Translations under genes and position numbers: made by a program | The notes under the pieces: model-generated | The model's input: only the letters and a program-made list of their open reading frames with translations | Told to the model about the DNA's origin: nothing | Database searches by the model: none | NCBI GenBank assembly: GCA_949283255.1 | Contig: CASDRS010000003.1 | Span: 62,001-126,000 of the forward strand | Reading direction: 5' to 3' | DNA length: 64,000 nucleotides | Source: an uncultured bacterium | Lineage (GTDB): Bacteria; Cyanobacteriota; Vampirovibrionia; Gastranaerophilales; Gastranaerophilaceae | Part shown: one piece after another, positions 1 to 64,000 of the stretch | How positions within the stretch are numbered: position 1 is the first letter of the stretch | Layout: each line of letters starts with the position of its first letter

Positions 1-2
1 GA

Positions 3-92
3 CTTGCAAAACTCGGAATAAAGTCCAAAATTTTTAGAAAAGATGCAAAAAAGTTAAATCTTGATTCTGATATCGAATATTATTTTAAGTAA
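3..92 (+). CDS. C-terminal end of a truncated gene, unknown
   Basis: An open frame enters from the left edge and runs 29 codons to a TAA. The visible tail is basic (many Lys) and ends in IEYYFK. It is too short to assign to a family. The start and most of the protein lie outside the window. Confidence 0.5.
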   Translation, partial: LAKLGIKSKIFRKDAKKLNLDSDIEYYFK

Positions 93-135
93 TTTGTATG
101 ATAAAAAATTTTCATTTTAAAAGTAAGATGTACTT

Positions 136-459
136 ATGTATGATTATGATTTAGAAAATGAAGACAAGGAACTCAAAAAAGTAGGGTTGGAATTAATGTT
201 TATGACCCCCGAAAAATGCAACAGCGAAAAAGGAGTAACTGCTGTAGAGCTTGCAAAACTTGTCGGATTACCATTGGAGGTTGTGAAGAAAAAACTCAAT
301 ATTTTGAAAGAAGCAGGATTGGTAAGAGTTATCGGAATAAAACCAAAATATTGGAAATTTGATGATTATAATTTTCAAAGAATTGATGAAGATGATGACG
401 TTTACAGGCTATTGTGCAATTTTGATGATGTTGATTTTGACAGATTTTTCCAGTATTAA
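136..459 (+). CDS. small winged-helix DNA-binding protein
   Basis: 107-residue acidic protein. Residues about 33-70 form a helix-turn-helix (TAVELAKLVGLPLEVVKKKL) followed by LKEAGLVRVIG and a beta-wing-like segment, as in ArsR/MarR-type winged helices. The C-terminus is very rich in Asp (DEDDDVYRLL, DDVDFDRFF), which is odd for a DNA-binding protein and could be an interaction tail. No strong Shine-Dalgarno precedes the ATG. It stands alone between a truncated gene and prs. Its targets are unknown. The fold call is inference from pattern; a real protein is likely. Confidence 0.65.
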   Translation: MYDYDLENEDKELKKVGLELMFMTPEKCNSEKGVTAVELAKLVGLPLEVVKKKLNILKEAGLVRVIGIKPKYWKFDDYNFQRIDEDDDVYRLLCNFDDVDFDRFFQY

Positions 460-534
460 CAAATCTTTATATAGGCGCAAAAAATTTTCTTGCTGCATTT
501 AATATTTATATATGTAATATTACTTAAAATAAAA

Positions 535-563
535 TTGAGTTTTGAAATAGATGGGTTTATAAT
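535..563 (+). promoter_or_regulatory. promoter of prs
   Basis: TTGAGT (535-540), a 17-nt spacer, then TATAAT (558-563), ahead of prs with a leader of about 30 nt that contains an AGAAAGGA ribosome site. Confidence 0.6.
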
Positions 564-600
564 ACATCATGCATTTTGAGAATAGAAAGGATAATGGAAA

Positions 601-1614
601 ATGGTTCTAGAAAGTGCTTTACCACAACTGGAAAAAGCAATCAACCCGACACACGATATTAAACTTTTTGCGGGTCGTTCAAATCCTAAATTAGCACAAG
701 AAATTGCTGATTGTCTTGGAACATCAATAGGTCCTATGGTTGTTAAGAATTTTGCAGATGGCGAAATTTATGTTCAAGTAAAAGAAAGTGTAAGAGGTGA
801 TGATGTATTTATCATCCAGCCTCTATGTAATCCTGTTAATGAGAATTTGGTAGAACTATTGATTATCATAGATGCATTCAAACGTGCGAGTGCAAAATCT
901 ATCACAGCCGTAATTCCATATTACGGATATGCAAGACAGGACAGAAAAACTTCAGGTCGTGAAGCAATTACCGCAAAATTGGTAGCGGATTTGCTAACAA
1001 CAGCCGGTGCAAACAGAGTGCTTGCAATGGATTTGCACACAGGTCAAATTCAAGGATTTTTCAACATTTTGGTAGATCACATTTTTGCAACTACAATCCT
1101 TGTAAATTATATCAAGAGTTTGAACATCAACCCTGATGATATGGTAGCAGTAAGCCCTGATACAGGTGGTGTACAGAGAACAAGACACTTCGCTAAACAT
1201 ATCGGATGTTCTCTTGCTATCATCGACAAGCGCCGTGATAAGCATAATGAAGCTATTGCAAGCCATGTTATCGGTGATGTTAAGGGTAAAGTTTGTGTAA
1301 TGTTTGATGATATTATCGACACTGCAGGAACTATTTGTGAAGCTTCAAAACTCTTAATGAGAGAAGGAGCTAAAGAAGTTTACGTTTGTGCAGTGCATCC
1401 GGTATTTTCCGGCCCTGCGGTTGAAAGATTATCAAACGCTCCTATCAAAGAATGTATTGTTACTAACACAATACCTCTTGATATGGACAAAATGCCTTCT
1501 AATATCAAACAACTATCAGTTGCACCATTATTAGGACAGGCAATATCAAGAATACATGACGATGAATCCGTAAGTTCTTTATTCGGATTTGAAAAAGAAA
1601 TGCAAGTTTCTTAA
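601..1614 (+). CDS. prs: ribose-phosphate pyrophosphokinase (PRPP synthetase)
   Basis: Makes 5-phosphoribosyl 1-pyrophosphate from ribose 5-phosphate and ATP for nucleotide, His and Trp synthesis in the cytoplasm. Class I hallmarks are visible: NFADGEIYVQV near residue 50, DLHTGQIQGFF at 144-154, the flexible catalytic loop DKRRDKHN at about 209-216, and the PRPP-binding FDDIIDTAGT at about 235-244. At 337 residues it is slightly longer than the usual ~315, with a roughly 15-residue N-terminal extension. AGAAAGGA just upstream of the ATG supports the start. It appears monocistronic, with its own promoter and a terminator. Confidence 0.97.
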   Translation: MVLESALPQLEKAINPTHDIKLFAGRSNPKLAQEIADCLGTSIGPMVVKNFADGEIYVQVKESVRGDDVFIIQPLCNPVNENLVELLIIIDAFKRASAKSITAVIPYYGYARQDRKTSGREAITAKLVADLLTTAGANRVLAMDLHTGQIQGFFNILVDHIFATTILVNYIKSLNINPDDMVAVSPDTGGVQRTRHFAKHIGCSLAIIDKRRDKHNEAIASHVIGDVKGKVCVMFDDIIDTAGTICEASKLLMREGAKEVYVCAVHPVFSGPAVERLSNAPIKECIVTNTIPLDMDKMPSNIKQLSVAPLLGQAISRIHDDESVSSLFGFEKEMQVS

Positions 1615-1642
1615 AATAATAACTGGGAAGTAGAAAAAGATT

Positions 1643-1677
1643 AAAGCCGGTTAAGTATTTAACCGGCTTTTTATTTT
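1643..1677 (+). terminator. bidirectional intrinsic terminator between prs and the opposing gene
   Basis: Perfect 12-bp stem AAAGCCGGTTAA / TTAACCGGCTTT with a 4-nt loop and T-rich DNA on both sides. It serves prs and the convergent gene at 1685. Confidence 0.9.
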
Positions 1678-1684
1678 CATAAAA

Positions 1685-2350
1685 CTATTTACTCATTGAT
1701 TTACTTATCTGAGCTCGGATTTTATTTGCTTTGTATAAATATTCAGTCAACCGTTCATAGTTTTGGGCTGTTTCTCCGTATGGAGTTTTCATTTTAATAA
1801 GCTCATCCACATTTTTGTTTATCGTCGCAAGAGTATCCAATGAATCGCCCAATGCAACAATAGACTTAAATCTCTTTGAAACACGTGCTAAAATATGCCG
1901 TTTAATAAATTTTTTAATAGCATTAATTACAGGCATTTTACGCTTGTTTGCACTTGCCGCAATATTATTAATCCCATCCGAAAGCTTTGAGGGAAGATCT
2001 TTCGAAGAATACTCTTTATATAAATCTCTTAACTCACCCTCTACTCTTTGTTTTTTAATACGTAAACTAAACAAATCCTGTTGATTCCCAACTTGATCAG
2101 CTATTCTGATTTTTTCATTTAAGTCTTTCAAAACTTTTTCTTTATCTTCTATCCTATACTCAAGCTTTAAGGACTCATCCTCTACATTCATATAAGCCCT
2201 TTCTTCAAGAATATTGGAATCAAAATCATTCAATCTGTGAGGATTTGTAACCAAATTAGAGAAAGAAAAACTCTGAGGCGTAATAAACCAATTGGTTTCT
2301 GCGCCTTTCAATGTAGAAAAAATATTCTTTTTAGGTTCTTTCTCAGCCAT
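1685..2350 (-). CDS. coiled-coil protein of unknown function
   Basis: 221 residues, charged, no signal peptide or membrane span. Residues about 50-115 are predicted by eye as a long coiled coil (heptad-like ESLKLEYRIEDKEKVLKDL and following). The C-terminal half is basic and helical, with a KKFIKRHILARVSKRF segment. I do not recognise the family. It is transcribed leftward, divergent from pfp, and ends at a shared terminator with prs. Length, codon pattern and clean flanks suggest a real, lineage-restricted gene. A cytoplasmic structural or membrane-peripheral role is only a guess. Confidence 0.7.
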   Translation of the reverse strand: MAEKEPKKNIFSTLKGAETNWFITPQSFSFSNLVTNPHRLNDFDSNILEERAYMNVEDESLKLEYRIEDKEKVLKDLNEKIRIADQVGNQQDLFSLRIKKQRVEGELRDLYKEYSSKDLPSKLSDGINNIAASANKRKMPVINAIKKFIKRHILARVSKRFKSIVALGDSLDTLATINKNVDELIKMKTPYGETAQNYERLTEYLYKANKIRAQISKSMSK

Positions 2351-2405
2351 ACGTTAATTTTAAAATACAAAAAAACTTTTTTTGACCTCCAAAAAGGTGA
2401 AAATG

Positions 2406-2436
2406 TTACAATTATTTGTATTGTTTATGCTAAAAT
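2406..2436 (+). promoter_or_regulatory. extended -10 promoter of pfp
   Basis: TATGCTAAAAT with the -10 hexamer TAAAAT at 2431-2436. A weak -35-like TTACAA lies at 2406-2411 with a long 19-nt spacer, so recognition probably rests on the TG element. Confidence 0.5.
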
Positions 2437-2477
2437 ATTAGTTGTAAAAGGTACAATTTAAGAAAAGGAAGAAAAAA

Positions 2478-4160
2478 ATGAGAAAACTTTCACCGTTACA
2501 AGAAGAAAGATTGAAGTACCAACCAAAACTTCCTTCCAGCCTTTCTAAGGGTATTAACTCATTAGAAATGATTGAAGGGGAAGCTACTCAATCTGTTAGA
2601 GATCAGGAACAAATTAAGGATTTATTTAAAAACACTTACGGCAAACCTGTCGTAACATTCAAAAATTCAGGTTCAACTACAACATCTTCTCAAAGAAATG
2701 TTGGTGTAATCCTTTCAGGCGGACAAGCTCCTGGCGGACACAACGTTATTGCAGGGTTGTATGATGCTTTGAAACAAGCAAATTCTTCAAATAAATTATA
2801 TGGATTTTTAGGCGGCCCATCAGGTATTATTGATGGAAAATACATCGAATTCACTGATGAATTTATGGATCAATACAGAAACACAGGTGGTTTTGATATC
2901 ATCGGTTCTGGTAGAACTAAATTGGAAACTGAAGAACAATTCCAAAAATCACTTGCTGTATGCAGAAAATTAAATATTTCTGCCGTAGTAATTATCGGTG
3001 GAGATGATTCTAATACAAACGCAGCTTTGTTAGCAGAATGGTTTGTTAAAAATAATACAGGTATTCAAGTTATCGGATGTCCTAAAACTATCGATGGCGA
3101 CTTGAAAAATGATCAAATCGAAATTTCATTCGGTTTCGATACAGCAACAAAAACTTATGCTGAATTAATCGGTAACATTGAACGTGATGCAAATTCTGCT
3201 AAGAAATATTGGCACTTTGTCAAAATAATGGGAAGAAGTGCTTCTCACGTAGCTTTAGAATCAGCTTTGCAAACTCAACCAAACATTACTTTGATTTCTG
3301 AAGAAGTTGAAGCTAAGAAAATGTCTCTTGAAAGCATCGTAAACTATATGACAGATATCATTGTAAAACGTGCTGATATGGGTAAAAACTTCGGTATCGC
3401 AATTATTCCTGAAGGATTAATTGAATTTATACCTGAAATGAAGTCAATGATTTCAAACTTAAACGACATTATGGCATCTTTGGAAACAGATCCTGATTTC
3501 CTTAACGCTACAACAATTCGTGATAAATTTGATATTGTTGAAAACAGACTTGATAAAGATAATGCAAAAGTATACAATTCACTTCCTGCAATTATCAAAG
3601 GTCAATTGTTAGCAGACAGAGACCCTCACGGTAACGTTCAAGTTTCTAAGATTGAAACTGAAAAATTGTTAATCGAAATGATTTCAACAAGATTAAACGA
3701 ACTAAAACAACAGGGTGAATATATTGGTAAATTCTCAGCACAATCACACTTCTTCGGTTATGAAGGTAGATGTGCATTCCCTTCAAACTTTGATGCAGAT
3801 TATTGTTACTCATTAGGTTTCAACGCATTTGCATTAATCAATAACGGTTTGACAGGATATTTATCATCAGTAAGAAATCTTACTCAACCGGCAAGCGAAT
3901 GGATTGCTGGAGGTGTTCCTCTTACAATGATGATGAATATGGAAAAACGCCATGGCGAAATGAAACCTGTTATCCAAAAAGCTCTTGTTAAATTGGATGG
4001 ACCTGTGTTCAAACAATTGGAAGAAAACAGAGAAGATTGGGCTATGAATGACAGATATTTATTCCCTGGAGCAATTCAATACTTTGGTCCTTCAAGCGTT
4101 TGCGATATCACAACTCGCACACTTCAACTTGAAAGAGCTAAAGAATTGGCTTCCGTATAA
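2478..4160 (+). CDS. pfp: pyrophosphate-dependent phosphofructokinase, long form
   Basis: Interconverts fructose 6-phosphate and fructose 1,6-bisphosphate using PPi instead of ATP, so glycolysis here can be reversible at this step. 560 residues fits the long (plant-beta-like) PPi-PFK group. Visible motifs are GGQAPGGHN at about 81-89, GGDDSNTNA at about 174-182 (the Asp pair typical of PPi-users), [11 protein letters not shown] at about 202-212, and [18 protein letters not shown] precedes the ATG. It is monocistronic between an extended -10 promoter and a terminator. Confidence 0.95.
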
Positions 4161-4185
4161 TAGTAATATTATATTTAACTGTTTT

Positions 4186-4221
4186 AAAAACCGGCTTGTA
4201 TATTCATACAAGGCGGTTTTT
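4186..4221 (+). terminator. terminator of pfp
   Basis: Hairpin of about 15 bp with one mismatch (AAAACCGGCTTGTAT / ATACAAGGCGGTTTT) ending in a T run. Confidence 0.75.
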
Positions 4222-4251
4222 GATATTTACTAAATAAATTACAAATCCCAA

Positions 4252-4284
4252 GCCAAAAATAAAGCCGGTAGTGTTGTTACCGGC
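4252..4284 (-). terminator. terminator of the leftward tolC-like gene
   Basis: Read on the minus strand, GCCGGTA-ACAACAC-TACCGGC is followed by TTTATTTTT, about 70 nt past the tolC-like stop codon. Confidence 0.8.
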
Positions 4285-4350
4285 ATGCTTTACTTTTAAT
4301 AAGTAAAGAGGTGATGATTATTTATGTATAAGTGTTCTTTTAATTTATAT

Positions 4351-5751
4351 TTATAACTTGCTGCCAACAGCTTTGTACAAGCCGATATAATCAACCATAC
4401 ATTCAATATTCTGTTGTGCTACAAGCTTGTCAATCGACAATAAGTTTTCTTTAACCTGAATTAAATCCAATTTTGAGATAGTTCCTTGATTAAAACGTTT
4501 TTCGTTATATCCAAAATCTTCTCTTTCAAGTTTTGCTTGCTTTTCAGTCTCTGTCATCTTTTGCTTGTCCATCTTAACAGCAACCAAGGCGTCATTAATT
4601 TCTTGAATAGCCGTTAAATTGGTTTTGTAATAGTCTTGCAAAATTCTTTCATAAGTAGCTTTTTTCAATTTTAAATTTGCAATACGTCTTCCACCAGTGA
4701 ATAAAGGAAGCATTGCACCTGCAGCAAGAGTCCCTAACATACTACCCGTAGACCAAGCACTGCCAAATTCAGTAGAGTTGAATAAAGCTATACCTGTCAA
4801 ATTAATTGACGGTAAAAATTCTTTTTTAGCAACCCTTACATCAATACCTGCCTTTTCTACCATTTTTTCTGCTTTTAAATAATCAGGTCTTTGATCAATT
4901 ATTTCTGATGAAATCTCTTTTGGTATAGTACCTGTAAAACTAATTTCCTCATAAGGTGTAAATTTGAATTCATCGATATTATCAGGGCTTTCACCAATTA
5001 AAACTGCAAATGAGTGCAACAACTGTTTATGCTGCTTCTGCAATTCTATCAAATCTGTCTGACCTGCAACTAAAGCTTTGTTAGCCTTCACTGTATCAGC
5101 AGTAGAAACAAGGCCCTCTTTGTTACTTGCTAGCATCAAATTATATATTTCTTGTCTTAAATCAACTATCTGCTTTTGCAAGTCAATAATTTTATTTAAA
5201 CGAACAATGTTTAAGTATGTAGTACCGACGGCACCTGCAACCGCAATATATGCAGCACGCTCATCAAACTGTGAAGCTTCATACAATTTCTTAACAGCTT
5301 TTGTTTTATCTCTGTTTTTCAAAAATATATCAGCCTCATAATTTACATAAGCAGGAGTTGCAAAACCCCAATCCCAACCTTCATTAGGGAATTTAGTATA
5401 ATACGGTGCAAATCCTACTCCGATTTGTGGTAATTCATTGGCAAATTGAGCTTTGGTATTTTGGTAATACTCTTCAACTGCTATTGTTGCCATTTTTAAA
5501 TCATAATTATTTTTAATCGCTTTATTTATATAATTACTTAAGTTGGAATCATTAAAATTATCCCACCATGCCATATTTACATAAGCATATTTGTAATCAT
5601 CAGATTTTTTTGTATTTTTACTTTTTTTAACAGTACTTTTTAATTGTTGGGGTTGTTTTGTCGTTTGAGTTTTATTCTCTGAGGCAAAAACCGGTAAAAA
5701 GTTCATGCTAATTATACTTGCCAATAAAGCTACTGATATAACCTTCTTCAC
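4351..5751 (-). CDS. TolC/NodT-type outer-membrane efflux channel
   Basis: Outer-membrane trimeric channel that exports substrates handed over by an inner-membrane pump and adaptor. A signal peptide (KKVISVALLASIISMNFLPVFA) precedes a Lys/Thr-rich linker and the duplicated outer-membrane-factor domain with typical AINNAL-like helices. I chose GTG at 5751: AAGGA lies about 9 nt upstream and the product begins MKKVIS. An in-frame ATG at 5829 would add 26 unlikely residues and overlap the operator and promoter region. The mature N-terminus has no lipobox Cys. It diverges from marR-emrA-emrB-emrB and should be their channel. Confidence 0.92.
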   Translation of the reverse strand: MKKVISVALLASIISMNFLPVFASENKTQTTKQPQQLKSTVKKSKNTKKSDDYKYAYVNMAWWDNFNDSNLSNYINKAIKNNYDLKMATIAVEEYYQNTKAQFANELPQIGVGFAPYYTKFPNEGWDWGFATPAYVNYEADIFLKNRDKTKAVKKLYEASQFDERAAYIAVAGAVGTTYLNIVRLNKIIDLQKQIVDLRQEIYNLMLASNKEGLVSTADTVKANKALVAGQTDLIELQKQHKQLLHSFAVLIGESPDNIDEFKFTPYEEISFTGTIPKEISSEIIDQRPDYLKAEKMVEKAGIDVRVAKKEFLPSINLTGIALFNSTEFGSAWSTGSMLGTLAAGAMLPLFTGGRRIANLKLKKATYERILQDYYKTNLTAIQEINDALVAVKMDKQKMTETEKQAKLEREDFGYNEKRFNQGTISKLDLIQVKENLLSIDKLVAQQNIECMVDYIGLYKAVGSKL

Positions 5752-5812
5752 GTTTTTAATTTCCTTATAATTATCTTCTTGCATTTTTAATAATAGTATG
5801 TTAGCATAATAT

Positions 5813-5844
5813 TGTTGTAAATGCAACACATTTTTTTTACAACA
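5813..5844. promoter_or_regulatory. probable MarR operator in the tolC/marR intergenic region
   Basis: TGTTGTAAA (5813-5821) and its exact inverse TTTACAACA (5836-5844) flank a third half-site, CAACA (5824-5828), so a second TGTTG-N6-CAACA palindrome overlaps. It covers the likely -35 (TTGCAT) of the leftward gene. The assignment to this MarR is inference from position. Confidence 0.5.
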
Positions 5845-5887
5845 TATAGAAAATAATAATTCACATAATAATTATAACAGGAAAAAC

Positions 5888-6355
5888 ATGACAGATTGCA
5901 AAATTTTACATTATACAGATTCAATACATTATGAGTTAGAACAAACAGCAAGATTAATGCGAATATTAACATTACAATTGTTTACAAAACTTGGAATTAC
6001 GATATCATTGGATGAATATTGCGCATTGGATACAATTTCAATCAACAGACAAATATGTCAAAGAGACTTAGCTAAATTGATTTTAAAAGACAGAGCAAAT
6101 ACGACAAGAATTTTAAATGAATTAGAAAAGAAAGAATATATAACAAGAATTATCGATACAAAAAATAACAGGTTAGTAAAAAAACTTGAAATAACTCAAA
6201 AAGGAATAGATGAATTAAACTCAATAAGCATAAAAATAAAAAGTTACATAGATAATGTAACAAAAAAAATAGCTCCGGAGGAAGTTGAAAAAGTACAAAT
6301 GATACTGAAACATTTCAGACTCGATCTGGAGAAGGTAGTAGAAATGAATATATAA
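5888..6355 (+). CDS. MarR-family transcriptional regulator
   Basis: 155 residues. The winged-helix core runs from about residue 40 to 110: ICQRDLAKLILKDRANTTRI is the recognition region, followed by LEKKEYITRI and the wing DTKNNRLVKKLEIT with the usual TxxG (TQKG). Such proteins repress efflux genes until a phenolic or toxic ligand binds. AGGA precedes the ATG. It sits 24 nt upstream of emrA and is divergent from the tolC-like gene, so it probably controls both units through the inverted repeats upstream. Confidence 0.9.
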   Translation: MTDCKILHYTDSIHYELEQTARLMRILTLQLFTKLGITISLDEYCALDTISINRQICQRDLAKLILKDRANTTRILNELEKKEYITRIIDTKNNRLVKKLEITQKGIDELNSISIKIKSYIDNVTKKIAPEEVEKVQMILKHFRLDLEKVVEMNI

Positions 6356-6379
6356 AGCAAAATATAAGCAGAGGGAAAA

Positions 6380-7387
6380 ATGGAAGAACAAAACAACATT
6401 GCAGAAACAAAAACAGAAGAAACAAAAAAAGCTCCTAAAGGAGTAAAAAGAACTATAGGCAGCATAATTCTCGTAATTGTTGGGATATTATTGGCACACT
6501 TTATAATCAATGTGCTTAAATACCAAACAACGGATGATGCTTATGTAGAAACAACAACCGTTTCGGTAGCCCCAAAGGTAAGCGGACAAATTATCAAAGT
6601 TTACATAACAGATAACCAGCCTGTAAAAGAGGGTGATTTGATAGCAGAAATTGACCCAATAGATTACGAAATTAAACTGGATCAAGCTACCGCAAAATAT
6701 GAAAGAATGCTGCTTAACCAAAAAAATGCAAAAGCAAATTTGGCAGCATCAAAAACAAATATTGATGTAGCGAAAAAAGATTTAGACAGATATAAAAACT
6801 TATATGAACAAGGTGCCGTATCAAAACAAACATTAGATGCAGCACAAGCAAAATATGATTCAGCACAAGCGAACTTAACAAATGCAGATCAGGCAATTCT
6901 TTCTGACAGCTCAAACAAAGTTGCGGATGCGGATTTGAAAGAATTAAAAGCATTAAAAGATCAAGCCGCAAAAAATCTTGAATATACAAAGATTTATGCT
7001 CCACAATCAGGAACAATCTCAAACAGAAGAGTTGAAAAAGGTATGTATGTCAATGTGGGTTCCCCTCTATGCGTAATCGTACCTAATAATGTATGGGTAG
7101 TAGCAAATTACAAAGAGAACCAATTAACACACATGAAACCTGGACAAGATGTAGATATAAAAATTGATACATACCCTAATAAAATCTTTAAAGGTAAAGT
7201 AGACAGTATACAAAGAAGTTCAGGAGCAAAATCAAGCTTATTCCCTCCTGAAAATGCAGTAGGTTCATTTGTAAAAATCGTACAAAGAATACCTGTAAAG
7301 ATTGTATTTACAGAAAAGATAGATCCTAACGAATACAATATTGTACCTGGGATGTCAGTTGTACCAAAAGTTAGGATAAAACAATAA
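6380..7387 (+). CDS. emrA: EmrA-like membrane-fusion (HlyD-family) adaptor
   Basis: Periplasmic adaptor linking an MFS pump to a TolC channel. A charged N-terminal tail is followed by one transmembrane helix (about residues 25-46), then DDAYVETTTVSVAPKVSG, the classic biotinyl-lipoyl entry. A long alpha-hairpin (about 95-190) contains YEQGAVSKQTLDAAQAKYD, and the second lipoyl half is YAPQSGTISNRRVEKGMYV. AGAGGGAAAA precedes the ATG. It is the only adaptor gene here and must serve both downstream permeases. Confidence 0.93.
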   Translation: MEEQNNIAETKTEETKKAPKGVKRTIGSIILVIVGILLAHFIINVLKYQTTDDAYVETTTVSVAPKVSGQIIKVYITDNQPVKEGDLIAEIDPIDYEIKLDQATAKYERMLLNQKNAKANLAASKTNIDVAKKDLDRYKNLYEQGAVSKQTLDAAQAKYDSAQANLTNADQAILSDSSNKVADADLKELKALKDQAAKNLEYTKIYAPQSGTISNRRVEKGMYVNVGSPLCVIVPNNVWVVANYKENQLTHMKPGQDVDIKIDTYPNKIFKGKVDSIQRSSGAKSSLFPPENAVGSFVKIVQRIPVKIVFTEKIDPNEYNIVPGMSVVPKVRIKQ

Positions 7388-7408
7388 ACAAACAAGAACC
7401 ACCTTCAA

Positions 7409-7445
7409 TATATTCCGAACTTAAAACATTTAAGTTCGGAATATA
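7409..7445 (+). other. 17-bp perfect hairpin between emrA and the first emrB
   Basis: TATATTCCGAACTTAAA-ACA-TTTAAGTTCGGAATATA with no T tract afterwards. It may be an mRNA processing or stability element that sets adaptor:pump ratio, or a regulator site. Confidence 0.6.
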
Positions 7446-7474
7446 TATAAAGTAAGATACATTAGCGGGGATTT

Positions 7475-9046
7475 ATGTCAAACGAAGTAAACAACATTAA
7501 CGAAGAACAAGAATGGAAACCATCGGTTAGTCCTTGGTTTTTGATAGTACCTGTAATGCTTGCAACATTTATGTACGCATTGGATGAAACTGTTGCAAAC
7601 GTAGCATTACCACATATTGCAGGAACATTTTCCGTTTCAAACCAAGAATCAATATGGGTATTAACGAGTTACTTGATGGCAAGCAGCATCGTTATCCCTA
7701 TGATAGATTTTTTCTGCAAATTTATGGGGAGAAAAAATTTCTTTATGCTTGGTGTATTTATATTCACAGTAGCTTCATTTATGTGCGGAGTTGCAAATTC
7801 AATCGGAATGATAGTAGTTGCAAGAGCCCTGCAAGGGTTTGGCGGCGGTTGCCTTATGCCAATGGCACAATCAGTTTGTATGGAAAGTTTTACCGGAGAA
7901 GCCAGAAATAAAGCTATGGCAGTTTTTGGCTTAGTAGTAGTCGTAGCACCAATCCTCGGTCCTGTTATGGGAGGCTGGATTACAGAAAACTGGTCTTGGC
8001 CGTACATATTCTTCATAAACGTACCTGTCGGAATTGTTTGTATAACATTAGCGAAAATGTATTTAGAAGATCCGCCTTACGCAAGAAAACAGAAAAATGT
8101 TCATCTTGATAAATTTGGGTTTTTATGGCTTTGTGTGTGGTTAATCCCACTTCAAATCGTATTTGATAAAGGTAATGATGCCGATTGGTTCAATGCACCT
8201 TGGATTTGTTGGTTATCAGCAGTTGCTGCGATTGGTTGTATCTTATTCTTTATTTCACAAATTAAAGGTAAAAAGCCTATTGTTCAACTAAACGTACTGA
8301 AAGATGTAAACTTTTTATTCGGTACTATTATGCTGATTTTAATAAATGCGGTACTGCTAGCATCTCTGGCTATATTACCACAAATGCTCCAGAACCTAAT
8401 GGGATATGATGCATTTACAAGCGGTGTTGCAATAATGCCAAGAGGACTTGGGGCATTTACATCTCTAGCTTTGTTTGCAGGTATAGGCGGTAGAATAAGT
8501 TACAAAACTTACGGAATAATCGGTCTGACATGTTTAGGACTTGGCGGTTGGATGTTGAGTGACCTTAACCTTCAAATAAGCATGATGAATATTGTTATTC
8601 CGAACTTTGTTTTCGGGGTAGGTTTGGTATTTACAATGATGCCAATTACGACACTTTCATGCATAACGTTAAGAAATGATCAGATGACAAATGCTTCTGG
8701 ACTCCAAAATTTGTTAAAAACAATAGGAGGAGCTATAGGAACATCACTTGTAGCAACAATGATTTCAAGATTTTCACAAGTTCACCAATTTGGACTTGTA
8801 AAAGCTTTGCGTGATACAAATACTTTATTCTTAGAAAGGCTGAATTCATACGCAGGTTCACTGCTACACATGGCAGGAGATAGTATTAATTCAACATATC
8901 TGGCCGGAAAACTACTCTATAATCAATTAATACAACAATCAACACTATGCGCATATATGACAACATTTAAAGTATTTGCAACAGCTTGTTTTATTTTAAT
9001 TCCGTTTATGTTTTTATTAAAAGGTGAACAAAAAACAGAGAGTTAA
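7475..9046 (+). CDS. emrB: EmrB/QacA-type drug exporter (MFS DHA2), copy 1
   Basis: Inner-membrane proton antiporter of the 14-TM DHA2 group. Visible features are the first helix with ALDETVANVALPHIAG (family D1 motif), QxSxxWVLTSYLMASSIVIP, the GRKNFF loop (motif A), RALQGFGGGCLMPM, and PILGPVMGGWITENWSW (motif C). 523 residues is the normal size. Together with EmrA and the divergent TolC-like channel it forms a tripartite exporter. The substrate cannot be read from sequence; hydrophobic toxins or bile components are typical. Confidence 0.93.
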   Translation: MSNEVNNINEEQEWKPSVSPWFLIVPVMLATFMYALDETVANVALPHIAGTFSVSNQESIWVLTSYLMASSIVIPMIDFFCKFMGRKNFFMLGVFIFTVASFMCGVANSIGMIVVARALQGFGGGCLMPMAQSVCMESFTGEARNKAMAVFGLVVVVAPILGPVMGGWITENWSWPYIFFINVPVGIVCITLAKMYLEDPPYARKQKNVHLDKFGFLWLCVWLIPLQIVFDKGNDADWFNAPWICWLSAVAAIGCILFFISQIKGKKPIVQLNVLKDVNFLFGTIMLILINAVLLASLAILPQMLQNLMGYDAFTSGVAIMPRGLGAFTSLALFAGIGGRISYKTYGIIGLTCLGLGGWMLSDLNLQISMMNIVIPNFVFGVGLVFTMMPITTLSCITLRNDQMTNASGLQNLLKTIGGAIGTSLVATMISRFSQVHQFGLVKALRDTNTLFLERLNSYAGSLLHMAGDSINSTYLAGKLLYNQLIQQSTLCAYMTTFKVFATACFILIPFMFLLKGEQKTES

Positions 9047-9048
9047 AA

Positions 9049-10602
9049 ATGACAACAGAAGAAAATACTAAACTCGATTGGAAACCGACAGTTAACCCGT
9101 GGATAATGATTATACCGGTTATGCTTTCGGTTTTCATATATGTTCTGGACGGAACAATCGGTAACGTAGCATTACCTCACATGGCAGGAAGCTTCTCTGC
9201 AACAAGAGATGAGTCCATGTGGATATTGACAAGTTACCTAATTGCAGCCGGAATTGTTATTCCTGCAGTAGATTGGTTTAGTAAAGTATGTGGTCGTAAA
9301 AATTTCTTTATCATAAGTATTTTGATGTTTACAATTGCCTCTATGCTTTGCGGTATGGCAACAAATATTGAATTTATGATATTTGCAAGAGTTCTGCAAG
9401 GCTTTGGCGGAGGCGGAATTTTACCTATATCACAAGCCATTATTTTGGAGAGTTTTCCAAAAGAAAAACGTGGTATTGCCATGTCTATATTCGGCATGGG
9501 CGTAATTTTGGCTCCAATTATCGGACCTGTTTTAGGCGGTTGGATTACGGATAACTGGACTTGGCCGTGGATATTCTTTATAAATGTACCGTTTGGTTGT
9601 GTCGCCGCAATATTATCCCATAAGTTAATAGAAGACCCGCCTTATGCAAAACGACAAAAAGGGGTTACTATTGATGTTAAAGGGTTTATTTATTTAACGA
9701 TTTGGCTTGTAACGCTACAAACAGTATTGGATAAAGGTAATAATGATGACTGGTTTAATGCGCCTTGGATTTGTTGGACTTCAGGGGTATCGGTTATCGC
9801 CTGTATATTATTTTTCCACTCACAAATTACACGCAAAAATACTTTAATCGATTTAAGTGTGTTTAAAGATCAAAACTATTCTGCAGGAACAATTATACAA
9901 GTTGTTATACAAGCAGTTTTATACGCATCATTAGCGATATTACCGCAATTTTTGCAAAGTATGCTGGGTTACACTGCGTTCTTAAGCGGTGCAACTATGA
10001 TGCCTAGAGGATTTGGGAGCATGACTGCTATGGTTGTATGCGCACTGATTTCTAATAAAGTTGATGAAAGAATACTCGTAGCAATCGGACTAAGCTTTAT
10101 TGGCGGAGCAAGTTTAGTATTTGGTTCATTAAACCTGCAAATTTCAAGCATGAATATTGCAATTCCGAATTACATAATGGGTGCAGGCATGGGACTTGCG
10201 ATGGTGCCTATCATGAACTTGTCAATGGATACTCTCCAAAATTCACAAATGACAAACGCTTCAGGAATCCAGAATTTGTTAAAAAATATAGGAAGCGCAA
10301 TTGGGACTTCACTAGTTGCAACAATGTTAACACGATTTGCGCAAGTCCACCAGATAATGATGGTTGGAAAACTTAATGATTTGAATCCTAATTTTATAGA
10401 TAGACTTCAAAATACAGCAATGGCACTTTCACAATATACACACCCGTCAGTCGCAGATTATATGGCGCAATATTCACTATACGGTCAGTTGATTAAACAA
10501 GCAACATTATGGGCATTCATTGATGCATTCAGAATTTTTGGGGTCCTCTGTTTAGCAGTTATACCATTGTTGCTCTTCATTAAAAGACGTCACGTAAATT
10601 AG
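9049..10602 (+). CDS. emrB: EmrB/QacA-type drug exporter (MFS DHA2), copy 2
   Basis: Second 14-TM DHA2 permease, 517 residues, starting 2 nt after the first. It is collinear with copy 1 and clearly paralogous: LDGTIGNVALPHMAG for LDETVANVALPHIAG, shared DWFNAPWICW, and PIIGPVLGGWITDNWTW. The Asp-Glu of copy 1 motif D1 is Asp-Gly here, which may alter proton coupling or substrate range. Translation is likely coupled. Its stop overlaps the stop of the opposing gene by 4 nt. Confidence 0.92.
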   Translation: MTTEENTKLDWKPTVNPWIMIIPVMLSVFIYVLDGTIGNVALPHMAGSFSATRDESMWILTSYLIAAGIVIPAVDWFSKVCGRKNFFIISILMFTIASMLCGMATNIEFMIFARVLQGFGGGGILPISQAIILESFPKEKRGIAMSIFGMGVILAPIIGPVLGGWITDNWTWPWIFFINVPFGCVAAILSHKLIEDPPYAKRQKGVTIDVKGFIYLTIWLVTLQTVLDKGNNDDWFNAPWICWTSGVSVIACILFFHSQITRKNTLIDLSVFKDQNYSAGTIIQVVIQAVLYASLAILPQFLQSMLGYTAFLSGATMMPRGFGSMTAMVVCALISNKVDERILVAIGLSFIGGASLVFGSLNLQISSMNIAIPNYIMGAGMGLAMVPIMNLSMDTLQNSQMTNASGIQNLLKNIGSAIGTSLVATMLTRFAQVHQIMMVGKLNDLNPNFIDRLQNTAMALSQYTHPSVADYMAQYSLYGQLIKQATLWAFIDAFRIFGVLCLAVIPLLLFIKRRHVN

Positions 10603-11096
10603 TTACCGGTGAATATACTATTAAGTTTGTCACCCATAACACTATAGTATATTTTAATTCTTTCTTTATCACCGTTTTGAAGAAGCCCAAAAGTCCCAAT
10701 AATATCTTTTTGGCTTACATCACCGCTATGCGTACCGTCAACTTCATCCATGCCGAGAATAAAACTTGAAACTTCATGTACATCCAAGCCTTTGGATTCA
10801 GGACTCTTATCAAAGTTTATAGAATAATACAAATCTCTTATTATCTGATCATTATAACCTCTTTTTAAAAGATTTTTCTTAAAATAATTTACAAACTCTT
10901 CTTCAGTAATCTGTTTTTTATCACGAGCCATTGCGTTAATAAAACCTTTCGCACTTGCCTCAAGTGATTTTTTTAACTGGATAGGCGTACTTTTGCCGGC
11001 AGCTTGATAACGATAAGTTTCATCCATGTGCATACCATAATATTCGGCATAATCATTTAAAGCCTCAACCATATAAGAACTGAAAGTTTGAATCAT
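10599..11096 (-). CDS. small EF-hand-like protein of unknown function
   Basis: 165 residues, no signal peptide. Residues about 75-140 read as two helix-loop-helix units with Asp/Ser-rich loops (NFDKSPESKGLDVHEVSSF and DEVDGTHSGDVSQKDI), resembling degenerate calcium-binding EF-hands. The N-terminal half is helical. AAGGAG 7 nt upstream supports the ATG. It is convergent with the second emrB and has no obvious partner. The EF-hand reading is inference; loop spacing is not canonical. Confidence 0.7.
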   Translation of the reverse strand: MIQTFSSYMVEALNDYAEYYGMHMDETYRYQAAGKSTPIQLKKSLEASAKGFINAMARDKKQITEEEFVNYFKKNLLKRGYNDQIIRDLYYSINFDKSPESKGLDVHEVSSFILGMDEVDGTHSGDVSQKDIIGTFGLLQNGDKERIKIYYSVMGDKLNSIFTGN

Positions 11097-11262
11097 AATA
11101 ATCTCCTTTTAATAAATATCCCCGATATATTAATAAAGTTTTTTTTACACAAAAATTGCCCAATATAATTGTAAAAATAACAAAAATTTGCATTATAAAA
11201 GGGTTTTAGCCAATTTACAAACTGTTACAAATTGACAAAATAATCTTTCAATACTTTATTTG

Positions 11263-11291
11263 TTGACAAAAAAGCGTTTCCATGGTATAAA
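11263..11291 (+). promoter_or_regulatory. near-consensus sigma-70 promoter
   Basis: TTGACA (11263-11268), exactly 17 nt, TGG-TATAAA (11286-11291). It is one of the strongest promoters in the window and points at the AlkD-like gene through a terminator-like leader. Confidence 0.8.
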
Positions 11292-11316
11292 GAGTGTGGG
11301 GTAAATGTATATTTAT

Positions 11317-11347
11317 AAGTCTTGTTTAATAACAAGACTTTCTTTTT
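11317..11347 (+). terminator. leader terminator or attenuator before the AlkD-like gene
   Basis: A 10-bp stem AAGTCTTGTT / AACAAGACTT with loop TAAT is followed by TCTTTTT. It lies only about 20-50 nt after the predicted transcription start and 17 nt before the ATG, so it would yield a ~50-nt RNA or control read-through. Confidence 0.65.
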
Positions 11348-11363
11348 CGGAACACACTAGCTT

Positions 11364-12047
11364 ATGAAGAATACTGAAAAAACCGTCAGGGAATGGCTTT
11401 TAAAAGAGCAGGAAGATAGATATAGAGAATTTTCTTCTTCACTTATTCCTGGAGTTGACAACATTTTAGGGGTAAGAATTCCCAAGCTGAGGAATTTTGC
11501 AAAAAGACTTGTAAAGTATGATTATGAGCCGTTTTTAGACCATGCCTGCAAGTACATGGAAGAGACAATGTTACAGGGCATGCTCATTGGATTGATTAAA
11601 GAAACTCCGGAGGAAAAATTAAAAAGAATAAAAAAATTTCTGCCCAAAATTACAAATTGGTCAATATGCGACAGTTTTTGCTGTGGTTTAAAATTCTGCA
11701 AAGAAAATCAAAAACTTGTTTGGGAATTTATCTGCCCGCTGATAAATTCAAAGCATGAATATGATGTAAGATTTGCACTTGTTATGATGCTGACTTATTT
11801 TATAGATGAAGACTATATAACACAAGTTCTCAAGAAGATTTCGGAAGTAACCCATGAAGGGTATTATGCCAAAATGGGAGCGGCCTGGACAGTATCAATT
11901 TGCTACATAAAATTTCCGAAAGAAACGACAAAACTTTTAGAAACACTAAAAGATCAAGAATTAAAACAAAAATCAATAAGAAAAATTTGTGAATCATATA
12001 AAGTTACAAAAGAAGAAAAAATAAAATTAAAGTCAAAATTACTTTGA
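11364..12047 (+). CDS. AlkD-like DNA alkylation repair protein
   Basis: HEAT-like alpha-helical protein of the DNA alkylation repair (AlkC/AlkD) family, 227 residues. Such glycosylases excise 3- and 7-alkylpurines. Visible are the N-terminal VDNILGVRIPKLRNFAK signature and ITNWSICDSFC, matching the family TNWxxxD region. The catalytic Asp and aromatic residues seem present but were not aligned. No Shine-Dalgarno is evident before the ATG. Its 3' end abuts the CDF gene. Expression likely depends on the terminator-like leader just upstream. Confidence 0.88.
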   Translation: MKNTEKTVREWLLKEQEDRYREFSSSLIPGVDNILGVRIPKLRNFAKRLVKYDYEPFLDHACKYMEETMLQGMLIGLIKETPEEKLKRIKKFLPKITNWSICDSFCCGLKFCKENQKLVWEFICPLINSKHEYDVRFALVMMLTYFIDEDYITQVLKKISEVTHEGYYAKMGAAWTVSICYIKFPKETTKLLETLKDQELKQKSIRKICESYKVTKEEKIKLKSKLL

Positions 12048-12091
12048 CAAAAAGTTATCCACATGCAAAAATAACATCACAGGGCAAAGTT

Positions 12092-12988
12092 ATGCAAATA
12101 GAACAACAAAAAAAATTAGCGGCAGGTCTTTCAATAGCCTCCAACACAATAATAATCATACTAAAATTTATAGCAGGAACACTCTCCGGCAGTATAAGTA
12201 TTATATCAGAAGCAATTCACTCCCTAAGCGATTGTCTTGCATCGGTATTAACATTTTTCTCTGTCATAAAATCTTCAGAACCTGCAGATGCAGAACATCC
12301 GTTCGGGCATGGCAGATATGAAGATATGTCAGGGTTTATAGAGGGTGGTCTGATAATTGCGGCATCATTCTACATTGTATATGAAGCAGGGAAAAAATTG
12401 TTCCACACCAATACAATGGAAACAGAACCAACATTAGGTATTATTGTTATGGGAATTGCTGTTGTTGCAAATTTTCTGGTAAGTTCATACCTGTTTAAAG
12501 TTGCAAAAGCTTCCAATTCAGTTTCTTTATTTGCAGACGGAGAACATTTAAGAACAGATATATATTCGTCATTAGGGGTATTGCTTGGTTTAGTACTGAT
12601 AAAAATAACCGGATATCATATTTTAGACCCTATAATCGCTATTATTGTTGCAATATTTATATTTAGAGCAGGATTTTCTATATCAAAAGAAACGTTAAAT
12701 AACTTATTGGACGGTTCTTTACCAAAAGAAGATTTGGAAAAAATAGAAAGTATTATTGACACTTTTAATGATAAAGGAATATTGGGCTATAAAAGTTTAA
12801 AAGCACGCCGTGTAGGTCCAACCATAGATATAGAATTAATCTTATTGTTCCCAAAAAACATGACTATATTTGATTGTCACAATATATGTGATGATATTGA
12901 AGCAAGTATTGCCAACAAGATTGGACATTGTACCGTAACAATTCATGCAGAACCGGAATGCCCGCGAAAAAAATGTAATAATAAATAA
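12092..12988 (+). CDS. cation diffusion facilitator (metal efflux) protein
   Basis: Inner-membrane antiporter exporting divalent metals such as Zn, Fe, Mn or Co. Six helices are followed by a cytoplasmic C-terminal dimerisation domain. Metal-site residues are visible: HSLSDCLAS (His43, Asp47) in TM2 and EHLRTDIYSS in TM5. The loop HPFGHGRYE is typical. I start at ATG 12092 because AGGG lies 7 nt upstream and the length (298) fits; an in-frame TTG at 12044 would add 16 polar residues and overlap the previous stop. The last residues are Cys/Lys/His-rich (HAEPECPRKKC), a possible metal-sensing tail. Confidence 0.92.
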   Translation: MQIEQQKKLAAGLSIASNTIIIILKFIAGTLSGSISIISEAIHSLSDCLASVLTFFSVIKSSEPADAEHPFGHGRYEDMSGFIEGGLIIAASFYIVYEAGKKLFHTNTMETEPTLGIIVMGIAVVANFLVSSYLFKVAKASNSVSLFADGEHLRTDIYSSLGVLLGLVLIKITGYHILDPIIAIIVAIFIFRAGFSISKETLNNLLDGSLPKEDLEKIESIIDTFNDKGILGYKSLKARRVGPTIDIELILLFPKNMTIFDCHNICDDIEASIANKIGHCTVTIHAEPECPRKKCNNK

Positions 12989-12997
12989 GAGGAATAT

Positions 12998-13480
12998 ATG
13001 TACAGAATAGGAACAGGATACGACATCCATCAGCTGACAACGGGTAGAGATCTAATTATAGGCGGAGTAAAAATAACTCATGAAAAAGGCTTGTTAGGAC
13101 ATTCCGATGCGGATGTACTTATCCATGCAATTATAGATGCACTGCTAGGCGCATTAGCACTCGCTGATATCGGAACATTGTTTCCTGACACGGACCCAAA
13201 ATATAAGGGAGCAGACAGTACAGTATTATTAAAACACGTTTATAACCTCATCACAGAACACGGATATTGCATAGAAAATCTTGACAGTAATATTATTGCG
13301 CAACAACCGAAAATGATGCCATATATTCCAAAAATGAAAGAAGTTTTGTGCAAAATATTAAACACAGACATCGACAGAATTTCTATTAAGGCAAAAACGA
13401 AAGAAAAAATGGACGCTGTAGGTCAGGGACTTGCAATAGAAGCACAAGCCTCTGTTTTGTTGAAACAAATTGATAGATAA
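12998..13480 (+). CDS. ispF: 2-C-methyl-D-erythritol 2,4-cyclodiphosphate synthase
   Basis: MEP-pathway enzyme forming the cyclic diphosphate with release of CMP. 160 residues, the usual size. Metal ligands Asp9, His11 (YDIHQL) and His43 ([12 protein letters not shown]) are in place, as are [11 protein letters not shown] and the C-terminal [14 protein letters not shown] loop. AGAGGA precedes the ATG, 9 nt after the CDF gene, so the AlkD-CDF-ispF genes look like one unit although functionally unrelated. Confidence 0.96.
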
Positions 13481-13489
13481 TTTTTATGA

Positions 13490-13495
13490 TATAAT
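13490..13495 (+). promoter_or_regulatory. -10 box of lepA, leaderless geometry
   Basis: TATGA-TATAAT ends 6 nt before the lepA ATG, and no Shine-Dalgarno is present. The predicted start point falls on or next to the A of ATG. Confidence 0.6.
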
Positions 13496-13501
13496 TTTCT
13501 T

Positions 13502-15304
13502 ATGAAATATAGAGAAAACGTAAGGAATTTTTGTATAATAGCCCACATTGACCACGGAAAATCTACCCTGGCGGATCGTTTGCTGGAAAAAACAGGAACG
13601 GTTGCACAAAGAGATATGCAGGATCAGATAATGGATTCAATGGATATTGAGCGTGAAAGAGGTATTACAATTAAGCTTAATACTGCCAGAATGAATTATA
13701 CAGCTAAAAACGGCAAGCAGTATGAACTCAACTTAATTGATACACCCGGACACGTAGATTTTTCTTACGAAGTTTCAAGATCACTTGCAGCCTGCGAAGG
13801 TGCACTATTAATTGTTGACTCAACACAAGGTGTAGAAGCCCAAACACTTGCAAATGTATATCTTGCAGCAGAACAAAACCTGGAAATTATTCCTGTAATC
13901 AATAAAATTGATCTTCCATCAGCAGATGTGGAAAGAGTTAAGGCTGAAATTGAGGAAGTCTTGGGAATAGATGCTTCTCTTGCAATTCCTGTAAGTGCAA
14001 AAGCAGGAATAGGAATAGAGGAAGTTTTAGAGGCTATTGTTGACCTAATTCCGCCACCTGTAGACACCTCAGACAAACCTCTTAGAGCATTAGTTTTTGA
14101 TAGTGTATATGACCAATATCTCGGCACTCTTTGCTTCTTCAAGGTTGTTGACGGAAGTATTAAACTCGGAGACAAAGTCCGATTTATGGCATCAGGAAAA
14201 GAATTTGAAGTAGTTGAATTGGGATACCAAACTCCTATGAGGACTTCAGTTAACGAATTAAAATGCGGAGACGTAGGATTTTTTGCAGGCTCAATAAAAG
14301 AGTTGACCCGATTTGTAGGAGATACAATCACAAATGCAGAAAGCCCTGCTAAAGAACCTCTCCCAGGTTACAAAGAAGCTTTACCGATGGTATTTTCAGG
14401 GCTTTATCCTGTAGATAACGATGATTATCAGGATTTGAAAGAAGCACTTGAAAAACTCAAGCTTAACGACAGCAGTATTACATTTGAACCTGAAACATCT
14501 TCAGCGTTGGGATTTGGTTTCCGCTGCGGATTTTTGGGAATGCTCCATATGGAAATTGCTCAAGAAAGACTTGAGAGAGAATACGGGCTTTCTATCGTAA
14601 CAACTGCGCCATCAGTTGTCTACAAAGTTTATAAAACAAACGGGGAAATGGTAGAAATCGACAACCCTGCAAATCTACCTGCTCCACAATACCGCGATTA
14701 CATCGAAGAACCTTACGTAAAAGTTTCAATAATTACTCCAAACGATTACGTAGGAACCCTGATGGATCTTGCACAAAGCAAACGCGGAATTTTCAAAAAC
14801 ATGTCATATATCGACAAAATTAGAGCCGATTTAGAATATGAAATTCCATTATCAGAAGTCATAACAGATTTTTATGACCAGCTGAAATCCCGTACAAAGG
14901 GTTATGCAAGTATGGATTACGAATTTTGTGATTACAAACGTTCTAAGTTAGTAAAACTAGATATAATGCTTGCAGGAGAAGTTGTAGACGCATTGTCTGT
15001 AATTTGTCACGAAGACAGCGCATTTTATATCGGACAAAAACTCACAACAAAACTTAAAGAGATAATTCCTCGTCAGTTGTTTGAAGTTCCTATCCAAGCT
15101 GCAATAGGCGGAAGAATTATTGCAAGAACAAATATCAAAGCAATGCGCAAAAACGTTCTGGATAAATGTTATGGCGGTGATATCACACGTAAACGTAAAC
15201 TGTTAGAAAAACAGAAAAAAGGTAAAAAGAGAATGAAATCAGTAGGACGTGTAGAAGTACCGCAAGAAGCGTTTATGGCTGTATTAAGCTTAGATGAAGA
15301 ATAG
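13502..15304 (+). CDS. lepA: elongation factor 4 (ribosomal back-translocase)
   Basis: Ribosome-bound GTPase that acts on stalled or mis-translocated ribosomes and in initiation and assembly. G-domain motifs are AHIDHGKST (14-22), DTPGH and NKID. Domain II, EF-G-like domains III and V, and the LepA-specific C-terminal domain with [20 protein letters not shown] and [19 protein letters not shown] are all present. 600 residues is full length. There is no ribosome-binding site; a TATAAT ends 6 nt upstream, suggesting a leaderless message. Confidence 0.97.
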
Positions 15305-15314
15305 AACGAAATAT

Positions 15315-15665
15315 TTATTCTCCAATGATTTCATAAATTTCATTAAGCCTATCTTTATTATTTTTATACCACCAGCCGATAAGCGTTTCAAAAGCCGTAG
15401 CCTTTCTGTATTCGGTTTGGTTTTGGCGTCTGCCGACAGGTATTGGCAGATTACGCCCTCTTCTGGCAATTTCGTGTTCTTCTTCCGTTAAATACGGCTC
15501 CATTTTTTGTAAAAGCTCTGCTTGATAAGAAGCTTTTACTTTAGCCGTCGTAAGTTTATGAAGCATTTGAGCGTTGTTGGTCATCAGAATAGTTTTTTCT
15601 CTTATTTTGATTTCCCAAACAGCATCACCTAGATACGCATAATTTCTTAAATTCATTTCATCCAT
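15315..15665 (-). CDS. mrnC: Mini-III ribonuclease
   Basis: Single-domain RNase III-like enzyme that trims 23S rRNA precursors, known in Firmicutes and Cyanobacteria. 116 residues with no dsRNA-binding domain. The catalytic signature NYAYLGDAVWE near the N-terminus and KATAFETLIGWWY in the C-terminal half carry the acidic metal ligands. RRGRNLPIPVGRRQ is the family's basic loop. It is convergent with lepA with a 10-nt gap. The ATG at 15665 lacks a Shine-Dalgarno but has a -10-like TAAATT 6 nt upstream. Confidence 0.92.
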   Translation of the reverse strand: MDEMNLRNYAYLGDAVWEIKIREKTILMTNNAQMLHKLTTAKVKASYQAELLQKMEPYLTEEEHEIARRGRNLPIPVGRRQNQTEYRKATAFETLIGWWYKNNKDRLNEIYEIIGE

Positions 15666-15671
15666 AGATAT

Positions 15672-15677
15672 AATTTA
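15672..15677 (-). promoter_or_regulatory. -10 box of mrnC, leaderless geometry
   Basis: On the minus strand TATGC-TAAATT ends 6 nt before the mrnC ATG. Confidence 0.4.
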
Positions 15678-15756
15678 GCATAAAAACGGCGTTCTTGATA
15701 TTTTCTTGTGTGCATGAAATAATAGTTACACAGATTTTACAACAGAAGGAGAAATT

Positions 15757-16374
15757 ATGAAGAAGAGAGTTTTAATGATTGGGCTATGCCTTCTTATGTG
15801 TAGTTCAACCGTGTTCGCCGAATCCGAAGTTTCTGTTGAAACCGAAGTCACTTCAACCGCGATTGTAAAAGAAGATTTTTCACCACAGCTAATTGAAAAA
15901 ATCAAAGTTCAACGAAATACAATTTATAATGCTTTAAATTTGACACCTGCTCAGATTAAAAAGAATGAAGAAATTGAACAAAAACGTTACGAAGCGTTAG
16001 AACCTGAGTTGCGAAATTTATGTCTTGTCAGAAAAAAGTTGAAAACACTGCAATCAGACCAAAATAGTAATAAAAAAGAAATCCGAACAACCGAGAAGGA
16101 ATTAAATAAAGTAAAAAATAACATTAAAAATATTTCTAATAATTATGATAAACAATTTAAAGAAATTCTGACATCTGATCAAAAAGCAAAATATAATATG
16201 ATTAGAAAATTGAAGAAAAGCGATTTAAAAAAACTTGAAAAAAGTAAAAATGGTAAAGAAACGCCATCTGATTTGAGACCATTTGGGAAACCGATATCTC
16301 AAGCGGCATACACAGAAGAAATGAAAAAGAAAAACAGTTTTTGGTACAAAATAAAAAATCGCCGCAAAAAATAA
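15757..16374 (+). CDS. periplasmic LTxxQ (Spy/CpxP-like) helical protein
   Basis: 205 residues. A signal peptide (KKRVLMIGLCLLMCSSTVFA) is followed by a charged helical domain with two LTxxQ motifs, LTPAQIKKNEEIEQKRYEA and LTSDQKAKYNMIRKL, about 85 residues apart, the signature of Spy/CpxP-type periplasmic chaperones. The C-terminus is very basic (KIKNRRKK). AGAAGGAG 6 nt upstream sets the start. It is followed by a clear terminator and appears monocistronic. A role in envelope stress is inference from the motif. Confidence 0.75.
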   Translation: MKKRVLMIGLCLLMCSSTVFAESEVSVETEVTSTAIVKEDFSPQLIEKIKVQRNTIYNALNLTPAQIKKNEEIEQKRYEALEPELRNLCLVRKKLKTLQSDQNSNKKEIRTTEKELNKVKNNIKNISNNYDKQFKEILTSDQKAKYNMIRKLKKSDLKKLEKSKNGKETPSDLRPFGKPISQAAYTEEMKKKNSFWYKIKNRRKK

Positions 16375-16397
16375 GCTAAAATATAAAACTTTTAAAG

Positions 16398-16427
16398 AAA
16401 GAGTACATTGAAAAATGTACTCTTTTC
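16398..16427 (+). terminator. terminator after the LTxxQ protein
   Basis: 12-bp perfect stem AAAGAGTACATT / AATGTACTCTTT with a GAAA tetraloop, ending in Ts. Confidence 0.85.
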
Positions 16428-16492
16428 CGTTAATTACTTGACCCATGGTATAAAATTTGTTACAATTTTAACCAAGAAGATGGAGAAGCTTT

Positions 16493-17398
16493 ATGAATTG
16501 GATGCATATATTTACTGATATCCCTATTTTGATTGTACTTGGGTTATTTCTTTGTTCTATAGTTTTTTGTATCAGCAAATATCTATTTGTATACAAAAAC
16601 CTTAAGTTATTTTATAACTTTATCAAAAATTACAAAAAGACTGATTTGAATTTCAGATTTAAAGAAATAGATGAGTGGATGTCAATAAATCCTTATGTAT
16701 CAAGTGCATGGTTGGAATTCAAGAATACACTTGTATTTTCGGAATCAATACCTTTAAAAGGACAGAATAACAATCTGACATACAAAGAAGTATCAACAAC
16801 CATTCAAAATATACAAACAACAGTTGATCCTTTATACTTTTTCGATGAAGAATCATTGATAACTTCTAAATTCAACTACAAATTTATCCAATCCGTATCA
16901 ACAATCTTAACAGGTTGCGGACCTTTGTTCACATTCTTGAACATCGCAATAGCATTCGGTAAAATCGATTTTTCATCCCAAGAACAAACAATTATGTCTG
17001 TAGCCGGCTTGATGAGTTCAATGCAAGTCGCAGCTCTTGTTTCAGTTTTTGCGGTAGGTTCATCATTAATATTCATCATCACAGAAAAACTCTCATACAA
17101 CTTTTTATGCAAAGAACCTTTATACAAAGTTCAAGACCGTATTGCAAAATTATTTGACAATATCTCTGCCGAAAAGTTCTTGCTGGAGCTGTTGAAAGAA
17201 ACAAAGATACAAAACAATGCATTGCAGCATTTGATTGGAGAATTGCCTGATAACTTTAAAGTTGCATTAAATTCAGGTATTGCAGGCAACCTTGTTCCAT
17301 ACCTTGAAAACTTAATTTATGGAATGAATCTTATGAACAAGCAGATGAAAGAAGTTGCAAAATCATCAAAATCGGATGAAGTTGACGATTTGTTTTAG
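16493..17398 (+). CDS. MotA/TolQ/ExbB-type proton channel, ZorA-like
   Basis: 301 residues. The topology matches the stator A-subunit family: TM1 at about 11-33, a ~95-residue cytoplasmic stretch, TM2 at about 133-157 (STILTGCGPLFTFLNIAIAF) and TM3 at about 168-196 (SVAGLMSSMQVAALVSVFAV). A helical C-terminal tail follows. The TGCGPLFTFLNI and GLMSSMQVAAL segments resemble the channel-lining helices of ZorA and ExbB. The tail is short compared with Zorya ZorA. GGAGAAG precedes the ATG. The next gene encodes the matching MotB/ZorB-like subunit, so together they should form a proton-driven peptidoglycan-anchored motor. Confidence 0.82.
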   Translation: MNWMHIFTDIPILIVLGLFLCSIVFCISKYLFVYKNLKLFYNFIKNYKKTDLNFRFKEIDEWMSINPYVSSAWLEFKNTLVFSESIPLKGQNNNLTYKEVSTTIQNIQTTVDPLYFFDEESLITSKFNYKFIQSVSTILTGCGPLFTFLNIAIAFGKIDFSSQEQTIMSVAGLMSSMQVAALVSVFAVGSSLIFIITEKLSYNFLCKEPLYKVQDRIAKLFDNISAEKFLLELLKETKIQNNALQHLIGELPDNFKVALNSGIAGNLVPYLENLIYGMNLMNKQMKEVAKSSKSDEVDDLF

Positions 17399-17412
17399 TG
17401 GGGAAGTAAGTT

Positions 17413-18117
17413 TTGGGTATATACGGTAAAAAGAAGAATTTTGATAAAGATGATAATAGTAATATATTCTGGACAACAATGTCAGACTTGTTGCTAGGTT
17501 TGGCTATTATTTTCATGACATTATTCGTACTGGCGATGACAGGTTTTACTCAAGAGACTGTAGAACTCCAACAAAACCAAATGAAAGCATCAGAGCAAAT
17601 TGCTGAGAAACTTAAAGAAGCTGACATTGATGCAGAAGTAGATAAACTTACCGGAAACGTAAAAATTTCTGATTTACAATTATTTGAAGTTGGCAGTTAC
17701 CAGCTTTCCCCAAAGGGTAAGCAATTTTTGGATAAATTTGTTCCGATTTACATAAACACAATTTTTGCTAATCCTATCCTATATGAGAATGTAGAGAACA
17801 TAATTGTTCAAGGGCACACAGACTCACAAATGTTTGTAAATGCCAAAACGCCGGAAGAACAGTTCAGCAAAAACATGCAGTTAAGCTTACAGCGTGCGGC
17901 GGCAGTACAAGAATACATGTTTAGAACAAAATACGACAAAAAGAATGCCCCTGCCTTAAACAAAATTATTGTTGTAGAAGGCAAATCATTTACAGAACCT
18001 GTTCTGGATGCCAACGGGAAAGAAGATTATGCAAAAAGCAGACGTGTAGAACTTAAATTAAGAGTGAAAGGAAAGAGCCTCTCAAGAGTGTTCGGGTTAA
18101 ATTTTGGCGGGTATTAA
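17413..18117 (+). CDS. MotB/OmpA-type stator subunit, ZorB-like
   Basis: 234 residues. One transmembrane helix (about 19-42) contains [16 protein letters not shown] with Asp25 at the proton-carrying position of MotB/ZorB. A coiled linker (46-80) leads to an OmpA-like peptidoglycan-binding domain (about 85-220) with VQGHTDSQM (134-137 core) and SRRVELKL (209-216). The start is a TTG; GGGGAAG sits about 6 nt upstream and the next ATG would cut the membrane helix. It begins 14 nt after the channel gene and its last 14 nt overlap the DUF711 gene. Confidence 0.85.
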
Positions 18118-19471
18118 CGAAAGCAACATTTTAGAAACCATAAATATGATAAAGCTCCACAATTTGGATATAAGGACAGTTACATTAGCACTGAGCCTAA
18201 GAGACTGTATAGATCCTGACGTGAATGTGGTATGCGAGAATATTTATAACAAGATAAAAAAATATGCAGCAAATCTTGTTGAATATGCAAACGAGTTAGA
18301 GAATGATTATTCTATCCCGATTATAAACAAGCGAATAGCAGTAACACCAATTTCAATAATTGGAGAGGCTTGTAAAAATCCTGATTACGTAAAGATAGCC
18401 AAAACTCTTGATAAAGCAGCTCAAGAAGTAGGAGTAAACTTTATTGGCGGATTTTCAGCCTTAGTAGAAAAAGGATTTACAAGAGGAGACAATCTTTTAA
18501 TAGAAAGTATTCCTGAAGCTTTGGCGCAAACAGAACGACTATGCTCATCCGTAAATGTTGCGACCTCAAAGGCCGGCATAAATATGGATGCTGTTTTAAA
18601 GATGGCAGAAATTATGAAAAAGTCAGCCGAACTAACAAAAGACAGAGACAGTATCGGTGCTGCAAAACTAGTATGTTTCTGTAATTCGGCAAGCGACAAC
18701 CCGTTTATGGCAGGAGCATATTGCGGCTATGGAGAACCCGAATGTGCATTAAATGTTGGAGTTTCAGGCCCTGGAGTTGTAAGAGCAGCAATCGAAAATC
18801 TGCCAAAAGATGCTGATTTAAGTGAAGTAGCCAATACAATCAAAAAAATTGCATACAAAATCACATCGACAGGTGAATTAGTCGGAAGAAAGCTTGCAAA
18901 AAGACTGGATATTCCTTTTGGAGTAATAGATTTGTCATTAGCGCCTACACCTGCTGAAGGCGATAGCGTTGCGGGAATTTTTCAGGCAATGGGCTTAGAA
19001 CATGCCGGAGCCCATGGGACAACTGCAGCATTAGCAATGCTGAATGACGCAGTAAAAAAAGGTGGAATTATGGCAAGCTCACACGTTGGCGGATTATCAG
19101 GAGCATTCATCCCAGTATCGGAAGATGCAGGCATGATAGAGGCAGCAACAAGAGGATGCTTGACTTTTGATAAACTTGAAGCAATGACATGTGTATGCTC
19201 CGTAGGGCTTGATATGATAGCAATTCCCGGTGATACCCCAACAAGTACAATAGCAGGAATAATAGCCGATGAGATGGCAATAGGTATGATAAATAAGAAG
19301 ACAACAGCCGTCAGATTAATCCCTGCAATCGGTAAAAAAGTCGGAGACAAAATATATTTTGGCGGACTTCTTGGCGAAGCCCCAATCATGCCTGTAAACG
19401 GGCTATCTTCAGCGAATTTTGTAAACCGTGGTGGCAGAATCCCTGCACCTATACACAGCTTGAACAATTAG
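18104..19471 (+). CDS. DUF711 / UPF0210 PFL-like protein
   Basis: 455 residues, the normal length for this conserved family of unknown biochemical role, often labelled PFL-family. The N-terminal [20 protein letters not shown], central [15 protein letters not shown] and C-terminal [16 protein letters not shown] are characteristic. The TTG start at 18104 lies inside the upstream stator gene and keeps the conserved N-terminus; overlap suggests translational coupling. Family members are usually solo or follow an ACT-domain gene, so the link to a stator pair is unusual. The rnpB promoter begins just after its stop. Confidence 0.88.
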
Positions 19472-19480
19472 TGAGCAATC

Positions 19481-19509
19481 TTGTAAGAACGGGAATTTTA
19501 TGCTATAAA
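19481..19509 (+). promoter_or_regulatory. promoter of rnpB
   Basis: TTGTAA (19481-19486), a 17-nt spacer ending in TGC, then TATAAA (19504-19509). The predicted start at about 19516 agrees with the P1 helix. Confidence 0.75.
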
Positions 19510-19516
19510 TTATAGC

Positions 19517-19867
19517 AAATAAAGCAGCCGGATAATCGCGCCTAACAAGGTGAGGAAAGTCCGTGCATCCAAGGACAGATTGCCGGAGAAACTCCGGACG
19601 GCGTGAGCCGGTGGATAGGACCACAGGAATGCAAACTGCCGATGGATTTTTCGAAATCACAGGCGATGGTGCAACGGTGAGGTAAGAGCATCACCAGCGA
19701 TACTGAGAAGTATCGGCTAGGCAACCCCCAATCGGATGCAAGATTGACAGGAAGGCTATGAGGTGTCCGCCCACTTCCGAAAAATCGCTAGAGATTGAAA
19801 GTAATTTCAATACCAGACAGATGATTATCTAAAAACAGAACACGGCTTATGAGCTGCTTTATTTTTT
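19517..19867 (+). ncRNA. rnpB: RNase P RNA, class A
   Basis: Catalytic RNA that matures tRNA 5' ends. The ends pair as P1 (AAATAAAGCAGC with GCTGCTTTATTT, 12 bp). The universal P4 strand GAGGAAAGTCCGTGC is at about 19551, and the 3' partner region ACAGAACACGGCTTA is near 19835. CAGGAATGCAAACTGCC-type and AGAGCATCACC internal elements are also present. P1 followed by Ts doubles as the terminator. Length of about 350 nt fits class A. Confidence 0.97.
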
Positions 19868-19910
19868 ATAATTTTATTTATAATTTTATGACAAGATGTG
19901 AAATAAAATT

Positions 19911-19921
19911 TATGCTATAAT
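19911..19921 (+). promoter_or_regulatory. extended -10 of the Nudix gene, leaderless geometry
   Basis: TATGCTATAAT, with TATAAT at 19916-19921 ending 6 nt before the ATG and no ribosome-binding site. Confidence 0.65.
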
Positions 19922-19927
19922 TCTGAT

Positions 19928-20455
19928 ATGAAATATGAAGAGAAGAAATTAACATCAGAATGTGTTTATGACGGCAGAATAATGACCGTTGAAAAAGATG
20001 AAGTGGAACTTGCAAACGGAAGGAAATCCTTTAGAGAAGTCGTAAGACACTCAGGCGGAGTTGTTGTATTGGCATTAAAAGATGCTGAAACTATTTTAAT
20101 GGTAAAACAATTCAGATATCCTATCAGTGAAACCGTTTTAGAAGTCCCTGCAGGAAAACTTGAAAAAGGTGAGAATCCTGATGATGCTTGCAAAAGAGAA
20201 TTGGAAGAAGAAACAGGTTATCAAGCTTCAAAATGGACTCCGCTCGGATATATCAACACATCTCCGGGTTTTTGTGATGAAAAATTGTACTTATATAAGG
20301 CAGAGAACCTTACTTTTGTAGGGGAGCACCCTGATGAGGGGGAAATTTTATCTGCAATAGAAATGAAAATATCAGATGTAAAAGATAAAATCAAAAACGG
20401 CGAAATTAATGATGCCAAGACATTGTGTGCAATATTAAGAGGCTTAAGCTTATGA
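19928..20455 (+). CDS. Nudix hydrolase, ADP-ribose pyrophosphatase type
   Basis: 175 residues. The complete Nudix box G-x5-E-x7-REUxEExGU spans residues 76-98 (GKLEKGENPDDACKRELEEE then TGY). VKQFRYP and VLEVPAGK are typical of the ADP-sugar branch, which splits ADP-ribose to AMP and ribose 5-phosphate. The stop overlaps the start of the next gene (ATGA). The start has no Shine-Dalgarno but a -10 box at leaderless distance. Substrate call is by family resemblance. Confidence 0.93.
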   Translation: MKYEEKKLTSECVYDGRIMTVEKDEVELANGRKSFREVVRHSGGVVVLALKDAETILMVKQFRYPISETVLEVPAGKLEKGENPDDACKRELEEETGYQASKWTPLGYINTSPGFCDEKLYLYKAENLTFVGEHPDEGEILSAIEMKISDVKDKIKNGEINDAKTLCAILRGLSL

Positions 20456-21261
20456 TAAAAATGGTAGCGACAGACATTGACGGTACAATTTTGGGTTATG
20501 ATTTTGTATTTCGTCCTGCCGTAAAAAGGTGTATAAAAGAATTGACCGACCAAGGAATAAAAGTTGTGCTTGTTACAGGCAGAATGCACTCTGCTGCTGA
20601 AAAAATAGCTCAAAAATTAGACATAACCACACCTATTATTTCATATCAAGGCGGAATGATAAAAGAACAAGGAGAAGGCGGACAAATTCTGTATGAAAAA
20701 ACCCTGTCTCCAAATAGAGCAAAAGAAATTATACAATGGGCAAAAGCCAACAATATCCACACCAATCTATATATGGATGATGTTTTGTATGTTGAACACG
20801 ACAACATTGCAATAAAACGATATACAGGCGAAAGATTTATCCCTTATCAAGTATGCAATTTTGATGATTTAGAAATCAAAAACGTAAATAAAATCCTTTG
20901 CATAGATTTTGATGATGCCGAAAGAGTAACAGGCTGGGTAGAGTTTTTAAGGGAAAAAATGCCTGAATTATATATAGTAAAATCCACACCGTATTTTTGC
21001 GAAATTACAAATAACGAAGCTAAAAAATCTTGTGCCGTAGAATTTTTGCGCCAAAAATGGGGATTACAAAAAGAAGAAATCCTTGCAATAGGCGACCAAA
21101 ATAACGATATAGAACTGTTAAAAGCAGGCGGGATAGGGGTTGCGATGGGTAACGGAACTCCTGAATTAAAAGCTTGCGCCGACTATATTACAGATACTAT
21201 TGAAAATGACGGATTTGTAAAAGCAGTTGAAAAATTTTGTGAAATAAAAGTTAAGGAGTAA
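20452..21261 (+). CDS. Cof-type HAD phosphatase
   Basis: 269 residues. Class IIB haloacid-dehalogenase fold: motif I VATDIDGTI (Asp8, Asp10), motif II LVTGR, the cap domain, and motif III/IV GDQNNDIELLKAGG followed by GVAMGN. Such enzymes remove phosphate from sugar phosphates or cofactors. I start at ATG 20452 in the ATGA overlap with the Nudix stop. An in-frame GTG 9 codons earlier has no support. It is probably co-transcribed with Nudix and carbonic anhydrase. Confidence 0.92.
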   Translation: MIKMVATDIDGTILGYDFVFRPAVKRCIKELTDQGIKVVLVTGRMHSAAEKIAQKLDITTPIISYQGGMIKEQGEGGQILYEKTLSPNRAKEIIQWAKANNIHTNLYMDDVLYVEHDNIAIKRYTGERFIPYQVCNFDDLEIKNVNKILCIDFDDAERVTGWVEFLREKMPELYIVKSTPYFCEITNNEAKKSCAVEFLRQKWGLQKEEILAIGDQNNDIELLKAGGIGVAMGNGTPELKACADYITDTIENDGFVKAVEKFCEIKVKE

Positions 21262-21263
21262 AT

Positions 21264-21854
21264 ATGACAGATAAAATATTCCCAAGAGCTAAAAAAGAGC
21301 TTGAGAAATTATTAAACGGTAATAAAAATTTTGTCAACGGAACCCCGACCGCAGATAATATGTCGTTAGAACATTTAAAAAAATACGCATATCATCAGGA
21401 ACCTTATGCAGTAGTATTAAGCTGTTCGGATTCAAGAGTGGTACCTGAGATAATTTTTGATTGCGGTATCGGAGAACTATTTGTAGTAAGAGTCGCAGGA
21501 ATAACTGCAGGGCCAAATGTTATTGAGAGCATTGAATATGCTGTAAAAAAATTAAAAACCCCTCTTTTGATATTACTTGGTCACGATGATTGCGGGGTTA
21601 TGAAATTTGCAAAAGAGCATTATCCTGAGATGACAGACGATTTTCAATCAATTTTAAAGTGTGTATATCCTGTATTGGATAAAGAAGAGGATGTTACCTG
21701 CCATAATTATTTTGCGCAGCAACATACAAAATGGGTTGAAGATGTGTTACTTGAAAAATCAAAAATCATTAAAAATGCCGTAGACAACGGAGAATTATAC
21801 ATCGCAAAATGCCATCTTGACCACGACACAGGACTGGTCAATTTAATTGACTAA
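21264..21854 (+). CDS. beta-class carbonic anhydrase
   Basis: Zinc enzyme interconverting CO2 and bicarbonate. 196 residues. The zinc ligands Cys54 (SCSDSR), His107 and Cys110 (GHDDCG) and the Asp56-Arg58 dyad are in place. FVVRVAGI and the IEYAVKKL helix follow the family pattern. AAGGAG 6 nt upstream of the ATG, 2 nt after the Cof gene, indicates an operon with Nudix and Cof. The end of the gene contains the ferritin promoter -35. Confidence 0.95.
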   Translation: MTDKIFPRAKKELEKLLNGNKNFVNGTPTADNMSLEHLKKYAYHQEPYAVVLSCSDSRVVPEIIFDCGIGELFVVRVAGITAGPNVIESIEYAVKKLKTPLLILLGHDDCGVMKFAKEHYPEMTDDFQSILKCVYPVLDKEEDVTCHNYFAQQHTKWVEDVLLEKSKIIKNAVDNGELYIAKCHLDHDTGLVNLID

Positions 21855-21875
21855 AGGATTTTCAAGTGCTACAAT
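21847..21875 (+). promoter_or_regulatory. promoter of the ferritin gene
   Basis: TTGACT (21847-21852), 17-nt spacer ending in TGC, TACAAT (21870-21875). The -35 overlaps the carbonic anhydrase stop. Confidence 0.7.
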
Positions 21876-21907
21876 TTTTGCGGAAATAACATGAAAAGGA
21901 GAGAAAA

Positions 21908-22417
21908 ATGCTAGACGAAAAAATGGAAAAAGCGTTTAATGAACAAATTAACGCTGAATTATATTCAGAATATTTATATCTTTCAATGAAAGCATACTTT
22001 GAAACTTTAAACCTAAAAGGTTTTGTAAACTGGATGGATGTACAAGTACAAGAAGAACACGCACATGCAATGGGTATGTTTGATTACGTAAACAGCAGAG
22101 GCGGCAGAGTAAAATTGATGGCAATTGATGCTCCTGAAACTGATTGGGAATCACCTCTTGCAGTATTTGAACACATTTTGACTCACGAAGAATTGGTTAC
22201 ATCTTTAATCAACAAACTTGCAGATGTTGCTGATGAAGTAAAAGATAGAGCAGCTCTAGGCTTCTTAAACTGGTACATCAAAGAACAAGTTGAAGAAGAA
22301 GATAACGTAGGTAATGTTCTTGCAACATTAAAACTTATCGGTAACGACAAGAATGCTCTTTTTGCATTGGATAAAGAACTTGCAACAAGAACTTTCGTAG
22401 CACCTGTTATCGGTTAG
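21908..22417 (+). CDS. ftnA: bacterial non-heme ferritin
   Basis: 24-mer iron-storage protein with ferroxidase activity. 169 residues, four-helix bundle. Ferroxidase residues match FtnA: Glu17, Glu50, His53, Glu94, Gln127 and Glu130. There is no Met haem ligand pattern, so it is ferritin rather than bacterioferritin. AAAGGAG is 7 nt upstream of the ATG, and it has its own promoter and terminator. I saw no clear Fur box. Confidence 0.97.
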   Translation: MLDEKMEKAFNEQINAELYSEYLYLSMKAYFETLNLKGFVNWMDVQVQEEHAHAMGMFDYVNSRGGRVKLMAIDAPETDWESPLAVFEHILTHEELVTSLINKLADVADEVKDRAALGFLNWYIKEQVEEEDNVGNVLATLKLIGNDKNALFALDKELATRTFVAPVIG

Positions 22418-22445
22418 TATTTAGAGGTTACAAATCTAAACTAAA

Positions 22446-22478
22446 AAAGAGGTTGTATTTTTATACCGCCTCTTTTTT
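22446..22478 (+). terminator. bidirectional terminator, ferritin / HxlR
   Basis: AAAGAGG...CCTCTTT outer stem with an imperfect inner stem and T runs on both strands. It overlaps the end of the opposing HxlR gene. Confidence 0.75.
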
Positions 22479-22829
22479 GTTGCTTTTTTTCTCTTGTTTT
22501 TCAAGAATTTTCAAAAATTCTTTATATGCAGTGCCCCACTCAACCATTCCGTCAAGCACAACGGCCAAGCTATAACCGATATCGGTCAAAGTATATTCGA
22601 CCTTAGGCGGAATTTGAGCATAAACTTTTCTCTCAACAAGCCCTTTTTCTTCCATCTCTCTCAAATTTTTGGTTAAAACCTTTTGTGTAATACTGCCAAC
22701 AGCCTTCTTCAGCTCCAAAAATCTCTTTGTACCCGTTAAAAGTTCACGTATTATAATAAATTTCCACTTTGAATTTAATAACATCAAAGTTGTCTCAACC
22801 GGACATTTTGGAAGATCTTTTGACTTCAT
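22461..22829 (-). CDS. HxlR-family transcriptional regulator
   Basis: 122 residues. The family core CPVETTLMLLNSKWKFIIIR carries the N-terminal Cys used for redox or electrophile sensing in relatives. The winged helix follows, with FLELKKAVGSITQKVLTKNL, EEKGLVERKVY and PPKVEYTLTDIG. I start at ATG 22829: GGGG lies 5 nt upstream and the promoter at 22870-22899 would exclude a longer form starting at 22889. It is divergent from dnaG. The regulated gene is unknown; autoregulation is likely. Confidence 0.9.
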   Translation of the reverse strand: MKSKDLPKCPVETTLMLLNSKWKFIIIRELLTGTKRFLELKKAVGSITQKVLTKNLREMEEKGLVERKVYAQIPPKVEYTLTDIGYSLAVVLDGMVEWGTAYKEFLKILEKQEKKSNKKEAV

Positions 22830-22869
22830 ACATACCCCATTAGTATCTTTTAGTAACCTAAGTATCAAA

Positions 22870-22899
22870 ATTTTAGCATAATCAATCAAATCAGGTCAA
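22870..22899 (-). promoter_or_regulatory. promoter of the HxlR gene
   Basis: On the minus strand TTGACC, an 18-nt spacer ending TATGC, then TAAAAT. The start point falls about 34 nt before the chosen ATG. Confidence 0.65.
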
Positions 22900-22932
22900 G
22901 AAAAAATCAACCAAAGTGATGAGAAAAATTCT

Positions 22933-22960
22933 TTGCTTAAAAGCGTATTAATGCTAAAAT
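22933..22960 (+). promoter_or_regulatory. promoter of dnaG-rpoD
   Basis: TTGCTT (22933-22938), 16 nt ending ATGC, TAAAAT (22955-22960). The leader would be very short, with AGGGA just before the ATG. Confidence 0.55.
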
Positions 22961-22976
22961 GAGAGTAGGGAAAATT

Positions 22977-24875
22977 ATGGCAAAGACTCTTGAAGAAGTT
23001 ATAGCAGAAATAAAAAACAGACTAGACATAGTAGATGTCGTTTCCGAGCAGGTAATCTTGAAAAAAAACGGCGGACGCTATTGGGGTTTATGCCCTTTTC
23101 ACAAAGAAAAAACACCGTCATTTTCAGTTAACCCTCAACTTGGCATATACAAATGCTTTGGCTGTGGCGCAGGCGGAGATGCCCTTTCTTTCATTATGAA
23201 AACCAAAAACATTGAGTTTATGGATTTGATAAAAGAATTGGCACAAAAGTACGGTATTGAGATGCCGACAAATTTTCAAAAACAAAATGTTTCTAAAAAT
23301 TTAAGAAATGAAATGATAAGTGCCTGTGAAAAAGCAGCTATGTATTATCATGACTTGCTGATTCATCAGACCTCGGACGAGATAAAAGCGGCGAACAATT
23401 ACCTGACTAACCGTTCTATATCAAGAGAAATTATTGACAAATTCACTCTTGGGATTGCCCCAAAAGCTTACACAACTTTATATGATATTTTGAAAAAAGA
23501 TTTTTCCGATGAAGTTTTGGAAAAAGCAGGCCTAGTACTTCCGTCAAAAGAAGGCAAAGGCTACATCGACCGCTTCAGAGGCCGAATAATAATCCCGATA
23601 CAGAATGAAAACGGAGATTACGTTGCATTTGGTGCAAGAGCACTGTATAAAGACCAAAACCCAAAATACTTAAATTCATCCGATTCATTAATATACAATA
23701 AGAGTAAGCTTCTCTATGGACTATATACAGCCAAAGAAGCAATAAAAGAGGAAGATGGCGTAATATTGATGGAAGGATACTTTGATGTAATATCCGCACA
23801 AGCTCACGGCATAGAAAATGCGGTTGCAGCCTGCGGAACAGCGTTAACACCTGACCATATAAAACTTTTATCACGTTACACAAAATCAAGAAGAATATAT
23901 CTGTCATTTGATACGGATTCAGCCGGTCAAAAAGCTACAAATAGAGGTGCAACTATTATCAGAGAAGCTTTTGAAGGTCTTGGCGATATCAAACAATTTG
24001 ACGAAAGCTATATTTCTACCTCTAACGACAAATATTCCTGCGAAATCAGAGTAATTTCACCGCCGGAAGGCAAGGATCCGGATGAATTTATCAGAACAGT
24101 AGGGGCTGAAAGTTTCAAAAAAATTATCAAAAATGCACCTCTGCTGATAGATTTTCAAGTAAATAATTTCCTGAAACACAAAAAGGATTACAAAACCCCT
24201 CAGGAAAAAACAAAATATATTAAGGAATTTTTACCTGTATTGCTGGAAATTCACAACGAAATAATCAGAACAGAATACGTAAAAATGGTTGCGGATGCCC
24301 TAAACATTGATGAAGAAGCATTAGAAAACGAAATCCGAAAAATATCATCAACAAACACCTCAGTCGCTCCGCAGCAAGAAATAAAAAAAATTGTAACAAA
24401 AAATGTATCAGTTTCAGAAAAAGCGCAAAAAAATTTATTGAGTGTTTTTTTGGTAAGCGACAGTCCTTTCACATTTACCCAAATCAGTGAAATGATTGAT
24501 AACTCGCACTTTTCAAATGAAACGTTAATAAATGTAAAATCTACAATTGACAAATTAATATGTACCGTAAATAATGTAAAGGAATTAATTGAACAATTGT
24601 ACACGGCATATATAGAAAACCCAGAAATACAGCAAGTTTTGACGGATTTAATAGGTATAGCCGAAACGTTTACAAATTTGTCCCAAGAGGATTTTCAAAG
24701 CGTAATCGATGAGAATATCAGACGGATTAGGCGTTGCAAATGGGAAGAAGAAAAAGAGAAGATGCGGAATTTATATAAAAATGCAGATGAAGATGAAACA
24801 GAAGCCCTAAAAATTCAAATGCAAATTAGAGATAAGATTAATAATAGAATAAAATCGGAGAAAATTAATGACTAA
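22977..24875 (+). CDS. dnaG: DNA primase
   Basis: Synthesises RNA primers at the replication fork. 632 residues from ATG 22977, which has AGGGA 5 nt upstream; an ATG 18 nt earlier lacks one. The zinc-binding domain has Cys39, His42, Cys60 and Cys63 (CPFH...CFGC). The RNA-polymerase/TOPRIM core includes [10 protein letters not shown] and SFDTDSAGQ. The C-terminal helicase-binding region is divergent. Its last 8 nt overlap rpoD, as in the macromolecular-synthesis operon, but rpsU is not present. Confidence 0.97.
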
Positions 24876-25971
24876 GAAAAGACAACCTAACTCCTCAATA
24901 GTAAGTGTATTGGATGATGATACAATGAATTTGAGTGATTTGAACGAGGATGCTAATCTGGACCCTGACGCAGCAGGCGTTAATTATATGAATATGGACA
25001 TTAGTACCGACAATATTGAAGATATAGTTACGGAAAAAATGGGCTCAAAAGTCAATATGGATGATATCTATATGATGGGCAGCCACGATGATGAAATGAA
25101 TTCATCAGATATAGAAGTTCCAAAGGGTATTGCAGTTGATGATCCGGTAAGATTATATTTACGAGAAATCGGAAGAATTAAGTTACTTTCTGCAAATGAA
25201 GAAATAGAACTTGCAAGAAAAATTCTTGAAGGCGGAACACCTGGTGCTATCGCAAAAAGAAAACTTGTTCAAGCAAATTTACGTTTGGTTGTAAGTATAG
25301 CAAAAAAATATGTTGGTCGTGGAATGTTATTCTTGGACTTGATTCAAGAAGGGAATTTAGGTTTAATCCGTGCTGCAGAAAAATTTGACCACGAAAGAGG
25401 ATTCAAATTCTCAACTTATGCAACTTGGTGGATTAGACAAGCAATTACAAGAGCTATTGCTGATCAGGCAAGAACCATTCGTATTCCTGTTCACATGGTT
25501 GAAACTATTAATAAATTAAAGAAAGTTACAAGAAGATTAGCTCAAGAACTTTCAAGAAAACCAACCGAAGATGAACTTGCTATCGAAATGAATGTTTCAA
25601 TACCAAAACTTCGTGAAATCATCAAGATTGCTCAAGAACCTTTATCATTAGAAACACCTATAGGTAAAGAAGAAGATTCACGTTTGGGTGATTTTATTGA
25701 AGATAAAGAAGCTGACGCACCTATCAAGACTGTAGCATCAGAACTTTTGAGAGAAGATCTTGCAGAAGTACTTTGCACATTATCTCCAAGAGAACGTGAT
25801 GTATTGAGATTACGTTTTGGTATGGACGACGGACGTCAAAGAACTTTGGAAGAAGTTGGTCAATTATTTGGCGTAACTCGTGAACGTATCAGACAAATTG
25901 AAGCAAAAGCTTTGAGAAAGCTTCGTCATCCAAACAGAAGCAAACGTTTGAGAGAATACGTTGAAAGTTAA
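24868..25971 (+). CDS. rpoD: primary sigma factor (sigma-70)
   Basis: Directs RNA polymerase to housekeeping promoters. 367 residues. A short acidic N-terminal part (1-85) replaces most of region 1.1. Region 1.2 [12 protein letters not shown], region 2 with LQEG-type [18 protein letters not shown] and [13 protein letters not shown], region 3, and region 4.2 with [21 protein letters not shown] are all complete. It overlaps dnaG. Region 2.4-3.0 would read the TGnTATAAT promoters seen throughout the window. Confidence 0.97.
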
Positions 25972-26000
25972 TCAATTATAGATATAAAAATATTGCAAAT

Positions 26001-26034
26001 AAAAAGCGCTTCTTAAATCGAAGCGCTTTTTAAA
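26001..26034 (+). terminator. bidirectional terminator, rpoD / metG
   Basis: 12-bp perfect stem AAAAAGCGCTTC / GAAGCGCTTTTT with a 7-nt loop and T tracts in both directions. Confidence 0.9.
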
Positions 26035-26063
26035 TTATTAAACAACCTTTATCCTAAAACGGA

Positions 26064-27650
26064 TTATTTTTTTACACTCTTGTCAGCCAATTCACTATCT
26101 ACACGCAAGAATACAGGATGAATTTCTTCTTTCGTAATAAGTTTGCCTGACTTAATTTCGTTAACTGTAATGTCATCAAGTTTCTTTGTAATATCGAAAG
26201 AAAGCTGTTTTGCCATATCAGCTGCGATATTCGGGCAGTAAGGATAAATAAGTGCTGATATAATGCACATAATATTCAACACTGTTGTCAAAACCTGACC
26301 ACACTCAACCATTTTTTCTTCCTTAGCCAATGTCCAAGGAGCGTTATCAGTAACATATTTGTTTGTTGCATCAACAATTGAAATTATCTCCTGTGCAGCC
26401 TCAGCAATTTCAAAATGGTTAAAGTGGTTTTCTACAACTTTAATTTTTCCTAAAGCTTCTTTGGACAAAGCATAAGACCCTTTCACAACTTCCGAATCAG
26501 CAGTTGCAAAGAATTCCTCTTTTACCTCGCCGTCAAAATATTTTACTAACATAGAAAGGGTTCTGTTAAGCAGATTACCCATAGAATTAGCAAGGTGAGC
26601 ATTAACTTTTTCTTTAAAATCGTCATCTGAGTAATTTCCATCTTTACCGCAAGGGGCAGATGTTGCCATATAATATCTGAAAGCATCAGGCTTATCAAGT
26701 TTGAACGCCTCCAAAACAGATGTTGGCGAAATTACATTACCCAAAGATTTAGACATTTTAGATTCATCAATAGTAATCCATCCGTGAGCGTAAATATGCT
26801 TTGGTAAAGGAAGACCCAATGCAAGCAAAATAGCAGGCCAGTAAATACTATGGAATTTTAAAATGTCTTTTCCGATAACTTGAACATCAGCCGGCCAAAG
26901 TTTTTTGAACATTTCGGAAGGATTTTCCGTATCATAACCAAGAGCCGTAATATAATTAGACAAAGCATCTATCCAAACATATATAGACTGTTCAGGGTCA
27001 TCTAAAACATCAATACCCCATTGAACATTTGATTTTGCTCTGGATACTGAAATGTCTTGAATATCTTCTAACTGATTTAAAACTTCATTAGCTCTGAATG
27101 AAGGAACAATAAAATCAGGATTTTCTTTAATATGCTTGATAATAGCGTCTTTGTATTTTGTAAGCTTAAAGAAATAATTTTCTTCACTTACAATTTCAGG
27201 TTTTTTAAGGTGGTCAGGACAAAGACCGTCTTCTGTCAAATCCTTTTCATTCAAGAAGCATTCACAACCGGAGCAATAAAGTCCCTGATAAGAATGTTTA
27301 TAGATATCACCATTTTCAACCAATTTTTTGAAAATTTTCTGAACAATTGCCTTATGATCTTCATCAGTAGTTCTAATAAAGCGATTGTAATTTATATCAA
27401 GAGCCTTCCAAGCATCTTTAAACTTTTGAGAATTCTCATCACACAACTCTTTTGGTGTAATCCCTCTAGCGGCTGCTGTTTTTTGGATTTTTATACCGTG
27501 CTCGTCTGTACCAGTTAAAAAGTACATATTATCTGTTCTTTGCGAAAAATGTCTTGCCAAAATATCAGTTAAAATCTTTTCGTAAGCATGACCGATGTGC
27601 GGAGCTCCGTTCACATAATCAATAGCTGTTGTCAAATAAAATTTATCCAT
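26064..27650 (-). CDS. metG: methionyl-tRNA synthetase
   Basis: Charges tRNA-Met. 528 residues. The HIGH motif is at 18-21 (PHIGHAYEK) and KMSKSLGNV near residue 300. The CSGCECFL...LCPDH insert marks a form with a single reduced zinc-knot type connective peptide. There is no C-terminal tRNA-binding (EMAP) domain, so it is the short form. GAGGGAA precedes the ATG, and an extended -10 (TATGCTAAAAT on the minus strand) lies at 27679-27689. Confidence 0.97.
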   Translation of the reverse strand: MDKFYLTTAIDYVNGAPHIGHAYEKILTDILARHFSQRTDNMYFLTGTDEHGIKIQKTAAARGITPKELCDENSQKFKDAWKALDINYNRFIRTTDEDHKAIVQKIFKKLVENGDIYKHSYQGLYCSGCECFLNEKDLTEDGLCPDHLKKPEIVSEENYFFKLTKYKDAIIKHIKENPDFIVPSFRANEVLNQLEDIQDISVSRAKSNVQWGIDVLDDPEQSIYVWIDALSNYITALGYDTENPSEMFKKLWPADVQVIGKDILKFHSIYWPAILLALGLPLPKHIYAHGWITIDESKMSKSLGNVISPTSVLEAFKLDKPDAFRYYMATSAPCGKDGNYSDDDFKEKVNAHLANSMGNLLNRTLSMLVKYFDGEVKEEFFATADSEVVKGSYALSKEALGKIKVVENHFNHFEIAEAAQEIISIVDATNKYVTDNAPWTLAKEEKMVECGQVLTTVLNIMCIISALIYPYCPNIAADMAKQLSFDITKKLDDITVNEIKSGKLITKEEIHPVFLRVDSELADKSVKK

Positions 27651-27678
27651 CTGTAAATTCCCTCATATCTATGTTTTT

Positions 27679-27689
27679 ATTTTAGCATA
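27679..27689 (-). promoter_or_regulatory. extended -10 of metG
   Basis: Minus-strand TATGCTAAAAT about 30 nt upstream of the ATG, leaving room for the GAGGGAA ribosome site. No good -35. Confidence 0.5.
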
Positions 27690-27702
27690 AACAAGAAGGG
27701 GT

Positions 27703-28872
27703 TTATAAAGCACGAATAATAGATTTAATATTTTCATCAGTAATTTTTAACAAAGCAACGGTTTTTGCAGTGTTATCAAGAGCATTAAGTTTCTTCAAAA
27801 TTTCGGCAGTTTTCAAGATAACAGTCTGGTTATCACATCTCAAAAGCTCCCTTACGGCATCGGTGTCATCCGTATAATCCAGAGCTGTAAACACAAAAGG
27901 ACTATCCTCTCTCAATTCTGAAACCAATAACTGTCTAAGATTTTTCTTATTTACACCGCTAAGAAGCTTTTTAATATCATTTATCTCATTTTGAGTAGCT
28001 TTGTCTTCATCAAACAAATACTCATCATTTTCCGTTAAAGTATTAAACTTATCCTCAGCATTGAGTAACACCACAGCAGATACAGAATTGGCTTGTTCTG
28101 ATAACACCTTTTCAAATACTTCGTACAAGTTGAAATTTAATACTTCATAAAGCCCCAAAATTTCGCCCAACCCGTTAACAATATTATTTAAAACAAGCAT
28201 TCCGTCCTGATAATTAAAATTAACAAGTTCATCAAAACCGACCAAATAAGGAATAACACCCGCAATATTTTCAGCCATCGTAGAAGTTTTCATTGCCTTA
28301 ACCAAATCAGGCACAGCATCTTTATTCCCATATATTACCAAAAATTTAGCTGCAAAAAGTTTTTCAAATTCGTCATCACTGTTTAATTTATCAATCGCTT
28401 CCGTGTAAGAAGTCTCATCACCTAAAATCCCTAAAGTTGCAGCACAGTTTGCATTCAAAGACTCATTTTCCGTATAAGAATTTTCTCTCAAAAGTTCGAT
28501 AGCCAAAGGATCCTGAATATAGGAAAAAAACTTTGCGCAATAGCACTTTTCATTTTCATCCCCATTTTCAAAAATCTCCAAAATTTCATCGGTCAAATCT
28601 TCATTAGCATACTTTGCCAACGCAGAAACGATTGCCTCGTCATAAGAAGGCGAATAATATTTAAAAAATGCTAAAAGATTGTGATAATTAGTTTCATCAC
28701 AAGCATTAAAAATTCTCTGAGCAACATTTTGTTTCACAAAATCGAACAAAAACCCGTCCTGCTCAACAAGTTCCTTAAACAATTCCACATCGGAATTATC
28801 GACCATAGCACGAGCAGTGACTTCATAGTCATGTTTATTTTTACCGGTAAGTTTCTTTAATTGCTCATTCAT
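27703..28872 (-). CDS. HEAT-repeat-like protein of unknown function
   Basis: 389 residues, acidic, built of tandem two-helix units. Examples are YDEAIVSALAKYANEDLTDE, NANCAATLGILGDETSYTEA and LFAAKFLVIYGNKDAVPDLV, typical of HEAT/armadillo scaffolds. No signal peptide or enzyme motif. It starts 8 nt after the SLOG gene, so the two form an operon. Its likely role is a protein-protein adaptor; partner unknown. Confidence 0.75.
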   Translation of the reverse strand: MNEQLKKLTGKNKHDYEVTARAMVDNSDVELFKELVEQDGFLFDFVKQNVAQRIFNACDETNYHNLLAFFKYYSPSYDEAIVSALAKYANEDLTDEILEIFENGDENEKCYCAKFFSYIQDPLAIELLRENSYTENESLNANCAATLGILGDETSYTEAIDKLNSDDEFEKLFAAKFLVIYGNKDAVPDLVKAMKTSTMAENIAGVIPYLVGFDELVNFNYQDGMLVLNNIVNGLGEILGLYEVLNFNLYEVFEKVLSEQANSVSAVVLLNAEDKFNTLTENDEYLFDEDKATQNEINDIKKLLSGVNKKNLRQLLVSELREDSPFVFTALDYTDDTDAVRELLRCDNQTVILKTAEILKKLNALDNTAKTVALLKITDENIKSIIRAL

Positions 28873-28880
28873 TACAGAAA

Positions 28881-29477
28881 TTAATCCAGATAGAATACAG
28901 TAATAACTTTATGTCCTTCTTCAGCATACTGAACTGCATTGTGAAGAGTTTTACTGGTATGAGAAAGGAAGCAAATAAGTTGATTACACTCATCAATAAT
29001 TTCTCTGTTACAAACACGAGAAGCATCAGCCAAAGTCATCATAGCTCTATCAGCGTGTTCAACGATATTTGGAACGCCGATAAGTTGATCTTGAACATCA
29101 CTAGGCTGTTGACCGATAGTTTGGGGTAAAATAACTCTTAACTTATCAGGATTAGCTTTCATAGCACCGCGAATAGCAGCAGCATTTGTACCTGAAGAAC
29201 CACCTGATGTAATAATGGTATTACCCTGCATTACAAGAGCAGTAGCAAGAGTTTCAATCATTTGTTGGTGAGTAATCGGAAGATTACGACTACCAATTAT
29301 TGCAATTTTTTTAGCTGACTGTCTGATTGTAGCAAGTTCTTGTGCCAATTCATCAACAGTATGCGGAGAATCAGATTTTACAACATCCATATCATCAACA
29401 GGAACCATAATTGATGGTTGCTGTTCGTTACCTTGATTATCGGAATTCATCTGTATATTAATATTTTCTTCTACCAT
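28881..29477 (-). CDS. SLOG/DprA-like Rossmann-fold protein
   Basis: 198 residues. A ~45-residue disordered Gln/Asn-rich N-terminus precedes a Rossmann-like domain with KIAIIGSRNLP and ITSGGSSGTNAAAIRGA, the two nucleotide-binding loops of the SLOG superfamily (DprA, LOG). The domain lacks the DprA C-terminal winged helix, and the loop after the second motif (RVILPQTIGQQP) differs from LOG phosphoribohydrolases (no PGGxGT). It may sense or bind a nucleotide or ssDNA. Cyanobacterial homologues are annotated as DNA-recombination-mediator-A-like. TAGGA precedes the ATG. Confidence 0.8.
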   Translation of the reverse strand: MVEENINIQMNSDNQGNEQQPSIMVPVDDMDVVKSDSPHTVDELAQELATIRQSAKKIAIIGSRNLPITHQQMIETLATALVMQGNTIITSGGSSGTNAAAIRGAMKANPDKLRVILPQTIGQQPSDVQDQLIGVPNIVEHADRAMMTLADASRVCNREIIDECNQLICFLSHTSKTLHNAVQYAEEGHKVITVFYLD

Positions 29478-29560
29478 TTTTCCTACTTTCTCATTGCAAT
29501 AATTATTTTTTTCGATTATGCTGATTATAACATAAATTTTTAATTTTGGGAATAGGGTAT

Positions 29561-32053
29561 ATGGAAAATATATTGGAAAATCTTAATAAAGAACAGCGTG
29601 AAGCTGTTCAGACAGTGAACGGCCCGCTATTAATCTTGGCAGGAGCCGGCAGTGGTAAGACAAAAGTGCTTACATCCAGAATAGCTTATCTTATCCAAAA
29701 CGGGATAAGACCACGAAATATTTTAGCGGTTACATTTACCAATAAGGCCGCAAAGGAGATGAAAGAGCGTCTCGGAAATATGCTTGGTGAAAAGACCGTT
29801 AAGTATATGTGGGTCGGCACTTTCCACGGGATTTGCGGCAGAATTTTGAGAGAAAATATTGAAAATTACAGTTTCCAATCAGGCAAAAAATTGGATAAGA
29901 ATTTCACTATTTATGATGACTCTGATACAAATGCCGTGATTAAGCAGGCTATTAAGAAGCTCAATTTTGATGATAAAATCTATCAGCCAAAACTTGTAAA
30001 AGCCGTCATTTCAAATGCAAAAAACAAAATGCAAGACGCATACACGTTTGCAACATTTGCACGAGATTTCAAATCTCAAAAAATCGCTCAAATCTTTGAA
30101 GAATACGAAAACACTCTAAACAACAATAATGCAATAGATTTTGACGATATGCTTATGTTGACGGTCAAACTTTTTGAACAAAATGCACAAGTAAGAAAAG
30201 AATATTATGACAGATTTCAGCACATCTTGGTAGACGAGTACCAAGATACAAACCTTGCACAATACAAGCTTGTAAATATGTTATATACAAATTGCGAAGC
30301 CGAAATTCCGCCTGGGCGCTCACTTTGCGTTGTAGGTGATGTGGATCAATCTATTTACAGCTGGCGTGGTGCTGATTATACGATAATTATGAATTTCCAA
30401 AAAGATTTTAAAAATACAAAATTAATCAAATTGGAACAAAATTACAGATCAACAGCCAACATTCTTAATGTTGCAAATGCAATTATCGAAAACAACACAG
30501 AACGTGTAGATAAAGTTTTATACTCCAACAAAGGCGAAGGTGAATTAATAGACTACTTTGAAGCACAGGATGAAGCTGATGAGGCAAACTTTATTGTGAG
30601 CAAAATTAAACAAGATAGCGGCGGGAATTACAATCAATACGCAATTTTATATCGTACAAACTCTCAATCCCGTGCACTGGAAGAAGCCTGCATGGCAGCC
30701 GGAATTCCATACAGAATTTACGGTGGTCTGAAATTCTATGACAGAAAAGAGATTAAAGATATCATCGCATACTTGAAATTGATATATAATCCGAATGATT
30801 CTCAGAGTTTTAAACGTATCGTAAACGTTCCGAAACGATCTATCGGAGATACTACAATAAAACGTTTACAAGACTTTGCTGATAAAGAAGATATCAGCTT
30901 GTTTGAGGCAGTACAAAGAATTCAGGAAGATGACGAAATTCCTGCAAGAACAAAAAATAAACTTAGCGAATTTGCACAGCTTATCTTGAAATTTAAAGAT
31001 GCGGTTTCAAACTACAATCTGAGAGAATTTGTAACCTTAGTAATTGAAAAAAGCGGATATCTGGCAGAATTACAAATGCAAAATACTCCAGAGAGCGAAG
31101 CTGATATTGAGAACTTGCAAGAATTAGTAAACGTTGCGGAAGAATTTGTACCGGAAGATGAAAACAATGTTCTTGGCGAATTCTTAACACAAGTTTCGTT
31201 GGTATCAGATATAGACAGCATGGACAATATAGCAAACAACGTTACATTGATGACACTCCACGCAGCAAAAGGTTTGGAATTTCCTGTAGTATTTTTGGCA
31301 GGTATGGACGAGGGAGTCTTTCCTCATCAGAGAACCTTCAATATTCCATCCGAAATGGAAGAAGAGCGCCGATTGATGTATGTAGGAGTTACCCGTGCAG
31401 AGGAAAAACTCTATCTTACATCTGCAAAACGTCGTCAAATGTGGGGTGAATACAAGTACTACAATCCATCAAGGTTTATAGAAGAAATTCCATCACAATT
31501 GATGAATAGAATAGGTTTTGAAGGCAGTACGAATGATTCTTCAACATTCAGAAATGCTGTTCAGAAAGTTAAAACAGGCAGAACGGATTACTCATACTCT
31601 GCAGCACAATCTGACAGCTACGGGTACGTAAAACCATCAACAGGGTTTGGCAAAGGCTTTGTAGCACCGCAAAAACGTTCTACAACAACCGTACAGTCAA
31701 ACAGAACTCCTGCCCGTTCTTTTGTTGTTAAATCTAAAGAAAATAAAAAACGTGATGAAGAAAAGGTTAAAGAATTTTTCAAAGATAATGCAATCAAGAG
31801 GATGCTTGAAGAAAAACGCAAAAATGACATTAAAAAAGCACTTGATGATGAAACAAGACAGCGAAACATTGAAGGCCGTGATACGATAACTGATGTGTTT
31901 AATGTCGGCGAAAGAGTTTTCCACGACAAACTCGGCATAGGCTATATCTTAGAAGTAATCCCTGTCGGAGAAAGCACAATGTACACAATAGATTTTGGCA
32001 GACAAGGTAAAAAAGCTATGGATGCTTCTTACGCTCATCTGAAAAAATTCTAA
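29561..32053 (+). CDS. pcrA: UvrD/PcrA-type superfamily 1 DNA helicase
   Basis: 3'-5' helicase for repair and removal of roadblocks. 830 residues from ATG 29561 (AGGG upstream). An in-frame TTG 15 nt earlier is less likely. Q-motif LNKEQREAV, Walker A GAGSGKT (28-34), DEYQDTN, GDVDQSIYSWRGA, and motif VI VGVTRAEEKL are complete. The C-terminal Tudor-like RNA-polymerase-interacting module (VGERVFHDKLGIGYILEV) marks it as PcrA/UvrD rather than Rep. Confidence 0.96.
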   Translation: MENILENLNKEQREAVQTVNGPLLILAGAGSGKTKVLTSRIAYLIQNGIRPRNILAVTFTNKAAKEMKERLGNMLGEKTVKYMWVGTFHGICGRILRENIENYSFQSGKKLDKNFTIYDDSDTNAVIKQAIKKLNFDDKIYQPKLVKAVISNAKNKMQDAYTFATFARDFKSQKIAQIFEEYENTLNNNNAIDFDDMLMLTVKLFEQNAQVRKEYYDRFQHILVDEYQDTNLAQYKLVNMLYTNCEAEIPPGRSLCVVGDVDQSIYSWRGADYTIIMNFQKDFKNTKLIKLEQNYRSTANILNVANAIIENNTERVDKVLYSNKGEGELIDYFEAQDEADEANFIVSKIKQDSGGNYNQYAILYRTNSQSRALEEACMAAGIPYRIYGGLKFYDRKEIKDIIAYLKLIYNPNDSQSFKRIVNVPKRSIGDTTIKRLQDFADKEDISLFEAVQRIQEDDEIPARTKNKLSEFAQLILKFKDAVSNYNLREFVTLVIEKSGYLAELQMQNTPESEADIENLQELVNVAEEFVPEDENNVLGEFLTQVSLVSDIDSMDNIANNVTLMTLHAAKGLEFPVVFLAGMDEGVFPHQRTFNIPSEMEEERRLMYVGVTRAEEKLYLTSAKRRQMWGEYKYYNPSRFIEEIPSQLMNRIGFEGSTNDSSTFRNAVQKVKTGRTDYSYSAAQSDSYGYVKPSTGFGKGFVAPQKRSTTTVQSNRTPARSFVVKSKENKKRDEEKVKEFFKDNAIKRMLEEKRKNDIKKALDDETRQRNIEGRDTITDVFNVGERVFHDKLGIGYILEVIPVGESTMYTIDFGRQGKKAMDASYAHLKKF

Positions 32054-32115
32054 TTGCAACATTGAATCCTTTTCAAAAATTTTCTATCTTATAGGATTAC
32101 AACCGAAGTACAATG

Positions 32116-32166
32116 AAAAAATATCTCCCAACGGTTAAAATTTGGAAGCCGAGGGAGATATTTTTT
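32116..32166 (+). promoter_or_regulatory. 14-bp hairpin that masks the ribosome site of the next gene
   Basis: AAAAAATATCTCCC (32116-32129) pairs perfectly with GGGAGATATTTTTT (32153-32166). The right arm contains the GGGAGA Shine-Dalgarno and ends at the ATG at 32167. It also looks like an intrinsic terminator for pcrA. Confidence 0.65.
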
Positions 32167-32646
32167 ATGAAGAATATTTTTTATCTTTTATTTTTTGTTT
32201 TGGTACTTTGTATATTTAGCAGTGCAGTATTTGCAGACGAAAAACACGACGCTCTCAAATTTTTTAACAAATATGTTTCAGCCGCAAATTCTTATGATCC
32301 ATCAATAATTAATATGTACTCTCCAAACGCCAAAATTATACGCCAAGTTGTAAAGCCAAACGGAGAACTTGTCGACATAGAAACCGATACTGATACCTAC
32401 ATCAAACAGCTAAAACTCGGTCAAGCCACAGCAAGATTAAAAAGATACAAAAACACATACACAAATGTAGTTCCTTATAAATTAGAAAACGGATACAAAA
32501 TTACATCACTTAGACAACCTTCAGGAGAAAAATATAAACTAAAAAGTTATATGGTTATTGAAAAACAACCTAACGGTAAATGGTTAATAGTAGAAGAGAT
32601 GATGCAGACCAAAGTTCAGGCATTTTTAAAATATGCCAAAAATTAA
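32167..32646 (+). CDS. secreted NTF2-like small protein
   Basis: 159 residues with a signal peptide (KNIFYLLFFVLVLCIFSSAVFA). The mature part, about 137 residues, looks like an NTF2/SnoaL-type fold: HDALKFFNKYVSAANSYDPS at the start and YMVIEKQPNGKWLIVEEMM near the end. Likely periplasmic; function unknown. I start at 32167 because GAGGGAGA precedes it and the signal peptide starts here. An in-frame ATG at 32113 would add 18 residues encoded by the hairpin. The stop overlaps the opposing gene by 4 nt. Confidence 0.7.
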   Translation: MKNIFYLLFFVLVLCIFSSAVFADEKHDALKFFNKYVSAANSYDPSIINMYSPNAKIIRQVVKPNGELVDIETDTDTYIKQLKLGQATARLKRYKNTYTNVVPYKLENGYKITSLRQPSGEKYKLKSYMVIEKQPNGKWLIVEEMMQTKVQAFLKYAKN

Positions 32647-33722
32647 AACTCTATATTAATAATCTGCTTGCCAAACATTACCAAACTTATTCTTGCCAAA
32701 CTAATCTTTAAAGAAAAATGCAGCTTTCTTTTTTCTCTGTTTTCTTTTTTCTTAAATTTTTTCTCAATCAAATCAAAGAATTTTTCTTTATTATCAAGCA
32801 AAATTTTTATTTTTTTACGATTAATCTTCTTATAAAATTTTTCGTCTAATTCGCCATTTTTATCATACGCTTGAAAAATTTGAGCAAATTTTTCGACAAA
32901 CTCCGGTCGAAGTTCTTCTGATATACGAAGCAAATTCCAGACATAATTGTTATATTCGTTGATAAGTTTTCTATAATTAACAACTTCCTTAATATCAGGA
33001 TGCTCGTTCAAAAACTTTGTAATCTCATTATATTCATCACAAATAAAATAAACTTTTCCCGGATTTTTTACAGAAGAATTTATATTATCTTTCCTGTAAT
33101 AAACGTAAGGTTTTTCAGTTAAAACAAGCCTCTTTGCAAGTGTAAGAGTTTTAAAATTGAAAGAAGTATCTTGGAAACTTGCCCCCGGAGTAGTTAAACA
33201 CTTGATATTATTAGAAATCAAAAAATCTTTTCTGTAAATCCCGCCCCAAATCATAGTTTTATTTTTCAAAATCGTATGATAATCACGGAAAGTTATTACC
33301 TTATGGGCAAACTTTGGAGGAATAGTGCCAACGTTAATAGCAAGATTTGTATCTGTATAATATTCATACCAGCTGCTTCTGACGTTATCGGCCTGAAATT
33401 GCTCCGCTAAACTCCAAAGACTTTCGTACATTTTTTTATCAGCAAAATCATCTGATTCCAAAATTCCTACATATTTACTTTGAGCAAGCTCTATACCTTT
33501 ATTTACACTATCACCATAACCGGAATTGGCTTTATGTATAACTTTTATTCTGGCATCATTTTGGGCATATCTGTCACAAATTTCACCCGAAGAATCAGTA
33601 GAACCATCATCTATACATATAATCTCAATATCTTTCAACGTTTGATTTTTTAAAGAGTCAAGACATTGTTCCAGATATTTTTCCACGTTATAGACTGGTA
33701 CAACTACAGAAACTTTTGCCAC
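32643..33722 (-). CDS. family 2 glycosyltransferase
   Basis: 359 residues. GT-A fold with KVSVVVPVYNVEKYLEQCLDS at the N-terminus, CIDDGSTDSSGEI, KANSGYGDSVNKGI, and the metal-binding ESDDFAD. The C-terminus is strongly basic (KKFKKKENREKRK), suggesting peripheral membrane attachment. Start is a GTG at 33722 with AGAGGAA 7 nt upstream; an earlier in-frame GTG lacks one. It faces away from the main glycosyltransferase operon but probably serves the same surface polysaccharide. Sugar unknown. Confidence 0.9.
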   Translation of the reverse strand: MAKVSVVVPVYNVEKYLEQCLDSLKNQTLKDIEIICIDDGSTDSSGEICDRYAQNDARIKVIHKANSGYGDSVNKGIELAQSKYVGILESDDFADKKMYESLWSLAEQFQADNVRSSWYEYYTDTNLAINVGTIPPKFAHKVITFRDYHTILKNKTMIWGGIYRKDFLISNNIKCLTTPGASFQDTSFNFKTLTLAKRLVLTEKPYVYYRKDNINSSVKNPGKVYFICDEYNEITKFLNEHPDIKEVVNYRKLINEYNNYVWNLLRISEELRPEFVEKFAQIFQAYDKNGELDEKFYKKINRKKIKILLDNKEKFFDLIEKKFKKKENREKRKLHFSLKISLARISLVMFGKQIINIEF

Positions 33723-33858
33723 AAATAATTCCTCTGTATCATTAAACACTCATACACTACAATTTATAATATACCAAACTATAAATTTTTACAAGACAAC
33801 TTTTACATTTAACGCTTTTATGGTAAGATTAACAAGTGGGATAAATTCAGGAGGGTTT

Positions 33859-34584
33859 ATGGATAAAAATGTTATTTGTATAAAATGGGGTACCAAATTT
33901 GGTCCTGAATATGTAAACAGATTATACAAAATGGTTGAGAAAAACCTTACTATTCCACACAGATTCGTTTGTTTTACTGACAATGGTGAAGGGTTGTTAG
34001 ATGGGATTGAAGTAAGACCATTACCTGAGTTGAATGATGACGGACTTCCTGAAAAAGCTTGGAAAAAATTGGGTTTGTTTACAGATAAGTTAGCTGACCT
34101 TGAAGGACAAGCTTTGTTTTTGGATTTAGATATTGTTATTAGAGAAAATATTAATGAGTTCTTTGAAGTTCCGGGTGAATTTTTAATTATCAAAGACTGG
34201 GATTTTCCGAATGATATTATCGGTAATTCTTCCGTATTCAGGTTTGAAGTAAAAAAATATCCTGATATTATTGAAAATTTTTATAAGGAAGGTCACGATA
34301 TCAGAAAACGTTTTAAAAATGAACAGGCTTTCTTATCTCATCAAATGTATGATAAAGGAATTTTGAATTATTGGGACAAATCTTGGTGCGTAAGCTTCAA
34401 ACGTAATTGCCTTCAGCCGTTCCCTCTAAACTTTTTTAAGGAACCTAAAGAGCCGATGAATGCAAAAATCGTAGTTTTCCATGGTCGTCCTACTCCTGAA
34501 CAAGCATATAATGGTTTTATGGGCAAGGGCGGTTTAAGATACGTAAAACCTACAAAATGGCTTGATAAATATTGGAATGTGTAA
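33859..34584 (+). CDS. putative glycosyltransferase
   Basis: 241 residues from ATG 33859, which has a textbook AGGAGGG; an ATG 13 codons earlier has none. The N-terminal KWGTKFGPEYVNRLYKMVEK and HRFVCFTDN, then FLDLDIVIRENINEFF, give a GT8/GT-A-like fold with a D-x-D (DLD) metal site. The C-terminal KIVVFHGRPTPEQA resembles the HxG product-side motif. It is the first gene of a rightward cluster of five. Confidence 0.82.
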   Translation: MDKNVICIKWGTKFGPEYVNRLYKMVEKNLTIPHRFVCFTDNGEGLLDGIEVRPLPELNDDGLPEKAWKKLGLFTDKLADLEGQALFLDLDIVIRENINEFFEVPGEFLIIKDWDFPNDIIGNSSVFRFEVKKYPDIIENFYKEGHDIRKRFKNEQAFLSHQMYDKGILNYWDKSWCVSFKRNCLQPFPLNFFKEPKEPMNAKIVVFHGRPTPEQAYNGFMGKGGLRYVKPTKWLDKYWNV

Positions 34585-34601
34585 AAGATTGGATGTTTCA
34601 G

Positions 34602-36548
34602 ATGATTAATGTTTGTGTAGCATGTGATGAGAATTATGCTAAATATGCAGGAGTATTGATTGCTTCTGTACTGTATAATGCTTCTGTTAAAGATAATCTC
34701 ACATTTTATATATTAGACGGCGGGATAAGTGAGACTAAAAAAAGTGAAATTTTAGAATTAAAAAATATAAAAAATTGCGATATTAATTTTGTCAAAATTG
34801 ATAATGAAATGTTTAGAGAATATATGAGTATAAAAACTCATAAATATATATCTCTTCCTACATACTATCGCTTAAAATTGCCAACACTTTTACCAAATGT
34901 CTCTAGAGTAATATACTTTGACTGCGATATGGTAGTCAATTCAAGCTTAGCACCGTTATTTAACAAAAATCTTGATGACTGTGTAATGGCAGGCGTAAGA
35001 GATATCAATAAAAAAATGCTCAAAAAAAATCCTTCATACGTTAATGCAGGCATGTTGGTTATGGACATTGACGCAATGAAGAGAGAGAACTGCGAAGAAA
35101 AATTCCTTGACTACACAAAAAAACACTTTAATGAAATTAAAGTTGGCGATCAAGAGATTATTAACGAAGTGTTGAAAGGTAAAATAAAAATTGTAGAAGA
35201 CGAATGGAATGTACAATCCAGCAATTTTACGAACCGTTCAAGCTATACAAACAATCCAAAAGTTATTCATTTTGTAGCAAGACAAAAGCCTTGGCATTTT
35301 GGCTCTTTCAGCTGGCATAAAGATTATTATTTCAAATACTTGCAGCTTACACCTTGGGCCTTAAAAGAGGAAGAAAAGGATTATTGGTACAAGAAAAATA
35401 AATTGGCATCTATATTCGGGTACGTAAAATACAGACCGCTTTTTATGCTAAGACCAAGATATTATGAAGCTTTATATTGCAGTTATATAAAACCTTTATT
35501 TGAATATAAAAAACCTGTTATAAAAAATAATACATTTATCGTTTGGGAACCTTGCTCAAAAAGCCATAGCGAAGTTGTTCCTGGTTATGCAAAATATTTA
35601 TTGGATCTTGGGTATCACGTGTCTGTATTAGTTAATCCTCAAAAATATAAAGAAGGATTATTTGCAAGATTTAAAGATAAAAATCTTACACTCAACAAAA
35701 TGAGTCGTAAACAAATAAAAGAATTTTTCAAAAAAGATTCATTAGAAAATGTAGAAGGAGTTCTTGTAACAACTGTCGGCAAGCTATGTGATAGCATACA
35801 TTATGACGAAAGCTACGCTACATTTAACAAAAACGCAGACAGAAATAAAATCTTTTTTGTAGAACACGAGTCAAAGCATTCAGTTGATGCCGGAACTTGG
35901 AGAGAAAACCTAATAACTCTGAGACAATTGGATTACAAAAATGCAAAATCTGTTGTTGTCAATCCGCATTACTTTGGAGATGTAAAAATTACCGGTAAAA
36001 ATACAGATATTACAAATTTTGTAACTGTGGGTGCAATACAGGCTAAGAAAAAAAATAATAATTTAATAATAGATTCCGTACAAGCCTTGCACGATAAAGG
36101 TTATCGTAATTTTAAAGTTACGGTTATAGGTAAAGGAAGCTTAAAACATTTACCAAAAGATATTCAAAAATATTTTGACATAAAAGGTCGCTTGCCGTTT
36201 GACAAAATGTATGATGAACTTGAAAAGGCTGACTTTATGCTAACTTCATACAACGAAAAGGATCCGATGCATATTCGATACAATACGACAGGAACCAGCG
36301 GGAATTTTCAGTTAGTATACGGATTTGCAAAACCATGTATAATTATAGAAAGCTTTGCGCCAATTAACGGTTTTGACAATTCAAACAGTATTCTCTACAA
36401 ACAAGATAGCGAGTATGTTCAAGCTTTAGAAAAATGTATAAATATGACTAAAGAAGATTATGCTATAATGCAAAATAATCTGAAATTATATTCAGATAAA
36501 TTATATACAGAATCTTTAAATAATTTAAGGGGATTAATTAATGACTAA
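34602..36548 (+). CDS. two-domain glycosyltransferase, GT8 fused to GT4-like
   Basis: 648 residues. The N-terminal ~280 are a GT8 domain: VCVACDENYAKYAGVLIASV, YFDCDMVVN (D-x-D), YVNAGMLVMD, GDQEIIN, and WHFGSFSWH. A basic linker is followed by a GT-B, GT4-like domain from about 315: VVPGYAKYLLDLGYHVSVLV, FVTVGAIQAKKKNNNLII, TVIGKGSLKHLP, and NTTGTSGNFQLVYGFAKP. Two sugars may therefore be added by one chain. Start chosen at ATG 34602, matching GT8 N-termini; upstream in-frame TTG 34572 and ATG 34593 are alternatives. Its last 8 nt overlap the next gene. Confidence 0.88.
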   Translation: MINVCVACDENYAKYAGVLIASVLYNASVKDNLTFYILDGGISETKKSEILELKNIKNCDINFVKIDNEMFREYMSIKTHKYISLPTYYRLKLPTLLPNVSRVIYFDCDMVVNSSLAPLFNKNLDDCVMAGVRDINKKMLKKNPSYVNAGMLVMDIDAMKRENCEEKFLDYTKKHFNEIKVGDQEIINEVLKGKIKIVEDEWNVQSSNFTNRSSYTNNPKVIHFVARQKPWHFGSFSWHKDYYFKYLQLTPWALKEEEKDYWYKKNKLASIFGYVKYRPLFMLRPRYYEALYCSYIKPLFEYKKPVIKNNTFIVWEPCSKSHSEVVPGYAKYLLDLGYHVSVLVNPQKYKEGLFARFKDKNLTLNKMSRKQIKEFFKKDSLENVEGVLVTTVGKLCDSIHYDESYATFNKNADRNKIFFVEHESKHSVDAGTWRENLITLRQLDYKNAKSVVVNPHYFGDVKITGKNTDITNFVTVGAIQAKKKNNNLIIDSVQALHDKGYRNFKVTVIGKGSLKHLPKDIQKYFDIKGRLPFDKMYDELEKADFMLTSYNEKDPMHIRYNTTGTSGNFQLVYGFAKPCIIIESFAPINGFDNSNSILYKQDSEYVQALEKCINMTKEDYAIMQNNLKLYSDKLYTESLNNLRGLIND

Positions 36549-37434
36549 AATTCCGGTAGTATTTACTTTTGATAAACGTATAATTCTCGGAGCTGCAGTA
36601 TCAATAAAGAGTTTAATTGATACCGCAAATTCCGATACTGTATATGATATTTATGTTTATCATCCGGATATTGATAACAAAACAGTTGCCGAGTTTGAAA
36701 AAATGCTTGATGGAACAAGACATTCTATCACTTTTGAATATATAAACAAAAATAGATTTAAAAACGCACCGATTAATAAAGGCGGAAGCTGGACAGAAAT
36801 TGTTTATTATAGACTTTTAATTCCGGAACTTTTACCTCAATATGACAAAGTCATATATGCAGATACTGATGTTTTATTTAAAGGTGATTTGACTGAAGTA
36901 TACAATACGGATTTAGAAGGTTATGAGTGCGCTGCGGTTGTAATGGAACCAAATAATGACAAGATGATTTGTCATAAATATTTTCCTGAAAACAAAAATG
37001 AATATACATATATTTCAAGTTTTATTATTTTCAACAGCAAAAAAATGAGAGAAGAACATTTTATCGATAGAGTTTTCGAGACAATAAAAACTTTTAATAC
37101 AAGATTAAAATTTTTCGATTTGGATGTATTAAATATTACTTGTAATAAAATTAAAGATTTACCATATAGATACGGTGTTTTCCAAAGTATTTATTACAAT
37201 GAAGATATCACAAAAGCTTGGGAATATTCATTTTTGAAAAATGCTTACAGCGAAGAAGAATTATTGAAAGAAAAAGCAAATACTATAATGCTCCACTACG
37301 CTGGAAATCCCGGTAAACCTTGGAGAAGGAAACATATTCCGCAGGATTACAAAGAATATATGGACAAAATTCCTAAGAGTTTAAGACGCTTTACTTTTAG
37401 AGATTTTAGGAAAAGATTATTTAGTAAGGTTTAG
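36541..37434 (+). CDS. family 8 glycosyltransferase
   Basis: 297 residues. LgtC/GlgA-like retaining GT8: FDKRIILGAAVSIKSLI at the N-terminus, the metal motif YADTDVLFKGDLTEVY, and the C-terminal LHYAGNPGKPW (HxxGxxKPW) that contacts UDP. Likely adds galactose or glucose to lipid-linked glycan on the cytoplasmic face. Starts inside the end of the fused enzyme gene, so translation is coupled. Confidence 0.92.
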   Translation: MTKIPVVFTFDKRIILGAAVSIKSLIDTANSDTVYDIYVYHPDIDNKTVAEFEKMLDGTRHSITFEYINKNRFKNAPINKGGSWTEIVYYRLLIPELLPQYDKVIYADTDVLFKGDLTEVYNTDLEGYECAAVVMEPNNDKMICHKYFPENKNEYTYISSFIIFNSKKMREEHFIDRVFETIKTFNTRLKFFDLDVLNITCNKIKDLPYRYGVFQSIYYNEDITKAWEYSFLKNAYSEEELLKEKANTIMLHYAGNPGKPWRRKHIPQDYKEYMDKIPKSLRRFTFRDFRKRLFSKV

Positions 37435-37435
37435 T

Positions 37436-38320
37436 ATGTTTGATAAATTCCGCAATTCTTTATTCAAAATTTTTTTAGAACTTTGCATTTTTGATAAAAA
37501 CAAGAGAGCTAAATTGAAGGCTCAACATGCAAAAAAATTCTTGAGAAAATACATCGATTACGTCATAACAGTAAAAAATATACCTCAAAAAGAATATAGC
37601 GGAAATAATATTATTTGGCAATATTGGCATCAAGGAAAAGAAAATGCTCCTGAGCTTATTCAAAAATGCTTTGAGAGTGTTAAACATCAAATGCCTGAGT
37701 ATGAGCAGATTATTTTATCATTTGATACAATAAAAAATTATGTTGATTTACCTCAAAGATACTACTCCTTGGTAGAACAGGGCAAAATGCCTATTGCTCA
37801 TTTTAGCGACATTTTAAGAACGTATTTGCTTGCTGATCCTCGATGGGGAGGAACTTGGGTTGATTCAACTATTTATTTAACAGGAAAAATTCCTGATGAT
37901 ATTATGAACTCAAAGTTTTGTGTACTACAGAAAAATCCGCAAACAGATAATCAAGAAAATAAAATGTCTTGCTTTTTTATTCACTCCAGACCTGACTCGG
38001 CAAATATAAATGCTTTAAAAAACTTCCTTGATAAATATTGGGCAGAAAATGATTTTGTAATAAATTATTTTTTCTATGAACATGCATCAACAATGTTATC
38101 CGACTTAACCCCTGAATTGAAACAAGAATGGGATTCTATGCCATATTATGATGCAGAAATTAGCGGGAATTTGCAAAAAGAAATGTTTAAAGAATTTTCC
38201 GAGGCTACCTGGAATAAATTGATATCTCAAACCAGTATCCACAAACTTTCTTACAAAAAATTTCCTGAACAAATATTAAAGAACAGTTATTATAACTATA
38301 TTATTAATAAGGAGATATAA
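37436..38320 (+). CDS. capsular polysaccharide synthesis protein (GT32-like)
   Basis: 294 residues. IIWQYWHQGKENAPEL and AHFSDILRTYLLADPRWGGT followed by WVDSTIYLT are the signature of the Caps_synth (Pfam) family, related to GT32 with a D-x-D-like site. A basic N-terminus may associate with membrane. Begins 2 nt after the GT8 gene; part of the same operon. Confidence 0.88.
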   Translation: MFDKFRNSLFKIFLELCIFDKNKRAKLKAQHAKKFLRKYIDYVITVKNIPQKEYSGNNIIWQYWHQGKENAPELIQKCFESVKHQMPEYEQIILSFDTIKNYVDLPQRYYSLVEQGKMPIAHFSDILRTYLLADPRWGGTWVDSTIYLTGKIPDDIMNSKFCVLQKNPQTDNQENKMSCFFIHSRPDSANINALKNFLDKYWAENDFVINYFFYEHASTMLSDLTPELKQEWDSMPYYDAEISGNLQKEMFKEFSEATWNKLISQTSIHKLSYKKFPEQILKNSYYNYIINKEI

Positions 38321-38322
38321 CT

Positions 38323-39081
38323 ATGCTATCAGTAGTAATTCCAACTTTACAGAAAAATGTAACAGTATTTTTCAAGTTATTAGACAACTTATCAAATGAT
38401 AAAAGTGTAAGCGAAATTATTGTTATTGATAATTCTTTGAAAGGTTTGGATTATAATTCTCCAAAACTAAGAGTAATCATTCCTAAAGAAAATTTATATG
38501 TTAATCCAAGCTGGAATCTTGGAGTTAAAGAAGCTAAATCCGAAATCATCGGACTTTTAAATGATGACATATCTATTCCAGAAAATTTTTGCTCGGATAT
38601 TATTGCAAAGATGGATAAAACAATGGGTATTATAGGTATGAACTCCGGAGATTATATTGAAACTAAAGATATTATTGGAGAACCACCACAAAAAACCGAC
38701 CTTTTTTTAGAAAAAACAAAATATATGGATCTCTTTTTTGGAGTTGCGTTATTTTGTTACAAAGAAACTTATCCTAAAATACCGGATGAAATAAAAATAG
38801 TATATGGTGATGTATGGTTATATTATCAATATAAAAAACAAAAAAAAGATAACTATAGAATTTGCGGACAAAAAATATATCACCTTGGAAGCCTTTCTTC
38901 AAGTAGCATAAATTTCAATCCTATATGCAAAAAAGATGCCTATTTATACAAAAAGCTTATGGTAAAATGGTATAATAGATTATTTTCTTATGAAGAAACT
39001 TGGAAAGGTTACAAACTAAGGCTCTGCGGTCTTACATTTTTCATTCCTAAAAAAAATGCAAAAGGGTATATCAATGAATAA
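38323..39081 (+). CDS. family 2 glycosyltransferase, short
   Basis: 252 residues. N-terminal SVVIPTLQKNVTVFFKLL, IIVIDNSLKG, VNPSWNLGVKEAKSEIIGLL and NDDIS (metal site) show a GT2 fold. The C-terminal part with GDVWLYYQYKKQKKDN could hold the catalytic base. AAGGAG precedes the ATG, 2 nt after the Caps_synth gene. It ends the cluster and is convergent with engB at a 1-nt gap, with no terminator seen. Confidence 0.85.
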   Translation: MLSVVIPTLQKNVTVFFKLLDNLSNDKSVSEIIVIDNSLKGLDYNSPKLRVIIPKENLYVNPSWNLGVKEAKSEIIGLLNDDISIPENFCSDIIAKMDKTMGIIGMNSGDYIETKDIIGEPPQKTDLFLEKTKYMDLFFGVALFCYKETYPKIPDEIKIVYGDVWLYYQYKKQKKDNYRICGQKIYHLGSLSSSSINFNPICKKDAYLYKKLMVKWYNRLFSYEETWKGYKLRLCGLTFFIPKKNAKGYINE

Positions 39082-39082
39082 A

Positions 39083-39661
39083 CTATGCTTCTTTATTTAA
39101 AAATATTTCCAAAACTTTTTCATTATACCTATTATCTATTGCACTGAAAGGTAAAACTATACCGCCAAATTCTTTTTCTACATATTTTAAAACATTCAAA
39201 ACTTTGTTCTTAGGAACATAGTCCATCTTGGTTACTACAGTAAAAATAGGTAAATTATAAGCCAAAACCCATTCTCTCATCTGGTAATCATTTTTTTGAA
39301 TCTCATGCCTGCCATCTATTAACTGCACAAGTGAGGCAATCTCTTCTCTTTTTAAAAGATATTCTTCCAAATATCTTTGCCACTTATTTTGCGCTTCTTT
39401 AGAAACCTTTGCATATCCATACCCCGGAAGATCCGCTATCATAAATTGATTAGAAAAATCAAAAAAGTTTATTAACCTTGTTTTCCCCGGAGTATTAGAT
39501 GTTTTTGCAAGCTTTTTGTGATTTGCAAGCCCGTTTATAAAAGAAGACTTGCCAACATTAGATCTTCCCAAAAGCGGATACTCAGGTAACCCAAAGTTTG
39601 GACACTGACTTAACTTTTCGGCGCTAATTATAAATTTGGCGTTCAAAAACTTCTTATTCAT
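39083..39661 (-). CDS. engB: ribosome-biogenesis GTPase EngB (YihA/YsxC)
   Basis: 192 residues, circularly normal TRAFAC GTPase needed for large-subunit assembly. G1 GRSNVGKSS (32-40), G3 DLPGYGYAKV (77-86), G4 TKMD, and the G2 loop with NTPGKT are visible. The start overlaps the stop of the small upstream gene by 4 nt, so it is co-transcribed with the unknown 86-residue gene and probably with the TPR gene before that. Confidence 0.95.
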   Translation of the reverse strand: MNKKFLNAKFIISAEKLSQCPNFGLPEYPLLGRSNVGKSSFINGLANHKKLAKTSNTPGKTRLINFFDFSNQFMIADLPGYGYAKVSKEAQNKWQRYLEEYLLKREEIASLVQLIDGRHEIQKNDYQMREWVLAYNLPIFTVVTKMDYVPKNKVLNVLKYVEKEFGGIVLPFSAIDNRYNEKVLEIFLNKEA

Positions 39662-39918
39662 TTTGTTACCAATGCTTTTTCTTGACTTTCCTTTATTCGC
39701 TTCTTATACAAAACTGTTTGAAAAAGATTATACATTTTGTCACTATTAACAACAGTAATTTGCGTTTTGTTTTTCATAAAATCTATATTCACTGCAGGCT
39801 TTTTCTCAAACAAATTCTCTCCGCTAATATTCACAATTTGGAATAAGCCCTCTTTCAAAATACTCAAGGGCTCTCTCCAGAATATTTCAAATGATTTGCG
39901 TATATCAAATTTTGCCAT
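39658..39918 (-). CDS. small protein of unknown function, co-operonic with engB
   Basis: 86 residues, basic, no signal peptide. It starts MAKFDIRKSFEIFW and contains a predicted beta-rich middle (NIDFMKNKTQITVVNS). I do not recognise it. It overlaps engB by 4 nt and follows the TPR gene by 9 nt, both features of a real gene translated by coupling. Confidence 0.6.
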   Translation of the reverse strand: MAKFDIRKSFEIFWREPLSILKEGLFQIVNISGENLFEKKPAVNIDFMKNKTQITVVNSDKMYNLFQTVLYKKRIKESQEKALVTK

Positions 39919-39927
39919 TATATGACA

Positions 39928-41742
39928 CTAGACTTTCTGTTTATATTTGTTAATTAATGATATGATATAATCCCTGTCTGGGGCATTTGGATTCAATGAC
40001 AAGTATTCAGTATAATACTTGATTGCACCCTGATAGTTCAATTCTCTTTCAAATGACTGCGCTTTCAGTTTTGCTATCGCAGGGCTGTTGTGATAGAAAT
40101 CAATTGCTCTGTTACAATATTCTATTGCTGATGCATAGTTACCTTCTCTAAATTGTCTTTGTGCAATATCAAAGAACTCATTTGATTTTGTTTCGCACAT
40201 ATCGATATATGCAATACCGTTTTTCGCAATAACATTATCAGGATCTTGCATCAAAGCTTTCTTCAAAGCTGTACGTGCTGTTCTAAATTGTTTATTATGA
40301 ACTAAAATTTCAGCCAAATACAATTCATCTTGAACATTATCCGCAAAGTTTACGGCATTTTCAAATGTATAAACCGCATCATTTTCACGACCTAATGCCA
40401 AATAAGCTTCAGCCTTAATTACATTATCCATAACAGAATTACCTGCTGATTGAACAATATAATTCAAGCTGTCTTTTGTCATTGGCAATTGGTGAGTCAA
40501 CCTTGCAAGCTTAATCTTTGCCAAGTGGAAATCCAACCTGTTTGGAACTCTTTCGATTGCTTTATTAATATAGTCATAAGCGAGATAAAGTTCTTTATTG
40601 GTTGTCATATCACCATTATCGCCTCTATCTTTTGACATTTCATAATAAGTATTTGCCAAACCGATAATAGCATCATTACCGTAAACACTGTCATCAACCA
40701 ATTTTGAATAATAATCCAAAGCTTGTTGATATTTTCTTGTTTCTAAAGATAAATCCGCAACTCTCATAATTGCATCATTATATTTAGGATTGATTGCCAA
40801 AACAGTCTTTAACTGTTCCATCGCAAATTCAGCATCAGAACGTTTTTCATAAACATTCGCAAGGTTAATGTATGGACGGCTGTTTTCAGGTTTTACTGTA
40901 ATGGCTTTTTTAAATGAATTGATTGCAGCTGCCTGGTTACCTTGTACCAAATAACATTCACCCTGTAAAGTTAATGCAGGAGATGAATTTGGATTAATAT
41001 GAATTGCGTGGTTCAACCAAGTCAACGCCTTGTTGTAATCCTTTTGACGAACAGCAACTTGTGCCAAATGGTACATTGCTGTCGGGTTATGAGAATTGTA
41101 TTTTAATGATTTCATTAAATAATTTTCAGCTTCAGCAAGATTACCGTCAATAAGTTCCAAATTACCTAAATTATCATAAGCTGTCGCAAATTGAGGATTT
41201 ATTTTTAATGTAGTTTCGAATAAATCTTTTGCATCGGCCTTGTTACCTAACAACAAAGTTGCAACACCCATTGCGTTATAAGCTTGATAATAGTTGCTGT
41301 CAAGATTTACTGCTTTTACAAATTCTTTTATTGCATCATTAAGTAAATCTTCTGAACCTCTAATATATGTAACGTCAGAAGATGTTCTGCGTTTCATATA
41401 AACTAAACCCTGTGCGTAATGTAAAGGGGCATAATTCTGATGACTTGGCATTAACTTGTCAATTTCAGCCTGTGCCGGAGCAAGTTTTTGTTGTTGTGCC
41501 ATCCAGATTATTCTTAATGTTTTTGCTTCCAAATCATTAGGGGCAGAATTTAATACTGCTTTTAGAGCTGCATCAGCTTCTTTATAATTATTATATTCTA
41601 TCATTTTGTCGATAGATTGATATTTCTTATATACAGAAACACCTTTCGCTACTTTTGCTTGAAATTCTTGAGAATAAGCTGATGAAACACTTAGGATACT
41701 TGCACAAATAAATGATGCTACGAGCAGTTTTTTATAATTCAT
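39928..41742 (-). CDS. exported TPR-repeat protein
   Basis: 604 residues. A signal peptide (NYKKLLVASFICASILSVSSAYS) is followed by tandem tetratricopeptide repeats over most of the length; clear units are YYQAYNAMGVATLLLGNKAD and FATAYDNLGNLELIDGNLAE. No lipobox. Such periplasmic TPR solenoids are scaffolds for envelope assembly. AAGGGAAG 8 nt upstream fits the ATG. Heads a leftward operon with the 86-residue gene and engB. It is one of four secreted TPR proteins in the window. Confidence 0.88.
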   Translation of the reverse strand: MNYKKLLVASFICASILSVSSAYSQEFQAKVAKGVSVYKKYQSIDKMIEYNNYKEADAALKAVLNSAPNDLEAKTLRIIWMAQQQKLAPAQAEIDKLMPSHQNYAPLHYAQGLVYMKRRTSSDVTYIRGSEDLLNDAIKEFVKAVNLDSNYYQAYNAMGVATLLLGNKADAKDLFETTLKINPQFATAYDNLGNLELIDGNLAEAENYLMKSLKYNSHNPTAMYHLAQVAVRQKDYNKALTWLNHAIHINPNSSPALTLQGECYLVQGNQAAAINSFKKAITVKPENSRPYINLANVYEKRSDAEFAMEQLKTVLAINPKYNDAIMRVADLSLETRKYQQALDYYSKLVDDSVYGNDAIIGLANTYYEMSKDRGDNGDMTTNKELYLAYDYINKAIERVPNRLDFHLAKIKLARLTHQLPMTKDSLNYIVQSAGNSVMDNVIKAEAYLALGRENDAVYTFENAVNFADNVQDELYLAEILVHNKQFRTARTALKKALMQDPDNVIAKNGIAYIDMCETKSNEFFDIAQRQFREGNYASAIEYCNRAIDFYHNSPAIAKLKAQSFERELNYQGAIKYYTEYLSLNPNAPDRDYIISLINKYKQKV

Positions 41743-41820
41743 GGTTTTTCTTCCCTTTACTATTACAAACCTTTTGAGTATATTGTATAATAGTTATCGT
41801 AAAAAAGCAATAAGGCAAAC

Positions 41821-42732
41821 ATGGGATTAAACGAGAGCTCTAAAAATACGTTGGAAAGTTTCAAATCTTATATACTTGTTGAACGAAATTTTTCAAAACA
41901 TACCGCAAAGGCTTACTGCACCGATATTCTAGACTTTTTATTGTGGCTTGGAGATACTCCGTGTGAAGAGGTTTCTTTTTCTAAAGTTAGGGAATATTTA
42001 CATTTTATCCAAAAATTTCAGTACAAAAAAACGACTATTGCAAGAAAGATTGCATCCTTAAGAACCTTTTATAAGTACCTTTTTAAGGAAAAAAAGATTG
42101 ACTCAAACCCTGCTATGAACCTAAATTCACCCAAACGGATGAAAACTTTGCCAAAATTCCTCACAACGTATGAGGTCGAACAAATTTTGAATAATACTAA
42201 AATAGATACTCCGGCAGGTTATAGAAACAAAGCTATTTTAGAACTTCTTTGGGCTACAGGAATGAGAATTTCTGAGTTGAGCGGATTGAATTTTGAGGAT
42301 TTGAATTTAGACGAAAATGAAATCAGAGTATTCGGTAAAGGTGCAAAGGAAAGAATTGTACTTATATCAGACAGGGCTAAATCTTATTTGCAAAGATATA
42401 TTGAAACAGCGCGTCCGCTTGTCGCTAAAGGGTATGAAGTTACCTGCAACGAGACTGATCCTGTTTTTATTAATAATACAGGCTATAGACTCCAGCCAAA
42501 AACTGTCAGAAACGTTATCAATGATATTGTTGAAAAAATAGACCTGCCAAAACACGTTACTCCTCACGTTTTCAGACACAGTTTTGCGACACATCTTATA
42601 GAAAACGGAGCTGATTTAAGGGTTGTTCAGGAGCTTTTGGGACATGCCAGTATCTCTAATACCCAAATTTATACACATATTTCTTCTCAACACTTGAAAG
42701 AGGTTTATAACGAAACACATCCTAGAGCTTAG
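41821..42732 (+). CDS. tyrosine recombinase XerC/XerD
   Basis: 303 residues. N-terminal SAM-like domain with HTAKAYCTDILDFLLW, and a catalytic domain with the full set Arg149 (TGMRISEL), Lys173 (FGKGAKER), His249 and Arg252 (TPHVFRHSF), His275 (LLGHAS) and Tyr284 (QIYTH). The size and lack of insertions fit chromosome-dimer resolution at dif rather than an integron or phage integrase. No dif-like site was seen here. AAGG precedes the ATG. Whether C or D cannot be told without its partner. Confidence 0.94.
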   Translation: MGLNESSKNTLESFKSYILVERNFSKHTAKAYCTDILDFLLWLGDTPCEEVSFSKVREYLHFIQKFQYKKTTIARKIASLRTFYKYLFKEKKIDSNPAMNLNSPKRMKTLPKFLTTYEVEQILNNTKIDTPAGYRNKAILELLWATGMRISELSGLNFEDLNLDENEIRVFGKGAKERIVLISDRAKSYLQRYIETARPLVAKGYEVTCNETDPVFINNTGYRLQPKTVRNVINDIVEKIDLPKHVTPHVFRHSFATHLIENGADLRVVQELLGHASISNTQIYTHISSQHLKEVYNETHPRA

Positions 42733-42748
42733 GATGTGTGTTGAATCT
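42715..42748 (+). terminator. terminator at the 3' end of xerC/D
   Basis: ACACATCCTA / TAGGATGTGT stem with a 5-nt loop spans the stop codon. The T-rich stretch starts slightly late, so it may be weak. Confidence 0.55.
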
Positions 42749-42750
42749 TT

Positions 42751-42927
42751 TTATTTTTTAAATAAATCTTTTACTGTAAACTTTTTCGCTTTTTCACTAT
42801 GAAATTCCAACAACTTCCTTATGATAGGATTTGTTTGATTTGAAAACTTTTCTTTTTTTGTTTCCGTCTCTTGCTCGGTTTTTATGCCGTCAATTACGGT
42901 TAAATTTCTCTCGTCTTTGTTATCCAT
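42751..42927 (-). CDS. 58-residue microprotein, unknown
   Basis: A short open frame, hydrophilic and basic towards the end (KAKKFTVKDLFKK). It starts MDNKDERNLTVIDGIKTEQE. No membrane span or motif I know. The ATG has a TATAAT ending exactly 6 nt upstream, the same leaderless arrangement as lepA and others, and fills the gap between xerC/D and dnaB. AGAGG exists but is about 13 nt away. Confidence 0.55.
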   Translation of the reverse strand: MDNKDERNLTVIDGIKTEQETETKKEKFSNQTNPIIRKLLEFHSEKAKKFTVKDLFKK

Positions 42928-42933
42928 TATTTC

Positions 42934-42939
42934 ATTATA
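42934..42939 (-). promoter_or_regulatory. -10 box of the 58-residue gene, leaderless geometry
   Basis: TATAAT on the minus strand, 6 nt before the ATG. Confidence 0.5.
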
Positions 42940-43024
42940 CCTCTGTATATATAAAAAATCGGTTGTCTTTTTTATTGCCTTTTTAATATATAAATATTAT
43001 ATAATGTTACATTTGTTTACAACG

Positions 43025-44407
43025 CTAGAAAACATCTGTTTTGATAGGGTTTTTGAACTTCGTAATATTGCCTTGGAACAGAAGTTTAACCGTTCCGACA
43101 GGGCCGTTTCTGTGTTTTGCAATTATGATTTCAGATTCACCTTTAGAAGCAGCTTTTGCAAGTTCATCTTCTTCACCGTCTTCGGCTTTGCGGTAATATT
43201 CGTCTCTATATATAAACATTACGATATCGGCATCCTGTTCTATTGAACCTGATTCTCTCAAATCTGAAAGCATTGGACGTTTATCAGTTCTGCTTTCTAC
43301 CGCACGAGACAACTGAGATAGTGCTATAACAGGAACATCGAGTTCTTTTGCAAGTGTTTTCAAACCTCTTGATATCGTTGATACAGCTTGAAAACGATCT
43401 TCTTTGGCATTACTGCCTTCCATCAATTGTAAATAGTCGATTATTACAAGTCCCAAATCCTTTTCCTGCATTTTTAAACGTCTGCATTTTGCTCTGAGGT
43501 CAGTTAATGTACAACCTGATGTATCATCAATGAAGATTGGAGCTTGAGCAAACTGGTTCATTGCATCTGCCAATTTTTCCCAGTCTTTTGCCTGCATATT
43601 ACCTGTTTTTAACCTTTGAGTATCAACTTCGGCTACAGAACATAACATTCTCTGGACAAGCTGTTGCTTTGACATTTCAAGTGAGAATATCGCAACAGGA
43701 GTTTTTGCTTTAATTGCAACATTTTGCGCTATGTTTAGTACAAAGGCTGTTTTTCCCATCGCAGGACGTGCTGCCAATATTATCAAATCTGAACGCTGCA
43801 AGCCGTTTAATAATGTATCCAATTCGTAAAAATCAGTCGGAATACCTAACAACTCGTCTTTGTGCTCGTATCTGTATTCTATTTTCTCATAAGTTTCAAG
43901 AACCAAATCTTTCACAGGAGTCAAGTCTGTTGTAGCTTTTCTGGATGCGATATCAAAAATAAGCTTTTCTGCACTATCCAAAGATGCATCTATTGAGTTC
44001 ATATCATAACCGAAGGAAACAATCTCTGAACCTGCATTTATTAATGCTCTCTTGATTGCTTTTTCTTGAATGATTTTTGCATAATATTCAACGTTTGCGG
44101 TTGTTATTGCGTTGTAACTCAAATCGTTTACAAAAGATCTGCCTCCAACCGCATCAAGCTTTTGACTGTAATTTAAGACATCACATACTGTTATTAAATC
44201 TATTTTTTCATTTGCATTAAATAATTGAAGCATTGCCTCATATACATATCTGTGAGCAGGTTTATAAAAACTATCCGGCTTTAGTGTTTCTACGACTTTT
44301 GTCAAAACTCTCGGATTGACCAAAATCGCGCCCAGAACTGCTTCTTCTGCCTCTATATTTTGTGGCAATAAATGTGATAATTCCTTATTTTTTTCTTTTG
44401 CAGGCAT
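43025..44407 (-). CDS. dnaB: replicative DNA helicase
   Basis: Hexameric fork helicase, 460 residues from ATG 44407, which has AAGGAG 9 nt upstream; an in-frame ATG 12 codons earlier has none. N-terminal domain LLPQNIEAEEAVLGAIL, Walker A RPAMGKTAF, Walker B VIIDYLQLM, and DLRESGSIEQDADIV plus the arginine-finger region FRDEYY-type IYRDEYY are complete. No intein. It interacts with DnaG, encoded at 22977. Confidence 0.97.
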   Translation of the reverse strand: MPAKEKNKELSHLLPQNIEAEEAVLGAILVNPRVLTKVVETLKPDSFYKPAHRYVYEAMLQLFNANEKIDLITVCDVLNYSQKLDAVGGRSFVNDLSYNAITTANVEYYAKIIQEKAIKRALINAGSEIVSFGYDMNSIDASLDSAEKLIFDIASRKATTDLTPVKDLVLETYEKIEYRYEHKDELLGIPTDFYELDTLLNGLQRSDLIILAARPAMGKTAFVLNIAQNVAIKAKTPVAIFSLEMSKQQLVQRMLCSVAEVDTQRLKTGNMQAKDWEKLADAMNQFAQAPIFIDDTSGCTLTDLRAKCRRLKMQEKDLGLVIIDYLQLMEGSNAKEDRFQAVSTISRGLKTLAKELDVPVIALSQLSRAVESRTDKRPMLSDLRESGSIEQDADIVMFIYRDEYYRKAEDGEEDELAKAASKGESEIIIAKHRNGPVGTVKLLFQGNITKFKNPIKTDVF

Positions 44408-44505
44408 GCCCCAACTTCTCCTTTTTCCATGAACATGATACATGTTTAAAGTTTTTTTTCACTAATGAAGTATATTGGGGTTAATATATTTTAATGATAC
44501 ATTAC

Positions 44506-46164
44506 CTAAAATTCCGAAAAATCTGTACCATAAGAATCTATATCTATACCGCCATCGGTTTGAAATATATCATCTGTGGTGTTATTGAAGTCTAATTCGT
44601 GATTTGACGGGAACATATCATCCGTACTGTTATGGAAATCAAATCCGTTATCTGATGGGAATATATCACTAGCATCGTTTATTTTTATTCCCTCATCAGG
44701 TATCAAATCTTCTCCAAATGTGCTTTGTTTGTTTGGATTAAAACTATTATAATTATTTGCTGTCAAATCTCTCATTTGGCGTTCATATTCTGTTGATTTG
44801 CTTAACGTATCTTGGAATTCTGTTGTTTTTAAAGCGTTTTCGCCTGTATTTACTACTTCATCAAGAGCCTGCGCTTGAATAATTGCAGGAGTAACTTCAT
44901 CTTCTGCCACTCTATTTAGAGCTGTTTTCTTCATTAGAGCTGCTTTATAAGTGTCGTTTTTATTTACAATATTTCTAAACCTTTCAACAAGATCTTCTGC
45001 TTTTTTTATAGGTTCAGAATATTTATCCAAATTTAATATTGTAAAGTCGTGCATATCATGACCCGTCAAGATATTACGCTCATCAAAGCCCGCAAGATAA
45101 TGTTGATATTTTCTTGCTGTTTGTACAATATCTTGTTTACGAAGCTCTTTTAAGATGTTTATAACTTCTTCTGTATTACCTGAAACATCGAGAGCCTCTG
45201 CCTTGTTCAATAATTCTTCAAAATTACCGATTATTTCAGGAGTTTTGTTTATACCGTTTTTTCTTGCTTCTATTAGGGCAGGCAAGCCTTTTTTCATTGA
45301 TAATGCAAGTTTGTTGGTTCTTCTTTCAAATGTTTCTTTTAAATCGGTGATTTCTCTTATAATTTCTTCATTTTTTATTTGGGATACGTCAGGATTTGCT
45401 TTTTCAGCTTGCTGCTGCATTCTTTGAACAAATTCTTCTGACATTTTTTCCAGGTCTGCTGTACTTATTTCTTCACCGTTTTTTACGCGTTCAAAAAGTT
45501 GTAAAACTTCTTGTTTTCCGCCTTCATTTATTGTTGTTAAACCTTCTTTTATTTGTGATAATTTTGCTGTTGCTTGTTCCAAATCTTTGTAATAAGAACT
45601 CATTTCTGCACTATTCCAAGAATTTGGTTTTTCTTTTGGTGCTAAATTTTTATCTATTTGTTCACCATTTAATTTTGTTGGGGTGTGAAGCTCCTTATCA
45701 ACTTTTGCGTATATATCTTTTCCTTTTGCTATAGATGCATCTAACAATGTTTGAGTTGCTTGCTCGTCTACTTTTGGTTGTACATTATCTATAATTTTTT
45801 CGGTTTTCGGAATAACTTCCTCTGCTACAACATTTATCGCTTCATCTGCCTTTGGAAGAATTTCTTCAACTGCAAAATCAACAGCCTCATCTACATTTGA
45901 AGTAACTGTTTCTGTTACTGTATCTACAATATCATTAGCTTTTTCTCCAACTGTATCTGCAACTGTTTCAGCTTGTTCCCTCAAAGCTTCAGCTCCTTCT
46001 TGTGCAACTTTTTTCGCAGCCTTACTGTTAAAATGATGGTATAATCCAAGACTGCCTAACACTACTGCGGCTAAGGCTGTTGCACCTACCATTAAATTTG
46101 AGGCTTTTATTTTTTTCTGTATCTTTTGCTTCGACTGTTTTTTGAGGTTCCTTATTTGTTTCAC
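44506..46164 (-). CDS. acidic coiled-coil membrane protein, unknown, apparently frameshifted at its 5' end
   Basis: 552 residues as an open frame, starting at a poorly supported GTG. A basic stretch is followed by one transmembrane helix (about 24-42, LMVGATALAAVVLGSLGLY). Next come ~90 residues of 11-residue-like amphipathic repeats (ADTVGEKANDIVDTVTETV and so on), long helices, and a C-terminal tail with three acidic repeats of the type DDxFPSDxxFDF. The true N-terminus lies in another frame at 46225, separated by a run of seven A. No known family; perhaps a periplasm- or cytosol-spanning structural protein. Confidence 0.7.
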   Translation of the reverse strand: MKQIRNLKKQSKQKIQKKIKASNLMVGATALAAVVLGSLGLYHHFNSKAAKKVAQEGAEALREQAETVADTVGEKANDIVDTVTETVTSNVDEAVDFAVEEILPKADEAINVVAEEVIPKTEKIIDNVQPKVDEQATQTLLDASIAKGKDIYAKVDKELHTPTKLNGEQIDKNLAPKEKPNSWNSAEMSSYYKDLEQATAKLSQIKEGLTTINEGGKQEVLQLFERVKNGEEISTADLEKMSEEFVQRMQQQAEKANPDVSQIKNEEIIREITDLKETFERRTNKLALSMKKGLPALIEARKNGINKTPEIIGNFEELLNKAEALDVSGNTEEVINILKELRKQDIVQTARKYQHYLAGFDERNILTGHDMHDFTILNLDKYSEPIKKAEDLVERFRNIVNKNDTYKAALMKKTALNRVAEDEVTPAIIQAQALDEVVNTGENALKTTEFQDTLSKSTEYERQMRDLTANNYNSFNPNKQSTFGEDLIPDEGIKINDASDIFPSDNGFDFHNSTDDMFPSNHELDFNNTTDDIFQTDGGIDIDSYGTDFSEF

Positions 46165-46225
46165 CTTTGAAATTCGGGGTATTATAGCTTTTTAAACTAT
46201 ATTGAGATATTTTATCTATTGCCAT
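46028..46225 (-). pseudogene. out-of-frame N-terminus of the 552-residue protein
   Basis: ATG at 46225 has AAGGA 7 nt upstream, better than the main frame. It encodes MAIDKISQYSLKSYNTPNFK followed by Gly and a charged linker, then meets an A7 tract (46110-46116). One A fewer would run straight into KIKASNLMVGATAL of the large frame. Beyond the tract the residues are meaningless Ser/Arg-rich. Read as the real start, interrupted by an indel or bridged by slippage. Confidence 0.65.
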
Positions 46226-46393
46226 ACACAATCCTTCTTTGCTTCTACATATATATTATAAATATTTTTGGGTCATTTTTTGCTGTATTTTTTTTATTAT
46301 TTCGGTCGTGTAATTTATTATTTATACGGATATTATTGATTTTCAAGGCTTTTTAATATTTTTTAATAAATTTTTAAAATTACTTATTTTCGC

Positions 46394-46399
46394 TACAAT
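46394..46399 (+). promoter_or_regulatory. -10 box of pncC, leaderless geometry
   Basis: TACAAT ends 6 nt before the ATG; no Shine-Dalgarno. Confidence 0.5.
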
Positions 46400-46405
46400 A
46401 TAGAT

Positions 46406-46888
46406 ATGTGCGATTTTAAATTAAAAAAGATAGCAAAATATTTAATTAATAACAAACTTTATCTGGCAACTGCAGAATCTTGTACCGGAGGACTTTTAAG
46501 CTCCAGATTTACTGATATTTCAGGCAGTTCGGCTTTTGTAAGAGCGAATTTCGTTACTTACGCAAATGAAGCGAAAGAAGAATTTCTATCAGTACCGCGC
46601 TCTATATTGGAAACTAACGGAGCTGTTAGTCAAGAATGTGCTTTCTATATGGCGGAAGGACTACACCTCAAAACAGGTTGCGATGTAGCTATTTGTACAA
46701 CAGGTATTGCTGGTCCTACAGGAGGAAGTAAAGAAAAACCGGTAGGATTGATGTTTGTTTCAGTTTATTTCAAAGGAAAAATTCATGTGGAAAAAGTTTT
46801 ACTGCCTTCTTTTCTTCCAAGAAAACTTATGAAATACCTGTTTACACAAAAAGCTATCAGTTTTGCTTACAAAATTATTTCACCATAA
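46406..46888 (+). CDS. pncC: CinA-C / nicotinamide-nucleotide amidohydrolase
   Basis: 160 residues, the stand-alone CinA C-terminal domain that deamidates NMN to NaMN for NAD recycling. TAESCTGGLLSSRFTDISGS, VSQECAFYMAEG and CTTGIAGPTGGSKEKPVG are the family signature, with the catalytic Ser in ESCTGG. The N-terminal MoCF-like domain of full CinA is absent. No ribosome site; -10-like TACAAT at leaderless distance. The 3' end overlaps the opposing gene by 14 nt. Confidence 0.92.
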   Translation: MCDFKLKKIAKYLINNKLYLATAESCTGGLLSSRFTDISGSSAFVRANFVTYANEAKEEFLSVPRSILETNGAVSQECAFYMAEGLHLKTGCDVAICTTGIAGPTGGSKEKPVGLMFVSVYFKGKIHVEKVLLPSFLPRKLMKYLFTQKAISFAYKIISP

Positions 46889-47786
46889 TTTGTGCAATAA
46901 GTTCAGGATTTTCTTTTATCAAAGTATCAGCAAATACTCGTGCATCAATTTGAGTAATGACTATTGATAGCAAATCATTCGGAAGCTCTTGAAGCATTTT
47001 TATTTTTTCTTCAGGCTCTATTACAGACATTGCCTTAACAACTTCCGGCTGCTGTTTATAAGTATTAATCATATTTGTATATGCATGAGGATCTATATTT
47101 TGATACAAATCGTTGTGTTCTTTTGCCATATTCAAAGTTAGCTGCTGCTTTGCTATCGGCTGCATTGAAAGCATTGCATCTTTAAATTGAAGCGGATTTA
47201 ACTCTGAAAGCTTATCTATTATCTGATCAGAATTCAATTTATCGGTACTTTCACCGCTTACACTTTCATACATCTGTGCAAGATACTCTTGAGGTATTGC
47301 CGGTAAGTGGTTTAATACCTTATTTTTTTCTATATCCGTATCGGTTAAGAATTTGTCTAATTGGTCTTCCGGAAGGTATTGAACAATTTCTTCCTGCGAA
47401 AACATTTCAAATACTGTATTTACAAGCTGTTCAGGAGGAATTTCTTCTAACATTTTCATTAACTTGTTTTGTGTAAAATATTTTAGCCCTTCATTTATAT
47501 CCTCTTCCTCCATAAGAGGCAAAAACTCTCTTAATTCATCTGCTGTCATTTCGTTCAAAAATTCAAGCTTATTCTCAGGATCGGCCAGTTTAAAGATTTT
47601 AACAAGCATATCAGGTGATTGAAAAAGCTCTTCCGCATATTTTACCGCTTCCTGATTGCCAGCTTCTGCCTCGGCTTCTACAATTTCTTCAATAGTCATC
47701 AACGCATATTCCTGCTGCATCTTGCTGGCAGAAATATTCAATTTATACATTAGGGTTGTTAAATCTGCATCGATTACTATACTCAT
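46875..47786 (-). CDS. MgtE_N/FliG-like helical repeat protein, unknown
   Basis: 303 residues without membrane segments. Repeats such as FLNEMTADELREFLPLM, KMLEEIPPEQLVNTVFEMF and VQYLPEDQLDKFLTDTD resemble the superhelical MgtE N-domain / FliG middle domain. Neither a CBS pair nor a Mg channel follows, so it is not MgtE, and no flagellar genes are near. Very acidic. GAGGCG precedes the ATG. Function unknown; a soluble scaffold is the simplest reading. Confidence 0.72.
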   Translation of the reverse strand: MSIVIDADLTTLMYKLNISASKMQQEYALMTIEEIVEAEAEAGNQEAVKYAEELFQSPDMLVKIFKLADPENKLEFLNEMTADELREFLPLMEEEDINEGLKYFTQNKLMKMLEEIPPEQLVNTVFEMFSQEEIVQYLPEDQLDKFLTDTDIEKNKVLNHLPAIPQEYLAQMYESVSGESTDKLNSDQIIDKLSELNPLQFKDAMLSMQPIAKQQLTLNMAKEHNDLYQNIDPHAYTNMINTYKQQPEVVKAMSVIEPEEKIKMLQELPNDLLSIVITQIDARVFADTLIKENPELIAQIMVK

Positions 47787-47912
47787 AGAAACGCCTCGTT
47801 ATATATATATACTAACGGTCGTTTTTAACCCAAAATTCAATATTCACTATTTTTATTAACAATTCTTAATAAAAATAAATTACTTAAATGATGATTTTTC
47901 CGAGGAAAACAT

Positions 47913-47918
47913 TATAAT
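47913..47918 (+). promoter_or_regulatory. -10 box of the next gene, leaderless geometry
   Basis: TATAAT ends 6 nt before ATG 47925. The nearest purine run (GAGGAAAA) is more than 15 nt from the ATG. Confidence 0.55.
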
Positions 47919-47924
47919 CTTTGT

Positions 47925-48569
47925 ATGAGAAAATTATGTATAATTTTACTGATTATATTTTTTGCTCCACAAACCTGTCTGGGTGCTTTTTTCAGCAAAA
48001 AGCCAGAAAATGCTGTTGACACTTCAAAAGGTTACGTGGGTACTTTGCCTGATTTGACAAAAGAACATCAGCCTTCTGAAACATCTGTTTCTACACCTAT
48101 TTTTGACAAAACTAAAGAATTTAATTCAGCTAACGAAATAAAGCCTGTTCCAAGAGACAACCCTGCTTTTGTAAATATTATTCTTAAGCAAGACAAACTA
48201 TCCCCTTATGTAGCAGATTTGCAGGAATTTATTGAGATGCTGGAGCAGATCTACGATTCTATTGAATCGGAAGAAAATGTACAAAGATTTGCTGCAAGAG
48301 TTTATTTCCTTAACAAAAATGCAGAATATTTTAGAGATAAATATTCTGATAAGCCTGAAAGCAGCTACATATCTTATGAAAAAATTCTTGAAGTCAGTGC
48401 TCATGCCAAGAGCGTTTCAGAATTGAGAACTGAAGCCGAAAAATACAAGCCATATCTTGCTTACACAGGAACAGGCGCTATTTACAACATAAATAATATT
48501 AATCAGCAGCTTGACTATCTCAAAACCGAAGTTGAAGATTTAATCAATGTTTTGAAAGAAACAAAGTAA
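47925..48569 (+). CDS. exported protein of unknown function
   Basis: 214 residues with a signal peptide (RKLCIILLIIFFAPQTCLGA). A Pro/Thr/Glu-rich linker (about 25-75) precedes an all-helical domain with a likely coiled coil (LQEFIEMLEQIYDSIESEEN; QQLDYLKTEVEDLINVLKET). The Cys in the signal region is not in a canonical lipobox. It precedes the histidine kinase gene by about 60 nt, each with its own leaderless-type promoter. No known family. Confidence 0.75.
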   Translation: MRKLCIILLIIFFAPQTCLGAFFSKKPENAVDTSKGYVGTLPDLTKEHQPSETSVSTPIFDKTKEFNSANEIKPVPRDNPAFVNIILKQDKLSPYVADLQEFIEMLEQIYDSIESEENVQRFAARVYFLNKNAEYFRDKYSDKPESSYISYEKILEVSAHAKSVSELRTEAEKYKPYLAYTGTGAIYNINNINQQLDYLKTEVEDLINVLKETK

Positions 48570-48613
48570 AAAAATATACCTAATAGGGTAATTGTAAGTA
48601 TAATTTTTATTTA

Positions 48614-48619
48614 TACAAT
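48614..48619 (+). promoter_or_regulatory. -10 box of the kinase gene, leaderless geometry
   Basis: TACAAT ends 7 nt before ATG 48627; no Shine-Dalgarno. Confidence 0.45.
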
Positions 48620-48626
48620 TATTTGT

Positions 48627-50042
48627 ATGCAAAAACTTCTTGATAAAACAACTAATAAAAAAGTTGCTTTTGTAGAAAACGTTAGAGCTGTGAATTCTAC
48701 AGATGATTTTTCATCCAAAAAGCTTTGTATTATAAAAACAAATTTTAAAGATTTACATCAGGTTAAAAAGCTTATATCTGCATATCCTAAGACTGAATTT
48801 TGGCTTACATCTTCGGATATCTCAAGAAAAAACATTATAAAAGCTAATTGTTTCGGTATAAAAAATGTTATACCATATCCTTTTGATATTAAAATTATAA
48901 GGGATTATTTCAATCAGAAGAAAGAAAATATTTGCGATGAAAAGTATAACAATGAAACTTTTTGCTGGATGAAAGATCTTAAGATAATGATTGTAGATGA
49001 TAATCCGATGAATGTTGATTTGCTTGCTGAAACTTTTGCAAATTCAGGATTACAAATATACACATTCTTAAAATCTCAAGATGCACTAGATGCTTTATAT
49101 AAAGAAAAATTTGATCTTTTTTTGCTTGATATTATGATGCCTGAAATTTCCGGTTTTGACCTAGCTGTGAAAATTAAAAACTCAGAATTAAACAGCGACA
49201 CTCCTATTATTTTTATATCCGCCTTGTCCGATTCAGAAAACAAAATAATGGGTTATGATTTGGGCTCTTGTGCTTATATTGAAAAACCTTTTGATGTGAA
49301 TGTTGTTCGCTCACAGGTATTTAACATTTTAAAATCAAGAAAACTTCAATGTGCTATAAATGAAACTAAAGAATCTTTTGTAGCTATGGTAGCGCATGAT
49401 CTGAAATCTCCTGTTAATGCTGAAATCACGGCTTTAGAAATTTTGCTACAAAAACTTGAAAGCCAAAAAGATATTGAAAATAATGAAATCGTTACGGATT
49501 TATTGCAAGCTGCAAAATATATGAAAACTTTGATTAATAACATTTTGAGCAAGTATAAATTCGAAAATAGTCAAGTTTTACTTAACAAGAGTTATTGTTC
49601 ACTTTATACGGTTATTACGGAAAGTGTTGCGGAAACAAAATATCTTGCAGCTGATAAAAAACTTTCATTCGTTTTCACAAACAAAACTAAACATTCTTCT
49701 ACGTTTATAGATTACATTGAAATAAAAAGAGTCTTACATAATCTTTTTTCAAATGCAATTGAACACGCACCAAGAAACTCTGTTGTTAATATTCTACTTA
49801 ATGATTACAAAAATTTTTTGCAAATTTCTGTAGAAAACAAATTCAATGGCACACCTCCTGATAATATAAATGATATATTTGAAAAATTTGTATCCTTCGC
49901 AAACAAATCTAAGTGCGTAAATTCAGGATTAGGACTTTTTGTTGCAAAAAAAATTATTGAGGCTCACGACGGGTTTATCAAAGCTGAAATTCCTACTAAA
50001 GATTCTATTTGTATAAAACTTATTTTGCCCAAAGAGAAGTAA
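48627..50042 (+). CDS. response regulator-histidine kinase hybrid
   Basis: 471 residues, cytosolic. Residues 1-100 look like a degenerate receiver (IIKTNFKDLHQ, VIPYPFDIKIIRDYF) lacking the phospho-Asp. A canonical receiver follows at about 118-238: Asp124-Asp125, phospho-acceptor Asp168 (LLDIMMPE), and Lys220 (EKPF). A HisKA domain comes next, with His257 (MVAHDLKSPVN), and an HATPase domain with NLFSNAIEHAP and SGLGLFVAKKIIEAHDG. There is no membrane span or sensor, so input probably arrives via the receivers from another kinase. No cognate regulator gene is adjacent. Confidence 0.9.
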   Translation: MQKLLDKTTNKKVAFVENVRAVNSTDDFSSKKLCIIKTNFKDLHQVKKLISAYPKTEFWLTSSDISRKNIIKANCFGIKNVIPYPFDIKIIRDYFNQKKENICDEKYNNETFCWMKDLKIMIVDDNPMNVDLLAETFANSGLQIYTFLKSQDALDALYKEKFDLFLLDIMMPEISGFDLAVKIKNSELNSDTPIIFISALSDSENKIMGYDLGSCAYIEKPFDVNVVRSQVFNILKSRKLQCAINETKESFVAMVAHDLKSPVNAEITALEILLQKLESQKDIENNEIVTDLLQAAKYMKTLINNILSKYKFENSQVLLNKSYCSLYTVITESVAETKYLAADKKLSFVFTNKTKHSSTFIDYIEIKRVLHNLFSNAIEHAPRNSVVNILLNDYKNFLQISVENKFNGTPPDNINDIFEKFVSFANKSKCVNSGLGLFVAKKIIEAHDGFIKAEIPTKDSICIKLILPKEK

Positions 50043-50444
50043 TTATTTCACATAAAATTCAGCTTGTGTATATACTTTTGTAGGCTTATCTTTAGAATAA
50101 ACTTTCATTATATAAGCTCCTGTATCATTAAGAACTATATAATCAGTAAAATATTTATCCTCTTCATCCTTGAGTCGTATATTCCTTGTCATTACAAGTT
50201 CATAGCCCAAATATTCGGCACTTCCTTTTTTTATAATTTGGATATCCAAATATCTGGAATGCTGATATTCAGGCATTAAAATCAAATAGTAAATCCTTGT
50301 ACCAGGCTTAAATACACTAGAATAATCAAGTACATTCTCTTTTGTTACAGGACGATTGTAAAATAATATTCCTGTTTTTTGAGTACACGCTGATGTTAAA
50401 GTAATCATCATTAATGCAAACAGTAATACAAAAAATTTTTTCAT
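50043..50444 (-). CDS. lipoprotein of unknown function
   Basis: 133 residues. A type II signal peptide ends in LTSAC, giving acylated Cys20. The mature beta-rich domain, about 114 residues (RIYYLILMPEYQHSRYLDIQ, YIVLNDTGAYIMKVYSKD), is not a family I recognise. Its ATG overlaps the stop of the upstream TPR gene (TAATG), so the two are co-translated and may act together in the envelope. Confidence 0.8.
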   Translation of the reverse strand: MKKFFVLLFALMMITLTSACTQKTGILFYNRPVTKENVLDYSSVFKPGTRIYYLILMPEYQHSRYLDIQIIKKGSAEYLGYELVMTRNIRLKDEEDKYFTDYIVLNDTGAYIMKVYSKDKPTKVYTQAEFYVK

Positions 50445-52459
50445 TATTTTTTCAAACTCTTAATTCTATCCTGAACAGCGGCTACTGCGGACTTATCTGT
50501 ATTATATTGCAAGAATAACTCATAATTCTTGATTGCCTCTGTTTTATTTTTTTCGCTTTCGTAAGCTGCTGCCAAAGCATAATATGCATAGGCATATTCT
50601 TTATCTATGCTTATTGTTTTTTCAAAGCATTTTTTACTTTCTGTGACATCTTTTTCGTTTGCATAAACCAAACCAAGATTAAACCATCCATCCGCATATT
50701 CAGGATTTACAAATATAGCTTTCTTATAATAATCTATTGCGTTTGCTTCATCATTTTTAAGCTTATATACATTACCCATTTTTAACAAAGTTACTTCATC
50801 AGAAGGGTTAAGTGCTAAAGCTTCTTTATAATTCTGCAATGAATTGTCATATTGTTTTGTCTTATAATATTCGTCACCAAGAGAAATCAATTCTTTATTT
50901 TTTGCCATTTTTTCTGTGTTTTCGGCACTATCAGTAATAGTTATAGCTTGAATTTCTCCATTTGTTGCAGTGTTATCATCTTTCACAGAATTAATTTCAG
51001 AAATAAACTCTGCAAATTCATTACTGTACTCTGCATTTTCAGGATTCATAGATATTGCTTTTTCGTAGTACTCTGAAGCTTTATCGTTAACCTTGCAAGC
51101 TCGATAAGCTCTTGCTAATCCGATATAAGCAGCACTATCCTTTGTTCCTCTGGAAATTGCTTTTATAAATACATCCGTTGCATTGGAATAATTCTGACGT
51201 CCAAGCTCTTCTTGCCCGAATGCAACTAATGCATCTGTCAAATTATTCTGAATAACTTCACTGTTTTTTTCCGCCAAAATCTCATTATATAAAGCTATAG
51301 CTTCCTCATATTTTTTCATTGCATGGAGAGCTATTGCTTTATTTGTCAAAGTATCAAAATCATTTGCATCAGCTACTAACAACTCATCATAATATTTTAT
51401 AGCATTTGCATAATCTTTTTTGTAATGATAACAAGCTGCGACAGACTTTTCTACATCAACATCTTTTATCCCCATAGCTAAGACTTTTTCATAATTTAAG
51501 ATTGCATTATCATAATCTTTCATTCTCTGATAAACAATACCTAAATTCTTATAAACTCTGCTATCGTCAGGATATGCAGTCATGTATTTTTTATACTCTT
51601 CTATAGCTTCTGCATTTTTTGACATATCAGCCAACAAATTTGCATAATCAAACCTCAAAGATGCTAAATTCGGATTTTCTTTAAATATTGCGTTAAACTG
51701 AGCTAACGCCATATCATTCTTATCCAATGCCTGATAAGACAAAGCTAAACAAACTTTTGCCGTTGTATTTTCAGCATCTTTTTCGACAGCCTTTTCTAAA
51801 AATTCAACAGCCTTTTCATAATTCTGAGTTTCAAACAATGCAATACCATAATTTGCATAATCATCAAAGTGTTGATTATTGTTTACGTACAAATTTTCAA
51901 ATTCAACAACGGCTTTATCAGGCTTGTTATCAGCCAAATAAGCATTTGCAAGACTTTTTCTTGCTTCCCAATGTTGAGCATACGTATTCAAGAAAGTATT
52001 GTAATTTTCAATAGCTTCCTTATAATTTTTCATCTGATACTGTACATTTGCAAGGTTAAGGTAATTATATTTATATTCAGGGAAAATCTTTAAAGCTTTA
52101 TTATAAGCACCGAGAGCTTCAGTGTATTTTCCTTGAGTTTCATAAATACTGCCCAAACTTATATAAACAAAGGCGTCATTAGGTCGTAAATCTGCAACTT
52201 TTGTATAAGCCTGTATGGCTTCATCATATTTATCCATATCAGTATACAAGCCTGCTAGTTTTGTATATAACATAGCATCATCAGGTGAAAGTTTTATAGC
52301 AGCCAAAACTTTATCTACAGCTTGTTGATAATTATGCTGGTACTCAAGACTGCAAGCTTCCTGATACAAAGTACTTGCCTCCGGAGTCATTGCCGAATAA
52401 ACAGGACTCATGCAGGCTAATGATAAAATAAACGACGCTAATAATATTTGCTTATTAAT
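50444..52459 (-). CDS. exported TPR-repeat protein with probable AUU start
   Basis: 671 residues as read here. At least a dozen TPR units (AMLYTKLAGLYTDMDKYDEA, ADGWFNLGLVYANEKDV and others) form a long solenoid. The first ATG in frame, at 52411, would lose the signal peptide and has no ribosome site. Upstream in frame there is no ATG, GTG or TTG before a stop. An ATT at 52459 with AAGGAG 7 nt before it gives NKQILLASFILSLACMSPVYS then Ala, a complete signal peptide. Operon with the lipoprotein gene. Confidence 0.85.
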   Translation of the reverse strand: MNKQILLASFILSLACMSPVYSAMTPEASTLYQEACSLEYQHNYQQAVDKVLAAIKLSPDDAMLYTKLAGLYTDMDKYDEAIQAYTKVADLRPNDAFVYISLGSIYETQGKYTEALGAYNKALKIFPEYKYNYLNLANVQYQMKNYKEAIENYNTFLNTYAQHWEARKSLANAYLADNKPDKAVVEFENLYVNNNQHFDDYANYGIALFETQNYEKAVEFLEKAVEKDAENTTAKVCLALSYQALDKNDMALAQFNAIFKENPNLASLRFDYANLLADMSKNAEAIEEYKKYMTAYPDDSRVYKNLGIVYQRMKDYDNAILNYEKVLAMGIKDVDVEKSVAACYHYKKDYANAIKYYDELLVADANDFDTLTNKAIALHAMKKYEEAIALYNEILAEKNSEVIQNNLTDALVAFGQEELGRQNYSNATDVFIKAISRGTKDSAAYIGLARAYRACKVNDKASEYYEKAISMNPENAEYSNEFAEFISEINSVKDDNTATNGEIQAITITDSAENTEKMAKNKELISLGDEYYKTKQYDNSLQNYKEALALNPSDEVTLLKMGNVYKLKNDEANAIDYYKKAIFVNPEYADGWFNLGLVYANEKDVTESKKCFEKTISIDKEYAYAYYALAAAYESEKNKTEAIKNYELFLQYNTDKSAVAAVQDRIKSLKK

Positions 52460-52498
52460 TTTCCCACTCCTTGTTTTTTATAACAATATACCAAAAAA

Positions 52499-53419
52499 TT
52501 AGATTTGTGTAAAGCTTTGAGAATACACTGTCTTTCCTAATAAAACCTCTGCGGTTTTTATTATTTGCACTTGCTCTACATCTTTCTTACAATATTCTAC
52601 ATCATCCAATTCTGAAAATCCCCCTATCATTTGGGCAATATTCTGATACAATTTATCCTTTTCAGATTCAGGCTTGCCACATTCAAGCATTCGTATAATT
52701 CTTATTAACTCTTTATCACAACCATCGACTATTGCAGCATCCAATCCTGCACCGAATGCCATAACAGCAAATACTCTGTTTATCAAAGGTCTTATTTCTT
52801 TTGAAGCTCCGTTTGAAATATTCGAAAGTCCGATAATTGTGTTCACCGGAGGATCAAAACTTTCTTTTATCATTTGTATTGTATGCAAAACCTCTAAAGC
52901 TTGCCCCTGATCAACAGAAACTGGTAAAACCAACGGATCAAAAAATACATTCTCTGACAATATTTCTTTTTCCATAAATTTTTCATACATTTCAAAGGCT
53001 AAACCCATTCTCTCGTCTGCAGTTTTTGGGATACCGGTTGATTTGCTCATTGTAAGAGCTATCAATTTACAATTGTTTTGAAAAGCAAGCTCTGTCAAAG
53101 TTTCGAGTTTTTCATCGTCTCTTGTTGTACTGTTTATAAAAACATTTTCTACATTTCTACAAACACCAAAACCTGCCTTCAATTCATTAAAATTGGTTGT
53201 ATCAAAAGAAAGCCCTTGTTTAGAGTTACTTTGAACAACCTCGACCAGCCAAGGTAAAATATTTTCAAGCTCGCCTTTTGCTGGTCCAATATTCAAATCT
53301 ATATAATCTACTGTATCTTGTTTTTTTAATAAATTCACTATAAAATCTCTGTCTCTGCTAACTAAAGCTTCTCTAACAGATTTTGATATAATGTGAATAT
53401 TTTCTCCAATCAAAAGCAT
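52499..53419 (-). CDS. methyltetrahydrofolate methyltransferase, AcsE/MetH-like pterin-binding protein
   Basis: 306 residues, TIM-barrel pterin-binding domain. GENIHIISKSVREAL, DYIDLNIGPAKGE, LSFDTTN, and GLSNISNGASKEIRPLINRVF match methyl-THF:corrinoid protein methyltransferases of the AcsE group and the pterin domain of MetH. No corrinoid-protein, acetyl-CoA synthase or methionine synthase gene is nearby, so the methyl acceptor is unknown. Could also work with a separate cobalamin subunit. The ATG has TAAAAT ending 6 nt upstream and no ribosome site. Confidence 0.85.
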   Translation of the reverse strand: MLLIGENIHIISKSVREALVSRDRDFIVNLLKKQDTVDYIDLNIGPAKGELENILPWLVEVVQSNSKQGLSFDTTNFNELKAGFGVCRNVENVFINSTTRDDEKLETLTELAFQNNCKLIALTMSKSTGIPKTADERMGLAFEMYEKFMEKEILSENVFFDPLVLPVSVDQGQALEVLHTIQMIKESFDPPVNTIIGLSNISNGASKEIRPLINRVFAVMAFGAGLDAAIVDGCDKELIRIIRMLECGKPESEKDKLYQNIAQMIGGFSELDDVEYCKKDVEQVQIIKTAEVLLGKTVYSQSFTQI

Positions 53420-53425
53420 ATTATA

Positions 53426-53431
53426 ATTTTA
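53426..53431 (-). promoter_or_regulatory. -10 box of the methyltransferase gene, leaderless geometry
   Basis: Minus-strand TGT-TAAAAT ends 6 nt before the ATG. The gap itself reads TATAAT. Confidence 0.45.
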
Positions 53432-53565
53432 ACACAAATTTGAAGTTATAAGGATTATATAAAAAATAATTCTTTTTGGTAATAGGAAAATAATAAATAA
53501 CCAGTTATAATATATACAATTCAAATGGTGTGTTTATTAGTACGTTAGCAGAAAAGGGGTAGATT

Positions 53566-53724
53566 ATGAAAACATTGATTAAAGCTACAAGTCCGAAGAA
53601 AATTAAATCGAAATTTAATGACGAGTTTGAGAAGTACTTAAAAAAACAATGCATGAAAACAACCTTTAACGGTTTGGAATTAGAGACATTTACTTGGTAC
53701 AAAAAAGTACTTGGTTTAACATAG
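53566..53724 (+). CDS. 52-residue basic microprotein, unknown
   Basis: MKTLIKATSPKKIKSKFNDE followed by a helical, Lys-rich segment and ending VLGLT. AAAGGGG lies 6 nt before the ATG, and a strong terminator begins 3 nt after the stop, so this is a self-contained expressed unit. Net positive charge could suit nucleic-acid or membrane binding; no family recognised. It borders the candidate origin. Confidence 0.7.
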   Translation: MKTLIKATSPKKIKSKFNDEFEKYLKKQCMKTTFNGLELETFTWYKKVLGLT

Positions 53725-53726
53725 AA

Positions 53727-53758
53727 AATAGCCTGCTTTAATAGCAGGTTATTTTTTT
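53727..53758 (+). terminator. terminator of the 52-residue gene
   Basis: 11-bp stem with one G-T pair (AATAGCCTGCT / AGCAGGTTATT), loop TTAAT, then seven Ts. Confidence 0.9.
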
Positions 53759-53789
53759 CGCCAAAAATAGAGTTCTCTTTTTCTTCAAA

Positions 53790-54031
53790 GTTTTCTTTTT
53801 ATTTTATTTATTATTTATAATATATATTTAATAAAAGAAAATAATCATCATAATAAGCTGTACAAATTTGTAGAAAACCTTGAAAACTATTGTTATATAA
53901 GGTTTTACAATTTTAAAAATTTGTAGAAAACTTTTATAAATTTCTACAAAAAAGAATGTAAAAAACTCCTCAAAAAATAAACCTGTAGAAAACTCATGAA
54001 TTTTCTACAAAAAACACACAAGTTTTCTACA
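53790..54031. other. oriC: candidate chromosomal replication origin: AT-rich stretch plus TTTTCTACA repeats
   Basis: The gap lies between two converging genes, so it needs no promoter. Positions 53790-53860 are almost pure A/T, a possible unwinding element. Five perfect TTTTCTACA 9-mers follow, at 53869-53877, 53922-53930 and 53984-53992 (inverted) and 54001-54009 and 54023-54031 (direct), plus an 8/9 copy at 53940-53948. The 9-mer is one base from the cyanobacterial DnaA box TTTTCCACA. Two copy pairs form inverted repeats. Genes from about 54.4 kb on are all rightward, and dnaN and recA are within 6 kb. Function is inference. Confidence 0.5.
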
Positions 54032-54049
54032 GAAAGAAAAGGAGTTTAA

Positions 54050-54280
54050 CTATGCCATATTGATTCGGGGTCTTCCGACCATATTTATCAAAATATCTAT
54101 AACTCTTGGCATTTGACATTTAAAAGAATAATTTCCGTTCGAAAGTGAGCATTTTTTACAGTCACATCCGATTGAATAACACTCAAGAGCTTGTTCAGTC
54201 CAACTTTGTGTAATTGAAGAAGAAATATCTCCTTCTATATTTTGAGAATAGTTATTATTTTTTTTAGAAACATTGACCAT
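54050..54280 (-). CDS. 76-residue Cys-rich protein, possible zinc binder
   Basis: The C-terminal half carries CYSIGCDCKKCSLSNGNY, then KCQMPRVIDILI and GRPRI. Several Cys spaced C-x4-C-x-C-x2-C plus a later Cys suggest a zinc or Fe-S site. The N-terminus is Asn/Ser-rich and disordered. AGGGGA about 8 nt upstream of the ATG supports it. I believe similar small proteins occur in other gut anaerobes, but this is from memory. Function unknown. Confidence 0.72.
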   Translation of the reverse strand: MVNVSKKNNNYSQNIEGDISSSITQSWTEQALECYSIGCDCKKCSLSNGNYSFKCQMPRVIDILINMVGRPRINMA

Positions 54281-54387
54281 ACTTTCAATCCCCTAAACAT
54301 TTATAACTAACCCATCATTATTTTACACTTACTATATTGTATTTTAATCCTTTATTTGGATGAATTTTTCTGATATAAATTAAAGTT

Positions 54388-56178
54388 ATGAGACAAGAAA
54401 AATCCAAAAAACAAATAAAAACAGAACTTTTGTCACCTGCAAAAGATAAGGAAACCGCAATTGCCGCAATAGATTGCGGGGCAGATGCAGTTTATATAGG
54501 AGCTTCTGCTTTCGGTGCAAGAGCTGTTGCATCAAATTCTTTAGAGGATATTGAAGAAGTCGTTAAATATGCACATAAATTTAATGTAAAAATAAATGTT
54601 GCGGTAAATACTATATTAAAAGACGAAGAACTTCCGGAAGCTGTAAAATTGATAGAAAAGCTTTATAAAATGGGAGTTGATGCAATAATTGTTCAAGACA
54701 TGGGTTTGATAAATTTAGCAGTCAAAAAACAGCTTCCACCAATAGTTTTGCACGCAAGCACTCAATGCGACAACAGAACTTTAGAGAAGGTAAAATTTTT
54801 TGAGGAAGTTGGACTTTCACGTGCAGTTCTTGCAAGAGAATTATCTTTGAAAGAAATAAAAACAATATGTGAAAATACAAATATAGAAATAGAAACGTTT
54901 ATTCATGGGGCCCTTTGTGTTTCGTATAGCGGGCAGTGTTATTTGAGTTGTTCCATCGGAGGACGTTCTGCAAACAGGGGAGAATGTGCTCAACCTTGTC
55001 GAAAAAAATATACTCTTGTAGATGAATGTGGAAATATTTTGGCTCAAAACAAGCATCTTCTTTCACTGAAAGATTTTAATGCATCTAAGCATATAGAAGA
55101 ATTAGTCCGTGCCGGAGTAAAGTCTTATAAGATAGAAGGAAGATTGAAGGACATAAATTATGTGCGCAACGTAACAGGTTTTTATAGGAAGGAGTTGGAC
55201 AAAGTTTCTCAAAAATCTTCTTCCGGTAAAATATTCTTTGATTTTGAACCTGATATAAATAAAACATTTAACAGAGGGTATACGGATTACTTTTTGGAAG
55301 AAAGAAAGAAATGCTTTAACTTTGATTCTCCAAAAATGATAGGAGAATTTGTCGGACTTGTTAAAAAGTCATCTCTTGGCTGGATAGAATTAGACAAAAA
55401 TATCCAGAAGTTAAATTCTCAAGACGGAATTTGTTATTTTGAAGATGATACTCTAAACGGATGCCTGATTAATAAAGTTGCTGATGGAAAAATCTATTTG
55501 AACAAAAATATAAAAATAAAAAACGGTGTAAAAATCTACAGAAATAATGATTATATTTTTGAAAAACATTTATCTGTGACAAAAACAAAAAGACGGTTGG
55601 GTGTAAAGTTTATATATTCTAATAGTACTCTACGTGCAATTGATGAAGATAGTTATGAAGAGTGTATAAATTTAGAAAAATATGAAAAAGCCAAAAATCC
55701 AGATAAAATGAAAGAAAACTTAAAAAATCAATTGGAAAAAACAGGCGACAGTGATTTTTATGTGAATGAAATAAAAATAGAAGGTGAAGTTCCATTTATT
55801 CCAATATCAGAGATAAACAAAATCAGAAGAGAGCTTTTGGAAAGTATAATAGCCAAACGGTTAGAATTATACAAAGTCGAAAAACAAAAAGATTTGAAAT
55901 ATGTTCCATACATCAAAGACAGTGTAGATTATAGAGCCAACATATATAATAAAGAGGCGGAAGAATTTTACCAAAAGTGCGGAAGCTCTGTTAAGGAGAG
56001 GGCTTTTGAGGGTTTAGTAAAAAGAGATGGAAAAGAATTAATGAGGACAAAACATTGTCTAAAGTATGCATTTAATTTATGTAAAAAGCCAAAAAAACTT
56101 TATATCGTGGATGAGAAGGGTAAAAAGTATAAATTAGGTTTTGACTGTAAAAACTGCGAAATGACAGTGTTTGAGTGA
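54388..56178 (+). CDS. U32 family peptidase-like protein (TrhP/RlhA type)
   Basis: 596 residues. The U32 signature ETFIHGALCVSYSGQCYLS lies near residue 175, followed by the Cys cluster GECAQPCRKKY. KTELLSPAKDKETAIAAIDC and GADAVYIGASAFGARA open the barrel. Relatives are prephenate-dependent RNA hydroxylases (TrhP on tRNA, RlhA on 23S rRNA) rather than proteases. The long C-terminal half (about 330-596) is an extra domain seen in the larger members. There is no Shine-Dalgarno; TGATATAAAT sits 8 nt before the ATG, so the message may be leaderless. Confidence 0.88.
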   Translation: MRQEKSKKQIKTELLSPAKDKETAIAAIDCGADAVYIGASAFGARAVASNSLEDIEEVVKYAHKFNVKINVAVNTILKDEELPEAVKLIEKLYKMGVDAIIVQDMGLINLAVKKQLPPIVLHASTQCDNRTLEKVKFFEEVGLSRAVLARELSLKEIKTICENTNIEIETFIHGALCVSYSGQCYLSCSIGGRSANRGECAQPCRKKYTLVDECGNILAQNKHLLSLKDFNASKHIEELVRAGVKSYKIEGRLKDINYVRNVTGFYRKELDKVSQKSSSGKIFFDFEPDINKTFNRGYTDYFLEERKKCFNFDSPKMIGEFVGLVKKSSLGWIELDKNIQKLNSQDGICYFEDDTLNGCLINKVADGKIYLNKNIKIKNGVKIYRNNDYIFEKHLSVTKTKRRLGVKFIYSNSTLRAIDEDSYEECINLEKYEKAKNPDKMKENLKNQLEKTGDSDFYVNEIKIEGEVPFIPISEINKIRRELLESIIAKRLELYKVEKQKDLKYVPYIKDSVDYRANIYNKEAEEFYQKCGSSVKERAFEGLVKRDGKELMRTKHCLKYAFNLCKKPKKLYIVDEKGKKYKLGFDCKNCEMTVFE

Positions 56179-56293
56179 TAAATCAAAAAATCTGAAAAAT
56201 ATATTAAGTGATGTTACAAGATTTAAAAAATATTTGTCTTTTTTGTTTGTACAAAATACAATATAAGTGGGAAATTTTGAGGGATTATTAGTT

Positions 56294-56800
56294 ATGACAG
56301 AACAAGCGCTTAAAGAGAGGACTTTAACACCACAAGAGGTTAGAGCAATTTTAAATACTGACAACAAAGAAATCGTTGAGCTTTGTAAGAAAGCTTCAAT
56401 ATTACCTAGAAAAAATAGCCGTGGGATGACTTATTTTTCATACGACGAAGTAAAGAATTTAAGAAAGGTTCAAGCAATGAAAAATAAAGTAACAAATCCT
56501 GTAGTACAAAGCAGTGCACCTGCACAAGTTCCGGCTATGAAGAGCATTCTATCATCTATCAAGAATATGGAAAATACATTGAGCGAAAAAATTGCTCAAG
56601 TGATAGATGAAAAATTGGAAGGTATGGATGAAGTTGTCGTAGAATTGATTCGTTGCAAGACTGATAACGAAACTCTAAGACAAAAGATAGTTGATTTAAA
56701 TAAAGAACTTTATCAATTAAAGAACAGATTAAACAGTTACAAGCCTGTAGGTCTTGGTTTATACGTAAAAAAAGACCAACACGTTTGGAATAATAAATAA
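56294..56800 (+). CDS. MerR-like DNA-binding coiled-coil protein
   Basis: 168 residues. The N-terminal MerR-type helix-turn-helix (TLTPQEVRAILNTDNKEIVE, then YFSYDEVKNLRKVQ) spans about 10-60. A linker and a long C-terminal coiled coil (SEKIAQVIDEKLEGMDEVVV to YQLKNRLNSYK) follow. No effector domain is evident, so it may act as an architectural or recA-operon regulator. Start at ATG 56294 with GAGGGA upstream; a GTG nine codons earlier is less likely. It lies 10 nt before recA. Confidence 0.78.
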   Translation: MTEQALKERTLTPQEVRAILNTDNKEIVELCKKASILPRKNSRGMTYFSYDEVKNLRKVQAMKNKVTNPVVQSSAPAQVPAMKSILSSIKNMENTLSEKIAQVIDEKLEGMDEVVVELIRCKTDNETLRQKIVDLNKELYQLKNRLNSYKPVGLGLYVKKDQHVWNNK

Positions 56801-56810
56801 GGGATAAAAT

Positions 56811-57833
56811 ATGGCTGTAAAAGAAAAAGACGCAGAGGTAACTTCAGTTTCTGATGAAAGAAGTAAAGCCTTAAAGTTAGCTATTGAAAAAATTGAAAAA
56901 GATTTTGGTAAAGGTGCCATAATGAAACTTGGCGATAAGGCAACAGTAAATGTTGATGCAATCCCAACAGGTTCATTGGCATTAGATGTGGCTTTGGGTA
57001 TAGGAGGAATACCTCGCGGTCGTATAATAGAAATTTACGGTCCGGAAAGTTCAGGAAAAACAACTTTGGCTCAACATATTGTTGCAGAATGCCAAAAAAG
57101 AGGCGGAATAGCAGCATTTGTTGATGCAGAACACGCTCTTGATCCTGAATATGCAAGAAATCTTGGTGTTCAAGTAGATGACTTATTAATCTCACAGCCT
57201 GATACAGGTGAGCAAGCGCTTGATATTACAGAAGAATTGGTTCGCTCAGGAGCTGTTGATGTTGTAGTTGTCGACTCTGTTGCAGCATTAGTTCCAAAGG
57301 CTGAAATTGAAGGTTCTATGGAAGATCAGCAAATGGGCTTGCAGGCTCGTTTGATGAGTAAAGCTTTGAGAAAATTAACAGGTATTATAGGTAAAACAAA
57401 CACAACAGTTATATTTATTAACCAATTGAGAATGAAAATCGGTGTAATGTACGGCAACCCTGAAACAACAACAGGTGGTAATGCTTTAAAATATTACGCA
57501 AGTGTCCGTCTGGAAATTAAACGTACAGACGGTGTAAAAGGAGAAGATGGTGATATTGGTAACCATGTAAGAGTTAGAGTTTTGAAAAACAAAGTTGCTC
57601 CTCCTTTTAGAACAGCAGAATTTGATATTATATTTGGTAAAGGAATTTGTAAGGTAGGAAATATTCTTGACGTTGCAGTAAATCTTGGCATCGTAAATAA
57701 GGCAGGTTCTTGGTTTAGCTTTAAGGATGAAAAGTTGGGTCAAGGTCGTGATAAGGCAAGAGATTTTCTTACAGAAAACCCTGATATTTTGAATGAAGTT
57801 GAAACTTTAGTTAGAGCAAAACTTGCCGAATAA
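56811..57833 (+). CDS. recA: recombinase RecA
   Basis: 340 residues, full length. Walker [10 protein letters not shown] (77-85), Walker [12 protein letters not shown]1 [20 protein letters not shown] and L2 [20 protein letters not shown] are canonical. It drives strand exchange and LexA-type co-cleavage. It follows the MerR-like gene by 10 nt, so the two are probably one transcript. No LexA box was recognised. Imperfect inverted repeats after the stop may terminate it weakly. Confidence 0.98.
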
Positions 57834-57993
57834 ACAATTGTAAAGATATATAAAGTTAAAAAAATAGGCAAAACTCCAATAATGGCAGTAGTTTTGGAAT
57901 TTTGGCATGTTTTATTGAGCAAATAACTAGCAAGAAAAAACATGTTTATTTTTAAAATAAGCATAATTACGTACAAAAAGGAGGTAATACTTT

Positions 57994-58932
57994 ATGCAAG
58001 TAGGTGCAATTCAATGTTATACTAATTTTACAGGCCGTTACAGAAACAATAAAGTTGATAATAATAATGAAGAGAACAGACAAATAGAAAACAAACCAAA
58101 TGTATTTTATGGCGACAGAGGTAGCAGAACATTGAAAAATGCTGCAAAAGGTGCAGTTGCTGCAATGTTTTTCTTACCAATAGTAGGCGGAGGTTTGGCA
58201 AGCTGTGATACAGAAGCTTTATCAGAAGCTTACGCTTACGCAGAAGCAAAAGACAGTTGCGGATGTAATATTGTAAACGGCAAAGACACAGTTACAATAG
58301 TACTTCCTGGCAAAGACAGTATTATCCACGATACAATAACTCAAATTATTGAAGACAGAGACACTGTATATATCAAGAAATGTTATGATTCTCCAGTAAT
58401 TGATGCAATAAGAGATTTCTTTGAAGCAAACGATATAGATTTAGGCGATGAAAGAATTCCGTTGACCATAACTTGGATCGATGAACAAAATGTTCCGGCT
58501 CGTCCAAAACAAGTATTTGACGGAAGATCTTCAAGTTATGATGAAGTAAATTATACTGTTGACAGAACTCCTTGGGATAATGAAACAGGTTCATTCATTT
58601 TAGGTAAAGGTGATACTTACGAAAACATTCGTTACTCATTAACAGAAGATGGTAAATTGATGATGTCTCGTTTTGTACCTCGTAACCCATACGTAAAACC
58701 AAAATCAAGAGGTGAATGGATATATTCAAACAGTGCAGTTTATGATATCAATAAAGACAAAAATGTTGTAAACAGATATAAAGTTAACAATGACGGTTCT
58801 GAAGAATATGTAGGTACTTTCAAGCCTGGTGAATTACCTGGAACTATAAAAGTAACTAACCCATACGGAACAGATTGGCGTTATTCAAACGTAAAAGTTG
58901 TAACAGGAAAAGCTCCTGATTGCGATGAATAA
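57994..58932 (+). CDS. NFTG-tagged protein with internal lipobox, unknown
   Basis: 312 residues. An unusual order: a ~48-residue polar N-terminus with QCYTNFTGRYRNN, then a hydrophobic stretch (about 49-68, AAKGAVAAMFFLPIVGGGL) ending in the lipobox LASC, then an acidic soluble domain. That domain has GKDTVTIVLPGKDSIIHDTI and a C-terminal beta-rich part (RGEWIYSNSAVYDINKD; DWRYSNVKVVT). AAAGGAGGT precedes the ATG, the best ribosome site in the window, suggesting high expression. No known family. Confidence 0.75.
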   Translation: MQVGAIQCYTNFTGRYRNNKVDNNNEENRQIENKPNVFYGDRGSRTLKNAAKGAVAAMFFLPIVGGGLASCDTEALSEAYAYAEAKDSCGCNIVNGKDTVTIVLPGKDSIIHDTITQIIEDRDTVYIKKCYDSPVIDAIRDFFEANDIDLGDERIPLTITWIDEQNVPARPKQVFDGRSSSYDEVNYTVDRTPWDNETGSFILGKGDTYENIRYSLTEDGKLMMSRFVPRNPYVKPKSRGEWIYSNSAVYDINKDKNVVNRYKVNNDGSEEYVGTFKPGELPGTIKVTNPYGTDWRYSNVKVVTGKAPDCDE

Positions 58933-58956
58933 CTAATAAAACCCAAAAGAAGAAAT

Positions 58957-58990
58957 AAAAAACAGCTCCTTATTACAAGGGGCTGTTTTT
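58957..58990 (+). terminator. terminator before dnaN
   Basis: 14-nt arms AAAAACAGCTCCTT / AAGGGGCTGTTTTT with one mismatch and a T tail. Confidence 0.88.
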
Positions 58991-59079
58991 CTTGTAATTT
59001 TGTAAAGGCGAAGGGATAAAATATTTATTTTTAAAAGGTTTTATAATACAATTAAGTAAAAATATGGGGAGTAGGATTT

Positions 59080-60210
59080 ATGAAGATTGTCGTAAAAAAA
59101 GAGGATTTATATAACGGTATAAAAATAGTAGAAAAAGCTGCAGGGCAAAAAACTGTATTGCCAATCTTAGCAAATATTTTGATAGAAACAATAAACCAAA
59201 ATTCAATAAGATTAGTTGCACAAGATATGGAAATGGCAATATCAACTATAGTAGATGCTCAAGTTGAAGAAGAAGGTAAAATAACATTACCTTCAAAAAC
59301 CTTGAATGATATTGTTTCAAAATTGAGTAATAAACTTATTACTATAGAATTTAACGAATCAGAGGGTGCTGATTCTACAGTAGTAAACATAACTTGTCAG
59401 AATTCAAAGTTTGATTTGGTTGGTATATCAGCTGCAGAATTTCCTTCAATGAATAAAGTTGCGGCAGAACAACAAGAAACAGGTCTTGATATCGAAATAA
59501 AACCATTTTTAAAAGGAGTAAAGCAGGCAGGTTTTGCGGTATCATCAGCTGATTTGTATAGAATATTCTCAGGTGTTGTTTGTAAAATATCAGGTCAAAC
59601 CTTGGAGATAGCTTCTACAGACGGAAACAGACTTGCAAGAGTAAGAGAATCAATACAAAATCAAGAAAATTCAGACTTACAATTGGTAATACCATCAAAA
59701 GTTTTAAATGAATTTATAAGAATAAGTTCATATATAGAAGATGAATCTGTAAAATTAACAGTTGCCGGAAAACAGATTATATTGAATACATCAAAAATTT
59801 CAATGGTAGCTCAATTATTGGAAGGTAAATATCCTGATTACAATGTGTTGATTCCGCAAGATTGTCAGAAAAATGCGACAGTGAATGTTGCTGAGATGGA
59901 AACAGCTCTGGATCGTGTATCAACATTGGTTAACGAAAAGACAAGTATCGTAAAACTAGAGTTTACGGAAAATAATCTAAAGCTTACTGCAGATACTCCA
60001 AATATGGGTAAATCCGAAGAAACAATGGCAATAGATTATACCGGAGAAGATATTACAATAGCATTTAATTATAAATATATATTGGATGTATTGAGACATA
60101 TAGAAAGTGAAGAAGTAAAGATAGGATTGAATACAAACCTTTCTGCGTCTGTATTTAGACCAAATACAGATGAAGACTTTGTATGTCTTGTAATGCCTGT
60201 TCGTTATTAA
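59080..60210 (+). CDS. dnaN: DNA polymerase III beta sliding clamp
   Basis: 376 residues, three topologically similar domains. KTVLPILANILIETI, the ASTDGNRLARV loop, GKYPDYNVLIPQ and the C-terminal FVCLVMPVRY (clamp-loader contact P-M-R) are canonical. GGGGAGTAGGA precedes the ATG. It stands alone with a terminator, without dnaA or recF beside it, as in Cyanobacteria where dnaN is often near the origin. Confidence 0.98.
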   Translation: MKIVVKKEDLYNGIKIVEKAAGQKTVLPILANILIETINQNSIRLVAQDMEMAISTIVDAQVEEEGKITLPSKTLNDIVSKLSNKLITIEFNESEGADSTVVNITCQNSKFDLVGISAAEFPSMNKVAAEQQETGLDIEIKPFLKGVKQAGFAVSSADLYRIFSGVVCKISGQTLEIASTDGNRLARVRESIQNQENSDLQLVIPSKVLNEFIRISSYIEDESVKLTVAGKQIILNTSKISMVAQLLEGKYPDYNVLIPQDCQKNATVNVAEMETALDRVSTLVNEKTSIVKLEFTENNLKLTADTPNMGKSEETMAIDYTGEDITIAFNYKYILDVLRHIESEEVKIGLNTNLSASVFRPNTDEDFVCLVMPVRY

Positions 60211-60231
60211 AAATATATGTAACAAAATATT

Positions 60232-60270
60232 AAAAAACCTTCCGAATAATTAAAGTTTGGAAGGTTTTTT
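60232..60270 (+). terminator. terminator of dnaN
   Basis: Perfect 12-bp stem AAAAAACCTTCC / GGAAGGTTTTTT with a 15-nt loop. Confidence 0.88.
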
Positions 60271-60316
60271 GTCGTACATAAAACTGTTGAGGTTAGACAA
60301 AATAAGGAGCTGAAAA

Positions 60317-60451
60317 ATGTATCAATATACAATTTGGCCTGGTGCATATAGTTTTAAAGAAGAAATAGGATTGTTTTTAGACTTTTTTAAAAAGCAGTTG
60401 CAATTTTTAATAGAAGAAATTGAAAAAACAGAAAAAGCTATAGAAAAATAA
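60317..60451 (+). CDS. 44-residue microprotein, unknown
   Basis: MYQYTIWPGAYSFKEEIGLF, then LDFFKKQLQFLIEE and a Lys/Glu-rich end. The central part forms an amphipathic helix (GLFLDFFKKQLQFLI), so it may be membrane-peripheral. A perfect AAGGAG sits 7 nt before the ATG. It lies between the dnaN terminator and a stem-loop at 60503. Confidence 0.6.
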   Translation: MYQYTIWPGAYSFKEEIGLFLDFFKKQLQFLIEEIEKTEKAIEK

Positions 60452-60502
60452 AATAGCTGTTGATTGGGTAATGTAACATAAAAATGTGAGTAAAAGTTTA
60501 TA

Positions 60503-60524
60503 ATGACCGGAGCAATCCGGTCAT
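60503..60524 (+). terminator. stem-loop after the 44-residue gene
   Basis: 8-bp perfect stem ATGACCGG / CCGGTCAT with a 6-nt loop, followed by only two Ts, so termination would be weak. Confidence 0.45.
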
Positions 60525-60558
60525 TTCGATAAATATTACGAAAAATCAAAATTCATGA

Positions 60559-60564
60559 TATAAT
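60559..60564 (+). promoter_or_regulatory. -10 box of the TPR gene, leaderless geometry
   Basis: ATGA-TATAAT ends 6 nt before ATG 60571; no Shine-Dalgarno. Confidence 0.6.
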
Positions 60565-60570
60565 CAATAT

Positions 60571-61533
60571 ATGAAGAGATTGCTAGTAATATCATTAATA
60601 TTATCCTCTTTATGTATGCCTGTTATGGCAAATGAGATAATAGAGGATTATATGGATATAGTATCGAATGATTGTGTCTTGGGAGATTATGCAGATGCCG
60701 TTTTGTATTTGGATAAGATAATAAAAATGACGCCTAACAATCAGGAATACAAGAAATTAAAAGATTTGTTGTATCAGTTAGGTACAACAAATCAAAAATC
60801 ATTTATCTCAGGATATAATCCGCAATTAGATAAAGCCTTTAGTGCGAAACTTGTCGGAGATCGTGTAGGTGAAGAAAATGCCTTAAAAGAAGCAACAAAT
60901 GGCGGCAGCTTTTGGGCATACAGTTATTTAGGCGATTATTTTAGAGATAATAAAAAATATCAGGAAGCTATAGACGCATATTTTAAGGCTTATGAACTTC
61001 AACCTTCGTTTACACAAGCATTGTTGTCAATAGCAGTATGTTATTTGGAATCTGGGCAATATGATATGGTAAACGAGCCTATAAGAAGATTTTTATACCA
61101 AAATCAACAATCGGATGTAGCTTATGCAATAAGAGCAAAAGCTTATATGATGTTGGGGCAATATGTAGATGCTGAAACGGAAATAGTAACAGCATTGGCT
61201 CTAAACAATGATATAGAATACAAGCTTTTACAAGGTATAATCTTAACTAAAAGAGGCAGCTATCCGAAAGCAATAAATGTATTAAGCGAAGTCGCAAAAG
61301 AAGTTCAGACCTCGGATGTATATAAATATTTGGGTTATTGTTATTTAGGGATAAAAGATTACAATAATGCAATGTTAAATATGGATAAAGCAATCATACT
61401 CTCTGATGATGATAACGAATTAAAAACAAAGTATAATGAGACAAAGAACCTTATAAAGAACATGAATGCGGTTCAATTGCAAAAAGAAGACAGATCGGAA
61501 GTAAAGAATATATATGAGCAGAAGAGTGAATAG
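60571..61533 (+). CDS. exported TPR-repeat protein
   Basis: 320 residues. Signal peptide KRLLVISLILSSLCMPVMA, then about seven TPR-like units (YQEAIDAYFKAYELQPSFTQ, KYLGYCYLGIKDYNNAMLNM). Probably a periplasmic scaffold. Heads a rightward operon whose next gene, a phosphoesterase, overlaps it by 20 nt. Its leaderless-type promoter is the only one I see for this group. Confidence 0.85.
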   Translation: MKRLLVISLILSSLCMPVMANEIIEDYMDIVSNDCVLGDYADAVLYLDKIIKMTPNNQEYKKLKDLLYQLGTTNQKSFISGYNPQLDKAFSAKLVGDRVGEENALKEATNGGSFWAYSYLGDYFRDNKKYQEAIDAYFKAYELQPSFTQALLSIAVCYLESGQYDMVNEPIRRFLYQNQQSDVAYAIRAKAYMMLGQYVDAETEIVTALALNNDIEYKLLQGIILTKRGSYPKAINVLSEVAKEVQTSDVYKYLGYCYLGIKDYNNAMLNMDKAIILSDDDNELKTKYNETKNLIKNMNAVQLQKEDRSEVKNIYEQKSE

Positions 61534-62521
61534 GCGAGTGAGGCAAAAGCTTCACAAGCCGAAAGAAAAAAAAGAATCAATGTTATCACGTGCAATAAGT
61601 GGTATGTTTACCATAATATTGGCTGGAATAATGGTGTATGGACTTCAATGTTATAGTGCCAGTGATTTAAGATTTGTGCAGGTTTCTGATGCTCATTTTT
61701 CAACAAGAAATGTTAATACTTCGTTTAAATTGACGGCAGAATCTCCAAAAATTCTTGATGATGTAATAGAACAAATTAATGAGACACCAGATGTAAATTT
61801 TGTAATGTTTTCCGGTGATTTGATAGACAAACCTTTTGAAAAAGAGCTGCAAGCCTTTCTTCCGCACGTGGAGTCTTTGAAATATCCATGGTATATGGCA
61901 TTTGGTAATCACGATGTCTGTGTAGGCGGATATTTAACAAAATCTTTGTATCTTGATATAGTGTCAAAACACAATGAGAATTTTAAATTTAAAAAGCCAT
62001 ATTATTCTTTTGTCCCAAGAAAAGGATATAAAGTAATAGTTTTGGATACCATAATAGATACAAGAATAACATCAAACGGGAATATTTATCCAGAAGAATT
62101 GAAATGGCTAAAAGAAGAATTGGATAAATCCAAAAAAGATATAGTGTTAATCTTTATGCATGTTCCAATAGTAGAACCTTTTCCAAGTGAGGGGCACAGG
62201 CTTTTGAATGCTGGAGAAGTTCAGGCAATAATAGAACAATATAAAAACCCGATAGGAGTATTTCAGGGACACTATCATGCAAGCAAAATAAGACAAAAAG
62301 GAAATGTTTTGTATGTAAATTCACCTTCATTGGTATCTTATCCGAATGCATTTCGTGTAGTAACGATAAAAAATGAGCGTAAGAAAGTGATTTTTGAAAT
62401 ACAACAGAAAAACACAAGAGAATCAAATGTGAGAGCTCTTGCAAAAATGATGGTCTTTTCAGCAAAATTATACTCAGGAGATGAAGAAGATCAAAACGGA
62501 GTTTATGAAATAAAAAAATAG
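61514..62521 (+). CDS. membrane-anchored calcineurin-like phosphoesterase
   Basis: 335 residues. A basic N-terminus (SRRVNRRVRQKLHKPKEKKE) and one transmembrane helix (about 27-44) place the catalytic domain outside the cytoplasm. The metal site is complete: Asp59 and His61 (VSDAHF), Asp102 (SGDLID), Asn132-His133 (FGNHD), MHVPI, and QGHYHASK. Likely a 3',5'-cyclic-nucleotide, lipid or surface-phosphate phosphodiesterase; substrate unknown. It overlaps the TPR gene, so translation is coupled. Confidence 0.9.
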   Translation: MSRRVNRRVRQKLHKPKEKKESMLSRAISGMFTIILAGIMVYGLQCYSASDLRFVQVSDAHFSTRNVNTSFKLTAESPKILDDVIEQINETPDVNFVMFSGDLIDKPFEKELQAFLPHVESLKYPWYMAFGNHDVCVGGYLTKSLYLDIVSKHNENFKFKKPYYSFVPRKGYKVIVLDTIIDTRITSNGNIYPEELKWLKEELDKSKKDIVLIFMHVPIVEPFPSEGHRLLNAGEVQAIIEQYKNPIGVFQGHYHASKIRQKGNVLYVNSPSLVSYPNAFRVVTIKNERKKVIFEIQQKNTRESNVRALAKMMVFSAKLYSGDEEDQNGVYEIKK

Positions 62522-62533
62522 AAGGAAAAGAAT

Positions 62534-63466
62534 ATGAGCGAGTTTAAAGTGAAATTTAGAGGAGTAAGAGGCAGTTACCCGATAGCAAAAAGAGAATTTA
62601 TGGAATATGGCGGGAATACATCTTGCGTTGAAGTAAATGTTGGAGGACATTTAATAATTTTGGATGCAGGTACCGGCTTGATAAATCTCGGGGATGAATT
62701 GGTAGAGAAATATATAACTTCAGCATCTTCTCCACAAGAAAGAACTCCAATAAAGGCAGTTGTCTTAATATCTCATATTCATCAAGATCATATTCAGGGT
62801 TTTACTTTTTTTAGACCGCTTCATATTCGTTCAACAATCTTAGATGTATATGGCAATGTAAATTATAACGAGACACTTTCAGATGAATTGGCAAGTTTGC
62901 TGTTCGGAAAATCATTTCCGCTGGATTTAGGTAATATTGCGGGGAACTTGTATATACATGATTTGAACGAAACAGATGGGATAATATTAAGGCACAATCT
63001 TCCTCCATTGGTAAAAAGAATTGAAAATGATGAAGATTTGAAAATATCAGATGACGAAGTCTTAATAACTTGTTATCGTTCATACGCTCATCCTCAAGAA
63101 GGTGTTATTATCTATAAGATAACATATAGAGGGAAAACTCTGGTATATGCAACAGATAAAGAAGGTTATCCAGGTGGAGACCAAAAATTAGCAAATTTTG
63201 CAAAAAATTGCGATTTAATAATTCATGATGCACAATATACAACAGAGGATTATTTGGATACATTTTCACCAAAGCAAGGTTATGGCCATTCTACATTTGA
63301 TATGGCAGTAGAATGTAAAAATCAATTAAAAGCAAAACAATTAGTATTTTTCCATTATGACCCGTCTTATGATGATGAAAAATTATCGCAAATAAAAGAG
63401 AGATATAAAAATATAGACCAAGATTCAATATTAGCTTATGAAGGATTGGAAATAAATCTTTTGTAA
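62534..63466 (+). CDS. metallo-beta-lactamase-fold hydrolase
   Basis: 310 residues, cytosolic. The N-terminal VKFRGVRGSYP and YGGNTSCVEV are typical of the PhnP/RNase Z-like MBL subgroup. Zinc ligands appear in SHIHQDH (His81, His83, Asp85, His86), YAHPQEG, ATDKEG (bridging Asp) and VFFHYDP. This group includes cyclic-phosphodiesterases and nucleases. GAAGGAAAAG precedes the ATG, 12 nt after the phosphoesterase, so it belongs to the same operon. Confidence 0.9.
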   Translation: MSEFKVKFRGVRGSYPIAKREFMEYGGNTSCVEVNVGGHLIILDAGTGLINLGDELVEKYITSASSPQERTPIKAVVLISHIHQDHIQGFTFFRPLHIRSTILDVYGNVNYNETLSDELASLLFGKSFPLDLGNIAGNLYIHDLNETDGIILRHNLPPLVKRIENDEDLKISDDEVLITCYRSYAHPQEGVIIYKITYRGKTLVYATDKEGYPGGDQKLANFAKNCDLIIHDAQYTTEDYLDTFSPKQGYGHSTFDMAVECKNQLKAKQLVFFHYDPSYDDEKLSQIKERYKNIDQDSILAYEGLEINLL

Positions 63467-63493
63467 TTATATAATAATATGCAGGCAGGTCTT

Positions 63494-64000
63494 ATGAAAA
63501 AGTATTTAATTATATTTTTATTATTCTGTACGTTTATATTTTCCGGATACAGGCATCCGGAGGAGTATGTAATAGAATCTGAGCAAAATGCATATCTTCA
63601 TAATAATATGGGTCTTGTATATATTCAGGAGCGCGCTTATTATCCTGCGATTCAGGAATTTAAGATAGCTATCAGCTTGGCACCAGATGTTCAGGCGAGT
63701 GCAGTATTTTATAACAATTTGGGTGAATGTTATATGAAGCTAGGTCAGCCTGAAATGGCACAGGATTGTTTTGAGCGTGCAATTCAGCAATTTAGTTTGA
63801 ATTTTAAATATTACAAAAACTTAGCAGAATGTTATTATCAATTAGGACTTGCAGATACACAAATAAAAAAATCTTATCAAGATCCAAACCCTCTAGGGAT
63901 AATATTGAGAGGTCTTTTACTTGAGCAAAAAGGCGATATAACGGAAGCTGTAACAACATTGGATGAATTTGTGGCAAAAGAGCCTGATATCATTATTTCA
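63494..64000 (+). CDS. exported TPR protein, 3' end beyond the window
   Basis: 169 codons are visible with no stop. A signal peptide (KKYLIIFLLFCTFIFSGYRH) is followed by TPR units (NNMGLVYIQERAYYPAIQEF, YNNLGECYMKLGQPEMAQDC). AGGCAGGT lies just before the ATG, 27 nt after the MBL gene, so it is the fourth gene of that operon. The bracketing of the operon by two TPR proteins suggests envelope assembly. Confidence 0.82.
   Translation, partial: MKKYLIIFLLFCTFIFSGYRHPEEYVIESEQNAYLHNNMGLVYIQERAYYPAIQEFKIAISLAPDVQASAVFYNNLGECYMKLGQPEMAQDCFERAIQQFSLNFKYYKNLAECYYQLGLADTQIKKSYQDPNPLGIILRGLLLEQKGDITEAVTTLDEFVAKEPDIIIS

What the first reader, a model, noticed from the sequence alone, without database searches (positions are those of the whole stretch)
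53760..54048. Candidate replication origin made of TTTTCTACA repeats beside a pure A/T stretch
Five perfect and one near-perfect copies of a 9-mer lie in 163 bp, where about one or two are expected by chance in the whole 64 kb at 35% GC (three chance-like perfect copies occur inside the kinase and methyltransferase genes). The region lies between convergent genes, so promoter or operator roles are unlikely. The 9-mer is one base from the cyanobacterial DnaA box TTTTCCACA, copies form inverted pairs with 8- and 11-nt spacers, and a 70-nt AT-rich block flanks them. dnaN and recA are nearby, as dnaN is near oriC in several Cyanobacteria.
Basis: partly seen in the sequence, partly recalled or inferred. 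Interest (0 to 1): 0.8.

Follow-up and report, generated by a model that had tools for sequence, protein, structure and literature searches.

The report
Replication origin with altered DnaA boxes
This stretch is almost certainly where this gut relative of Cyanobacteria starts copying its chromosome, and its order marks that start with a DnaA-binding word (TTTTCTACA) that has lost a base conserved in most other bacteria.

Summary
In detail: five exact TTTTCTACA (plus one ATTTCTACA) lie in 163 bp, the only 9-mer with five or more copies in 200 bp in the window, beside the window's lowest-GC 60-mer. (1) Strand-corrected GC3 skew flips from negative to positive at the array in the window's contig and in five of six relatives' contigs (best split 0.6-10 kb from the array, within 1.1 kb on a 739-kb contig); at dnaA, on another contig, it does not flip. 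(2) The array recurs at one site per genome in 97 of 383 genomes of the order, reversed control 0, and among 84,980 species in essentially this order only. (3) Elsewhere in the order it lies about 80-400 bp before dnaN; in the window's genus dnaN is 5 kb away. (4) The box nearest the AT-rich block is followed after 12 nt by a trinucleotide repeat, as in DnaA-trio unwinding modules. The organism belongs to Candidatus Gastranaerophilales. New here: box position 6 is T or A instead of the usual C across most of the order, subclades use other boxes, and DnaA's recognition residues (433, 423, 435) differ. Binding is untested.

The parts
53796..53836 (.). Pure A/T core of the putative DNA unwinding element (DUE); wider block about 53770-53841
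   Evidence: Longest A/T run, lowest-GC 60-mer of the window; AT-rich at this place in the relatives aligned
53842..53856 (-). Trinucleotide repeat TTA-TTA-TGA-TGA-TTA (minus strand 5'-3'), 12 nt from box 1; DnaA-trio-like
   Evidence: Same register in 9 of 9 genus members; TTA/CTA repeats in 29 of 49 dnaN-adjacent loci of the order against 1.0 in shuffles
53869..53877 (-). DnaA box 1 TTTTCTACA, DUE-proximal, pointing at the repeat and DUE
53922..53930 (-). DnaA box 2 TTTTCTACA
   Evidence: Offset 52-54 from box 1 in 9 of 10 genus members
53940..53948 (+). Imperfect copy ATTTCTACA, not conserved; weak site or chance
53984..53992 (-). DnaA box 3 TTTTCTACA, left half of an inverted pair with an 8-nt spacer
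54001..54009 (+). DnaA box 4 TTTTCTACA, right half of the inverted pair (26-bp near-perfect palindrome)
54023..54031 (+). DnaA box 5 TTTTCTACA
53566..53724 (+). 52-aa conserved small gene bordering the origin on the left
   Evidence: 81-96% identity in 6 relatives of the genus; no Pfam match
54050..54280 (-). 76-aa conserved Cys-rich small gene bordering the origin on the right, convergent with the former
   Evidence: 67-81% identity in 9 relatives of the genus; no Pfam match
59080..60210 (+). dnaN (sliding clamp), about 5 kb from the array here, directly adjacent to it in most other genera
   Evidence: Pfam DNA_pol3_beta domains; order-wide synteny

Best explanation
This is the chromosomal origin oriC (core about 53770-54031). 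DnaA binds the TTTTCTACA boxes through a domain IV with altered recognition residues. From box 1, which points at the AT-rich block, an ATP-DnaA filament extends over a 12-nt spacer onto the trinucleotide repeat (53842-53856) and melts the A/T block (53796-53836); helicase is loaded and two forks leave. Boxes 2-5 build the initiation complex. Shown here: the array, its conservation, its place beside dnaN across the order, and the change of replication strand asymmetry at it. Inferred: DnaA binding, site of melting, role of single boxes.
For: Only such cluster in the window and genome. One array site per genome in 97 of 383 genomes of the order, reversed control 0; 104 stretches among 84,980 species, essentially all this order. 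Next to dnaN in most genera, as in 55 of 68 Cyanobacteria (PMC4674748). Strand-corrected GC3 skew switches negative to positive at the array: own contig t=13.1, G046 best split 315.0 kb against array 313.95 kb on 739 kb (t=23.8), G137 151.0 against 148.2, G049 85.0 against 85.6, G012 114.0 against 112.0, G067 135.0 against 144.6 kb. dnaA contig: no switch. Conserved box spacing. Trio-like repeat 12 nt after box 1 in 9 of 9 genus members; TTA/CTA form in 29 of 49 dnaN loci against 1.0 in shuffles; published box-to-trio spacer peak 10-13 bp (PMC8287927).
Against: Raw cumulative GC skew on this contig has its minimum 62 kb away, and on G046 at 490 kb. One contig, G120, is uninformative. Only 16 kb of this contig lie to the right of the array. 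The genome is a draft, so the terminus was not placed. g26 genomes sampled show no such array at dnaN. No DnaA binding or replication experiment exists.
Confidence: 0.95

Rival explanations
1. Operator array: the repeats bind a transcription factor controlling neighbouring genes.
For: Repeated inverted 9-mers with a near-palindromic pair resemble operators in general.
Against: The array lies between two convergent genes' 3' ends here. Flanking genes differ between genera while the array persists. It coincides with a replication-strand switch.
Confidence: 0.02
2. DnaA-titration or regulatory cluster (datA/DARS-like) near, but not at, the origin.
For: DnaA boxes occur at such loci as well (general knowledge).
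Against: It is the only cluster in the genome, adjoins the lowest-GC block, carries a trio-like repeat, and the skew switch maps to within about 1-5 kb of it in five of seven contigs.
Confidence: 0.02
3. Replication terminus or chromosome-segregation (parS/dif-like) site.
For: A strand-asymmetry switch also occurs at termini (general knowledge).
Against: The switch is negative to positive along the + strand, the origin sense, and genes pointing away from the site have the higher GC3 skew. Box number and spacing vary between genera.
Confidence: 0.01

Closest known systems
Cyanobacterial oriC (Synechococcus elongatus PCC 7942, Anabaena PCC 7120, Cyanothece ATCC 51142), boxes TTTTCCACA next to dnaN (PMC4674748)
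   Same: Box cluster plus AT-rich stretch upstream of dnaN; box differs by one base
   Different: Position 6 is T instead of C; in the window's genus the array is 5 kb from dnaN; a trinucleotide repeat adjoins the DUE-proximal box (not compared in Cyanobacteria here)
Basal unwinding system (BUS: DnaA box, short spacer, DnaA-trio 3'-GAT-5', AT-rich region) of Bacillus subtilis and others (PMC8287927, PMC6669920)
   Same: Box pointing at a trinucleotide repeat after a 12-nt spacer, then A/T-rich DNA; deeper families of the order have CTACTACTA, whose complement is the canonical GAT trio
   Different: The window's genus has TTA/TGA units instead of CTA; unwinding untested
Epsilonproteobacterial origins with altered core 5'-TTCAC-3' and changed DnaA helix-turn-helix (PMC5043019)
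   Same: A whole lineage has shifted its DnaA-box core together with changes in DnaA domain IV
   Different: There position 5 becomes T and CAC is kept; here position 6 (C in the E. coli consensus TTWTNCACA) becomes T or A, and residues 433, 423 and 435 differ

Membership tests
Bacterial chromosomal oriC | Cluster of DnaA-box 9-mers in a non-coding region | tested here: met
   5 exact and 1 near copy in 163 bp between two genes; lineage-specific box
Bacterial chromosomal oriC | Adjacent AT-rich unwinding element | tested here: met
   41-nt pure A/T run, lowest-GC 60-mer of the window
Bacterial chromosomal oriC | Strand compositional asymmetry switches negative to positive here | tested here: met
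   Strand-corrected GC3 skew in own contig and 5 of 6 relatives; one uninformative
Bacterial chromosomal oriC | One conserved site per chromosome, near replication genes | tested here: met
   Single site per genome; dnaN-adjacent in most genera
Bacterial chromosomal oriC | DnaA binding and initiation of replication | not testable with these tools
   Needs footprinting or marker-frequency data
Cyanobacterial-type oriC (TTTTCCACA at dnaN) | Box TTTTCCACA | tested here: not met
   No TTTTCCACA at the array; TTTTCTACA instead
Cyanobacterial-type oriC (TTTTCCACA at dnaN) | Directly beside dnaN | tested here: not met
   5 kb away in the window's genus; met in most other genera of the order
Canonical DnaA box TTWTNCACA | C at position 6 | tested here: not met
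   T at position 6 in all five boxes
BUS / DnaA-trio module | DnaA box then at least 3 NAN trinucleotides in register within 16 bp | tested here: met
   12-nt spacer and TTA/TGA units in the same register in 9 of 9 genus members; units diverge from 3'-GAT-5'
BUS / DnaA-trio module | DnaA-dependent strand opening at the repeat | not testable with these tools
   Needs an unwinding assay

The most novel reading that the evidence does not exclude
In Gastranaerophilales the near-universal DnaA-box code has been rewritten: the C at position 6 was lost across most of the order (TTTTCTACA and kin), and subclades moved on to other codes (TTTTGAACA, TTTTGCACA, TTTTAAACA), co-evolving with DnaA residues 433 (D to K, or N), 423 (P to E) and 435 (T to P). 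The order would be a natural series for how an essential initiator and its site change specificity together.
Probability: 0.6. Interest if true: 0.62.

Novelty: new variant of a known kind. Interest (0 to 1): 0.5.

Why it matters
It locates the replication origin for a large, uncultured gut order related to Cyanobacteria. That allows growth-rate estimates from read coverage and correct genome orientation. It also exposes a lineage in which the DnaA-box core, usually fixed, has changed and then diversified with changes in DnaA's DNA-contact residues, so initiator-site co-evolution can be tested directly.

Tried and rejected
Raw cumulative GC skew was ambiguous, probably because rearrangements and gene-strand effects mask it; the gene-strand-corrected model resolved it. 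The idea that T435P or P423E causes the box change was rejected as the sole cause: families with P423 and T435 also use TTTTCTACA. K433 against N433 separates the CT/GA/AT boxes from the AA/GC/AC boxes (35 K/R genomes with the first class, 10 N/T genomes with the second, one K exception), but this is a single change on the DnaN tree, so it is not independent evidence. In one search the two small ORFs were queried in wrong frames; one search repeats this correctly. No paper in the library was found that gives an oriC for this order or the word TTTTCTACA as a DnaA box; only open-licence papers are held.

Full report
Observation. Five exact TTTTCTACA copies lie at 53869(-), 53922(-), 53984(-), 54001(+) and 54023(+), plus ATTTCTACA at 53940(+). 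It is the only 9-mer in the window with five copies in 200 bp, and sequences generated from the region's own dinucleotides never gave more than two. Across the 1.82-Mb, 22-contig genome the word is no commoner than its reversed control (89 against 92), and no other cluster exists. The adjoining block holds the lowest-GC 60-mer of the window.

Organism. Named records with this array are overwhelmingly Candidatus Gastranaerophilales (Melainabacteria); contig lengths tie G006, of the window's genus, to such a record.

Conservation. A pattern of one reverse and two forward boxes is found in 97 of 383 genomes of the order, at one site each, with none for the reversed control. Among 84,980 species it gives 104 stretches, nearly all from this order; one, Dictyobacter, looks like chance. 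In ten genus members the boxes keep their positions (about 0, 53, 115-124, 132-141, 154-163) while the DNA between them diverges.

Position. In most other genera the array starts about 300 bp from the start of dnaN; recA is also close in some. Cyanobacterial origins likewise adjoin dnaN with boxes TTTTCCACA (PMC4674748). In the window's genome a U32 peptidase gene, a MerR-like gene, recA and one further gene lie between array and dnaN.

Replication asymmetry. For each gene I took GC skew at third codon positions, fitted a gene-strand effect and a left/right effect, and scanned the split point. The left/right effect is strong at the array: window contig t=13.1 (best split 121.0 kb, array 115.95 kb), G046 t=23.8 (315.0 against 313.95 kb, on 739 kb), G137 t=17.1 (151.0 against 148.2), G049 t=7.6 (85.0 against 85.6), G012 t=6.5 (114.0 against 112.0), G067 t=5.8 (135.0 against 144.6). 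G120 is uninformative. At dnaA, on contig C8, strand-corrected skew is positive on both sides. The sense of the switch is that of an origin, not a terminus. Raw skew alone is noisy, in line with the low GC-skew index of 0.32 for a single-contig Melainabacteria genome (PMC8863827).

Mechanism. Box 1 points at the A/T block. After 12 nt comes TTA-TTA-TGA-TGA-TTA, then A/T DNA. All nine genus members tested have TTA/TGA units in that register, and 29 of 49 dnaN-adjacent loci have TTA/CTA units there against 1.0 in shuffles; deeper families carry CTACTACTA, the complement of the canonical 3'-GAT-5' DnaA-trio. The published box-to-trio spacer peaks at 10-13 bp (PMC8287927). A DnaA filament starting at box 1 and opening the A/T block is therefore the likeliest route (inference).

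Altered box code. E. coli's consensus is TTWTNCACA, and deviation from TTATNCACA lowers affinity (PMC5043019). Here position 6 is T. Families f2-f4 use TTTTCTACA with TTTTATACA and TTTTGAACA; g5 and g43 use TTTTGAACA, g5 together with TTTTCTACA; g2, g29, g30, g34 and g38 use TTTTAAACA, TTTTGCACA or TTTTACACA. DnaA residues that contact bases in E. coli (399, 423, 432-435, 438-439; PMC5043019) also differ: R399 is nearly always kept, 433 is K or R (N or T in the last group), 423 is E in a large clade that includes the window, and 435 is P in the window's genus and some others. The class at residue 433 matches the box class, but as one change on the tree; co-evolution is suggested, not shown.

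Verdict. An origin of a known kind, with strong computational support, a lineage-specific box and a genus-specific separation from dnaN. Binding and initiation remain untested.

Noticed in passing
window 48671, 49829, 51447, 53145: Four single TTTTCTACA copies within 6 kb left of the array against 0.64 expected for 12 kb; none in G012, G120 or G049, so possibly chance.
   Followed up: partly
window 53566-53724 (+) and 54050-54280 (-): Two conserved small genes (52 aa; 76 aa and Cys-rich) flank the origin in the genus; neither has a Pfam match. Relatives of the 76-aa protein also lie on array-bearing stretches of other genera (L115, L162, L133).
   Followed up: partly
loci L058-L066 (g26 genomes): g26 genomes sampled lack a box array at dnaN; some carry TTTTCTACA arrays mixed with TTATGAACA-like words elsewhere, in some near recA.
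   Followed up: no
window 53984-54009 and many loci: The inverted box pair forms a 26-bp near-palindrome, in many genomes exactly TGTAGAAAACTCATGAGTTTTCTACA; the CTCATGAG spacer recurs in several genera, more conserved than a spacer need be.
   Followed up: no
L015 (G000:C8, dnaA): DnaA domain IV has KKHPTM where E. coli has RDHTTV; T435 to P recurs in several genera.
   Followed up: partly
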